Assembly (NCBI GenBank): GCA_013824915.1
Contig: PNOQ01000051.1
Location: 1-37,082 of the forward strand
Length of the DNA: 37,082 bases
Direction of reading: 5' to 3'
Origin: Nanoarchaeum sp.
GTDB taxonomy: Archaea > Nanobdellota > Nanobdellia > SCGC-AAA011-G17 > PNOQ01
The notes under the pieces are model-generated. The model saw only the letters and a list, made by a program, of their open reading frames with translations. It did not search any database and was not told the origin of the DNA. The number at the start of each line of letters is the position of its first letter. The stretch's first letter is position 1. Positions 1 to 37,082 of the stretch are shown here, in pieces. The translations under genes and the position numbers were made by a program.

Positions 1-367
1 CAGTTATTTCTTTTCCATCAAGAAATTCTTGATCATAGTCTTTCATGTTATCTTGATATTTTTTTGCTAACTCTCTTTGTTTTTCGGTTGTATACTGCGC
101 GTTATCTAACATATAAACAAACGAATTTGAACTATTTGCTGTTAAATCATGATGTCTTTCGAGATGGGCTTTAGAAGTGATGTATATTGCTCTTGTATCT
201 AACCCTTTAGAATCCATTGCCATTAAAAAACTTGGTTGAGTTCTATCAAATATTTCTATACTTCTTGCTATATCTTCTTGAGTTAATAACGGATGTGGTA
301 AAAATAAACAAATCCTACCTTCATGTTCAGTATATGCTCCCAATGTTTCCCAAAATTGTTTTTCCAT
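1..367 (-). CDS. Hypothetical protein, 3' end outside window, apparent frameshift at start
   Basis: This is the last gene of the glycan locus visible here; it runs off the left edge. The coding frame is open from base 1 to about 356 and reads WETLGAYTEHEGRICLFLPH onward, with ordinary composition and no membrane segment. I do not recognise the family. An ATG at 367 overlaps the neuA stop (TAATG) and follows a good ribosome site (AAAGGAGAG), but its frame stops after 28 codons. One more A in the run of four after ATGG would join it to the long frame. The only other start in the long frame is a TTG at 344 with no clear Shine-Dalgarno sequence. So this is either a real or assembly frameshift, or a TTG-started gene. 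Context suggests a sugar-modifying or transfer step, but nothing in the sequence proves that. Confidence 0.55.
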   Translation of the reverse strand, partial: MEKQFWETLGAYTEHEGRICLFLPHPLLTQEDIARSIEIFDRTQPSFLMAMDSKGLDTRAIYITSKAHLERHHDLTANSSNSFVYMLDNAQYTTEKQRELAKKYQDNMKDYDQEFLDGKEIT

Positions 368-1119
368 TATCTCTCCTTTATTTCAAAATCTAATTTTATT
401 TTATTATTTTTTAATAAGTATTCTGCAAAATCAAAATCTGCAGGCGAGTCTATATTCACTAATCTTTCGTTCGGTAAAATTAAGGCTCCGCATTTTTTAC
501 CATATCTATTGTTTTCTTTAACTAATGTATTGTACAATATAGCATAAATCGCTCCATTTAACCAATAATATTTGCCTGGCAAAAGTTGTCTAACATAATA
601 TCTGTCTGATTCTAATATTTTGTTGATCATTCCTGTCTCTTTTACAACAGATTCTAATTCACCATTTATAACTTTTTTAATTCTATATGGATGAAAATGG
701 CCGGGCGTTTCAGATACGGATACAACAGAAGAATAACCACCTGATTTTAATAATGTTATAGATTCATCTATATCTTTACTTAATCTGAACGGGCAAGTAC
801 ATTGAGTTAAAATTACAACATCAGGTTTATAATTCTCTTTTTTTTCTAATTCTTCTAAAACATGTTTCAATGCTTCTTCTGCTCTGCTGTTATCTTGTGC
901 TAATTCAGATGGTCGCATCATTACTTCTGCGCCATATTTTTTAGAAATTTCTGCGATTTCATTATCGTCAGTTGAAACTATAGTTCTAGTTACTAATTTT
1001 GAGTTCAAAGAACAGGCTATTGCGTATGTAACAAGTGGTTTACCACCAAGTTCTTTCAAATTTTTTCTTATTACTCCTTTAGACCCACCCCTTGCAGGGA
1101 TTATAGACAATACATTCAT
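367..1119 (-). CDS. neuA: Acylneuraminate cytidylyltransferase (CMP-nonulosonate synthetase), copy 2
   Basis: It activates a nonulosonic acid (sialic or legionaminic type) with CTP to give a CMP-sugar in the cytoplasm. The N-terminal nucleotide-binding signature IIPARGGSKG begins at residue 6 and is typical of the family. IVSTDD and QCTCPFR-like segments follow, and the 250-aa length fits. The track starts 33 nt further upstream at 1152, but I prefer the ATG at 1119. It places the signature at the usual distance from the N-terminus, and a TATA-like TTTATAAA lies about 25 nt before it. The gene follows a GT-B transferase by 40 nt. A 93-base stretch is identical to part of the other cytidylyltransferase at 6205-6909, although the rest is clearly diverged. 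Which nonulosonate it activates cannot be told from sequence. Confidence 0.88.
   Translation of the reverse strand: MNVLSIIPARGGSKGVIRKNLKELGGKPLVTYAIACSLNSKLVTRTIVSTDDNEIAEISKKYGAEVMMRPSELAQDNSRAEEALKHVLEELEKKENYKPDVVILTQCTCPFRLSKDIDESITLLKSGGYSSVVSVSETPGHFHPYRIKKVINGELESVVKETGMINKILESDRYYVRQLLPGKYYWLNGAIYAILYNTLVKENNRYGKKCGALILPNERLVNIDSPADFDFAEYLLKNNKIKLDFEIKER
890..982. repeat. 93-bp perfect repeat shared with 6674-6766, copy A
   Basis: Inside the second cytidylyltransferase gene. It is the same strand and identical over 93 bases to copy B, with mismatches immediately outside on both sides. It encodes DNEIAEISKKYGAEVMMRPS and flanking residues in both proteins. Confidence 0.95.
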
Positions 1120-1140
1120 GATTCGAATAATAAAAAACCA

Positions 1141-1148
1141 TTTATAAA
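1141..1148 (-). promoter_or_regulatory. TATA box for neuA copy 2
   Basis: TTTATAAA centred about 25 nt upstream of the ATG at 1119. It lies inside the upstream extension of the track ORF, supporting the shorter start and an internal promoter. Confidence 0.5.
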
Positions 1149-1159
1149 ACATATGAATC

Positions 1160-2215
1160 TTAATTCTTTAAGTCTTGATTAATCAGATTTGCTGTGTATT
1201 TCACACCATCTAATGTACCATATTTTCTCATAATTTCTGTCTTATAATTTTGGATATTTTTTAGCTTGGATTTTGCTAATCTTAAATTTTCTTCAAACGA
1301 TAGTGAACTGTCATAAACTTGTACTAAATCTAATCTTTTAAATCTTTGAATATTGAAATATATCTCAAAGTCATCTCCTTTTTGATAAGGTAATATAACC
1401 AATGGCTTTTCCGCTAATAACGAATCTGAAACAGTTCCTAAACCTGCCCTAGTTATTACTGCTTCTATATTTTTGTTTGTTGTAATTTTTGGGTTATGTT
1501 CCCTTGAATCATATACTCTCAAACCTTTTATCTCGGGTAAATTATTTGTTAAATTTTCGATGCCAGAATTGTAAACATAAACCCCAGGGTTTAAATTTTC
1601 TAAGTTTTCTCCCATTTTTTCTACTATAAAAGGTACACCTATTTGTGGTTCTTTTAAGTCTAGTATATGTGGCTCTGAAACAAATAATCTTCTTTGTGAG
1701 TCTTCAATATGTTTTGATATCTTTATAGAATCCTTACCTAAACTATTATTGACTAAACCATTTAATATTGCTTCTCTTATGAACTCAGAAAATAATCCCA
1801 TGGTGACACAATAAGATCTTGGTAAACCTGAAGAGATTCTCTGATTCCTTCCTATTTCGAGTTGAATATCATATTCTCTTTGTAGTTCTTTTACTCTGTT
1901 TCTAAATTTTTTTTCTATCCTGTCGTAATTATCCAATATAAATCGAAGATTTTCTTGATAGTCTTCTCCTTTGTAGAATATTTCATTTAATAAATCTCCC
2001 AAGTCTTTGTCAAATATAACTAATTCTTGAACTTCTTTATATTTTTCTTCACTTAGAATTCCTCTTTGTTTTTTTTCATTTATTAGTGGACTTATTATTC
2101 TGTATGGTGAATTGCCTTCTAAAGTAATAATATGATTTAATTCTTTAGCAACATCTAATGATCTTAAAAATGGGCCGTGGCCATATGCAAAGTTGAGTAA
2201 AATTGCTTTTTCCAT
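1160..2215 (-). CDS. GT-B fold glycosyltransferase (MurG/GT28-like C-terminal domain)
   Basis: Probable cytoplasmic glycosyltransferase. The N-terminal half begins MEKAILLNFAYGHGPFL, with the glycine-rich loop expected near the acceptor site of GT-B enzymes. Near residue 260 the motif ITRAGLGTVSDSLLAEKPLV resembles the nucleotide-sugar-binding GxGT/S...E..P region of MurG and related GT28 enzymes. No signal peptide or membrane span is visible. It lies between neuC and the second CMP-sugar synthetase, so transfer of a nonulosonic acid or a neighbouring sugar is a reasonable inference, but donor and acceptor are unknown. The gene starts almost directly after the neuC stop, implying co-transcription. 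It could instead be a non-hydrolysing sugar-nucleotide enzyme with the same fold. Confidence 0.65.
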   Translation of the reverse strand: MEKAILLNFAYGHGPFLRSLDVAKELNHIITLEGNSPYRIISPLINEKKQRGILSEEKYKEVQELVIFDKDLGDLLNEIFYKGEDYQENLRFILDNYDRIEKKFRNRVKELQREYDIQLEIGRNQRISSGLPRSYCVTMGLFSEFIREAILNGLVNNSLGKDSIKISKHIEDSQRRLFVSEPHILDLKEPQIGVPFIVEKMGENLENLNPGVYVYNSGIENLTNNLPEIKGLRVYDSREHNPKITTNKNIEAVITRAGLGTVSDSLLAEKPLVILPYQKGDDFEIYFNIQRFKRLDLVQVYDSSLSFEENLRLAKSKLKNIQNYKTEIMRKYGTLDGVKYTANLINQDLKN

Positions 2216-2216
2216 T

Positions 2217-3368
2217 TTAGTAAGAAATCTTTTTTTGTACTATGTTTTTTAATTCTATTTTTGATAAAATGTCTGCAATTTTTTTTCCAGAATCACCAGT
2301 TCCATATAAATACTCACATTCTAATTTTCCTTTGCTTAAACATTTTAAAATTGCTTCTTTTATTTCTTCTTTATTATGATTTACATCTATGACATTCTTT
2401 CCACGTTCTCTATCTTTTTGTCTTGTTCCAACATTTATTACTGGTGTTCCAAAAACATGAGATTCTCTTATTCCACTACTAGAATTACCTATTAAACAAT
2501 CGCAATGAGCAAGTAATTTTATATATGTAGCAAAGGGTAAATTTTTGAATTTTTTTATCACTACACTTTTTTCTTTTGTTTTATAACCATGTTCAAGTAT
2601 TGCTTGTACCATATCTGCTGAACCTGCGTCAGGATTAGGATATAATAACACTGTTTGTATGCCTGTTTCTTGTATAGCTTCTAATGTGTTATACATTTGT
2701 TCATATGATGATTCAAATTCTGTTGTAACTGGATGTTGTGCAACTAACAAGAATGGCTTTTTTGAATCAAACTTTTCTAAATATTTTATTTCTTTGATGT
2801 CTTCTTTTTTGCCTAAATCAAATTTTAAGATTTCATCCATTGATGGGCAACCAACATTATAAACATGTGAAGGATTTTCTCCCATTTTTATTATTCTCTT
2901 TGCGCTTTGTTCTGTTGATGGAAAGTGAATATGTGCAAATTTGGTTATAGCATGTCTAATACTTTCATCTATGGTGCCACTAACTTCACCACCTTGTATA
3001 TGTGCTAAAGGAATATTCATTAATGATGCTGAAATCGCAACCGATAGCATTTCAAATCTGTCTCCTACAATTAAAACAATATCTGGTTTTAGATTATCTA
3101 AAAGAGTTGTTATTTCTAATATACCTAGACCAACAGATTTAGTCATAGAATGCGGATCTTCTCCTTCTACAACCATTCGTGCTATAGCATTTATTTCAAA
3201 GCCATCTTTTTTTATTATTTCAATTGTTTTTCCATAATCTCCAAGTAAATGTGCTGCTGCGACAACTAATTGTAATTCTAATTCTGGATGATTCTTAATA
3301 GCACTAAGAACACTTTTCAATTTGGTATAGTCCGATCTATATCCACTTACGACGCATATTTTTCTGAT
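2217..3368 (-). CDS. neuC: UDP-GlcNAc 2-epimerase, hydrolysing (NeuC/LegG family), non-standard start codon
   Basis: NeuC-type enzymes hydrolyse and epimerise UDP-GlcNAc to ManNAc, or the bacillosamine-derived equivalent for legionaminic acid. This supplies the substrate for NeuB. Family segments seen are VGDRFEMLS, HIQGGEVSGTIDESIRHA, VAQHPVTTEF and GNSSSGIRESHVFGTPVINVG. The track starts at a TTG (3320), but the conserved N-terminus IRKICVVSGYRSDYTK lies upstream in the same open frame. No ATG, GTG or TTG precedes it. An ATC at 3368 takes the place where ATG is expected, with GGGGTGAT ending 5 nt before it, which is a near-perfect Shine-Dalgarno sequence. From that ATC the protein has 383 residues, close to the usual family length. 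The 5' end overlaps the 3' end of neuB by 22 nt. Start-codon mutation, an assembly error and genuine AUC initiation are all possible. Confidence 0.85.
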   Translation of the reverse strand: MRKICVVSGYRSDYTKLKSVLSAIKNHPELELQLVVAAAHLLGDYGKTIEIIKKDGFEINAIARMVVEGEDPHSMTKSVGLGILEITTLLDNLKPDIVLIVGDRFEMLSVAISASLMNIPLAHIQGGEVSGTIDESIRHAITKFAHIHFPSTEQSAKRIIKMGENPSHVYNVGCPSMDEILKFDLGKKEDIKEIKYLEKFDSKKPFLLVAQHPVTTEFESSYEQMYNTLEAIQETGIQTVLLYPNPDAGSADMVQAILEHGYKTKEKSVVIKKFKNLPFATYIKLLAHCDCLIGNSSSGIRESHVFGTPVINVGTRQKDRERGKNVIDVNHNKEEIKEAILKCLSKGKLECEYLYGTGDSGKKIADILSKIELKNIVQKKISY

Positions 3369-4417
3369 GTTGTATCACCCCATTTCAATTGGGTATCTTT
3401 TTCTATATCTCTTGTTGCATATCTACCTATAACTTCGTCTAAACTTTCTGCTTTTATCTCTCCAGTTCCGGGTCTTTTTACCCACAGATTATCCATACTA
3501 AATAATTCTCCACGAGGGATATATGCTGTTGAAACTACACAAGAATATGCAAAGTCTATAGTTACTTGTTCTTCAGGTAGTATTTCCTTTTTTCCGCCTA
3601 ATGCTTCATGTATTGCTCTACTACCTTTGATTAATTCTTCTAATTCAGTAGGATCTACCGAAATTGGTACGTCCGGACCAGGCCATCTTCTATCTGAAGT
3701 AAAATGTTTTTCTAATATTGATGCACCAAATGGAATTGCACCTAAACAAGTATAAATTCCTAAAGAATGATCACTTAAACCTAAAACTGCGTTTGGAAAT
3801 TTTTCCCGCATATCATTTAAAGCTCCAAGTCTAACTTTATTATACGGAGTAGGGTACATAGAAGTACAATGTAATAATGCATATTGTATATCATTTTCTT
3901 CTAAGATTTTCACACTTTTTGAAACATTATCTAAACTATTCATCCCTGTACTCAAGATTATTGGTTTTTTGAAAGACGCAATATGTTTTATTAACGGATA
4001 ACTATTACACTCTCCAGAACCAATTTTGAATGCAGAAACACCCATTTCGTGCAATCTATCTGCTGCAGCTCGTGAAAAAGGAGTACATAAATAAATCATG
4101 CCTAAACTTTCAACTAATCTTTTTGTTTCAATTTCTTCTTCTTGTGTTAATGCGCATCTTTCCATTATATCATAAATGGATTCTTTTGCATTACCTGGGA
4201 TAACTTTTCTTGCTTCAGGTATCATTTCATCTTCTACTACATGTGATTGAAATTTAACACATTCTGCACCTACATGATAAGCATCTAAAATCATCCTTTT
4301 TGCTTTAGCAATATTTCCTTCGTGGTTTATTCCTATTTCTGCTATTACTAACGGAGAAAATTCTTCACCAATTTTTCTATCACCTATTTTAATGAAAGGT
4401 TTTACCAAGCAGTCCAA
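3347..4417 (-). CDS. neuB: N-acetylneuraminate/legionaminate synthase
   Basis: It condenses ManNAc (or a 2,4-diacetamido sugar) with phosphoenolpyruvate to form a nine-carbon nonulosonic acid. The N-terminal TIM-barrel motif LVIAEIGINHEGNIAKAKRM and CVKFQSH are diagnostic. The active-site region continues with GLSDHSLG and ILEKHFTSDRRWPGPD. The last ~60 residues (WVKRPGTGEIKAESLDEVIG onward) form the SAF antifreeze-like domain that closes the active site in NeuB enzymes. The 356-aa length is normal. The start overlaps the SDR gene by 16 nt and the end overlaps neuC, so the three are probably translated together. Sequence alone does not separate sialic acid synthase from legionaminic acid synthase. 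Confidence 0.93.
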   Translation of the reverse strand: MDCLVKPFIKIGDRKIGEEFSPLVIAEIGINHEGNIAKAKRMILDAYHVGAECVKFQSHVVEDEMIPEARKVIPGNAKESIYDIMERCALTQEEEIETKRLVESLGMIYLCTPFSRAAADRLHEMGVSAFKIGSGECNSYPLIKHIASFKKPIILSTGMNSLDNVSKSVKILEENDIQYALLHCTSMYPTPYNKVRLGALNDMREKFPNAVLGLSDHSLGIYTCLGAIPFGASILEKHFTSDRRWPGPDVPISVDPTELEELIKGSRAIHEALGGKKEILPEEQVTIDFAYSCVVSTAYIPRGELFSMDNLWVKRPGTGEIKAESLDEVIGRYATRDIEKDTQLKWGDTTSEKYAS

Positions 4418-5238
4418 CCTCCATCAACCACCAAATTTGCCCCAGTCATATATCTAGACGCATCTGAAGCTAAAAATAAAATTGCTCCGTTATAATCTGT
4501 TTTTTCAGCCATTCTTCCTAGAGGAGTACGTTTACAGTATTCTTCTACAAAAGTTGGGTCTTGATTTGGATCAGAAACTCCACCAGGAGTTAAAGTGTTT
4601 ACTCTTATTCCGTGTGGTCCAAGTAATGTTGCTAAGTATCTTGTGAAGTTTAATACTCCCGATTTTGTTGTTGCATATCCTGCAGGTTTAACAAATCCTT
4701 TTCCAGTTTCTGGATGTCTCATTTCTCTGTAAACTCTTTGATCAGGAGAAACTAAACCATATGTCGATGCAATATTTATTATTGATCCACTTTTTTCAGG
4801 TTTCATTAATTTTGCCGCTTCTTGACTACATAAAAACATACCTGTCAAATCTACATCTAAACTTCTTTGCCATAATTCTAAGGGATAATCTTCAAAATCT
4901 ACAAAGTTGCTTCCTTTACTTTCTGCTGGGCAATTAAATGCTGCATTATTAATTAGAACATCTAATCTTCCGAAATGATTATTTATTTTTTCAAACATAC
5001 TTTTTACTTCTTCTTTTTTTGAAATATCTGTTTTGATACCTAACATATCATTACAATATGCCGTCTCTAATATTATTGCTGTATCTTGACATCTTTCTTC
5101 GTTTAAATCTGAAATTATTACGTTAGCACCAGCTCTTGCTAAAGTACTAGAATATTGTGTTCCTAACAATCCAGTAGCACCAGTAATTAATACTACTTTT
5201 CCTTTCATACTAAAAATGTCTTCTAATGATCTGCTCAT
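4402..5238 (-). CDS. Short-chain dehydrogenase/reductase, nonulosonate cluster
   Basis: NAD(P)-dependent SDR oxidoreductase. The Rossmann loop TGATGLLG is at residues 19-26 and NNAA at about 97-100. The catalytic triad is S158, Y188 and K192 (YATTK). The C-terminal GGWTAW is usual for classical SDRs, and 278 aa is a normal length. The segment around residues 165-185 (QRVYREMRHPETGKGFVKP) is an insertion before the catalytic tyrosine. Related SDRs (the PtmA type) occur beside neuB, neuC and a cytidylyltransferase in bacterial legionaminic-acid clusters, and the order here resembles that arrangement. The substrate is not known from sequence. It overlaps the upstream oxidoreductase by 4 nt and neuB by 16 nt. 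Confidence 0.85.
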   Translation of the reverse strand: MSRSLEDIFSMKGKVVLITGATGLLGTQYSSTLARAGANVIISDLNEERCQDTAIILETAYCNDMLGIKTDISKKEEVKSMFEKINNHFGRLDVLINNAAFNCPAESKGSNFVDFEDYPLELWQRSLDVDLTGMFLCSQEAAKLMKPEKSGSIINIASTYGLVSPDQRVYREMRHPETGKGFVKPAGYATTKSGVLNFTRYLATLLGPHGIRVNTLTPGGVSDPNQDPTFVEEYCKRTPLGRMAEKTDYNGAILFLASDASRYMTGANLVVDGGWTAW

Positions 5239-6221
5239 TTTATTTCTATTCTCCTACCCTCTTTGGAAGATTGTTTTATTGCATCAACAACTTTCATAAC
5301 ATGAATAACTTCTTCTTTTTGCACCTTTGGAATTTCTTTTCCATTTATAGAGTTTATGAAATTCAATAACTCTGCTTGATACATTTCATTTCTTTGATAT
5401 CTAGGTTTTATATCGGTTAATCTGCCAGCTCCTGAATAAATGTCTAAGGTGTTAGTAGCATAATTCCATATTATTTTACCGTTTTCTCCAGTAATTTCAC
5501 AAGTTCTTTTTAATGGTCTTTGTATACAATCCAAATGTAACTCGATTAATGCGCCATCTTTGGATCTCATTAAAGCTGATGTAGTATCTTCAACATCCAT
5601 TTCTAAGCTACTTAATTTTCTAGAATCTGCCATCACTGATTCTATACCATTAAATAACCAATTTGCATAATCTATTTCATGTATTAATGTTAAAGTTATT
5701 CCTCCACCTAGGTCTTTTCTGGCTGCATAACCTAATCTATAATCTTCACCTGGGTGCCAGTCTGGTAAATATTGTCCAACTTCTATTCTTCCAAATAAAG
5801 GTTTACCGATAATTCCTCTATCTAATGTTTCTTTTATTTTAATTAGATGTGGATGATATCTAAAATTAAAAGCTAAAAATCCGACTTTATCATTTTTTTC
5901 TAATATAGAATACAATGCTTCAACACCGTCTAAGTTGTGTGAGATTGGTTTTTCTATAAACAAATGACATCCTTCTTGTGCTGCCCTTAATGAGATTGGC
6001 ATGTGTAAACTTGTAGGATTTGTGACAAAAACTGTGTCAGGTTTTTCTTTTAATGCATCTTCTAAATTTGTATATGATTTTATACCATACTTTTGATCTA
6101 ATTCTTCTAAATTAGAATTATTTGTTCGATAAGCTATTATTTCATCATTAGGATATAATGCTCTTATATTCTGTAAATGTCTTTGTCCTATTGATCCTAA
6201 ACCACTAATTAGATGTTTCAT
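5235..6221 (-). CDS. Gfo/Idh/MocA family oxidoreductase
   Basis: NAD(P)-dependent sugar oxidoreductase. The N-terminal Rossmann motif GLGSIG is at residues 7-12, NPTSLH at about 68-73, and the family signature FIEKPIS at residues 88-94 carries the cofactor and active-site lysine. The C-terminal half has DLGGGITLTLIHEIDYANWL, the sheet region with the conserved HEID-type segment. Length is 328 aa, as usual. It lies between a CMP-sugar synthetase (17-nt overlap) and the SDR (4-nt overlap). In bacterial legionaminic-acid loci a gene next to ptmA and the cytidylyltransferase (ptmF) plays an upstream sugar-precursor role. I suggest an equivalent role here as inference only. Confidence 0.87.
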   Translation of the reverse strand: MKHLISGLGSIGQRHLQNIRALYPNDEIIAYRTNNSNLEELDQKYGIKSYTNLEDALKEKPDTVFVTNPTSLHMPISLRAAQEGCHLFIEKPISHNLDGVEALYSILEKNDKVGFLAFNFRYHPHLIKIKETLDRGIIGKPLFGRIEVGQYLPDWHPGEDYRLGYAARKDLGGGITLTLIHEIDYANWLFNGIESVMADSRKLSSLEMDVEDTTSALMRSKDGALIELHLDCIQRPLKRTCEITGENGKIIWNYATNTLDIYSGAGRLTDIKPRYQRNEMYQAELLNFINSINGKEIPKVQKEEVIHVMKVVDAIKQSSKEGRRIEIK

Positions 6222-6909
6222 TTTTCATCATAAACTCCACTAATTTTATATCTTCTTTAGTATCTACATCTAGAAATTTATCACTGCTTAAGATAAATGG
6301 TAATATATTATCTCCGTATAAATCTCCTTTTTTCATTATTGTATCGTATTTTAGAACATAGATGTATCCATTTTGCCAGTAAACTTTATCTAATAACTGT
6401 CTTGGTGTTCCAGCAGTAAAGCTGTTTGCTTCTATAAATGGTTTAAGATAATTATCTCTCAATTTCCACATTTTGTATGGAGTTTGAAAAGGTTCTATTA
6501 CTGCTCTTACAGAATCTGCTTTTTTATCTTGTATTAATAACTGGATTGCAGAATCAACTTCTTCAGGTTTTCTTAACGGGAAAGTTGGTTCCAATAAAAC
6601 TATAATATCTGGTTGATAGTTCTCTTTTTTTAATTCTTCCAAAACATGTTTTAATACTGGGAAAGTTGGTGTTTTATCTTGTGCTAATTCAGATGGTCGC
6701 ATCATTACTTCTGCGCCATATTTTTTAGAAATTTCTGCGATTTCATTATCGTCAGTTGAAACTATAATTCTTTCTATTAATTCACTCTTTTTGGCAACAT
6801 CTATTGAATAATAAATCAATGGTTTTCCATTGACAGAAACTATATTCTTTCTTGGGATTCCTTTAGATCCGCCCCTTGCCGGTATTATTGCGAGAACTTT
6901 CATTTTCAT
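6205..6909 (-). CDS. Acylneuraminate cytidylyltransferase (CMP-nonulosonate synthetase), copy 1
   Basis: CMP-sugar synthetase of the NeuA/LegF type. AIIPARGGSKGIPRKN near residue 7 binds CTP, LLEPTFPLR follows, and WQNGYIYVLK and LDVDTKEDI complete the family pattern. Length is 234 aa. Two start codons are possible, at 6909 and 6903 (MKMK). The coding sequence begins inside the preceding capsule-type gene, overlapping it by 47 nt. It shares 93 identical nucleotides (6674-6766) with the second cytidylyltransferase at 367-1119. With two such genes in one operon, either two nonulosonic acids are activated or one gene has taken a different nucleotide-sugar role. Gene order with the Gfo/Idh protein, SDR, neuB and neuC resembles bacterial legionaminic-acid loci. 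Confidence 0.88.
   Translation of the reverse strand: MKMKVLAIIPARGGSKGIPRKNIVSVNGKPLIYYSIDVAKKSELIERIIVSTDDNEIAEISKKYGAEVMMRPSELAQDKTPTFPVLKHVLEELKKENYQPDIIVLLEPTFPLRKPEEVDSAIQLLIQDKKADSVRAVIEPFQTPYKMWKLRDNYLKPFIEANSFTAGTPRQLLDKVYWQNGYIYVLKYDTIMKKGDLYGDNILPFILSSDKFLDVDTKEDIKLVEFMMKNETSN
6674..6766. repeat. 93-bp perfect repeat shared with 890-982, copy B
   Basis: Inside the first cytidylyltransferase gene, at constant offset 5784 from copy A and in the same orientation. Synonymous sites are also identical, unlike the rest of the two genes. That points to gene conversion or recombination rather than protein-level constraint. Confidence 0.95.
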
Positions 6910-8293
6910 TTATTCTTTCTATTATACTGTTAGCAACTTTTTCAAAGTTACCTTTTTTTAGAAAGTTTTCTATAACTCCTTTATAGACTAAAATATAACC
7001 TTCTTTTGGTGTTTTCAAATAGGTATTCATAAACCTTATTAATGTCTCTTCCTGTATTTTATTGCTTGTTAATACTAATTTTATCGTCTCTGGTAATTTG
7101 TATAAGTCTTTAACTTCCCAAGTTAAATTGGACCTTGCATAAAATGGATCTCCTAAGGTTATAACTTGTTTTTTGTGTAGCAATCCTTCAAGACCTACTG
7201 TAGAACTTATACAGATTATACCTGAAGCGTTATTTATTATATCATGACTATTAGTGGTAGGTTTTATTAATTTAACATTTGGTAATTTTTTTAAATTTTT
7301 TAAAACTCTTAAATATGTGCCGCCTATGTTATTGGGATGTGATTTAACATACAATTTATAACCTGCAGGCATACATTTTGAGATATATTCTATTAATGTG
7401 AATTGATTAGTATAATGTGGAGTTCTTACTATTAATTGTGCATCATTATCTATATGTAATGGGAAGTAAAAATATTTATCATTTTGTTTGGGTTCATAAT
7501 AATAAAATCTTTCTATGTTTTTTCTTAAAATCTTAGCAAATTCTTTTTTTCCAATTGCAAATAACTGGGCGTATGGATTGTTAAATTTTTCTACAAAAAT
7601 ATTAAGATATATTCTTCTTATAAAATATGAAATATTTGAAAAATCTAAACCTAACTTTCTATTTATGCCTATATATGATCCTTTTTTTTCAATTACTATT
7701 GAATCAATATATTCTTTTGTTTTTTTAATTTCTTCTTCGGTTAACTTTTTATTTTTACTTTTTTCCCATTTTTCATTTAATTCATCTATTTGGCCGAAGA
7801 TGTCTTTATTCAATAAAAAGTGTTCATTGATTAATGGGCTTATTTGGAAATTAAAATATGTTACGTTAAACTTTTTTGAAACATAATATGGGACTACACT
7901 TACAAATCTTTCAATACCACCTATTATATAATCAACTTGATTATTTTTAAGAAAATCTTCCCAAAATAAAAAATGTTTGATTAGACCTATCTCTGCTTTT
8001 TTTTGTCCTAGCCTTTTGTAATCTATATCGAATGAAATAAGTAAATTTGGACTTAAAGTATTATATTTTTGTTCAAAATGTTTTAAGTATTCTTGTCTTC
8101 TTTTTTGAATCTGATGTTTTTTGAATTCATCTATTAAATAAATACATTTCAATTTTTTGCTTTTTAAAAAACGTTCCGATTCTTTTGAATATGTAAGATA
8201 AATTATATTATATCCTTTTTTAGATAGTTCATTACCGAATGCATAATTCCTTTTAGCCACATCTATGAATGTGTCTATTAAAACGAGATTCAT
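6863..8293 (-). CDS. Capsule polysaccharide biosynthesis-type protein (KpsS/LipB-like)
   Basis: A 476-aa soluble protein whose C-terminal half matches the pattern of capsule-synthesis proteins. YFYFPLHIDNDAQL sits at about 278-291. It is followed by KLYVKSHPNN, an IICISSTVGLEGLLHKKQVI stretch, and then TLGDPFYAR. In bacteria this family includes the KpsS/KpsC Kdo transferases that build the lipid linker of group 2 capsules. The N-terminal half (MNLVLIDTFIDVAKRNYAFG) looks like a GT-B N-terminal domain. The assignment rests on these motifs, and the donor sugar is unknown. Because the next gene starts a CMP-nonulosonate pathway, a CMP-sugar-using transferase fits. The start overlaps the methyltransferase by 4 nt (ATGA), showing translational coupling. 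Confidence 0.7.
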   Translation of the reverse strand: MNLVLIDTFIDVAKRNYAFGNELSKKGYNIIYLTYSKESERFLKSKKLKCIYLIDEFKKHQIQKRRQEYLKHFEQKYNTLSPNLLISFDIDYKRLGQKKAEIGLIKHFLFWEDFLKNNQVDYIIGGIERFVSVVPYYVSKKFNVTYFNFQISPLINEHFLLNKDIFGQIDELNEKWEKSKNKKLTEEEIKKTKEYIDSIVIEKKGSYIGINRKLGLDFSNISYFIRRIYLNIFVEKFNNPYAQLFAIGKKEFAKILRKNIERFYYYEPKQNDKYFYFPLHIDNDAQLIVRTPHYTNQFTLIEYISKCMPAGYKLYVKSHPNNIGGTYLRVLKNLKKLPNVKLIKPTTNSHDIINNASGIICISSTVGLEGLLHKKQVITLGDPFYARSNLTWEVKDLYKLPETIKLVLTSNKIQEETLIRFMNTYLKTPKEGYILVYKGVIENFLKKGNFEKVANSIIERINENESSRNNTGKGRI

Positions 8294-8916
8294 TTTTTCT
8301 TTGCAATTACAAATATAGTTCTACCTAATCTACTTGGGAATAATCTTAGTAAGAACCACATTATTTTACCACCTAAATTTGTTGATTTCCAGTTTATTGC
8401 ATGGATTATCTTAATCTTTACAACTTTAAACCCATTGGATTCTAATAAATATTTTATTGTATCTGTAGTATGATAATGTGTGTGATATTGGTTTACTCTT
8501 GGTTTTCTCCATATTAATGTTTGTAACATAAAGTCTAAACACATAGCATTGGGTGTAGTAACTAAGAATAATCCATCGTCTTTTAAGTGAGCATGAACGT
8601 TGTCTAAGTATGTTTTTAAGTTTGAAATATGTTCAATATTTTCTTCAGAAATAACTGTATCAAATTTTTGTTTTAAATTGTATTTTTCTTGTGCATCTTG
8701 TGTTTTTACATCAAAACCTTGTGATACTAACTCTTTTACGCCTTGTTCATTTATGTCTATTCCTACAAGTTTGTTTGCTTTTTTCTTTAATCTTGCAAAT
8801 ATAAAATCATGACCTCCAAAAACATCATTTTCGCCCATACCTACGCAACCGATTTCTAGAATGTCTCCTCTTGCGTACTTTAATGTTAAGGCTGCTCTGT
8901 TTCGGTATATTTTCAT
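8290..8916 (-). CDS. Class I SAM-dependent methyltransferase
   Basis: SAM-binding motif I is ILEIGCVGMG at about residues 20-29, and the acidic residue of motif II follows at LVGIDINEQG. FDTVISEENIEHI and LKDDGLFLVTTPN are the motif IV/V regions of Methyltransf_11/23-type enzymes. The 208-aa length fits. Motif I has an unusual insertion (VGMGENDVFGGHDF) that lengthens the loop around the cofactor. No membrane segment is seen, although the C-terminal helix is hydrophobic. Its place between a GT9 and a capsule-type transferase suggests methylation of a sugar or lipid-linked intermediate, but the substrate cannot be inferred. It ends in an ATGA overlap with the next gene. Confidence 0.8.
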   Translation of the reverse strand: MKIYRNRAALTLKYARGDILEIGCVGMGENDVFGGHDFIFARLKKKANKLVGIDINEQGVKELVSQGFDVKTQDAQEKYNLKQKFDTVISEENIEHISNLKTYLDNVHAHLKDDGLFLVTTPNAMCLDFMLQTLIWRKPRVNQYHTHYHTTDTIKYLLESNGFKVVKIKIIHAINWKSTNLGGKIMWFLLRLFPSRLGRTIFVIAKKK

Positions 8917-8930
8917 TTCGTTATGGGGAA

Positions 8931-9932
8931 CTAACTAGCCTTTTTAACCTTTATTATTATGTCTTCTACACTAATTTTGTTGATAGAATTGTCGTTTTTG
9001 CTTATTTTTCCACGAATATTATAAGAAGGTGTTGTTTCTTTCCAGATATATTGACTATTTTTATTTAAAGGAGCTAAAATATTTGGGTTTGTTGGGCCAA
9101 ATAAGCTTATAATATTATCATTTACGGCTGATGCTAAATGCATTGGTCCAGAATCATTGCATATTATTAGTTTACAGAATCTCATAATCTCTGCTGATTG
9201 TTGCAATGTTGTGTTTCCTATAGTTGATAAGACTGAGATTTCTTTTTGGATTTTATCATTTACTTCTTGATCTGTTGGCCCACCTATCAAAACTATTTGA
9301 TTTCCTACTGAAAGTTGTTTTATTAGTTCAATAAAATTTTCTACAGGCCATATTTTTTCAGATAAAGATTGTGCAGGGTTTACTCCGCCACCAGGGCAGA
9401 TTCCTATTGGTCTTCTTAAGTTATTCTTTCTAAAAAAATCTTTTGCATATTTTTTATCTTCTTCTGTTGTGAAGATATCTAATTTTATATCATTGTAATC
9501 AGCTGGTTTTATTGTATTTAACAAATCTAAATAATAAATTATTTCATGTTTATCTTGTGTATAATCTACTTTTTTTGTTAAGGACTTTCCTTCGTTTTCT
9601 CTATTAAAACCTATTCTTTCTTTTATTCCAAATAATTTTGCAGTTATGTTAAATGCTTTATGCTTATCTAATACGAAAATTAAATCGTATTTGTTTTTTC
9701 TTATTTTATTTATTAAAATTAAATATTTTATAATATTTTTATTTATGAATAATTTTTCGTCAAGTTTTATTACATTATTTATGTAATTATTATTTATTAA
9801 TACTTTTGAAGCTGAGTTTCCAACTAGATAGTCTATTTGTGCATCTGGGAAATTTTTCCTTGTTTGTCTTATCAATGGAGTTGTCATCAAAACATCTCCA
9901 ATTGCGCCAATCTTAAAAAATAATATTTTCAT
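8931..9932 (-). CDS. Glycosyltransferase family 9 (heptosyltransferase-like), second of pair
   Basis: GT-B enzyme of the heptosyltransferase family. The N-terminus MKILFFKIGAIGDVLMTTPL carries the family GxxGD motif at residues 8-14. The nucleotide-binding C-terminal domain has GICPGGGVNPAQS, LIGGPTDQE and the signature ICNDSGPMHLASA...ISLFGPTNP. The 333-aa length is typical. In bacteria these enzymes add heptose to the lipopolysaccharide core. Archaea have no LPS, so the acceptor here is presumably another lipid-linked or surface glycan. It follows the other GT9 gene with a 4-nt ATGA overlap. Confidence 0.87.
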   Translation of the reverse strand: MKILFFKIGAIGDVLMTTPLIRQTRKNFPDAQIDYLVGNSASKVLINNNYINNVIKLDEKLFINKNIIKYLILINKIRKNKYDLIFVLDKHKAFNITAKLFGIKERIGFNRENEGKSLTKKVDYTQDKHEIIYYLDLLNTIKPADYNDIKLDIFTTEEDKKYAKDFFRKNNLRRPIGICPGGGVNPAQSLSEKIWPVENFIELIKQLSVGNQIVLIGGPTDQEVNDKIQKEISVLSTIGNTTLQQSAEIMRFCKLIICNDSGPMHLASAVNDNIISLFGPTNPNILAPLNKNSQYIWKETTPSYNIRGKISKNDNSINKISVEDIIIKVKKAS

Positions 9933-10978
9933 TTTATTAATTTTTCAACTTCTTCGAAAACCTCATTTGTTGTTATATTTAATATTGATGTATTATTCTT
10001 TGGGAATTTACCTTTTGCGTTCTCTATCATCTTTTGTCCTTTATTCGGATGGAATATTGATACATTATTCTTACCATATGGTGCCCATATTGTTGGAGTA
10101 TTAGGACCAAATAAACCTATCACTTTACATCCTTGAGCTGCTGCAATATGCATTGGGCCGGTATCATTGCTTATAAAAATATTACATTGTTTGATTACGT
10201 AAAAAGCTTTCTTTATATCATCTGTGTATGCATAAGATTTATTTTTCATTAATTTCTGAATAGATTCTATTTCATTTTTTTCTTTGGGACTGCCAAAGAA
10301 TACAATTTTTATCTTGTGTTTATCTATGATTTTATCTGCTAATTCTGCAAACCTTTCTTTTGGCCAAGATCTTGTATATTTTGCAGTTTCTCCACTGCCA
10401 GCACAGATACCTATTATTTTATCTTTTGTAAATGTGTTATCTTCAATGGATTTTAGTTCGATTAACTTATCGTAATTTGGTTCTATTTCTAGATATTTTA
10501 CAAAATCGAAATATATTTTTGAGATATGTTTTGTTCTATCAAACAAAACTGTCTTAGTATATACATTTCTTCTTGATTTAATATTTGAAAATCCAATTCT
10601 TTGTTTTCCTAAATAATAAGATAACATTGTGCTGAACTTGAAATAAGGTTCAAAGTCTAGAACTAAATCATATTTTCTGAAAAGTTTTATTAAACTCTTT
10701 TTATTTGAAAAATTTATTATTTTGTCTATAAACTCTTGACCTTCATAAACTGCTTTATTGTTATCTGAAACTATTATATCTATTTTACAATCTGGAAAAT
10801 TATCTTTTATAGATTTTATTGCAGGTAAACTATTAACTGAGTCGCCTAATGCCCAAACTTTTATTATTGCAATATGTTTTGGTTTTCTGATTTTTGTTTT
10901 TCTTGAAAAGATAGATAGAACTAGGCAAGTAGGAATTCCAATAATTTTATCTAGCTTTCTTATTAGTGGTATGTTCAT
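9929..10978 (-). CDS. Glycosyltransferase family 9 (heptosyltransferase-like), first of pair
   Basis: The second GT9 protein in a tandem pair. The N-terminal motif IIKVWALGDSVNSLPAI corresponds to the GxxGD loop, here with A-L-G-D. Donor-site motifs GICAGSGETAKYTRSWP, FFGSPKEK and FISNDTGPMHIAAA...IGLFGPNTP are all present. It carries about 30 extra N-terminal residues relative to its neighbour (MNIPLIRKLDKIIGIPTCLV). These are mildly hydrophobic and may help membrane association. The start overlaps the DUF2304 gene by 32 nt. It is likely to act in the same pathway as the adjacent GT9, adding successive sugars. The donor is unknown. Confidence 0.87.
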   Translation of the reverse strand: MNIPLIRKLDKIIGIPTCLVLSIFSRKTKIRKPKHIAIIKVWALGDSVNSLPAIKSIKDNFPDCKIDIIVSDNNKAVYEGQEFIDKIINFSNKKSLIKLFRKYDLVLDFEPYFKFSTMLSYYLGKQRIGFSNIKSRRNVYTKTVLFDRTKHISKIYFDFVKYLEIEPNYDKLIELKSIEDNTFTKDKIIGICAGSGETAKYTRSWPKERFAELADKIIDKHKIKIVFFGSPKEKNEIESIQKLMKNKSYAYTDDIKKAFYVIKQCNIFISNDTGPMHIAAAQGCKVIGLFGPNTPTIWAPYGKNNVSIFHPNKGQKMIENAKGKFPKNNTSILNITTNEVFEEVEKLIK

Positions 10979-11294
10979 TTTTTATTGCTATAGACCTAAC
11001 TATCTTTGTTATTCTTCTTTCTGTGTTTTCTAGTTTTGCGTATAACCTGAATATTAAATAAGATAATACTATTATTCCAGCATATACACCTAAATCAATT
11101 CCTCTCTGAACTCCAAATTTATTTGCAAAGATTTGAATCATATTTGGGAATATACCTACTAAAACTATTGCTAACCAAAATAGTATCCAGAATATAGATT
11201 CTAAAGCGGAAAGATTTTTATTTTTTATATTTATGAAAACTCTACTTAATGCGAATAAACTAAACACCAATATTAATATCTGTATTACTTCCAT
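10947..11294 (-). CDS. DUF2304-type small membrane protein
   Basis: A small protein of 115 aa with three hydrophobic segments (about residues 3-22, 32-52 and 70-88), then a basic, coiled C-terminus (YAKLENTERRITKIVRS). This layout matches DUF2304 proteins, which very often sit next to GT2 polyprenyl-phosphate glycosyltransferases and are thought to help them at the membrane. That is the situation here, since the GT2 gene ends 2 nt upstream. The track starts at a TTG (11306), but the sequence GGAGGATAAAATG puts a strong Shine-Dalgarno site 5 nt before the ATG at 11294. I chose that ATG. The ribosome site is embedded in the last codons of the GT2 gene. Confidence 0.8.
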   Translation of the reverse strand: MEVIQILILVFSLFALSRVFINIKNKNLSALESIFWILFWLAIVLVGIFPNMIQIFANKFGVQRGIDLGVYAGIIVLSYLIFRLYAKLENTERRITKIVRSIAIKNEHTTNKKAR

Positions 11295-11295
11295 T

Positions 11296-11967
11296 TTATC
11301 CTCCAAGCTTTGCCATTATCATTTTAAATAGTATTCTTATTGCATTACTATTCTTTTGGCCTTTTTTTAATGTTTCTTCTGAATATTTTATTATTACTGG
11401 AACTTCTTTGTATCTTAACTTTTTGTTTTTTATCTGTTCTAATATTTCAGATGCATGTTCCATTCCATCGCCTTTGATTCTTATTCTTTGGGCTGCATCT
11501 CTTGACATTACTCTAAAACCATTATGAACATCGGTTAGCTTTATACCATACATGGCTCTAATTATTAACTTTCCGCCGTTTAGAACTATTCTTCTTGACC
11601 TTGGAATTTTTTGCTTGCTTAAAAATCTAGAGCCTAAACAGATGTCTGCTTGTTTGTTGATTATTGGTAAGACTAAATCTTTAATTTGTTCTGGGTCATG
11701 TTGGCCATCTGCATCAAAGTGAACTATTATGTCTGCTTTGTTTAATAGTGCAAAATCTACACCTGTTTGTAAAGCTGCACCTTGACCACGGTTGATTATA
11801 TGTTTTAATGTGTGAACATTTTCACTTTTAGCTATTTCATATGTTTTGTCTTTAGAACCATCATCAACTACTACTATGTTTTCATATCCGTTTGATTTTA
11901 GACCTTGTATAACACTAGCTATGTTGTTTTCTTCATTATATGCAGGTATTACTATGAATGTATTCAT
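11296..11967 (-). CDS. Glycosyltransferase family 2, DPM1/polyprenyl-phosphate type
   Basis: GT-A enzyme that probably loads a sugar onto a polyprenyl or dolichyl phosphate. It begins MNTFIVIPAYNEENNIASVI, followed by VVVDDGSKDKT and the metal-binding DADGQHDP at about residues 85-91. The domain continues through LGSRFL, DVHNGFRVMSRDAA and the KKLRYKEVPV segment. There is no transmembrane tail, and the adjacent DUF2304 protein may supply the membrane anchor. The ORF track extends to 12021, but the ATG at 11967 starts exactly at the conserved motif. A TATA box (TTTTATAA, around 11990-11997) is centred about 26 nt before it. That suggests a leaderless transcript and an internal promoter. Confidence 0.87.
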   Translation of the reverse strand: MNTFIVIPAYNEENNIASVIQGLKSNGYENIVVVDDGSKDKTYEIAKSENVHTLKHIINRGQGAALQTGVDFALLNKADIIVHFDADGQHDPEQIKDLVLPIINKQADICLGSRFLSKQKIPRSRRIVLNGGKLIIRAMYGIKLTDVHNGFRVMSRDAAQRIRIKGDGMEHASEILEQIKNKKLRYKEVPVIIKYSEETLKKGQKNSNAIRILFKMIMAKLGG

Positions 11968-11989
11968 TGTTTTGAGACAAAAGTATTGT

Positions 11990-11997
11990 TTATAAAA
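11990..11997 (-). promoter_or_regulatory. TATA box for GT2 gene
   Basis: TTTTATAA (minus strand) centred about 26 nt before the ATG at 11967. It supports a leaderless transcript. Confidence 0.5.
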
Positions 11998-12013
11998 ATT
12001 ATGATTTGGAGTA

Positions 12014-12682
12014 TTACTCAATTTTTCCTGTCAATAAACCGTTTCTAGTTTCATCCCAATAAATTGTTCTTGGGGTTTCTTTGCTAATTATACTTCTCCC
12101 TACAATTTCTTCTAAAATTCCGTTAGAAAATATAGGGACTCCTTTTTTTATCATATCTGCAATTGTTGGATCATTGATTGTACTCTTATGTGAGATTTCC
12201 CCAATCCCTCTGTATGTAACATTTATTCCACCTTCGGTCATTACTGGAACAGAATCTCTATAATCCATGCCTACCATTACAGTTGTTGGGTCCAAACTTT
12301 TTTCTGAATAACATTTTCCACTTTCAGTAATTACTAAAAAATCGGCATATTTTGGTTTTATTACTTCTTTCCTTATTCTTGTTACTTTTGGTCCAGCTAC
12401 AAAGTATTTTCTTCGTTCAAATCCTTCTTCTCTGAACCCAGGATGTTGTACGGAATCACCGAAACAGATTATCTCAAATATATCTTTTAATGGAACCTCT
12501 GTTCTGTTTATTTTCCAACCTGTGGCTAGTTTGTATAAATCTGTTAAATTAATAAAAAATTGAGAAGTACCAGCATTTCCATCTAAAGTATTAACTAATC
12601 CATTAGGCAAATAAAGTTTTCCTAATTTGTTTTTTTCGAAATATTTTGTAAAATATTCCATTGATAAATCTGTTCTGATCAT
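12014..12682 (-). CDS. Hypothetical soluble protein, 222 aa
   Basis: I do not recognise this protein. It has no signal peptide or membrane span and only one cysteine pair-like element (ICFGDS, GKCYSE). It looks like a mixed alpha/beta globular protein with many short strands (YADFLVITESGK, TVMVGMDYRDSVPV, GGINVTYRGIGEIS). A TATA element (TTTTTTATATC) is centred about 28 nt upstream of the ATG at 12682. A second in-frame ATG (MEYFTKYF) occurs at 12661. The gene is flanked by a GT2 and another unknown gene, both on the same strand. It may not belong functionally to the glycan locus. Confidence 0.6.
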   Translation of the reverse strand: MIRTDLSMEYFTKYFEKNKLGKLYLPNGLVNTLDGNAGTSQFFINLTDLYKLATGWKINRTEVPLKDIFEIICFGDSVQHPGFREEGFERRKYFVAGPKVTRIRKEVIKPKYADFLVITESGKCYSEKSLDPTTVMVGMDYRDSVPVMTEGGINVTYRGIGEISHKSTINDPTIADMIKKGVPIFSNGILEEIVGRSIISKETPRTIYWDETRNGLLTGKIE

Positions 12683-12704
12683 TTTTTGATTTTTCCCTTA
12701 TCTA

Positions 12705-12714
12705 TTTTTTATAT
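12705..12714 (-). promoter_or_regulatory. TATA box for the 222-aa gene
   Basis: A GATATAAAAA element on the minus strand, centred about 28 nt before the ATG at 12682. Confidence 0.5.
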
Positions 12715-12749
12715 CACTTAATTTATATTTACGTGAATTAAATGTTTAT

Positions 12750-13613
12750 TCATCCCCAAATTCTTTTTTTCTTGGGTTTTGGAGTATTATCTGTAAATTC
12801 TACTAATTCGGGAGAAATCCCTCTTGCCCAATAGGAATCACCTTCATTTTTAAACCCTATCCTTTTTTTGCCTTGTGAGAATATAATTAATTGTCTTAAT
12901 GAGTCTACATAATCTTTGGAATCTTTCAAAAAATTATTTAGTTCAGGATATTTGCTATTAGCTGGGAACATCATTTCTCTAATATGATTACAACTTCCAG
13001 ATAAATTTTGACATGCAAATTTCAATCTTATCATATTTTCTTCTTTGTAACAGTCTTTTATTGCATTGTTCATTCTATCAATCTCGACCCTTAATCTTTC
13101 ATTCGGTTCTCCAGATTCAACGGAATCCAATCCTTTATTTATTTCTGCTACATATAACTTTATGAAATCTTTAAGCCATTGATGACTTGATTGAACAGTA
13201 TTTACTAAATTCTTAGTATCATAAACTCCTAAATTTACATCTCCACTTAATTTACCTCTACTTTGACCCGAACTTTCATAAGGGATTAAGCCAAGGATTG
13301 TTCCACCAGATTGTGTTTCTGCTTCACTATTACCATCAAATTGTCCTCTTATGTGTTGAATCGCATACTCAAGTGTTTCTTGTATACCTTCTTGAAATTC
13401 TACTAAATCATGTTGTAAAGAATAAATACCGTCTGCGACAGCTATATAAGGTTCCACGTTTGAGACAAGTCCTTCTAAACCTCTTAAATCTTCAACAGCT
13501 ACAATTCTTCTATTAGTACTTGGAAGGCCCACAATGTCTGTAGATTTTTTGTAAACGCTGTAAAGATGAGACGCTTTTTCTATTGATTGAATTTGTGGTA
13601 TTTCAGTTGACAT
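12750..13613 (-). CDS. Hypothetical protein, 287 aa, mainly helical
   Basis: No family recognised. The protein is mostly amphipathic helix, with a central glycine/serine-rich linker (NSEAETQSGGTILGL, SSGQSRGKLSGD) around residues 95-125. The C-terminus is basic (TPKPKKKRIWG). There is no signal peptide or membrane span. Three cysteines lie in a short stretch (CYKEENMIRLKFACQNLSGSC). The ATG at 13613 is preceded by a TATA box (TTTATAAAT, about 27 nt away), so it is probably expressed from its own leaderless promoter rather than only by read-through. Because it interrupts the glycan genes, it may be an unrelated insertion. Confidence 0.6.
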   Translation of the reverse strand: MSTEIPQIQSIEKASHLYSVYKKSTDIVGLPSTNRRIVAVEDLRGLEGLVSNVEPYIAVADGIYSLQHDLVEFQEGIQETLEYAIQHIRGQFDGNSEAETQSGGTILGLIPYESSGQSRGKLSGDVNLGVYDTKNLVNTVQSSHQWLKDFIKLYVAEINKGLDSVESGEPNERLRVEIDRMNNAIKDCYKEENMIRLKFACQNLSGSCNHIREMMFPANSKYPELNNFLKDSKDYVDSLRQLIIFSQGKKRIGFKNEGDSYWARGISPELVEFTDNTPKPKKKRIWG

Positions 13614-13635
13614 TTAAATAGGAACAAACAACAAA

Positions 13636-13645
13636 TTTATAAATC
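13636..13645 (-). promoter_or_regulatory. TATA box for the 287-aa gene
   Basis: A near-palindromic ATTTATAAAT element centred about 27 nt before the ATG at 13613. Confidence 0.55.
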
Positions 13646-13662
13646 TTTTGTTTTAGTACTAC

Positions 13663-14394
13663 TTACTGGTTGTATTTCTGAGAAATCGCTATAAAACCTA
13701 TGCCTATTGGGAATTTAGCTCCTTTTGAGATTATCCAATTCTCGAATTTCATATAATTTAGTAATATTTTATTAGTCCATTTAGGAGTGTATTCTAAGCT
13801 ATTTTTCTTCTTTTTTCTGTTTTTTTGAATTAGGAAGATTAGACTGGCAGGTAAAAAGAATAAGAAGTATCTATAGCTTAAGTATTTTATTTTTAGCCCA
13901 GAGGCATTTATTATTTTTTTAAGTCTTTTTTTAGAATATCTACGTTTGTGCATAGCTAATTCATCATCTTTACTCCAAAGAAATTTGAATGCAGGAGTTG
14001 TTATTATTAATATTCCATCTTCTTTGAGGTATTTTTTAAAATTATTTATTGTTTCTCCATCATTATCAATATGTTCGATTAATTCTATTGCTACAATCAA
14101 ATCAAAATGATTTTCGTATCCTAATGAGTTAATATCTTTTAATTCTAAACTTTTGTAATCTAATTTTTTACATTCTTCTAATGCGGTATTACTCAAATCT
14201 ACACCATGAACTTCTCCAAATTTAGATAGAGCTTTAAAATTAAAACCTGTGCCACAACCTGCATCTAATATTTTCAAATCTTTTTTATTTTTAAAATATT
14301 TTTTTATTATTCTTTCTAGTAAATCTTGCCTTGACTTTATATACCAAAAATCCTTCTCAAATTTTGAGTAAACTTCGAAATTATATTCTTCCAT
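13663..14394 (-). CDS. Class I SAM-dependent methyltransferase with hydrophobic C-terminus
   Basis: The motif I sequence ILDAGCGTGFNFKAL is at about residues 42-56. GVDLSNTALEECKKL follows, and FDLIVAIELIEHIDNDGETI is the motif IV region. KYLKEDGILIITTPAFKFLWS then fits Methyltransf_11/23 enzymes. Near the C-terminus a strongly hydrophobic stretch (YRYFLFFLPASLIFLIQ) could be a membrane anchor. This arrangement is seen in methyltransferases that act on membrane-bound polyprenyl or glycan substrates. Length is 243 aa. It starts 1 nt after the end of another methyltransferase gene, so the two are likely made together and may modify successive intermediates. Confidence 0.8.
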   Translation of the reverse strand: MEEYNFEVYSKFEKDFWYIKSRQDLLERIIKKYFKNKKDLKILDAGCGTGFNFKALSKFGEVHGVDLSNTALEECKKLDYKSLELKDINSLGYENHFDLIVAIELIEHIDNDGETINNFKKYLKEDGILIITTPAFKFLWSKDDELAMHKRRYSKKRLKKIINASGLKIKYLSYRYFLFFLPASLIFLIQKNRKKKKNSLEYTPKWTNKILLNYMKFENWIISKGAKFPIGIGFIAISQKYNQ

Positions 14395-14395
14395 G

Positions 14396-15169
14396 TTATA
14401 ACTTTGTCCCAGAAGCTCTCCAACTTACTTTCTTATAATGATCTATAAAAACATCTTTAAATTCTTCTTTATTGAACCATCTTTCAACTTGGTCTTTTGT
14501 TATGAAATTCGTTGTTGGTGCATTTAATTTATCAAATACATTAAGATAATTTCTATGGAATGATAATTTCCGCCAATTTTGGAAATATTCGTAATACGGT
14601 AAAAATTTGAATAATGGGATTAGATATATTGTGTAGATAGGTAAATACATTAGGCCTGTGAATATCTTTCCTGTTGTGACTAATGCTTTTTTTGGCATTT
14701 TCAAAAATATATGTTTCTTTAATGGTTCTAAGATTGCCCAATTGAGATAGTTACCTTCTTTTGAGTACACCCAAAGGATTAATTTACCATTTGGTTTAAC
14801 AAAAGTTTTTATATTTTTTACTGAATCATCTGGGCTATCTGTATGTTGTAAAACTCCAACTGAATATACAAAATCATATTTTTCCGGGATTTCTATCTTT
14901 GCTAAATCTCCTTCATAGAATTTTATTTTTTTATTATCTTTAAACTTAGTATTCATTATCTCTGCTGTGTTTAAGTCTATACCTGCGCATTCTTTCGCAA
15001 ATTGTGAAACTAATAGTAAATGGTCACCCGAGCCACAACCACAGTCTAAAACTGTTTTTTCTTTGAAATCTTCTAATTTATTTGGATGTATCCAATCTTT
15101 GAATAGAAATTCACCTGTTTGTTCGTAATTTTCCCATTGATAGGTCCATTCTTGTTGTTTTTTTTGCAT
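14396..15169 (-). CDS. Class I SAM-dependent methyltransferase
   Basis: Motif I is TVLDCGCGSGDHLLLVS at about residues 39-55. CAGIDLNTAEIM and the motif IV line KYDFVYSVGVLQHTDSPDDS follow, then FVKPNGKLILWVYSKEGN. The N-terminal QKKQQEWTYQWENYEQTGE is typical of methyltransferases found in glycan and O-antigen clusters. A moderately hydrophobic region near residues 165-195 (ALVTTGKIFTGLMYLPIYTI) may contact the membrane. Length is 257 aa. It lies immediately between AsnB and the next methyltransferase with 1-nt gaps, consistent with a single transcript. Substrate unknown. The 62-aa track ORF at 14553-14741 is a shadow of this gene. Confidence 0.82.
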   Translation of the reverse strand: MQKKQQEWTYQWENYEQTGEFLFKDWIHPNKLEDFKEKTVLDCGCGSGDHLLLVSQFAKECAGIDLNTAEIMNTKFKDNKKIKFYEGDLAKIEIPEKYDFVYSVGVLQHTDSPDDSVKNIKTFVKPNGKLILWVYSKEGNYLNWAILEPLKKHIFLKMPKKALVTTGKIFTGLMYLPIYTIYLIPLFKFLPYYEYFQNWRKLSFHRNYLNVFDKLNAPTTNFITKDQVERWFNKEEFKDVFIDHYKKVSWRASGTKL

Positions 15170-15170
15170 T

Positions 15171-17042
15171 TTATTTACCTTGAATGTATAATTTATGCCA
15201 AGTGTTGAATGTTGCTAAACTCCATAGCTGTCTAGAGTAATAAAGTGGAGATTTTTTATAGTTTTTAATTATTTCCTCTACTTTTGTTTTGTTAAAGTAT
15301 ACTGAATCTTTACTTAATAGTTCATTTTCAAAAAATTCTTTTAATCCTTGAGACATCCATTGGTCTAATGGAACTTGGAAAGGTTGTTTTTTTCTATAAA
15401 CTATTTCTTTAGGTAATAAATCTTGATATGCTTTTTTTAATATGTATTTTGTTGTGGAACCATTTATCTTTAAATTTACTGGAATTTTCATAGATAGTTC
15501 TATTAATCTATGGTCTAAAAATGGAACTCTACATTCTAATGAGTGTGCCATAGCCATTTTGTCTGGTTTCATAAGCAAATTTTCAGGCAAATAATTTTTT
15601 AAGTCATGAAGTATCATTTGATTTTCTAAGTGTTTTGATTTTTTGAAACTATTTGAAATATTGTTTATTAATTCTTCATCATTGGTGTAATTTTTTAATA
15701 ATTCTTTTTTTTCTGTTTCATCAAATATTGATATTACGTCTAAAAATGATTTTGGTTTATTATTTTTGAAATCTTTTATTGCTAAATTTAAACGTTTTAT
15801 TCCGGCTTCTTTGTTTTCGCCTGCATATCTGTAATATTTATTTATCAATGATTTTGGTGCTAGTTTTATTCCTGCTGAAATTGAATGTTTAGTTAAACAG
15901 TATGGGAGTTTTGAAGTTTTTTTAATAATATTCATAAATTTATATTGATCATAACCACAAAATAATTCATCTGCTCCGTCACCAGTTAAAATAACTTTTA
16001 CATTTTTTGTTGCGTGTTCAGATAAAATATATACAGGTACTATTGCTGGATCTGCTATAGGTTCATCTAAATGCCAAATAATTTTTTCAAATATTTTTGT
16101 AACATCTGGCGAAACAACAATTTCTTTGTGATTTGTTTTGAACTTTTCTGAGACTATTTTTGCATAGTTTGATTCATTACCAACTTCATCATTTGCAAAA
16201 GTTATAGAAAATGTGTTAACTGTTGAGTTTTTACTTAAAATTCCGGTTATTATGCTTGAATCTAAACCACCACTTAAGTAAGTTCCAATTGGAACATCAC
16301 TAATAGTCATTAATTCTACAGATTCTTCTAATAATTTTTTTATTTCTCCAATAAAATATTTCTCATCTTTATTTTGTATATCTTCTTTTATATCCCAGTA
16401 TTGTTTTATTTCTAAATGGTTTGTTTTTAGATTATATTTTAAATAGTGCCCGGGTAATAGTCTTTTTATGTCTTTTATTATTGTTTTTCCTGTCGATATA
16501 TATCTAAGACTTAAGTAATCATTTAATGCGGAATCATTGATTTCTTTATTTATTTCTTTATCTTGTAATATCGCTTTTATTTCTGAAGCGAAAATTAGTT
16601 TATTGTCTTTATTATAATAGTACAAAGGTTTTATGCCTATTCTGTCTCTAGCTATAAAAATAGTTTTGTTTTTTGAATCGTATATTGCAAATGCAAACAT
16701 ACCGTTGAATAGTTCTAGGCAAGATTCTTTGTATTTATGATAAGCTTTTAGAATTACTTCTGTATCTGAGTTTGAATCAAATTTATATCCTTCTTTTTCT
16801 AGTTTAGTTCTTACTTCTTTAAAATTATAAACTTCACCATTATAGATCATTACTAAGTCTTCATATTCCATTGGTTGGTGACCTTTTTTACTTAAGTCTA
16901 TGATAGAAAGTCTTTTGTGGCCCAATGTAAGGTTTTTGTCATTATAAACTCCTTCATCATTTGGGCCCCTATGTTTAATTGAATCTAGCATATTCTTGCA
17001 TAGTTTCTTGTCTTCCCAATTAAAACCTAATATTCCACACAT
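15171..17042 (-). CDS. asnB: Asparagine synthetase (glutamine-hydrolysing), AsnB
   Basis: Class II glutamine amidotransferase fused to an ATP-pyrophosphatase domain. MCGILGF places the nucleophile Cys2 at the mature N-terminus, and HRGPNDEG, LGHKRLSIIDL and MIYNGEVYNF complete the glutaminase domain. The synthetase half has the PP-loop YLSGGLDSSI near residue 255, then LTGDGADELFCGYD and LECRVPFLDHRLIEL. Length is 623 aa, normal for AsnB. Such genes occur in many polysaccharide loci, where they can amidate a uronic acid or other sugar carboxylate rather than make asparagine. Context makes that possible here but does not prove it. Confidence 0.93.
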   Translation of the reverse strand: MCGILGFNWEDKKLCKNMLDSIKHRGPNDEGVYNDKNLTLGHKRLSIIDLSKKGHQPMEYEDLVMIYNGEVYNFKEVRTKLEKEGYKFDSNSDTEVILKAYHKYKESCLELFNGMFAFAIYDSKNKTIFIARDRIGIKPLYYYNKDNKLIFASEIKAILQDKEINKEINDSALNDYLSLRYISTGKTIIKDIKRLLPGHYLKYNLKTNHLEIKQYWDIKEDIQNKDEKYFIGEIKKLLEESVELMTISDVPIGTYLSGGLDSSIITGILSKNSTVNTFSITFANDEVGNESNYAKIVSEKFKTNHKEIVVSPDVTKIFEKIIWHLDEPIADPAIVPVYILSEHATKNVKVILTGDGADELFCGYDQYKFMNIIKKTSKLPYCLTKHSISAGIKLAPKSLINKYYRYAGENKEAGIKRLNLAIKDFKNNKPKSFLDVISIFDETEKKELLKNYTNDEELINNISNSFKKSKHLENQMILHDLKNYLPENLLMKPDKMAMAHSLECRVPFLDHRLIELSMKIPVNLKINGSTTKYILKKAYQDLLPKEIVYRKKQPFQVPLDQWMSQGLKEFFENELLSKDSVYFNKTKVEEIIKNYKKSPLYYSRQLWSLATFNTWHKLYIQGK

Positions 17043-17043
17043 T

Positions 17044-17358
17044 TTAACCTACTATAAAGATAATACCAATTAATATTAAAATTATCCCTATAAATTCTTT
17101 TGATTTAACTTTTTCTTTTAATATATACTTTGAAAATATCATAACCCATAAGTAAGATAGTGAAGTTATTGAGGAAACTAATGCGAGTTTGTCTAACTTT
17201 AAAGCATAAACACCAGATATCATTCCTATCCCGAAAAATAATATGCCTAGCAATATGTCTAATAATTTTTTATTTGAGAGATATATCTTTAGGTAAGTTA
17301 CAGATAATGCTCCTGCAATACTTGCTATTATTCCTAATGTTATTGCTAATTGGTTCAT
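17044..17358 (-). CDS. SMR/EamA-type small membrane transporter, second of pair
   Basis: A 104-aa protein with four predicted transmembrane helices and almost no loops. It ends VKSKEFIGIILILIGIIFIVG, the usual last helix of small multidrug resistance and ArnE/ArnF-type proteins. The N-terminal helix has ITLGIIASIAGALS. It overlaps its paralogue by 4 nt. Such tandem four-helix pairs typically form a heterodimer. In bacteria ArnE/ArnF flips undecaprenyl-phosphate aminoarabinose across the inner membrane. Next to polyprenyl-phosphate glycosyltransferases, a flippase role for a lipid-linked sugar is the best inference. No substrate is visible in the sequence. Confidence 0.75.
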   Translation of the reverse strand: MNQLAITLGIIASIAGALSVTYLKIYLSNKKLLDILLGILFFGIGMISGVYALKLDKLALVSSITSLSYLWVMIFSKYILKEKVKSKEFIGIILILIGIIFIVG

Positions 17359-17678
17359 TTTTTATATGATATTATGGTTATTCCTATTATTAGGAAGATA
17401 AAACCTACTAAGTTAATCACAGTTAGTGATTCTTTTAATACGAAATATGAAAGTAAGTATACCCAAGCTAAACTTAGAGATATGATTGGAAATGTTTTTG
17501 ATAACTTTTCATTTTTTAATGAATATATTAAAGGAATTGCTGCAAGACAATAAGATAATATTCCCCAAACAAAAAACATGTTTATTTTTTCTGGTGAGTT
17601 TATAGCTATTTTGAACATTAATTGGCCTAATGCAATAAGTAATGATGCAAAAATTGTTAATATTAATATATTTTTCAT
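17355..17678 (-). CDS. SMR/EamA-type small membrane transporter, first of pair
   Basis: A 107-aa protein with four predicted transmembrane helices, a paralogue of the next gene. Family features are ASLLIALGQLMFKIAI in helix 1, a WGILSYCLAAIPLIYSL helix, and the final ESLTVINLVGFIFLIIGIT. Proline and glycine positions resemble ArnE/ArnF and EmrE-type proteins. It overlaps both neighbours by 4 nt (ATGA), so the GT-C-like protein and the transporter pair are probably made in step. The likely function is flipping a monosaccharide-charged polyprenyl phosphate so that an extracytoplasmic transferase can use it. That is an inference from family and neighbours. Confidence 0.75.
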   Translation of the reverse strand: MKNILILTIFASLLIALGQLMFKIAINSPEKINMFFVWGILSYCLAAIPLIYSLKNEKLSKTFPIISLSLAWVYLLSYFVLKESLTVINLVGFIFLIIGITIISYKK

Positions 17679-19483
17679 TTTATTAAATATACTCTAGATA
17701 TGGTCATGTTGTTTTCATCATATTTCCATACTTCTTCTAAATGAGAATCTAAACTTGCGTCCCATGGTTGTAAGAAATCTTTTCTTGTTGGTAGCACGAA
17801 TAGTAAATCAAACTTTTTGTATTCATCTCCATTTAATGCTGGGTCAACCCATGTGTTTTGTGGGAAAAATTCGATATTATTACTAGTTAAAAACTCTCTA
17901 TTTTCTACAGTGTCAAATAACACAATAGGATCGTATCTATTTATGATTCTACCTTGTTCATCTAAAATATAATCTGTTGAAATCCAGGAAATATCCCAAT
18001 ACAAATATTTTATATCATATTCTTCTAAATATTGTTGTCTTAGTTCTTCATTATTACTATAAAGGATTATTGCTGCTGCTTTCATTCTTGGTTCCATTTC
18101 CAAGAAAGGATCATTATGTGCGAGTCTACTGTTTAAGACTTTTCTACCTGTTAATGCATTTACTAAAAAGTTCAGTTCATTTGTACTAATAAAAACATCG
18201 TTAACTTCTGTGTTTTGAGTTACGTAATCTTCTAAGGCTAATGCGTTACTTGGTAATTCTACTTGGCCTTGTAAAGCCCACTTATCATTTTTTATGTAAC
18301 TATTAAAAGAAGCTACGTTAAAAACAAGTATTACTATTAACAAAATAACTGGAACTATATTTTTGTGGAACAATTTTGTTTTTTTAGAAATATATGTTAG
18401 TCCTAAACATATTAAAATTATTTGAATTATAGGTATTAAGAAATCTGCTATTCTTACAGGGTATAAATCCATACCTATTAGTGGTCTAGTTACGAAATGA
18501 TGTAATAATAAAACTAAACTTGTTATTAAAAATATATCAATGTAATGTTTCAAAGTATTTTTAGTTTTTATCATGAAAACAGAAATAATACCGATTATAC
18601 ATAGTATTGATGCAATTGCGCTTTGTACGTTAGCAAAGTAGAAAAATATGAACTTTAGCTTTCCTAAGAAAAAATCTTTTTGAACATCGAAACTACTGAA
18701 ATCTTGATTGTTCCAGTTTAGATAATTTTCAGATGTTTGTCCGTGATAAACAAATATAGGTTTAAACCAATACAATTGTGCAATTAAGACACCTATTATA
18801 ATTAGAATTAAAAATATATTAGTTAATAACTTTATTTCATCTTTTTCTTTTCTGTGAATATAAATAAAATATAAATAAGTTAATCCTATGAATATACTGC
18901 CCACTATAAATGCTACTCCGTGTGATAATGAACAAATACCATAGATTACTCCGGTTATTATAGCATAAGATTTCTTTTTTTCTTTAATAGTATAGTATAA
19001 TGCTAAAAATAAAATTGGGAATAGTATGTATGTTGCTAATGCTGTATATTTTAGTATAACTGCTTCTTTTATTATTAATATCAAACTTGCTGCGATTAAT
19101 GCAAATAATTTATTTTTGAATAGTTTGTAAGAAACAAAGAATAATACTAAAAATGAAATTAATGAAAGGAATGTTGAACTGATAAGCATTGACTTAATAG
19201 TGTCAAGACCGGTTAATAATGAGAATAGAACTATTACTAATGAATAAATTGGTAAATAAACGGGTAGACTACCTAGCACGTTAGAACCTGCGAATATACC
19301 TCCTCCATGTATTATATGATTAATGCTGCCTAATTGATAATATAAATCTCCACCTAGTAAAGGGGAAGGCAATTGTTTTAATTTTGAAATGTAGAATATT
19401 GCGCTTAGAAAATAAACCAAAGCAACAGCGATTACAATATAATTTAGTTTGTCTTGTCTTATTTTTTCAATTAACTTTTTCAT
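17675..19483 (-). CDS. GT-C-like multispanning membrane glycosyltransferase
   Basis: A 602-aa polytopic membrane protein. About eleven to twelve hydrophobic helices fill residues 15-390, followed by a soluble, probably external C-terminal domain of about 200 residues. Just after the first helix the loop reads PLLGGDLYYQLGSIN. An acidic residue in that first outer loop (D46) is the catalytic signature of GT-C enzymes, which use polyprenyl-phosphate sugars as donors. Context with a GT2 enzyme upstream and a flippase-like pair downstream fits exactly that use. The family is not certain and STT3-like motifs such as WWDxG are absent. It overlaps each neighbour by 4 nt. Confidence 0.68.
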   Translation of the reverse strand: MKKLIEKIRQDKLNYIVIAVALVYFLSAIFYISKLKQLPSPLLGGDLYYQLGSINHIIHGGGIFAGSNVLGSLPVYLPIYSLVIVLFSLLTGLDTIKSMLISSTFLSLISFLVLFFVSYKLFKNKLFALIAASLILIIKEAVILKYTALATYILFPILFLALYYTIKEKKKSYAIITGVIYGICSLSHGVAFIVGSIFIGLTYLYFIYIHRKEKDEIKLLTNIFLILIIIGVLIAQLYWFKPIFVYHGQTSENYLNWNNQDFSSFDVQKDFFLGKLKFIFFYFANVQSAIASILCIIGIISVFMIKTKNTLKHYIDIFLITSLVLLLHHFVTRPLIGMDLYPVRIADFLIPIIQIILICLGLTYISKKTKLFHKNIVPVILLIVILVFNVASFNSYIKNDKWALQGQVELPSNALALEDYVTQNTEVNDVFISTNELNFLVNALTGRKVLNSRLAHNDPFLEMEPRMKAAAIILYSNNEELRQQYLEEYDIKYLYWDISWISTDYILDEQGRIINRYDPIVLFDTVENREFLTSNNIEFFPQNTWVDPALNGDEYKKFDLLFVLPTRKDFLQPWDASLDSHLEEVWKYDENNMTISRVYLIK

Positions 19484-20340
19484 AGTTTAGTTCTCTTTAT
19501 TATTAAATCTGCAATTAAACCAAGTACAATTATTTGTATACCTGTTAATATCACCATAATTGAACCTGCACCTATATAATTGTTGTTGAATAAATCATAA
19601 ATTGCTTTTATTAAACCTGCTAAAAATAAAAATATTCCTAATGGTGCTAGTATTCTTAGTGGTCTGAAATAAGTCATCATTCTTATTATTAAACTAATAA
19701 AATTTGCTGTATCTTTTATAGGTTTTATTGATGATTTACCTTCCCTTTTGTAATAATTTATTGGTATGAACTTAACATTGTAATCGTTAGTCATAGTTGC
19801 TAAAGTTATTGTTGTTGTAAATGAAAATCCTTCTGGAAATAAATTCCAATATCTTATTGCGATATCTTTTTTGAAAATTCTTAAACCTGAATTTAAGTCT
19901 GGTATTTTAGTTTGACTAATATGTTCTGCAAGTTTGTTTATCATGAACTTTGCGGGTCTTCTTACTAATGGTATTTTAGCGCCCTTTTTTGTTCTTGAAC
20001 CTACAACCATATCATATTTATTCATGTGTGAGTATAACATTGGAATATCTTCTACAGGATAAGTTCCATCTGCATCTGTTATTGCAATAAACTCTCCAGA
20101 AGCTTCTTTTATACCAGTTTTTAATGAAGCACCATATCCTTTGTTTTTGTTATGGCCTATATGTTTTATTCCGGGAATATCATTTAGAATTAATCTCGTT
20201 TTATCTGTTGAACCATCATTAACAACAATTATCTCCGAACTATCTTTGATTTTTTTTTGAACTTCTTTCAACCTGTTTATTGTGTCAAGAATTGCTCCTT
20301 CTTCATTATAAACAGGAACTATTATGGATAATTTTACCAT
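19480..20340 (-). CDS. Glycosyltransferase family 2, polyprenyl-phosphate type with two C-terminal TM helices
   Basis: A GT-A domain begins MVKLSIIVPVYNEEGAILDT. It continues with IVVNDGSTDKT and the metal-binding DADGTYP, then VGSRTKKGA and DLNSGLRIFKKD. Two transmembrane helices follow near the C-terminus (ILAPLGIFLFLAGLIKAIY and IMVILTGIQIIVLGLIADL), as in DPM1- and GtrB-like synthases that charge a lipid phosphate carrier at the membrane. The track start at 20352 is a TTG inside aglB. The ATG at 20340 overlaps the aglB stop region (ATATGGTAA) and puts the motif at the N-terminus. Length from there is 286 aa. It probably makes the donor for the GT-C-like protein that follows. Confidence 0.88.
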   Translation of the reverse strand: MVKLSIIVPVYNEEGAILDTINRLKEVQKKIKDSSEIIVVNDGSTDKTRLILNDIPGIKHIGHNKNKGYGASLKTGIKEASGEFIAITDADGTYPVEDIPMLYSHMNKYDMVVGSRTKKGAKIPLVRRPAKFMINKLAEHISQTKIPDLNSGLRIFKKDIAIRYWNLFPEGFSFTTTITLATMTNDYNVKFIPINYYKREGKSSIKPIKDTANFISLIIRMMTYFRPLRILAPLGIFLFLAGLIKAIYDLFNNNYIGAGSIMVILTGIQIIVLGLIADLIIKRTKL

Positions 20341-22889
20341 ATTACTTTCCAAACATAAATATCAAATTGATTTAAACCACGTTCGTGTGTGTATAATTCA
20401 AAATGATCTAAACCTTCTCCATCGTAATAAAATAGTTTAGTAAACATACTGTCTATTAATTTTGGATCCATTAATACTGCTTTGTTTTGACTTGGTATGT
20501 ATGCTACAGCTAATTCTTCAGATCCATTTTCTTGAACATATAAATCTGTATCAGTTCTGTAATATTTTAAGTCTAGTTTTCCACTATTTGTGTTTACACT
20601 AGCTTTATTATTTTCTAAATCTATTATTACACCGTTGTTACAATATAACGTGCTATTTATTTCACTACATGCTCCATCTCCTGCGTATGATGGGTATGGT
20701 GAAATCCATTGGTCTCCTAATTTATCAGATAAACCATTTACTTGTCTGTATGTTGATTCTGCTTCTTCTTTTGAATAGTTTAATTTTTCTTGTAATATTC
20801 TAATTGAATCTTCTTTTGTATTTTGTTTTATTGTATTATACGCGTATGCTTTCTCGAAATCCCATGAACCGAAATGAGCCCATACTCCACCTTTTGAAAC
20901 CATATCTTCAGAAGTTATGAAATATTGTTCTCTTTGTTCACAGAACATTTTATCTAAAACATCATCTGGATTTCCTATGTGCTCTGCTAATACTTTTCTT
21001 GCTTCTTCTTTATCATTTAAAGGTAAAGCTTCATCTAATATTTTCTTTGCTAGTAATGGGTCTTCAACTTGTTCTAATAAAATATCATAAGCATCGTTTG
21101 CACCACAGTTTAACATTCTTAGTATGCCCATTGCTTCGTCTTCATCACTAGTCATTAGAACTTTTCCAACCCAATGAGCTTGTGGTGTGTTTTGAGAGGC
21201 ACCATCAAATGTTACTGCTCTATCTGCATATGCTTTGAACCAGTGTCCGAAGTCCCACCAAGAAGTTAGTATAGCATCTTTTGCAGTTGTTTCTTTTATA
21301 TTATTTAATGAGTCATACCAGGAATCATCAAACATAGGCACTTCAGCTTTTGCTGTGTTTTCTAAACTCTTTAGTGGACTTAAAAATAAGAAGAATAAAA
21401 CTATTATAAGAATAATTGAAATTAATTTTTTGTTTATTTCTAAACCTTTTGATATTTTTTCAGTTAATAAATTATATGTCATTCCTGCAAATATACCTAC
21501 TGCAATTGCATGAACTGGAACCATGTACATAGCGAATCTTATACCTTTAGTTGTACTGTATAATGTTCCTATAAACCATAATGTTAAGAAAATACCATAT
21601 TTTATTTCTGATTGTTTTTTATTTTTCTTTAAGAATAATAAGACAATACCTAATATTGCTAAAACAAATAATATTTTTCCGCCTAGAGAATCTATTGTTC
21701 TTGCTAGACTTGTTTCACCTAACTCAGCTACAGTGTTATATACATTAGGCCATAATGTTGACTTTGCTGCTTCTTTGATTATTGTAACGCTTATTGGTCC
21801 TTTTATTGCTTCTATGACTGACTCGAAACTAGTCATTATTGTTACAAAAAATGCTGAAGATAATATGTAAGCTGCTGCTGTTATTAATGCGTTCTTAGTT
21901 CTTACTTCTTTAAACATAGATTTTTTATATTTAATTGCTAGGAATATTAAGTAAATTACTATTGAGCCTATAATGAAATCAAATATATACCACCAGCCAG
22001 GCCAAGTGAATGCGAATAATCCAGATATTACTCCACCTATTAATGCTAATATTATTTTTTTCTTTTTGTGTTCGTATGTTGTGCTAAATGATTCTAAGAA
22101 CATCCAAGCTATCATTAATGGGAAAAATACATTATATGCATCTGTATCTGGAGCACCAGCTGCGGTTCTAACAAAATATGCTTGACTTATTGCAACTAAT
22201 AATGCTGCAACTAGACCACCTACATTACCAGATACTTTTCTTGCTATGAAGAATGCAGGTATGACTGATAAAGTTGCTATTAATAATGGGACGAAAAATA
22301 TAACATCTTTTACTGTGGTGTCTGAATCAAATATTGAAATAAATTTGTATAAATATGCTGTAAAAAATGGATGTAAATTATCTTCTAAAGGTTCTCCTTT
22401 TGGAGCAACCATATAACTATCTACTGGTTCGCCGTTTATGAATTCGTTACCAACATGGCCGTAGTTTACTACGTTTTCTGCTTCTCTATAATAGAAGTAT
22501 TCATCTATACCTAATAGATATGTACTGGACTTATTGTCTTGATAATACTCTTTTAATTGTTTGTGTACATCTTTAACTTGTGTGTTGAATATGTCTTTAT
22601 TTTGACTAATGTATAGATTCGTTTGTTGTGAGACTAGATTATTATAAGTAGTTTCATCAATGTTTGGGTATTCTTTTAGAATATTACTTCCTATTTGGTT
22701 TTGGATACCTTGGGTTACTGTGTCTTTTGCCCATTCGTCAATTATTGGTAAATCATATGAATAAGCTCTATAATATGAAGCTATGAATAAAGGGATTAAT
22801 AATAGAACTATAATTGTTAAATGATATTTCTTCCAAAAGTCTTTAATCTTCTTTGTATCAACTTTTTGTATTTCTAGCTCTTCTGACAT
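20334..22889 (-). CDS. aglB: Oligosaccharyltransferase catalytic subunit AglB/STT3
   Basis: It transfers a lipid-linked glycan to asparagine in N-x-S/T sites outside the membrane. Catalytic WWDFGHW is at residues 544-550 (the STT3 WWDxG signature). GIDEYFYY around D129 is the first-loop acidic site and APDTDAY at 246-252 the second DxD-like site. TVAE at 386-389 corresponds to the TIxE/SVSE motif of external loop 5. About thirteen helices precede a large external C-terminal domain, for 851 aa in all. The track extends to 23012, but that part is antisense to tRNA-Ser. The ATG at 22889 has GAGGAAAAAG before it and a TATA box about 27 nt away. The first outer loop is long (residues ~45-165), as in some archaeal AglB proteins. 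It heads the glycan locus. Confidence 0.95.
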   Translation of the reverse strand: MSEELEIQKVDTKKIKDFWKKYHLTIIVLLLIPLFIASYYRAYSYDLPIIDEWAKDTVTQGIQNQIGSNILKEYPNIDETTYNNLVSQQTNLYISQNKDIFNTQVKDVHKQLKEYYQDNKSSTYLLGIDEYFYYREAENVVNYGHVGNEFINGEPVDSYMVAPKGEPLEDNLHPFFTAYLYKFISIFDSDTTVKDVIFFVPLLIATLSVIPAFFIARKVSGNVGGLVAALLVAISQAYFVRTAAGAPDTDAYNVFFPLMIAWMFLESFSTTYEHKKKKIILALIGGVISGLFAFTWPGWWYIFDFIIGSIVIYLIFLAIKYKKSMFKEVRTKNALITAAAYILSSAFFVTIMTSFESVIEAIKGPISVTIIKEAAKSTLWPNVYNTVAELGETSLARTIDSLGGKILFVLAILGIVLLFLKKNKKQSEIKYGIFLTLWFIGTLYSTTKGIRFAMYMVPVHAIAVGIFAGMTYNLLTEKISKGLEINKKLISIILIIVLFFLFLSPLKSLENTAKAEVPMFDDSWYDSLNNIKETTAKDAILTSWWDFGHWFKAYADRAVTFDGASQNTPQAHWVGKVLMTSDEDEAMGILRMLNCGANDAYDILLEQVEDPLLAKKILDEALPLNDKEEARKVLAEHIGNPDDVLDKMFCEQREQYFITSEDMVSKGGVWAHFGSWDFEKAYAYNTIKQNTKEDSIRILQEKLNYSKEEAESTYRQVNGLSDKLGDQWISPYPSYAGDGACSEINSTLYCNNGVIIDLENNKASVNTNSGKLDLKYYRTDTDLYVQENGSEELAVAYIPSQNKAVLMDPKLIDSMFTKLFYYDGEGLDHFELYTHERGLNQFDIYVWKVIW

Positions 22890-22910
22890 CTTTTTCCTCA
22901 ATTTGAGTAA

Positions 22911-22920
22911 CTTTATAAAG
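22911..22920. promoter_or_regulatory. Palindromic TATA box shared by aglB and tRNA-Ser
   Basis: CTTTATAAAG reads the same on both strands. Its centre is about 26-27 nt from the aglB ATG (22889) on one side and about 28 nt from the tRNA-Ser 5' end (22944) on the other, so one element may serve both directions. Confidence 0.65.
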
Positions 22921-22943
22921 GTTTTTCTTAATCCAAATAATAT

Positions 22944-23027
22944 GCTGGGATGGCGGAATTGGCAGACGCGTAAGTCTCGAAAACTTATGTCCTTGCGGAC
23001 GTGCAGGTTCAAGTCCTGTTCCCAGCG
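22944..23027 (+). tRNA. tRNA-Ser (anticodon CGA)
   Basis: It folds as a class II tRNA. Acceptor arms GCTGGGA and TCCCAGC pair fully. The anticodon stem TAAGT/ACTTA encloses the loop CTCGAAA, giving anticodon CGA, which reads the serine codon UCG. A long variable arm (GTCC TTGC GGAC) and the T arm GCAGG-TTCAAGT-CCTGT follow, with discriminator base G as expected for archaeal tRNA-Ser. No intron is present and CCA is not encoded. The gene is divergent from aglB and shares its palindromic TATA box. Small accessory genes begin about 150 bases downstream. Confidence 0.95.
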
Positions 23028-23180
23028 TGCTTTTGATTAAAATGATATTGTGCCTTAATTGAATGTGGCCCAAGACAATAATATTTTTTAATCCTCCTCT
23101 CAAATCCTTAACAACTCTTTTTGAGGTAGACGCTCAGAATATTTAGTATAAAATAAAAAAATAAAAGATTGTTCTTAAAC
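23028..23180. other. Non-coding spacer downstream of tRNA-Ser
   Basis: About 150 bases without a convincing gene. It contains a weak hairpin, CTCAAA (23098-23103 region) pairing with TTTGAG after a T-rich loop, and an A/T-rich tail near 23145-23170. No copy of the tRNA 3' end is visible, so there is no evidence of an integration scar here. The 81-aa track ORF across the tRNA is a shadow. Confidence 0.4.
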
Positions 23181-23291
23181 TTATTTTAAAGCAAACAAAT
23201 GTAAGTCTTTTGCAATGTGTTCTAAACTAGAAGCTATTCTCGCTAAACTATTTGCTATATCTTGTGCGTAAACTTCTTGCTGATGATCCAT
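23181..23291 (-). CDS. Small ORF, 36 aa, amphipathic helix
   Basis: Not in the ORF track because of its size. It reads MDHQQEVYAQDIANSLARIA, then SSLEHIAKDLHLFALK and a TAA stop. The heptad-like spacing of I, L and A residues would form one amphipathic helix, possibly a self-associating coiled coil. The ATG at 23291 is preceded by AAGGGGGTATAAAG, a purine-rich ribosome site lying inside the end of the 127-aa gene. The two overlap by 44 nt in different frames, which suggests translational coupling. No function can be assigned. It could be a small partner of the membrane protein upstream. Confidence 0.5.
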   Translation of the reverse strand: MDHQQEVYAQDIANSLARIASSLEHIAKDLHLFALK

Positions 23292-23631
23292 CTTTATACC
23301 CCCTTAATTCTTTTATTTGGTCATAATATTTTATTATTTTGTTGTCTATATTATTGTATTTTCTATGATAGCAAAAAAACCATATTAACCAACCTAGCAA
23401 AGCATATATTAATAAACCAGTAATTATCGGTCTTAAAGCCGATTTAATAACATCATTATTACTTATTATCCCGGTCAAAACAACTGTAACTGTAACTCCA
23501 AATATAGCAATTATAGAAGTTACAATAGAAATCGCCCATGAATTATAAAACTCTCCATCATATTTTAATCTTTCTATCTCTTCTTTTAGTATTATTATTT
23601 TTTCTTCATCGGTTTTGTTTATAAAATTCAT
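23248..23631 (-). CDS. Hypothetical two-TM membrane protein, 127 aa
   Basis: The N-terminal 25 residues form a charged helix (TDEEKIIILKEEIERLKYDG). Two long hydrophobic helices follow, at about 30-53 (WAISIVTSIIAIFGVTVTVV) and 68-88 (RPIITGLLIYALLGWLIWFF). The C-terminal helix is charged (NKIIKYYDQIKELRGYKDG). This helix-TM-TM-helix plan resembles SLATT-type proteins of prokaryotic conflict systems, but that is only an architectural resemblance. A TATA element around 23651-23660 is centred about 25 nt before the ATG, suggesting a leaderless transcript. It is divergent from the next gene. Confidence 0.6.
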   Translation of the reverse strand: MNFINKTDEEKIIILKEEIERLKYDGEFYNSWAISIVTSIIAIFGVTVTVVLTGIISNNDVIKSALRPIITGLLIYALLGWLIWFFCYHRKYNNIDNKIIKYYDQIKELRGYKDGSSARSLRTRYSK

Positions 23632-23650
23632 GTATAATGAAAGAGCAATA

Positions 23651-23660
23651 AAATATTTAA
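23651..23660 (-). promoter_or_regulatory. TATA box for the 127-aa gene
   Basis: TTAAATATTT (minus strand) centred about 25 nt before the ATG at 23631. Confidence 0.45.
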
Positions 23661-23742
23661 AACTTATCTATACCCCCCAAATTTTAACATTTTTAGTTTC
23701 TGACGTTTTTTGTTTAATATTTCACAAATTTATCTTTTAAAA

Positions 23743-23753
23743 AAATATATAAA
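23743..23753 (+). promoter_or_regulatory. TATA box for the 185-aa gene
   Basis: AAATATATAAA centred about 28 nt before the ATG at 23777. Confidence 0.5.
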
Positions 23754-23776
23754 CTGAATAATCCTTTCTTTTTAAT

Positions 23777-24334
23777 ATGGGTTTGCTAAACTTTTTTAAG
23801 AAAACTGATGAATCTTTGAATGGGATAGCCCCACAAATAATTAATAATATTACTGAACCAAATATATTGGAAATATTAAATAACTCTTTTAAGTTTAAAA
23901 AATTTGAGATATACAAGTTACTTAATTCTTGTTTTAATGACAAATCTAAATATGGAGAATTAAAAATAATCCTAAAAAATAAAGATTTATTAAAAAACAT
24001 TAAAGTAGTTCAAGTTTCTGAAAAAGAATGGGAAAACTTTCAAATAGAAAGATTGTCTGGAGAAGTAGTTGGTATTATAAATGTTCATATTGCTGCTTTA
24101 AAACTTGGAAACAATTTGGGCAAAATAGAAATTCCTAAACACAAATGGTCTTGTGAACTTTATAAAGATTATAAATTATTTAGAATTTATAAAATAAATT
24201 CTGAATATATTTTTGGAACAATTACAATGTTGGGGTATTATTTTGTTTTAAATAACAAAAAATTATCTTATCCTTTTCAAAAAATACCCCATTTACATAT
24301 TAAACCACAAGTTAATAACAAAAATGTTTGTTAA
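23777..24334 (+). CDS. Hypothetical protein, 185 aa
   Basis: No recognised family. It is a soluble, lysine-, asparagine- and isoleucine-rich protein. It begins MGLLNFFKKTDESLNGIAPQ, an N-terminal amphipathic helix that could contact membranes. The middle has VVGIINVHIAALKLGNNLGK. A core of about 110 residues looks like a mixed alpha/beta fold. The A+T content seems higher than in the neighbouring housekeeping genes. A TATA box (AAATATATAAA) is centred about 28 nt before the ATG, so it probably has a leaderless transcript. It precedes the RusA-like gene by 63 nt on the same strand and may be co-regulated with it. The 87-aa minus-strand track ORF here is a shadow. Confidence 0.6.
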   Translation: MGLLNFFKKTDESLNGIAPQIINNITEPNILEILNNSFKFKKFEIYKLLNSCFNDKSKYGELKIILKNKDLLKNIKVVQVSEKEWENFQIERLSGEVVGIINVHIAALKLGNNLGKIEIPKHKWSCELYKDYKLFRIYKINSEYIFGTITMLGYYFVLNNKKLSYPFQKIPHLHIKPQVNNKNVC

Positions 24335-24344
24335 TATATATTAA
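24331..24344 (+). promoter_or_regulatory. TATA-rich palindrome before the rusA-like gene
   Basis: TTAATATATATTAA is a perfect palindrome containing the upstream stop codon. A start about 26 nt downstream would give a leader of roughly 30 nt carrying the GAGGGG ribosome site of the rusA-like gene. Confidence 0.4.
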
Positions 24345-24397
24345 TATTAAAAAACAATAAAATAAACCACCTTTATACAAGAAATGAGGGGCTACGA

Positions 24398-24898
24398 ATG
24401 AAAAAAGAATATAAATACAATATGGAAATGATTTCAAAATTTGATAAAAATAAACCTAGCCAATCGGCAATACTAACCCAAGAAATGGCGGATATTATTA
24501 ATGAAAGAAAAAATAAATTAAAAGTGGGAGAAGCTGTTTTCGCTATTTTTTCTCAAATTCCATTAAGCAGTTATTCAAAAAATAAAACAAAAGTAATCAA
24601 TTACCTGAAACAAATAGTTCCAAAAGATGGAATATACAAAGATTTCAAAAAAGACTCTAAAAACAAAGAAATTGAAATGGAATTAATATTTTTTATTTCA
24701 GATAATTATGGGGGTAGAGATGTTGATAATTTTATAAAAATAATAGTTGATTCATTAATTGGTTCATGGTATGAAGATGACGGTCAAATAAAAAGAGTAA
24801 TCGCTGAAAAACATAAAGCCAAGGATATAGATAAACAATATAATCCTAAACTCTATGAACAAATATACTGTAGTGTTAGGATTTTAGATTCTGCATAA
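24398..24898 (+). CDS. RusA-family Holliday junction resolvase-like endonuclease
   Basis: RusA enzymes are dimeric, metal-dependent nucleases that cut Holliday junctions; they are best known from lambdoid prophages. The signature here is GGRDVDNFIKIIVDSLIGSW, then YEDDGQIKRVIAEKHKA. It aligns with the E. coli RusA pattern RRDLDN..K..xDAL...DD.Q....V.K. The metal-binding aspartates are D108, D110 and D127/D128, with K114 also kept. An N-terminal SSYSKNKTK stretch resembles the conserved S-N-K region. Length is 166 aa against about 120, because of N-terminal and internal extensions. The ATG has GAGGGG 8 nt upstream, and a TATA-rich palindrome precedes it. Archaea normally use Hjc, so this is probably of viral or mobile origin (inference). 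Confidence 0.82.
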   Translation: MKKEYKYNMEMISKFDKNKPSQSAILTQEMADIINERKNKLKVGEAVFAIFSQIPLSSYSKNKTKVINYLKQIVPKDGIYKDFKKDSKNKEIEMELIFFISDNYGGRDVDNFIKIIVDSLIGSWYEDDGQIKRVIAEKHKAKDIDKQYNPKLYEQIYCSVRILDSA

Positions 24899-24945
24899 AA
24901 TTGACCAGTTTTGAAAATTTATGCCCAAGGTCCGTTCATTAGAAA

Positions 24946-24955
24946 ATTTTATATA
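24946..24955 (+). promoter_or_regulatory. TATA box for the 34-aa peptide
   Basis: TTTTATATAC centred about 27 nt before the ATG at 24978; it supports expression of this short ORF. Confidence 0.5.
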
Positions 24956-24977
24956 CACCCATTCTTAATGTTCTTGT

Positions 24978-25082
24978 ATGGATCCATTACTCGCGCCTGC
25001 ACAAAATACTAGTACAGCTTTGTTTGTAATAGTAATGGTTATAGTTGTTTATTTATTGTGGAAAATTTTAGGTAAAAAGTAA
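24978..25082 (+). CDS. Small single-TM peptide, 34 aa
   Basis: Missed by the track because of size. It reads MDPLLAPAQNTSTALFVIVM, then a hydrophobic run ending YLLWKILGKK. That is a short polar N-terminus, one helix of about 18 residues, and a basic end, giving an N-out/C-in prediction. A TATA box in TTTTATATACA (24946-24955) is centred about 27 nt before the ATG, the same spacing as other leaderless genes in this window. The stop codon directly abuts the convergent secD stop, with no gap. It is not YajC, because it is too short and is convergent rather than in an operon. It could be a tiny subunit of a membrane complex; function unknown. Confidence 0.6.
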   Translation: MDPLLAPAQNTSTALFVIVMVIVVYLLWKILGKK

Positions 25083-26639
25083 TTATTCTTTAGATATTGA
25101 TTCTATCATTAGAGCAAATGCTGGTCTTGTTATGAATATACCAATGCTCATTCCAACTACAGTTACTAGTGCGAAACCTCTTAATAGTCCAGCGCCAGCC
25201 CAGAATAAAGGTAACATTGCGGCTAGTATAGTTAAGTAAGCTGCAACTATTATTGAAAATGCTTTCTTTATCTTTTGTTTCCAGTTATATTCAAATTCAC
25301 TTTGTTTTGAGAGAATTTCATCTGTGATAACTATTTGATCATTAACACCAGTACCTACAGCAGCTATTATACCTGCAATAGCTGCTAAATCTAAATTATA
25401 TTTAACTAATGCAGCAAAACCTAGTGTTAATAATATTTCAGAGATTGAAATAAATAAAACTGGGCCTACTATTTTTGGATTTTTATATCTTATAAATATT
25501 ATAATTGAAACTGCTAATAAACTTATTATACCTGCTATCATAGCGTTCTTTGTGAATTCAGAGCCTATTACAGGTGAAATTGTATCTACTCTTTCTATTG
25601 ATAGTTTGAATGGGAATGAACCAGTAATTAATATTGTTTGTAATTTATTCATTTGAGCTAATGATTCTTTTATTGCTTCGTCTCTTGTGGCACCAATACC
25701 TGGACCAGAAATAACTATTTGAGTAGCTTCAACTCCTTTCAAATCAGCACCAATGTTTAAACTATCTACTTGTATGCCATCTAGGTAGAAATCTAATTTT
25801 TTAGAAAGATATTCTTGGCCATCTTGATTAGTTACAACTTCTAAACCTTGAGTTATATTTGCATGTCTTTTAGCAGCTTCTGAACTTAATCTTATTTGGA
25901 ATTCGAATTTACAATATTGTCCTTCTGTAACTTCTACACATTCTCTTATTCCGGCACAAGTACCATCGTTTCTACATACGAAAGTAATATCTTCTTGGCC
26001 ACCACTGAAAACTGTTTGATTATCTATTCTTGCTTCAAAAATACCTTGCGAAGCTATTAAATCTGAAACTTCTTGTTTTGTTGCGCCTGCAATTTCTACT
26101 AAAATATATTTATTACCTAGTAAATCATCTGATTTTTTAATTTGAATATCTGATAAACCATATGTGTTCAAACGATATTGCATAACTTGAATTAATTCAT
26201 CTCTTTGTTCATCTGTTATTTTTTCTTCTGGTTTTAGTAAAACTCTTGTTCCGCCTTGTAGTTCTAAACCTTTCTTTAAGTTATTAGAAGGAACATTTTG
26301 AACGGCTAAACCTAAATCATCCGTTGTTTTTTGTATAGTGTATTCTTCTTTATTAGTTTCTACTTTAATTGATTCATTCATTAAAATTTCAGACATAACT
26401 GAATTATAATCATCTATGTTTAGAATTTCTTCACCATTTATTTTGTGTATTCTTTCGTAATTAGTTTGAGAAATATCTTGTGTTGGTGAAACTATACCTG
26501 CTATGTAAGCATCAGAATCTTTTTCTACTGACTTTATTGAAACACCTTTAGTATCAAATTGTGGATTTATTGCTATAGCCGTAACTATTAAAAAGAAAAT
26601 TAATATTACTATTTTTGTTTTTCTAAGCAGTTTTAACAT
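25083..26639 (-). CDS. secD: Protein-export membrane protein SecD
   Basis: Part of the SecDF complex that uses the ion gradient to help secreted proteins leave the Sec channel. There is one N-terminal transmembrane helix (LRKTKIVILIFFLIVTAIAI), then a large external region. That region includes a PDZ-like stretch (SVEKDSDAYIAGIVSPTQ) and the P1 core (LQGGTRVLLKPE...GADLKGVEATQI). Five more helices lie in the C-terminal 170 residues, with AAVGTGVNDQIVITDEIL as the conserved helix carrying the functional aspartate. Length is 518 aa. It overlaps secF by 17 nt and is transcribed after it, the arrangement typical of archaea. Confidence 0.93.
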   Translation of the reverse strand: MLKLLRKTKIVILIFFLIVTAIAINPQFDTKGVSIKSVEKDSDAYIAGIVSPTQDISQTNYERIHKINGEEILNIDDYNSVMSEILMNESIKVETNKEEYTIQKTTDDLGLAVQNVPSNNLKKGLELQGGTRVLLKPEEKITDEQRDELIQVMQYRLNTYGLSDIQIKKSDDLLGNKYILVEIAGATKQEVSDLIASQGIFEARIDNQTVFSGGQEDITFVCRNDGTCAGIRECVEVTEGQYCKFEFQIRLSSEAAKRHANITQGLEVVTNQDGQEYLSKKLDFYLDGIQVDSLNIGADLKGVEATQIVISGPGIGATRDEAIKESLAQMNKLQTILITGSFPFKLSIERVDTISPVIGSEFTKNAMIAGIISLLAVSIIIFIRYKNPKIVGPVLFISISEILLTLGFAALVKYNLDLAAIAGIIAAVGTGVNDQIVITDEILSKQSEFEYNWKQKIKKAFSIIVAAYLTILAAMLPLFWAGAGLLRGFALVTVVGMSIGIFITRPAFALMIESISKE

Positions 26640-27498
26640 TTTTATTTAAGTACCATATTAATAGACTAGTATTCATAACCCATGTTGCAATTATATCAAA
26701 TAATAATGCAATTACTAAGATTGTGAACATTTCTTTTATTACTACAGAATTTGTAACTATTAATCCAACTACTAAAGCAGTTATTGCAGTTAAAGTCATC
26801 ATTATACCTGTTTTGAATGCGCCGACTGAACGTTCCCAAACTGATCCTTCTTTTCTTTTTAGAACTCTTGTAGTTAGTAATATATCTGTGTCTACTGAAT
26901 AACCTATAATCATTAAGAATGCAGCTATACCTGCGGAAGATATTTTTATTCCTATTGCACTTATTACTGCTAAAGTTAGTATAATATCAAATACTACGGA
27001 TAATATAACTGCTAGTGAAGGTATAGGTTTTTTGAATGTGAAAAATACTACTACACTCATTAAAACAAATGCGGTTAAAATTGCGGTTATCATTTCTCTG
27101 AAAAATGAATTACCAATGTTTGAGCCAACTTGTTGTATTGAAATGTCTGCAGAAGGATAGTTTGTATCTATGAAATCTCTAACAGTTTCTATTTCTACAT
27201 CTGTTGTTTCTAGCAATACGCCATTAGTTTTTTCTGAACCTATTGTTGAAAGGTCTCTTACTGAGATTTCAGCGCCAGGATTTTGTTCTAGGAATAGAGC
27301 TTGCACATCATCTTTGTTAATTTCTTCTTGAACATAAATTGTAGCGGAGATTCCACCTTTAAGAGAAATATCTTTTTCTATGAAATAACCTTTTGTTGAA
27401 TATTGATTTAATAAGAATCCTGCTGCTATAAGAAATATTACTAATGTTACAATTAACAATCTTTTGTAATGATTTACAAATAATGGTTCTAATTTCAT
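26623..27498 (-). CDS. secF: Protein-export membrane protein SecF
   Basis: Partner of SecD in post-translocation protein export. An N-terminal helix (LLIVTLVIFLIAAGFLLNQY) is followed by an external domain with DISLKGGISATIYVQEE, the conserved KGG element. Five further helices follow, with IIGYSVDTDILLTTRVL as the family signature of helix 4-5 and MTLTAITALVVGLIV after it. Length is 291 aa. A TATA element (TTTTTTAAAT) is centred about 27 nt before the ATG, so transcription is probably leaderless. The gene diverges from an unknown gene across an 80-nt promoter region. Confidence 0.93.
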   Translation of the reverse strand: MKLEPLFVNHYKRLLIVTLVIFLIAAGFLLNQYSTKGYFIEKDISLKGGISATIYVQEEINKDDVQALFLEQNPGAEISVRDLSTIGSEKTNGVLLETTDVEIETVRDFIDTNYPSADISIQQVGSNIGNSFFREMITAILTAFVLMSVVVFFTFKKPIPSLAVILSVVFDIILTLAVISAIGIKISSAGIAAFLMIIGYSVDTDILLTTRVLKRKEGSVWERSVGAFKTGIMMTLTAITALVVGLIVTNSVVIKEMFTILVIALLFDIIATWVMNTSLLIWYLNKNVKTA

Positions 27499-27520
27499 AG
27501 TTATGACTAGTTATTGAACT

Positions 27521-27530
27521 ATTTAAAAAA
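27521..27530 (-). promoter_or_regulatory. TATA box for secF-secD
   Basis: TTTTTTAAAT (minus strand) centred about 27 nt before the secF ATG. Confidence 0.5.
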
Positions 27531-27547
27531 GTTCTGTTTTAGATAAA

Positions 27548-27556
27548 TTTATATTT
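27548..27556 (+). promoter_or_regulatory. TATA box that sets the start of the 139-aa gene
   Basis: TTTATATTT is centred 26 nt before the ATG at 27578 and only about 8 nt before the track start at 27560, favouring 27578. Confidence 0.55.
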
Positions 27557-27577
27557 CTAATGGTATTTGCCTTTTTC

Positions 27578-27997
27578 ATGGCAAAAATTGTTATAGGCAA
27601 AAAAGCGAAAGGTAGTGAGAGAGTAGAAGCAGTAGTTAATAGTATTAATGGTATTGGTAACTATGAAGTTCCTGGACAAACATTAAAACATAGAGGGGAG
27701 TCAGGGATGCATTTGTATAATGGTTATCTGACTGGAGATGTACCCCATAGAATCAGAATTTATGTTCCAACTACAATATATGATAATCAAACTGCACAAA
27801 TACTGGCTTATGAATCTGCAACATCGAGTAGTGAAATCCCCACGGAACCAGAAAAATTAGTTGCATTGGAACGTGTGCCGCTTATGTCAATGCCCAAATG
27901 GATCAATGGAGCAGGAATATTATTGCTTAACAAGCGAGATGAAATATATGTTAATCGAGCTGCTAATGCACTTGAAAAAAAATTGGTAGAAGGATAA
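27578..27997 (+). CDS. Hypothetical protein, 139 aa
   Basis: No recognised family. It is a soluble protein with a basic N-terminus (MAKIVIGKKAKGSERVEAVV) and strand-rich middle (GNYEVPGQTLKHRG, YNGYLTGDVPHRIRIYVP). A helix ends it (VNRAANALEKKLVEG). The track start at 27560 lies almost on the TATA box, so I prefer the ATG at 27578. TTTATATTT is centred about 26 nt before it, giving a leaderless transcript. It lies between secF (divergent) and trm56 (same strand, 30 nt later). No cysteines or metal-site motifs are apparent. Confidence 0.65.
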   Translation: MAKIVIGKKAKGSERVEAVVNSINGIGNYEVPGQTLKHRGESGMHLYNGYLTGDVPHRIRIYVPTTIYDNQTAQILAYESATSSSEIPTEPEKLVALERVPLMSMPKWINGAGILLLNKRDEIYVNRAANALEKKLVEG

Positions 27998-28027
27998 ATT
28001 TATTAACACTCTTTTATTTTTATATTT

Positions 28028-28513
28028 ATGATTGAAGTTTTAAGATTAGGGCACAGAATTTCTAGAGATAAACGAATTAGTACTCATGTTGCGCTAGTTG
28101 CAAGGGCTTTTGGAGCAAGTAAATTATACTATACAGGCCAAAAGGATAGTGATTATGAAAAAAGTGTGTCTGATGTTGTAAAAGATTTTGGTGGAGATTT
28201 TAATATAGAATACGTTAAATCTTGGAAAGAATTGTTTAAAGGTAAAACTGTTGTCCATTTGACTATGTACGGTTTAGATTACAGAGAAGAGATTAGTAAA
28301 GTTAAAGGAGATATATTAATTGTTGTTGGTGGGGAAAAAGTTGAGTGGGAAGTTTATACTAAAGTAGACTTTAATTTAGCTGTTACTAATCAACCACATT
28401 CAGAAGTTGGGGCTTTGGCCGTGTTTTTGGACCATTTAACACATAGTAATTATAAAAAATTTGATGGGAAAATTAAAATCAAGCCAAGTGCTAAAGGTAA
28501 AGAATTCTTTTAA
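28028..28513 (+). CDS. trm56: tRNA (cytidine(56)-2'-O)-methyltransferase aTrm56
   Basis: An archaea-specific SPOUT methyltransferase that 2'-O-methylates C56 in the T loop of tRNA. It begins MIEVLRLGHRISRDKRISTH, the conserved start of this family, followed by VALVARAFGA. VVHLTMYGLDYRE and the knot region DILIVVGGEKVEWEVYTKVD lead to NLAVTNQPHSEVGALAVFLD. The latter two hold the SAM-binding trefoil knot. Length is 161 aa, slightly short of some relatives but complete. A TATA element is centred about 28 nt before the ATG. It is a strong indicator that the host is an archaeon. Confidence 0.93.
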   Translation: MIEVLRLGHRISRDKRISTHVALVARAFGASKLYYTGQKDSDYEKSVSDVVKDFGGDFNIEYVKSWKELFKGKTVVHLTMYGLDYREEISKVKGDILIVVGGEKVEWEVYTKVDFNLAVTNQPHSEVGALAVFLDHLTHSNYKKFDGKIKIKPSAKGKEFF

Positions 28514-28563
28514 AACACAATATTTAAATAGCTAATTTTTAATTTTTTAGTTGAGGTGGATGT

Positions 28564-31143
28564 TTGAAAAACAAATTAGTTTTTTTACTAGTGTTCTTGT
28601 TTGTAATAGGTTTTGTTAGTGCGGCTAGTTCTGTTAAACTTAATTTGAGTAAGACTAATTATGCTGGAGATGAATTATTTGAAGGAATTTTAGTCATAAA
28701 TAATAGCGCTGCAGATATTAGTGAGAATGTTGTTGCAGATATAACTGATTGTGGTAGTTATAGTGAGAAATCTATAAAATTATACAAATTATTAGTTGAT
28801 GCTGGTATTTATTCAGGAGCAGAAAGGGAATATACTGAAGGGGCTTATGCAACTAGTTTAACTGGAATTTTTGAAGGCACAAATGAAAAACTTTTTGGTT
28901 TTTTTGTGAATGAAGAAATAGATAAAGTTAAATTTGATATTTCTGGAGCTAGTTCAAATGTTTTCTTAGATGTTGGAAATGATGGAATAAACGATTGGAA
29001 ATATCTTGGCGGTTTTACTGGTTGGGATAGTACAGTTATACATTCTTTAAATTATCCTGGAAATTATGAGTTAAGTCCTATTGTAGAATATAATCCTAAT
29101 AATGAAGTTTGTGATGAATTTAATGTTAGTTTTGAAAATTTAACTAGTAGTTTAAATTTAAATATAACTGCTTTTGCTAAATCTTCTGGTGCAGGAGTTT
29201 TGACTGCTAAAATTGGAACTAAATCTTGTGTTTTTGGAAGTTTTGGTAGCGCTTGGTCAAATCAGAGTTGTAATATAACTATAGATGTGAGTAATAGTAA
29301 TAGCCCTAAAACTTTTGAAGTTTGTTTACAAGCAAATAATAACAATATTAGAATACCACAAAGAACTGGAGTAGATTTTCATTATATTAGTTTAAAACAG
29401 GCAATATATAATAATCAATTAACTCCTACTGCTGTAAGTGTTTCTGATTCTAGAATAAAAGAAGCGATGGAAAATTATTATGAAGCTAATTGCGAAGAAT
29501 GGTGCGTTATTCCATTAAGATTGAATGCTGTAAGCCCAGGAAGTTATAATCTTAATAATTTAGTTTTGGAGTTTGGAAGTTCTACTTCTAGTTATTTTTA
29601 TGAAATAAGTTCTGAAAGTGTTAAACTTAATTTAACTGATGAAGAGATAGATTTGAAATTTTTTAATAACTTGAAAACTCCAGATGTTAACAAAGAACAA
29701 TCATGCACTTTGGAAGTAAAATATGGTTCTAAAAAAGATGATAATAGATTTAGTATGAGTATTGGCCCAACTCCAATTATTAATATTGGTTCGCAATACG
29801 TTGGTAAAAATGTTCCAGTTATATTTGATGGTACAAGTTCTAGGGGCGCAGATGGAAAAAATGTTAGTAGTTATTCTTGGGATTTTGGTGATAGTACAAC
29901 TAGTCAGCTAGGAAGAGTAAGTCATACTTTTACTAGTTATGATAATTATAATGTTAAGTTAACTGTTAAAGGAAGTAATAATGTTGAATCTAGTAAAGAG
30001 ATAATAATTTATGTGCTTCCATTAGAAGATTATTTGAATAGTGAATTTACTAGAATAAATAAAACTCTTGCTAACTCTACAACTTATTTGAATTCTAGGA
30101 GTGGAGAAATAAAAGAATTTGTTGAGTTTATGGATTATAAAAATAGAGTTAATCAAATTAAAACAAGAATTGGGCAATTAAAAACAGAATTTAATAATGT
30201 AAAAGCTTCAACTTCAACAACTAAAGATACAAACTATTCTAATATTGCTAATGAAATTGTTAATATGACTCAAGACATTGTAACTTATGTTCAATCTACG
30301 GGTTCTATAAATGTAAAAAATCTTGCGTTAACTGATCCTGCCGAAATATTTAGTTATAGCGGCAGAAGAAATATGACTGAAGGTTACAAAAATTCTTTGT
30401 ATAATTTTAATGGTCAGAATGTTAATGTGGATGCTAATATATTTAGATATTATGTTACTTCATTAGCTGGAAATAATTATTTTGTTTATGTTAAAAAAAC
30501 TATTAGTGTTGATGGTGGAAAGAATAATGTTGCTGTTGAAGATTTAAGACTTTATGATGTTGATAAAGTTTATACTAATTTAACTAAAGATTCTAGTTCT
30601 AAAGTTATTTACAAAAGTTTGACTAGTTCACCAAGTAGTTTTTCTTATGCGATAAAAGATAGTTTGCTTGAAGAAATAAAAACAATTGTATTTTCTGATG
30701 TTAAAGTTGAAAATGAATTATACTGCTATACACAAGCTAATAACTGTCAAAGTTATTGTGGTGATGGAACTTGTGATATTATTAATGAGATAGATGAAAC
30801 TGATGAAGGAAGTAATAATTATTGTGAAGTAGATTGTTCTAGGGGGAGTTCTACTTGGAAATATGTAATATTAATAGGATTCTTTTTCCTGGTTTTAGTT
30901 TATTTGTTTTTATACAAAGGACCGGGAAGTTTCAAACACTTGAGTAATAGACTTACTTATTGGATGATAAACAGAAATTTATTTATGAGCGAGAAAGATA
31001 GATTAAACTTAAATCAGTTTGTTATTAATGCATTTAAGAAAGGATATAATGAAATTCAGATAAGACAAATTTTATTGAAAAAAGGTTGGAACAATAAGCA
31101 AATTGATGCAGTTATGGAAAATTATATAAAGAGAAAATATTGA
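28564..31143 (+). CDS. Secreted/membrane-anchored surface protein with PKD domain
   Basis: A large exported protein of 859 aa. The signal peptide (NKLVFLLVFLFVIGFVSAAS) is followed by beta-rich regions with several N-x-S/T sites, candidate substrates for AglB. A PKD domain is clear at about residues 415-485 (VPVIFDGTSSRG ... SYSWDFGDSTTSQ). A coiled region and a cysteine cluster follow (CYTQANNCQSYCGDGTCD). One transmembrane helix (WKYVILIGFFFLVLVYLFLY) precedes a basic cytoplasmic tail with an INAFKKGYNEIQIRQILLKK repeat-like helix pair. The start is a TTG with GAGGTG 5 nt upstream; the nearby ATG leads to a short dead frame. Function is probably cell-surface adhesion or structure. Confidence 0.8.
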   Translation: MKNKLVFLLVFLFVIGFVSAASSVKLNLSKTNYAGDELFEGILVINNSAADISENVVADITDCGSYSEKSIKLYKLLVDAGIYSGAEREYTEGAYATSLTGIFEGTNEKLFGFFVNEEIDKVKFDISGASSNVFLDVGNDGINDWKYLGGFTGWDSTVIHSLNYPGNYELSPIVEYNPNNEVCDEFNVSFENLTSSLNLNITAFAKSSGAGVLTAKIGTKSCVFGSFGSAWSNQSCNITIDVSNSNSPKTFEVCLQANNNNIRIPQRTGVDFHYISLKQAIYNNQLTPTAVSVSDSRIKEAMENYYEANCEEWCVIPLRLNAVSPGSYNLNNLVLEFGSSTSSYFYEISSESVKLNLTDEEIDLKFFNNLKTPDVNKEQSCTLEVKYGSKKDDNRFSMSIGPTPIINIGSQYVGKNVPVIFDGTSSRGADGKNVSSYSWDFGDSTTSQLGRVSHTFTSYDNYNVKLTVKGSNNVESSKEIIIYVLPLEDYLNSEFTRINKTLANSTTYLNSRSGEIKEFVEFMDYKNRVNQIKTRIGQLKTEFNNVKASTSTTKDTNYSNIANEIVNMTQDIVTYVQSTGSINVKNLALTDPAEIFSYSGRRNMTEGYKNSLYNFNGQNVNVDANIFRYYVTSLAGNNYFVYVKKTISVDGGKNNVAVEDLRLYDVDKVYTNLTKDSSSKVIYKSLTSSPSSFSYAIKDSLLEEIKTIVFSDVKVENELYCYTQANNCQSYCGDGTCDIINEIDETDEGSNNYCEVDCSRGSSTWKYVILIGFFFLVLVYLFLYKGPGSFKHLSNRLTYWMINRNLFMSEKDRLNLNQFVINAFKKGYNEIQIRQILLKKGWNNKQIDAVMENYIKRKY

Positions 31144-31151
31144 TTAGTTCT

Positions 31152-32882
31152 ATGGATAAAAGAGTGATAGTGTTAATATCTATGTTGTTTATTATTCCTT
31201 TTGTTAGTTCTGAATATTATAGTTACAATGGATGTGGTGGTGGCGGTTCCTTACCTGTTTTAGATAATTTAATTGAATCACCCGAATATTGTATAGACGA
31301 TGCAGATTGTACATTGGAATTGAGAAAAACATGTGGGGGAGTTCCTTGCACTGTAAGTTCTTTATCTCTTCAATCTGGTTATGGACCTGGATTAAGTGTT
31401 AATAATCCTCCTTATTACTATTTTAGTAGTTCTGATTGTACAACTCCTCAAGGATGTGTACTTCCTTACAATTGGGGAGTGAGTAGTTTTTCTATAGCGG
31501 TTTTCACAATTCCTGCAAGTACTTATAGTGGAGGAGCTATGATACATGTTGAACAGTCTATTCCTTGCCCGGGTGGAGTTGAAACTATAGGGTACAGATG
31601 GAATCATTTGAACACACTGAATAATTTAGATGCTGTTCTTTTAGATGGTGCATGTTATCCTAATCTTCCTTGTGATGTAAAAATAACACTTGAGGATCAA
31701 GGTAGAGACTTTATAGATCAATTAACTGTAACTGGCAGACAATCAAGTAACTTTGTTCACTTTTTAGGTAGTGATGAACAAGGTTCTCCTATAAATTCAA
31801 TAACTGATAATAGTTTTGTTATAACTATTCCTGCTAATACCTTTATTTCTGGAGATGTAGAATTAAATGTTTATGATTTAACTAATAAAATTCCATTTTC
31901 TGAACAAGAAGGAGCAGTAGTGTCAATTAGATATTCTAGCTCTTCTGCAACTGAATTGAGTATAGATGTTTCTCCTGAAGAATGTTCTACTGATGCAACT
32001 TGTGAAGTAGCAGTTCATGTGAATAGAGTATTAAATATTCCAACTCAACATATAATCTTTATGGATAGTATTGGCAATCAATTGCAAGTTCTTTTATCAG
32101 AACCGGGTGTAACTTATTCTGGTACAACTGTATATTACACGCTTCCCGTGGGTTTTTATGCTGGTCAGATGATTGTTAGATTTGTAGATAGTTTTGATTC
32201 TTCTTCTGCTGAAGAAACTATTATGATGATTGATCCACTTGTCCCTTCATTTTGTGGGGATAGTTTAATTCAAAATCCTAACGATGACGGAGTTTATGAA
32301 CAATGTGATTTATCAGAACTTGGAGGTTATGGTTGTACTAGTTATCCAGGTAGTTCATTTACTGGTGGAACATTAAGCTGTAATATTCCTTCAAGTGTTA
32401 ATGAATGTAGATTTAATACTTCTTTATGTACTGGTGTATATTCTGATTGTGGCGATCATTCAATTACAGGAAGTGAAGATTGTGACTTTGATTCTGATGG
32501 GGAGCTTATGTTCCCTGCTGGAATAAATGATTGTGATGATGTTCATTCAGGTTGGACAGGAGAGTTAGATTGTGATTCTGATTGTGATTATGATGGATGT
32601 AGTGATCCAGATACTACTGGGCCAGGTAATACTAATAATCCGCCTATAGTTGGACCTGATCAATATCTTCTTAATGGTGATTGTGTAGAAGATGGTGTAT
32701 TGAATGATGAGTTCGGAGTTTTAACTTGGACAGTTTATAATCAATTTGGTCAAGCAACTCCACAAACTGGAGTAACAAAATGTGTATTGGAAAGTGAGAA
32801 AATACCTTTCTTCGGGATTTATTCTATGTTAGTCTTTGTTTTGGTGTTAGTTGGATTTTATGGTTTTAGGAAAAAACAATAA
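31152..32882 (+). CDS. Secreted cysteine-rich surface protein with C-terminal anchor
   Basis: An exported protein of about 576 aa. The signal peptide is VIVLISMLFIIPFVSSEYYS, followed by cysteine-containing, beta-rich regions. Two repeats near 370-480 fit the DUF4215-like Cys-rich pattern CGD....EQCD (SFCGDSLIQ...YEQCD and SDCGDHSIT...EDCD). The C-terminus is a short tripartite signal: EKIPFFG, a hydrophobic helix (IYSMLVFVLVLVGFYGF) and RKKQ. That is suggestive of a sortase-like or archaeosortase-processed tail, but no matching enzyme is in the window. The track begins with a TTG at 31140 overlapping the previous stop. I chose the ATG at 31152, which starts the signal peptide; neither has a strong ribosome site. 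Confidence 0.75.
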   Translation: MDKRVIVLISMLFIIPFVSSEYYSYNGCGGGGSLPVLDNLIESPEYCIDDADCTLELRKTCGGVPCTVSSLSLQSGYGPGLSVNNPPYYYFSSSDCTTPQGCVLPYNWGVSSFSIAVFTIPASTYSGGAMIHVEQSIPCPGGVETIGYRWNHLNTLNNLDAVLLDGACYPNLPCDVKITLEDQGRDFIDQLTVTGRQSSNFVHFLGSDEQGSPINSITDNSFVITIPANTFISGDVELNVYDLTNKIPFSEQEGAVVSIRYSSSSATELSIDVSPEECSTDATCEVAVHVNRVLNIPTQHIIFMDSIGNQLQVLLSEPGVTYSGTTVYYTLPVGFYAGQMIVRFVDSFDSSSAEETIMMIDPLVPSFCGDSLIQNPNDDGVYEQCDLSELGGYGCTSYPGSSFTGGTLSCNIPSSVNECRFNTSLCTGVYSDCGDHSITGSEDCDFDSDGELMFPAGINDCDDVHSGWTGELDCDSDCDYDGCSDPDTTGPGNTNNPPIVGPDQYLLNGDCVEDGVLNDEFGVLTWTVYNQFGQATPQTGVTKCVLESEKIPFFGIYSMLVFVLVLVGFYGFRKKQ

Positions 32883-32892
32883 TTTTATAAAA
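32883..32892 (+). promoter_or_regulatory. TATA box for tRNA-Gly
   Basis: TTTTATAAAA centred about 27 nt before the tRNA 5' end. Confidence 0.5.
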
Positions 32893-32914
32893 AGCTAGTT
32901 TATCTGTTTATTAT

Positions 32915-32986
32915 GCGTCGATAGTATAATGGTTAGTATTTTGGCCTTCCAAGCCGAAGATCCGGGTTCGAACCCCGGTCGGCGCA
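32915..32986 (+). tRNA. tRNA-Gly (anticodon TCC)
   Basis: Acceptor arms GCGTCGA and TCGGCGC pair with one G-T wobble. The D arm GTATAATGGTTAGTAT is followed by the anticodon arm TTGGC-CTTCCAA-GCCGA. The loop gives anticodon TCC, reading the glycine codon GGA. The T arm is CCGGG-TTCGAAC-CCCGG and the discriminator is A. There is no intron and no encoded CCA. A TATA element (TTTTATAA, 32883-32892) is centred about 27 nt before the 5' end. Confidence 0.96.
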
Positions 32987-33013
32987 TACTATGCCTTCTT
33001 TATATTGCTATTT

Positions 33014-33382
33014 CTATTCAGCTATATATTCATTACAAAGCTCGGTATACACTTGTTCACACATTGATCTATTTTCTAAATCCTTCATGATAGCAAAAAA
33101 ATAACGTTGCTCTTCGCCAGTCAATCCACCATACGATACTTTTTCATAGGCTGCTTTGTATAAAGGATCTTGTTTACTTCCTTGTGGTTTTTGTGTAAAC
33201 CCTTGTATAAATTGTAAATCTCCTTCTATATTTTTAAGTCTGATTTGTGTATCACTCAAATCTCTAACTGCATTAATTTGATCGCGCATATATTCAAATC
33301 TACACTGTCTTTGATATCTTCTTGATCCTGCGTCATTCCATCTTTGATTAAGTTCTGGACTAGTTATTCTTTCATGTAACAT
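33014..33382 (-). CDS. Hypothetical protein, 122 aa, divergent from Lrp regulator
   Basis: No family recognised. It is a highly charged, helical, cytoplasmic protein rich in arginine and glutamine (MLHERITSPELNQRWNDAGS, YQRQCRFEYMRDQINAVRDL). There are three cysteines and no membrane span. It starts at an ATG 6 nt after GGAGGC, a strong ribosome site, so it has a leader unlike most genes here. A TATA-like TTATAAATA is centred near 33441 on this strand, giving a predicted transcript start near 33415. A perfect inverted repeat lies between them. That layout and the divergent Lrp gene suggest control by that regulator. Confidence 0.6.
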   Translation of the reverse strand: MLHERITSPELNQRWNDAGSRRYQRQCRFEYMRDQINAVRDLSDTQIRLKNIEGDLQFIQGFTQKPQGSKQDPLYKAAYEKVSYGGLTGEEQRYFFAIMKDLENRSMCEQVYTELCNEYIAE

Positions 33383-33414
33383 TTGTTTGCCTCCATTGAT
33401 AATGTTTTACTTCT

Positions 33415-33438
33415 TATTAGTAATAGTTTTTACTAATA
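33415..33438. promoter_or_regulatory. Inverted repeat, probable operator of the 122-aa gene
   Basis: Arms of 9 bases (TATTAGTAA and TTACTAATA) are separated by 6 bases. The repeat lies between a minus-strand TATA-like element (33437-33445) and the predicted transcript start of the 122-aa gene. The TTACTA half-site recurs in the Lrp promoter. Confidence 0.5.
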
Positions 33439-33478
33439 TTTATAACTTATTTTTAATATTTGCCATAAAACAGTAAAA

Positions 33479-33487
33479 TTTATATAT
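33479..33487 (+). promoter_or_regulatory. TATA box of the Lrp-type gene
   Basis: TTTATATAT centred about 27 nt before the ATG at 33510. Confidence 0.55.
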
Positions 33488-33490
33488 TAT

Positions 33491-33505
33491 TTACTATTAT
33501 TACTA
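33491..33505 (+). promoter_or_regulatory. Direct TTACTA repeats, probable autoregulatory operator
   Basis: TTACTA occurs at 33491 and again at 33500, one 9-bp step apart. Both lie between the TATA box and the start codon of the Lrp-type regulator, where bound protein would block transcription. Confidence 0.45.
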
Positions 33506-33509
33506 AATT

Positions 33510-34463
33510 ATGCAATTAGACTTAAAAGATAAGAAAATACTCTATCAGTTGGATTTAGATTCAAGAAGCTCTGCTAATAAAATAGCAAAAACTGTCGGTT
33601 TGAGTAAAGATGCGGTTAATTATAGAATCAATAATTTAATAAAAAACGGAATAATAAAAAATTTTTACACAGTTTTAAATACTCCTCAACTGGGGTTTAT
33701 GCATTTTAATACTTTATTTAGGTTTAGAACAATTAGCAAAGAAATCAAAAAGAAATTTATTGATTATTGTATTAATAATAAAAGAGTCATATGGTGTGTT
33801 TCTTGTTATGGCTCTTGGGATTTTGGAGTTTCATTTCTTGCAAAAAATTTAGAGGATTATAATTTATTTATTCAAGATGTTTTGAATAATTTTGGTGAAG
33901 AAATACATGAAAAGGTTGTTTCTTTAATAGTTGATAGCCCCACTTATAGTAGAGATTATCTTATTAATAAAACTGCAGGAAAAGAATTTGTTTATAAAAC
34001 ATCTGGAGATAATAAAATTGATGAAACAGAAAATAAAATATTAAAATTAATTTCTCAAAATGCTAATCTAAATGTTGTTCAAATTGCCAGTAAGCTCGAT
34101 TTAAGTGTTGATGTTGTTAGATACAGAATAAACCAGTTAATTGAAAAAAATATTATTCAAGGATTTAGAATAAATATTGATACAGAAAAAATAGGTTATT
34201 TGTATTATAAGTTATTATTTACTCTTAAGGATTTATCTCACGATAGAGAAGTTCAATTTAAAGAATATTCTAAGAGAAATCCAAATATAATTCAGTTTAT
34301 CAAATATATAGGTAAATGGGAAATTCAGTTAGAATTAGAAGTGGAGTCTGAATCAGATTTATTTAAGATAATAGAAGAAATAAGAAATAATTTTGGTGAT
34401 ATAATACAGACTTATGAAATTTTAAAACTAAAAGAAGAAAAGCTTAATTACTATCCTTTTTAG
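33510..34463 (+). CDS. Lrp/AsnC-family transcriptional regulator, tandem duplicated domains
   Basis: DNA-binding transcription regulator, unusual in carrying two full Lrp units in one chain of 317 aa. Unit one has a winged-helix HTH at about residues 5-50 (DKKILYQLDLDSRSSANKIA) and an AsnC ligand domain to about 150. A short linker follows, then a second HTH at about 170-215 (ETENKILKLISQNANLNVVQ) and another ligand domain. The first recognition helix, LSKDAVNYRINNLIKNG, and the second, LSVDVVRYRINQLIEKN, are similar. The TATA box is about 27 nt before the ATG, so it is leaderless. Two TTACTA repeats lie between the TATA box and the start, consistent with autoregulation. Confidence 0.85.
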   Translation: MQLDLKDKKILYQLDLDSRSSANKIAKTVGLSKDAVNYRINNLIKNGIIKNFYTVLNTPQLGFMHFNTLFRFRTISKEIKKKFIDYCINNKRVIWCVSCYGSWDFGVSFLAKNLEDYNLFIQDVLNNFGEEIHEKVVSLIVDSPTYSRDYLINKTAGKEFVYKTSGDNKIDETENKILKLISQNANLNVVQIASKLDLSVDVVRYRINQLIEKNIIQGFRINIDTEKIGYLYYKLLFTLKDLSHDREVQFKEYSKRNPNIIQFIKYIGKWEIQLELEVESESDLFKIIEEIRNNFGDIIQTYEILKLKEEKLNYYPF

Positions 34464-34528
34464 AGACAAATATTTTATATAAATCGAATTTTAGCTATTC
34501 TTGTGTGGTTCGCGCATTTAGTTAATCT

Positions 34529-34536
34529 TTTAAATT
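34529..34536 (+). promoter_or_regulatory. TATA box for tRNA-Arg
   Basis: TTTTAAAT-type element centred about 27 nt before the tRNA 5' end. Confidence 0.45.
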
Positions 34537-34557
34537 ATGTTTATTCTTTGATTTTAT

Positions 34558-34632
34558 GCGCGGGTGGCGCAACTTGGATAGCGCAACAGGTTCCTAACCT
34601 GTAGGCTGCGGGTTCAAATCCCGTCCCGCGCG
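34558..34632 (+). tRNA. tRNA-Arg (anticodon CCT)
   Basis: Acceptor GCGCGGG pairs with CCCGCGC. The anticodon arm ACAGG-TTCCTAA-CCTGT gives anticodon CCT, reading the arginine codon AGG. The variable loop AGGCT is followed by the T arm GCGGG-TTCAAAT-CCCGT and discriminator G. There is no intron and no encoded CCA. A TATA element (TTTTAAAT, about 34529-34536) is centred about 27 nt upstream. Confidence 0.95.
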
Positions 34633-34640
34633 TAGAAAAT

Positions 34641-34648
34641 TATTTAAA
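34641..34648 (+). promoter_or_regulatory. TATA box for the pilin gene
   Basis: TATTTAAA centred about 25 nt before the ATG at 34670. Confidence 0.5.
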
Positions 34649-34669
34649 TGGCATAATAAATATTAAATT

Positions 34670-35113
34670 ATGAAAAAGAGAGGTATAAGCCCATTAATTG
34701 CTACTGTCATTCTTGTTGGATTTACAATTGTGATGAGTATTTTTGTTTTAGTCGGTATGAGTAATATAGGTCAAAGAACTATTGCTGACCAAGATAAGAG
34801 AATAGCTAGTTCAGTTGTTTTAGATTTTGGAGTTAAATATTCTCCTGCGCAATATTGTACAGGATTAGCTGGGGAAGTAATATGTAATACAGGTAAAGAT
34901 TATTATTGTGTTTTAATTGAGAATAAAGAAAGTCAAAAAGTGAATTATAGAATTATTACTAAAGGGAGTTTAGGTAGTGAAGTTTGTTCGCCAGATAAAG
35001 TAGAATTAAATGGTTATGAATCTAAAGTGTTTGCTATAGGTTATGATCCTGTAAATGTTGGAGTTGCTCCTTTGACTGCAGATGTTGAAGCAATTTTATA
35101 TTTAGAAAACTAA
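34670..35113 (+). CDS. Archaeal type IV pilin-like protein with class III signal
   Basis: The N-terminus MKKRGISPLIATVILVGFTI is the archaeal prepilin signature. A short basic leader ending in G precedes the conserved ISPLIATVIL segment, cut by a prepilin peptidase and followed by a hydrophobic helix that packs the pilus core. The remaining ~115 residues form a small, beta-rich globular domain with cysteines at positions consistent with one or two disulfides (YCTGLAGEVICNTG, YYCVL, EVCSPD). Length is 147 aa, usual for minor pilins. A TATA box is centred about 25 nt before the ATG. It could be a pilin, a minor pilin or an archaellin-like subunit; I favour pilin. Confidence 0.8.
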   Translation: MKKRGISPLIATVILVGFTIVMSIFVLVGMSNIGQRTIADQDKRIASSVVLDFGVKYSPAQYCTGLAGEVICNTGKDYYCVLIENKESQKVNYRIITKGSLGSEVCSPDKVELNGYESKVFAIGYDPVNVGVAPLTADVEAILYLEN

Positions 35114-35943
35114 ATTTTTACTGAAATCTTTCCTTGTTTGAGAACTCTTACTTTTCCACCAGATTCGGAAACTACTACTGCTATTGAATTTGTTTCTTTT
35201 GTTAAAGCTGCACAGGCTCTGTGTTTTGTACCAAATCCATCTGGGAATTCTAATCCGGATGAATCAATATCGATGTAAGTTCCTGCACTTAATATTCTTC
35301 CTTCTGTGTCTATAACAAATACTCCATCTAATTGTGCGAAGTTTTTTACTGTTTCTTTTAAATCAGGATCAGTAATTCTTGGTTTTTCAGTTAAATTATG
35401 GAATGGATTGATAATCATCTGTTTTAGATGTCTGTTAATTTCTTTTGGATCACCAATTATGAATCCGGTACCTATTTTTCTTCCTTCTCTGCCTTCTTCT
35501 CCGATTTCTTTAGCTAGATTTATTACAGCTTCAACTATTTCTGAACTGATATATTCAGATAATTTTTGTTGACCTATCTTGAAGAAGATTTCATCAACAT
35601 CAAATATGAATAATAATCCTTCATAACCTGCGCCAATGTTTGGGTCTTGAACACAGACTATTTTTTCTCCTTTTTCTACATAACCTTTGTTTACTGCTTC
35701 AACTAAAACTGTTTTTATTGGAATTATTGAACCAAATTCTAGTTTTTTTGTTTTAGCTATATATTCTATCTTTTTGAATCGATTAGGACTAACTTGTTTG
35801 AATATTGAAACTTTGATATCTATAGAATCACTATCTTCATACTTTTCGTGAGGAATTTTTTCTACTGTAACGATGCTGCTTGCATTGATATCTTTTGCAA
35901 TTTTTGTTGCTGCAAAGCCTATTGTTTCTTCTATTTTATTCAT
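35110..35943 (-). CDS. dacZ: Diadenylate cyclase (DacZ-like, DAC domain)
   Basis: It probably makes the second messenger c-di-AMP from two ATP in the cytoplasm. The N-terminal ~180 residues form the PK-like domain seen in archaeal DacZ proteins (KIGTGFIIGD near 157-165). The DAC domain follows, with LDGVFVIDTEGRILSAGTYI at about 205-224 and GTKHRACAALTKETNSIAVV at 238-257. The usual motifs are DGA and RHR; here the first reads DGV and the second KHR. Neither change clearly destroys activity, but both are worth testing. Length from the ATG at 35943 is 277 aa. The track start at 35949 is a TTG. The 3' end overlaps the pilin gene by 4 nt in convergent orientation. Confidence 0.85.
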   Translation of the reverse strand: MNKIEETIGFAATKIAKDINASSIVTVEKIPHEKYEDSDSIDIKVSIFKQVSPNRFKKIEYIAKTKKLEFGSIIPIKTVLVEAVNKGYVEKGEKIVCVQDPNIGAGYEGLLFIFDVDEIFFKIGQQKLSEYISSEIVEAVINLAKEIGEEGREGRKIGTGFIIGDPKEINRHLKQMIINPFHNLTEKPRITDPDLKETVKNFAQLDGVFVIDTEGRILSAGTYIDIDSSGLEFPDGFGTKHRACAALTKETNSIAVVVSESGGKVRVLKQGKISVKI

Positions 35944-36026
35944 TTTCAATCGAATCTAATAGTTTCTCATTAAAAAACTTTTTGGTGTGTTTTTATGACT
36001 ATTAATCAGTAGTAAGCCATCGAAAA

Positions 36027-36036
36027 CTTTATAAAG
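36027..36036 (+). promoter_or_regulatory. TATA box for the lytic transglycosylase gene
   Basis: CTTTATAAAG, the same decamer as at the aglB/tRNA-Ser promoter. The predicted leader is about 20 nt and carries the GGTGAT ribosome site. Confidence 0.5.
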
Positions 36037-36075
36037 GGTGGGCCTTTAACTGTTATAAATCGACGGTGATTAGAA

Positions 36076-36840
36076 ATGAATACAAACAAAATTTTAGTTG
36101 GATTAAGTACAATCTCTGCTTTAGCTATGTTATCTTACGGTCCTTTTACCGAGGATAAAAAGAGAAATGTTGTTGAACCAGAGTCTAAGTTAGAGAGAAC
36201 TATATCTGAATTTATTTCTAATGAAACTATTGAATCTCAAGTAAAATCTTTTGAAGTTTTAGTTGAAAATCCATTGTATAATGTTAGAGAAGGAGAAAGT
36301 TTAGAAAGTGTAGCTAGTTATTATGGTGTTAGGACTGAAAGTATACGAGATATTAATCCTGGTGTTGATGATTTGTATGCTGGTCAACTTATAAGAGTTC
36401 CAAATTTACAACCAATCGAAGTTAGATTCCCTAAACTATTAAAATATAGAAAAGATATCGAATGTGCTGCTGAAATTTATGGATTAGAGCCTAGATTAAT
36501 TTACTCAGTTTTACAACATGAAAGTAATGGTAATCCTAATGCTGTGTCTCCAAAAGGTGCTCGTGGTTTAGGCCAAATTATGCCTGCAACTGCTAGAGAT
36601 TATGGTGTTAAAAATCCAATGGATTTATTTAATCCGAAAATAAATATTTATACTACTAGTGAAATTTTAGCATACTTAACTGAAAAGTTTGGAGATACAG
36701 AACATGTATTGGCTGCATATAATGGTGGCGAAGGAAGAGTTGAAAAAGTTCTAGCTCGTGCAACTCATACCGATTGGACAACTTTATTGCCTAGTGAAAC
36801 TAGAAATTATATTCCTGCAGTTTTAGCTTATTATAATTAG
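36076..36840 (+). CDS. Secreted LysM plus lytic transglycosylase (SLT) protein
   Basis: In bacteria this family cuts peptidoglycan between MurNAc and GlcNAc. Residues 3-21 (TNKILVGLSTISALAMLSY) look like a signal peptide or anchor. A LysM carbohydrate-binding domain lies at 67-108 (LYNVREGESLESVASYYGVR ... IRVPN). The SLT domain runs from ~125, with HESNGNPNAVSPKGARGLGQ around the catalytic E149 and AYNGGEGRVEKV around 214-225. Length is 254 aa. The ATG has GGTGAT 5 nt upstream and a CTTTATAAAG TATA box 40 nt back. Since archaea lack murein, the target may be bacterial cells or another polysaccharide. It may derive from horizontal transfer. Confidence 0.87.
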   Translation: MNTNKILVGLSTISALAMLSYGPFTEDKKRNVVEPESKLERTISEFISNETIESQVKSFEVLVENPLYNVREGESLESVASYYGVRTESIRDINPGVDDLYAGQLIRVPNLQPIEVRFPKLLKYRKDIECAAEIYGLEPRLIYSVLQHESNGNPNAVSPKGARGLGQIMPATARDYGVKNPMDLFNPKINIYTTSEILAYLTEKFGDTEHVLAAYNGGEGRVEKVLARATHTDWTTLLPSETRNYIPAVLAYYN

Positions 36841-36845
36841 TAATT

Positions 36846-36854
36846 TTTATATAC
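36846..36854 (+). promoter_or_regulatory. TATA box for the Rhs-like gene
   Basis: TTTATATAC-type element centred about 25 nt before the ATG at 36875; suggests its own leaderless promoter. Confidence 0.5.
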
Positions 36855-36874
36855 ACTAATAAATAGTTTTTATT

Positions 36875-37082
36875 ATGAAAATTATGGTGATAATATTATT
36901 TTTATTAGTTTTACCTATTTGTTTTGCTAAGGAAGTTAATATTATTGAGACTTTTGAGAGTGAGAAAAATATTGGTGAAACAACTTACTACTATGCTGGT
37001 TCTAAGTTAATTGCAACTAAGAACAATGATAACATTAATTTTCAATATCAAGATAGATTAGGTTCGGATTTTGAATCGAATA
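36875..37082 (+). CDS. Rhs/YD-repeat-like secreted protein, 5' end only
   Basis: Only the first 69 codons are in the window. A signal peptide (MKIMVIILFLLVLPICFAKE) is followed by ETTYYYAGSKLIATKNNDNI and then NFQYQDRLGSDFE. The YYYAGxxLIA...Y...DxLGS pattern matches the repeat and core of Rhs/YD proteins, which in bacteria form shells around toxic C-terminal domains. Here only one repeat-like unit is seen. The ATG has a TATA box (TTTATATA) centred about 25 nt upstream, so transcription is leaderless. It follows the lytic transglycosylase gene by 35 nt in the same direction. The toxin-type reading is an inference because the C-terminus is off the window. Confidence 0.6.
   Translation, partial: MKIMVIILFLLVLPICFAKEVNIIETFESEKNIGETTYYYAGSKLIATKNNDNINFQYQDRLGSDFESN

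What the first reader, a model, noticed from the sequence alone, without database searches (positions are those of the whole stretch)
36076..36840. LysM-lytic transglycosylase in an organism without murein
The SLT catalytic glutamate and the LysM domain are intact, and the protein carries an export signal. Archaea do not make murein, so it most likely acts on bacterial walls (attack, entry into a host or nutrient release) or on a self-made polymer. It sits next to an Rhs-like gene and near a pilin, an arrangement consistent with interaction with other cells.
Basis: partly seen in the sequence, partly recalled or inferred. Interest (0 to 1): 0.65.

Follow-up and report, generated by a model that had tools for sequence, protein, structure and literature searches.

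The report
Archaeal enzyme for cutting bacterial walls
A tiny-genome archaeon that cannot build a bacterial cell wall carries an intact, apparently exported enzyme of the kind that cuts such walls; this is already a known kind of archaeal tool, but here it sits beside the first piece of a gene from a large, apparently unreported family of variable secreted toxin-like (Rhs) proteins.

Summary
Window 36076-36840 encodes a 254-aa protein with a short N-terminal signal, one LysM (aa 68-109) and a complete SLT/GH23 domain (aa 130-231; Pfam E 1e-27). E149 aligns with catalytic E478 of E. coli Slt70, and the AlphaFold model matches Slt/MltE structures. The contig is archaeal (order shared with a named Candidatus Woesearchaeota genome) and a syntenic copy exists in a second genome of the genus, so it is not contamination. 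The genome has no Mur ligase or penicillin-binding transpeptidase. Bacterial peptidoglycan is the most likely substrate; the purpose (attack, entry, feeding) is not shown. The kind is known: murein transglycosylases in Pace-/Woesearchaeota (2021, 2022) and archaeal peptidoglycan hydrolases that kill bacteria (2025). This is a new member, with an N-terminal LysM seen in two genomes of its order. The tree is too weak to date transfer from bacteria. The Rhs-like gene 34 bp downstream is real but cut by the contig end. It belongs to a multi-copy family: secreted, a conserved ~110-aa Rhs core, unrelated 200-270-aa C-termini, in 7 of 9 genomes of the archaeal family. I found no report of it in DPANN archaea; it is the more novel part.

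The parts
36027..36035 (+). TATA-like element CTTTATAAA, about 44 bp upstream of the start codon; conserved in the sister species
   Evidence: sequence and intergenic comparison with G001
36065..36070 (+). GGTGAT, archaeal-type Shine-Dalgarno, conserved in G001
   Evidence: sequence
36076..36840 (+). LysM-SLT lytic transglycosylase gene, 254 aa
36076..36141 (+). putative Sec-type signal, aa 1-22
   Evidence: hydropathy only; inferred
36277..36402 (+). LysM domain, aa 68-109
   Evidence: Pfam PF01476 E 1.2e-6;
36463..36768 (+). SLT (GH23 family 1) catalytic domain, aa 130-231
   Evidence: Pfam PF01464 E 9.8e-28
36520..36522 (+). codon of E149, catalytic glutamate equivalent to Slt70 E478
36875..37082 (+). 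N-terminus (signal peptide and start of the Rhs region) of a polymorphic Rhs-core gene, 69 aa, cut by the contig end
   Evidence: 54% identity over 70 aa to the full 377-aa G008 copy, E 3.8e-18; 89% DNA identity to two other copies in the same genome
35110..35949 (-). DacZ-like diadenylate cyclase, divergently transcribed neighbour
   Evidence: PF02457 E 3.7e-20; NF041371 E 1.8e-35, below its cut-off
34670..35113 (+). archaeal type IV pilin-like protein
   Evidence: TIGR02537 above cut-off

Best explanation
The gene encodes a secreted, modular peptidoglycan hydrolase. The Sec signal exports it, the LysM docks it on GlcNAc-rich glycan strands, and the SLT domain uses E149 to cut the MurNAc-beta-1,4-GlcNAc bond by the non-hydrolytic lytic-transglycosylase reaction, leaving 1,6-anhydro-MurNAc ends. 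As the producer has no murein, the target is the wall of bacteria in contact with this small-genome archaeon, most likely to breach or loosen the wall of a bacterial neighbour or host so that cell contents or secreted Rhs-type effectors can pass. Shown: domains, catalytic residues, fold, archaeal location, absence of the murein synthesis genes tested. Inferred: export, activity on murein, and use against living bacteria.
For: SLT and LysM domains. Catalytic E, S, Q and Y-N positions conserved against Slt70 and 44 bacterial enzymes. AlphaFold model mean pLDDT above 90 for aa 121-250; the listed PDB matches are all lytic transglycosylases (Slt, MltC, MltE, MltF and others). No Mur_ligase_M, transpeptidase or AnmK in the 90%-complete genome while most (AnmK: some) bacterial controls ring. 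Syntenic orthologue in a second genome with conserved TATA and GGTGAT motifs, so a resident, maintained archaeal gene (dN 0.37, dS 0.64). SLT domains in 49 of 83 genomes of the order. A polymorphic Rhs-family gene lies next to it here, and another lies one gene away from a different SLT gene in G008. Published archaeal peptidoglycan hydrolases kill bacteria (PMC12352652).
Against: No activity data. The signal peptide is short and was not tested with a predictor. GLMQ is GLGQ. LysM also binds chitin, and GH23 includes chitinases (general knowledge). The genome is about 90% complete, so absence of murein genes is not absolute. SLT-Rhs adjacency rests on two genomes and on SLT genes that do not appear orthologous.
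Confidence: 0.66

Rival explanations
1. Scavenging: the enzyme degrades wall debris of dead bacteria, giving sugars and peptides; no attack on living cells.
For: Small genome; peptidoglycan of dead bacteria has been suggested as an amino-acid source for Pacearchaeota (PMC11537232).
Against: AnmK, the kinase for the anhydro-MurNAc that this enzyme class releases, was not found. A wall-binding domain fits targeting as well as feeding.
Confidence: 0.17
2. The enzyme acts on a non-bacterial polymer: the archaeon's own surface glycans, chitin, or an archaeal host's coat.
For: LysM can bind chitin and pseudomurein (PMC12352652 citing Visweswaran 2012); the window holds a large sugar and glycosyltransferase cluster by reading of the ORFs, so surface glycans probably exist.
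Against: Active-site positions match murein-cutting enzymes; pseudomurein has a beta-1,3 linkage to talosaminuronic acid that this mechanism is not known to cut (general knowledge).
Confidence: 0.08
3. A catalytically weak or dead domain kept as a wall-binding adhesin that holds the archaeon on bacteria.
For: GLMQ changed to GLGQ in both species; faster protein divergence (52.5% identity) than the adjacent DacZ gene (97%).
Against: E149 and the other active-site positions are intact; dN/dS is about 0.6, so overall purifying selection; nearby surface proteins diverge about as fast (60%, 40%, 72% identity).
Confidence: 0.06
4. Contamination or mobile element: a bacterial or phage gene mis-assembled into an archaeal bin.
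For: Phage tail proteins carry similar SLT domains; the contig ends 242 bp downstream.
Against: The order Trm56-like, PKD, surface protein, pilin, DacZ, SLT is the same in an independent genome of the genus; archaeal TATA and Shine-Dalgarno motifs; no phage genes recognised in the window. The contig end is explained by the repeated Rhs N-terminus.
Confidence: 0.03

Closest known systems
Large murein-like transglycosylase proteins of Pacearchaeota and Woesearchaeota (fam00969; Castelle et al. 2021, PMC8204110)
   Same: SLT domain, extracellular, same archaeal groups, same proposed target; this genome also has one such protein (2052 aa, contig C12, SLT at aa 1904-1992)
   Different: The window protein is 254 aa with a LysM, not a 2000-3000-aa protein
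Modular archaeal peptidoglycan hydrolases (Strock et al. 2025, PMC12352652)
   Same: Catalytic domain plus wall-binding domain, patchy distribution, prominent in Nanoarchaeota
   Different: The family they studied in detail is haloarchaeal M23 peptidases with PG_binding_1; this one is a glycan-cleaving SLT with LysM
Bacterial LysM-containing lytic transglycosylases such as MltD and PDB 8rhe
   Same: SLT plus LysM, family 1 motifs
   Different: In 8rhe LysM lies C-terminal of SLT; here it is N-terminal; 36-51% identity to the nearest bacterial sequences, mostly over the SLT domain only
Classical RHS polymorphic toxins, including Methanosarcina acetivorans (Zhang et al. 2012, PMC3482391)
   Same: For the downstream gene family: conserved Rhs core followed by unrelated C-terminal domains, many copies
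   Different: Mostly a very short carrier (about 140 aa with a Sec-like signal, no long YD-repeat shell) and in most loci no gene on the same strand directly downstream for immunity

Membership tests
SLT / GH23 family 1 lytic transglycosylase | SLT domain above curated cut-off | tested here: met
   96.5 bits against cut-off 21.3
SLT / GH23 family 1 lytic transglycosylase | Motif I Glu-Ser with catalytic Glu, motif GLMQ, motif AxYNxG | tested here: met
   E149-S150, GLGQ (M changed to G), AAYNGG
SLT / GH23 family 1 lytic transglycosylase | Lysozyme-like fold of Slt/MltE | tested here: met
   AlphaFold model, Foldseek probability 1.00 to Slt, MltC, MltE, MltF
SLT / GH23 family 1 lytic transglycosylase | Release of 1,6-anhydro-MurNAc products from murein | not testable with these tools
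   needs an assay
[quoted passage not shown]
   SLT plus LysM
Modular archaeal peptidoglycan hydrolase | Producer lacks murein (so the enzyme does not target itself) | tested here: met
   no PF08245, no PF00905 in the genome; genome about 90% complete
Modular archaeal peptidoglycan hydrolase | Secretion signal | tested here: inconclusive
   hydropathy fits a short Sec signal; no predictor run
Modular archaeal peptidoglycan hydrolase | Kills or lyses bacteria | not testable with these tools
   needs an assay
fam00969 giant transglycosylase proteins | Protein of about 2000-3000 aa with SLT | tested here: not met
   254 aa; the genome's other SLT protein fits by length
RHS polymorphic toxin (downstream gene family) | Rhs-associated core followed by variable C-terminal domain | tested here: met
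   TIGR03696 above cut-off in intact copies; cores 59-92% identical, C-termini not alignable; not testable on the window's own truncated copy
RHS polymorphic toxin (downstream gene family) | C-terminus is a toxin domain | tested here: inconclusive
   One copy has Pre-toxin PT-TG above cut-off; lysozyme-like resemblance weak in two; one has an adhesive FlgD_ig domain
RHS polymorphic toxin (downstream gene family) | Immunity gene directly downstream | tested here: not met
   14 of 22 copies have a convergent downstream neighbour; some of the others precede housekeeping genes

The most novel reading that the evidence does not exclude
The archaeal family carries a multi-gene anti-bacterial or host-interaction arsenal: several secreted short Rhs-core proteins per genome with ever-changing C-terminal domains, some of them wall-lytic, used together with stand-alone peptidoglycan transglycosylases (LysM-SLT and giant SLT proteins) to open and exploit bacterial hosts. 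That would be a polymorphic effector system of DPANN archaea aimed at bacteria, working without classical downstream immunity genes because wall-directed domains cannot harm a producer without murein.
Probability: 0.25. Interest if true: 0.78.

Novelty: new member of a known kind. Interest (0 to 1): 0.45.

Why it matters
Which partners most DPANN archaea live on is an open question, and cultivated cases mostly have archaeal hosts. An intact wall-cutting enzyme kept under purifying selection in a genus with no detected murein synthesis points to bacteria as partners or prey and gives a directly testable protein. The neighbouring variable Rhs family, if confirmed as effectors, would make conflict or contact with other cells a central trait of this lineage.

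Tried and rejected
AlphaFold from the single sequence failed (pLDDT 42); a model with 44 bacterial relatives worked. Tree of 111 SLT domains: the window pairs only with its sister species (SH-aLRT 96) and otherwise sits unresolved among bacterial rows, but bacterial rows were picked by similarity to the window, and holding 25 archaeal rows together is not rejected and even scores better (p-AU 0.91), so no claim of recent transfer is made. Phage origin considered because 655 phage records match, several of the best as tape-measure proteins; rejected by synteny. Fast evolution as a sign of an arms race: SLT diverges faster than DacZ but not faster than all other surface genes nearby, so not used. 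Pfam and PDB searches of the Rhs C-termini gave mostly nothing.

Full report
What is there. The ORF at 36076-36840 (+) is real: 254 aa, ATG start, preceded by a TATA-like element and a GGTGAT Shine-Dalgarno that are both conserved in a sister species. It has a Pfam SLT domain (E 9.8e-28) and one LysM (E 1.2e-6). Aligned with E. coli Slt70, without gaps around the active-site Glu, E149 falls on E478, S158 on S487, Q167 on Q496 and Y215-N216 on Y552-N553. Across 44 bacterial relatives these positions are invariant; the notable departure is G166 in place of the Met of GLMQ, also in the sister species. The AlphaFold model made with these relatives is confident over the SLT domain and its best solved neighbours are all lytic transglycosylases. 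The N-terminus looks like a short Sec signal, but no predictor was available.

Whose gene it is. The genome (G000) has 828,909 bases and is about 90% complete. The window holds archaeal genes (pilin by TIGR02537, DacZ-like cyclase; AglB/STT3-like and Trm56-like genes by reading, not tested). In the second genome of the genus (G001) the order Trm56-like, PKD protein, surface protein, pilin, DacZ, SLT is the same. Contamination is therefore excluded for practical purposes. Protein identity to G001 is 52.5% for SLT, 97% for DacZ, 72% for the pilin, 60% and 40% for the two surface proteins.

No self-made murein. The genome has no Mur ligase middle domain, no penicillin-binding transpeptidase and no AnmK by these searches, whereas many bacterial control genomes ring. 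With about 10% of the genome missing this is strong, not absolute.

How it most likely works. Shown: intact catalytic machinery and wall-binding domain in an archaeon without the murein genes tested. Inferred from family knowledge: export, binding of GlcNAc-rich glycan by LysM, cleavage of MurNAc-GlcNAc bonds. The target would then be bacterial walls. Attack or entry is favoured over feeding because the standard kinase for the anhydro-sugar product was not found and because a toxin-like secreted gene lies next to it, but this step is inference.

Distribution and origin. SLT domains occur in 49 of 83 tested genomes of the order, often in proteins of about 2000 aa, of which this genome has one (2052 aa). 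LysM above the cut-off occurs in 13 of 103 genomes. The N-terminal LysM plus SLT arrangement was recognised only in this genus; in the one LysM-SLT ORF that I read from another family (G047) LysM is nested inside SLT, and match positions suggest the same in G036. Within the family three of nine genomes have a match to the window protein. A tree of SLT domains has too few columns: the window pairs with G001 only and one archaeal clade is not rejected. So a bacterial source is likely for the domain in general, but date and donor are unknown.

The neighbour. The gene starting 34 bp downstream (36875) is cut by the contig end after 69 aa. It matches the N-terminus of a complete 377-aa protein in G008 that lies one gene away from another SLT gene. 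That protein has an Rhs-associated core (TIGR03696 E 3.4e-20). The family has 4 to 10 matches in each of seven of nine genomes of the archaeal family (G000 has six including the window's). Within a genome the cores are 59-92% identical while the C-terminal 200-270 aa cannot be aligned with each other. This is the layout of polymorphic toxins. One copy (G007 C5) has a Pre-toxin PT-TG domain above cut-off; two C-termini weakly resemble a lysozyme-like domain; one has an adhesive-type domain. In 14 of 22 copies the next gene is convergent, so classical immunity genes are mostly missing; about half of these convergent neighbours look like small secreted or membrane proteins by eye, which is unexplained. 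Rhs cores occur in 43 of 371 sampled genomes of the phylum, sometimes as tandem short genes. Literature searches found no report of Rhs families in DPANN archaea in the library held; polymorphic toxins are described as rare in archaea, with Methanosarcina acetivorans as an RHS example (PMC3482391). The adjacency of SLT and Rhs is seen twice; given 6-9 Rhs copies per genome I estimate by hand about 2% and 5% chance per case, after the fact, so it is suggestive only.

Known or new. Castelle 2021 (PMC8204110) and Vigneron 2022 (PMC9723730) already report murein transglycosylases in these archaea and propose bacterial hosts or prey; Strock 2025 (PMC12352652) shows archaeal peptidoglycan hydrolases killing bacteria and notes their prominence in Nanoarchaeota. 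The window protein is a new member of that kind. The polymorphic Rhs family is the part that goes beyond it and deserves its own study.

Noticed in passing
window 36875-37082; full copies L029:2809-3942, L157:2442-3470, L158:2334-3485, L159:1752-3197 and others: Multi-copy secreted Rhs-core gene family with conserved core and unrelated C-terminal domains in one archaeal family; the repeated N-terminus probably explains why contig C7 ends inside it.
   Followed up: partly
L158, L159, L160, L164, L167, L173, L174: Convergent genes directly after Rhs copies often look like small secreted or membrane proteins; they could be unusual immunity or partner proteins.
   Followed up: no
L024:64-1350: In G001 the SLT ORF runs in frame into the middle of an alanyl-tRNA synthetase at the contig end (PF01411 E 5e-33); probably a chimeric assembly.
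   Followed up: partly
L177:2-973 (G047 C87); G036 C41: LysM nested inside the SLT domain, between the GLxQ and AYN motifs, in L177; match positions suggest the same arrangement in G036.
   Followed up: partly
L025:6939-13097: 2052-aa protein with a signal-like start and C-terminal SLT, next to a 656-aa protein with a pilin-like start: likely a member of the published giant transglycosylase family.
   Followed up: partly
window 35110-35949: DacZ-like diadenylate cyclase, 97% identical between two species whose neighbouring genes are only 40-72% identical.
   Followed up: no
window 367-6909: Cluster that reads like nonulosonic (sialic or legionaminic type) acid synthesis: NeuB-like, two CMP-sugar synthetase-like genes, epimerase and dehydrogenases. 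By eye only.
   Followed up: no
L176:6043-7230, L176:718-1923, L162:2593-3747: Rhs C-termini that by eye resemble SleB-type or NlpC/P60-type wall hydrolases; Pfam and PDB sequence searches gave no support above cut-off.
   Followed up: partly

Follow-up and report, generated by a model that had tools for sequence, protein, structure and literature searches.

A short secreted Rhs gene at a contig end in a Nanoarchaeum genome: a probable member of a polymorphic effector family, and a possible split Rhs system

The gene that begins at the right-hand edge of the stretch of DNA considered here is, quite probably, one copy of a polymorphic family of short secreted Rhs effectors, referred to below as mini-Rhs, in an archaeon of DPANN type. 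A more far-reaching reading, to which we give slightly less than an even chance, is that these proteins belong to a split Rhs system, in which one secreted, coreless YD-repeat shell of roughly 1,950 residues would be closed and loaded in trans by cartridges made up of a core and an effector. The DPANN archaea, whose genomes are minute, live attached to other cells or at their expense, and how they attack or manipulate their neighbours is little understood; in the present genome, of some 0.8 Mb, several genes are given over to Rhs effectors with unrelated tails, together with shells of nearly 6 kb each.

The window, i.e. the whole stretch analysed, comprises all 37,082 nucleotides of contig C7 and ends with it at position 37,082; the genome itself (labelled G000) has 828,909 bases in 57 contigs, and was compared principally with the other members of its taxonomic family of nine genomes (cited below by G-numbers), of which G008 is its sister. 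Its small size, the TATA-like promoters and neighbouring genes of archaeal type suggest a DPANN archaeon; the assembly yielded no 16S gene. The features of the window that matter for what follows are these:

36875..37082, + strand: 5' part of the mini-Rhs gene, 69 residues visible, open at the contig end
36875..36928, + strand: signal-peptide-like N-terminus (residues 1-18, MKIMVIILFLLVLPICFA), from the sequence
36980..37081, + strand: start of the Rhs core, TTYYYAGSKLIATKNNDN to DRLGSD, from the alignment of paralogues and the core profile
36844..36853, + strand: TATA-like box TTTTTATATA, some 29 nt upstream of the start codon, suggesting a promoter of the gene's own
36076..36840, + strand: lytic transglycosylase with LysM and SLT domains, 254 residues (Pfam SLT E = 9.8e-28, LysM E = 1.2e-6)
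35110..35949, - strand: gene of 279 residues, read as a diadenylate cyclase (DAC), the function being assigned by inspection only

The open frame at 36875-37081 (+ strand) starts with MKIMVIILFLLVLPICFAKEV, which resembles a signal peptide, and continues through TTYYYAGSKLIATKNNDN to YQDRLGSD; just 69 residues are visible because contig C7 ends inside a repeated gene. Taken by themselves these residues match no family in Pfam or NCBIfam, so that the identification of the gene as Rhs has to come from its paralogues. At the DNA level the frame is 84-93% identical to the C5, C14 and C11 loci of the same genome, and it aligns with positions 1-68 of the 135 in the mini-Rhs family profile (E = 3e-42). 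Six Rhs-related genes, that of the window among them, occur in this genome, where the Rhs repeat-associated core model TIGR03696 scores above its curated cut-off at five places. The complete paralogues, of 383, 344 and 481 residues, match NCBIfam Rhs_assc_core with E-values from 7e-18 to 5e-20; two of the three begin with the same signal peptide, and all have in common an Rhs core of about 100 residues, beyond which they diverge totally. The general plan of a mini-Rhs protein is thus a signal peptide, the core of about 100 residues and a C-terminal domain (CTD) of 180-280 residues, 340-480 residues in all; members of the family give no match to RHS_repeat and contain no YD array, the signal peptide leading into what is the last core. 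A preliminary description of the window had seen in the 69 residues a signal peptide and an Rhs-type pattern, and had proposed a secreted Rhs-like protein that starts with the final core rather than with a long repeat array. All of this holds: the open frame is as described, complete paralogues with an Rhs_assc_core match and a hydrophobic N-terminus exist, and they too are without the array. Two longer core-bearing Rhs proteins are also present in the genome, both cut by contig ends, and incomplete long proteins of Rhs type occur at L186:10631-14878 (contig C22), L152 (C40) and C14:46-909, again all cut by contig ends.

Mini-Rhs genes were found in seven of the nine genomes of the family (0.5-0.8 Mb in size), with 4-10 copies in each; they are otherwise rare in the order (103 genomes), and in the phylum at large their distribution is patchy, the architecture being mostly the same short, secreted one. 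Searches of public named genomes and viral contigs gave only weak matches in Ktedonobacterales, and no match in a virus. All 31 N-terminally complete copies from the family are strongly hydrophobic at the N-terminus, as compared with 29% of neighbouring ORFs, and 25 of the 31 have the motif TTTAWA between 20 and 40 nt upstream of the start, in nearly every case at -23 to -31 (133 of 275 neighbouring ORFs have it), which suggests that mini-Rhs copies would usually possess a promoter of their own.

In Tc toxins and in the Rhs toxins of type VI secretion systems the Rhs core serves both as a C-terminal plug and as an aspartyl autoprotease. The motif PxxxxDxxG stands at the end of the core in all 44 cores of the family, and in the 32 that could be aligned both aspartates that correspond to the autoprotease dyad of Rhs and Tc proteins, as well as the last glycine, are invariant. 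The two aspartates are 20-21 residues apart in mini-Rhs; by the residue numbers given in PMC8765631 and PMC7861908, the distance is 22 in RhsA and 23 in TccC3. In a comparison of the core profile with the PDB, matches to TcdB2-TccC3, YenC2, RhsA and Tse5 extend as far as the cleavage points of these proteins (E = 2.5e-18 to 1e-6), TccC3 and YenC2 being the best matches among bacterial Rhs toxins. Mini-Rhs proteins therefore carry the residues characteristic of the Rhs/Tc aspartyl autoproteases (the Asp pair and PxxxxDPxG), and such an activity is predicted for them.

What follows the core is quite different in kind. Compared by phmmer, the 44 CTDs are almost all unrelated, clear relationships being confined to one type resembling FlgD_ig or secretion tails (three copies) and one further pair, while the cores are about 60% identical; the combination of a conserved N-terminal part with unrelated CTDs (44, with few similar pairs) is that by which polymorphic toxins are recognised. 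The tree of the cores clusters by genome, with 13 label changes as against 27.5 on shuffling (none of 200 shuffles gave a number as low), and a core resembles the paralogues of its own genome (82-86% identity) more than its syntenic orthologue (70%); judged by these relationships, the cores have been homogenised within genomes. A view of the exchange itself is given by a site, flanked by a regulator and a tRNA-synthetase-like gene, that four genomes have in common and where mini-Rhs copies in the same place bear different CTDs. The syntenic cores of the two sister species at this site are 70% identical, as against 80-92% for paralogues within one genome. DNA homology between this genome and its sister stops there where the CTD begins, at its first codon (L008:8493), and resumes at 9712, beyond a convergent gene of 174 residues, from which it follows that the unit swapped consisted of the CTD and the convergent gene together. 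In G006 and G008 both the CTDs (5e-15) and the convergent genes (2e-14), which encode membrane-anchored TPR proteins, are homologous, and in G000 and G005 both differ. At this one site, then, CTD and convergent gene behave, by analogy, like a toxin-immunity cassette; at most others an immunity-like convergent gene is absent or unclear, and many copies adjoin housekeeping genes. As a separate observation, the mini-Rhs copies at the four-genome site (L008:7752-8175; syntenic L063, L067 and L074) carry at the N-terminus an additional stalk built of repeated N-I-T-like units, with many possible N-glycosylation sites, which is kept while the tails differ.

The evidence bearing on a split system comes from a second kind of protein. 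Contig C24 of this genome encodes a secreted YD-repeat protein of 1,944 residues that ends without either Rhs core or effector, and complete shells of a similar kind are present in G008 (1,980 residues), G005 (1,927) and G007 (1,971), with a cut one of 740 residues in G006; profile searches of the shells found no Rhs core. Matches to SpvB and to the TcdB-middle domain (TcdB_midN) are weak, and occur in one shell. In a long fused Rhs protein of this genome (C11L), residues 1-371 align with the end of the shell from the same genome (1e-53), and residues 491-617 with the part of mini-Rhs that starts directly behind the signal peptide and extends to the end of the core (6e-31). Since both halves are joined in this one protein, the shell and mini-Rhs can be regarded as complementary halves of a single protein. 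In G007 and G008, moreover, a mini-Rhs gene lies downstream of the shell, at a distance of 6 bp and about 73 bp respectively. (In G005:C17, at L184:2-5797, a second secreted protein of more than 1,900 residues begins 8 bp after the coreless shell.)

If these are indeed halves of one machine, shell and core-effector cartridges would be secreted separately, and the core-effector protein would dock into the separate shell; the core would then close the shell and cut the tail free inside it at PxxxxDPxG, and the freed tail might be delivered to a neighbouring cell and act upon it. The near-identity of the cores would allow tails, with the convergent immunity-like gene where there is one, to be swapped by recombination. 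The split reading thus also includes up to ten dispersed cartridges whose cores recombine, with effector and immunity-like gene exchanged between sites and between genomes, and for this, too, we put the chances at a little under evens. It would mean that a piece of about 100 residues is able to load an Rhs cage in trans; no smaller "C" subunit has, to our knowledge, been described.

The best-surviving alternative, which we would sooner bet against than for but take seriously, is that mini-Rhs proteins, as secreted effectors of a polymorphic kind, function by themselves, the core acting only as a recombination handle and a self-cleaving linker, and the shells being separate surface adhesins; if the shell is dispensable, the core would still serve for recombination and self-cleavage in stand-alone effectors. 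Coreless shells of about 1,950 residues occur in five of the family's seven mini-Rhs genomes, and G001 (five mini-Rhs copies) and G002 (nine or ten) have no detectable one; because these two genomes carry many cartridges without it, a shell in trans may be dispensable, and in any case the comparison (five of seven against none of two) involves too few genomes to prove dependence. Most copies, besides, are monocistronic, with their own TATA-like box, and lie far from the shell. On the other hand, the shells stop where mini-Rhs begins and both parts are united in the fused protein, a mini-Rhs gene is the direct neighbour of the shell gene in G007 and G008, and a lone core of about 100 residues cannot form a cage.

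In its logic of one shell and many core-toxin cartridges, the putative split system would resemble TcB and TcC. The cocoon of the Tc (ABC) toxins, formed by TcB and TcC with "orphan" TcC paralogues, likewise has shell and core-toxin on separate polypeptides (PMC7861908, PMC8765631), and there variable CTDs of 200-400 residues follow the PxxxxDxxG autocleavage motif, one B subunit being able to accept any of several C subunits (PMC7861908, PMC8765631); mini-Rhs shares the variable CTD after this motif. It differs in its size (340-480 residues, of which only about 100 are Rhs, as against 851-1,050 for TcC), in having its own signal peptide, in being archaeal and in its convergent small genes. 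Bacterial Rhs toxins and orphan rhs-CT modules (of the RhsA, Tse5 and WapA types) share with it the conserved core, the hypervariable tail, the swap boundary at DPxG and the autoprotease aspartates, and, at one mini-Rhs site, an immunity-like neighbour; unlike the bacterial Rhs toxins, however, mini-Rhs has no YD-repeat cage in the same chain. Whereas rhs-CT modules are silent cassettes behind a main rhs gene, mini-Rhs genes are dispersed and free-standing, with a secretion signal and usually, it would appear, a promoter, and their small neighbour, where present, is convergent rather than downstream on the same strand. The SPEARE proteins of Nanohaloarchaeota (PMC6642349) also have an Rhs or BC-like cage in a DPANN archaeon, but there it forms part of one giant, membrane-anchored chain several thousand residues long, for which no small exchangeable core-effectors are described (PMC6642349). 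These proteins, with their region resembling BC toxins, were all that the literature searched for Rhs in DPANN archaea yielded; a 2019 survey of archaeal polymorphic toxins was not covered, and priority is uncertain.

As to whether the tails are toxins, the suggestion in the preliminary description of a toxin domain at the C-terminus stands in so far as the family is polymorphic with toxin-like tails, the toxin-likeness applying to a part of it only. Among relatives in the same class (other orders), the mini-Rhs architecture ends in Colicin_D (6e-11) or Ntox47 (1.5e-19), and one member from the family has the pre-toxin domain PT-TG. A few CTDs of the family give sub-threshold matches to a transglutaminase-like domain, DUF4846 and DUF1402; most match nothing in Pfam, NCBIfam, PHROGs or PADLOC, and single CTDs compared with the PDB and with plasmid sequences were nearly all without a match. 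Some look by eye like NlpC/P60, SleB, zincin or caspase domains, but this is unproven, and the recurrent CTD that resembles FlgD_ig or T9SS tails is not obviously toxin-like. A short protein without any toxin-like domain, the outcome named earlier as speaking against a toxin, is in respect of length not seen in any complete paralogue.

The three tails of the FlgD_ig or secretion-tail kind, others that look like beta-rich or barrel proteins, and the attached life of DPANN cells on their hosts would all suit a different role, namely that mini-Rhs proteins are antigenically variable surface or adhesion proteins rather than toxins, whose displayed tails serve for attachment to a host or to neighbours and are varied by recombination. 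We consider this unlikely, given that Colicin_D, Ntox47 and PT-TG domains occur within the same architecture, that the tail is exchanged along with a convergent small gene, and that the autoprotease dyad is invariant.

The transglycosylase next to the window gene, whose last base lies 34 nt before the mini-Rhs start, looks secreted; its SLT domain scores 96.5 bits, the gathering score being 21.3, and the orthologue in the sister genome is 53% identical. Since no match to a Mur ligase was found in this genome, the enzyme probably acts on peptidoglycan of foreign origin. This LysM-SLT neighbour is of the same kind as the archaeal peptidoglycan hydrolases (PMC12352652) and the murein transglycosylases of Woesearchaeota (PMC9723730); it is not itself an Rhs protein, and its link to mini-Rhs is one of position only. 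In the window the cluster consists of a gene of 147 residues, the DAC-like gene, the transglycosylase and mini-Rhs, and by synteny with G008, where the order is SLT, mini-Rhs and a PINc-type ATPase, it would extend to contig C24, with the PINc gene and the shell. Homologues of the DAC-like gene adjoin a shell or a mini-Rhs copy in two other genera, at G005:C17 and G007:C25, and the same order is seen in G008:C7. At a contig edge in G008, what appear to be the last codons of an SLT-like gene lie 36 nt before the mini-Rhs start. In G008:C7 (L128:64-1350) the SLT frame runs, where the contig ends, into sequence resembling the C-terminal part of an alanyl-tRNA synthetase; this contig is probably chimeric.

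The earlier idea that wall hydrolase and effector form a pair is a weak one: the neighbour order can be deduced in one sister genome (G008) only, while mini-Rhs has a TATA-like box of its own and most copies lie far from any transglycosylase. The two may be a functional pair. A general SLT/mini-Rhs operon was rejected as a rule, distributions and neighbourhoods differing across the family. In its strong form, that of a dedicated anti-bacterial pair in which the Rhs effector gets in through a wall opened by the transglycosylase, the idea seems to us improbable. The order deduced in G008, the inclusion of a shell in the cluster in both G000 and G008, an enzyme that in a genome with no Mur ligase match probably acts on the walls of others, and the precedent of archaeal peptidoglycan hydrolases that kill bacteria (PMC12352652) speak for it; against it are the putative separate promoter of mini-Rhs, the presence of an SLT homologue in just three of the nine genomes (mini-Rhs being in seven), and the situation in G005, where the mini-Rhs close to SLT is a different one and is separated from it by a kinase.

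It remains to account for the position of the window gene at a contig edge. Within the family, 16 of 44 mini-Rhs copies lie no more than 150 nt from a contig end, where 1.6 would be expected, so that it was probably the repeated core itself that broke the assemblies, which would explain why the window gene is at an edge. It is very improbable that the frame results from the decay of an Rhs gene or from faulty assembly. Although it stops at the contig end and in-frame stops are present in the G001 and G002 copies, the frame is intact, it has a signal peptide and a TATA box, the three paralogues to which it is 84-93% identical are themselves intact, and a contig end within the core is a general effect of the repeat. 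In a search of this genome by core for the missing half, every other core proved to belong to another copy. By synteny with G008 the far flank of the window gene should be contig C24, whose last 270 or so bases hold only an open-ended frame of 62 residues (L134:5812-6000), rich in cysteine and of higher G+C; no homologues of this frame were found, and it is not claimed as the tail of the window gene.

Taken as a whole, the family yields a list of about forty uncharacterised effector domains. One last observation concerns the surroundings of another mini-Rhs copy of this genome (contig C5), which at a distance of 5 bp, tail to tail, adjoins a gene for a secreted protein resembling a YkuD L,D-transpeptidase (L006:6492-7088, E = 1e-10).
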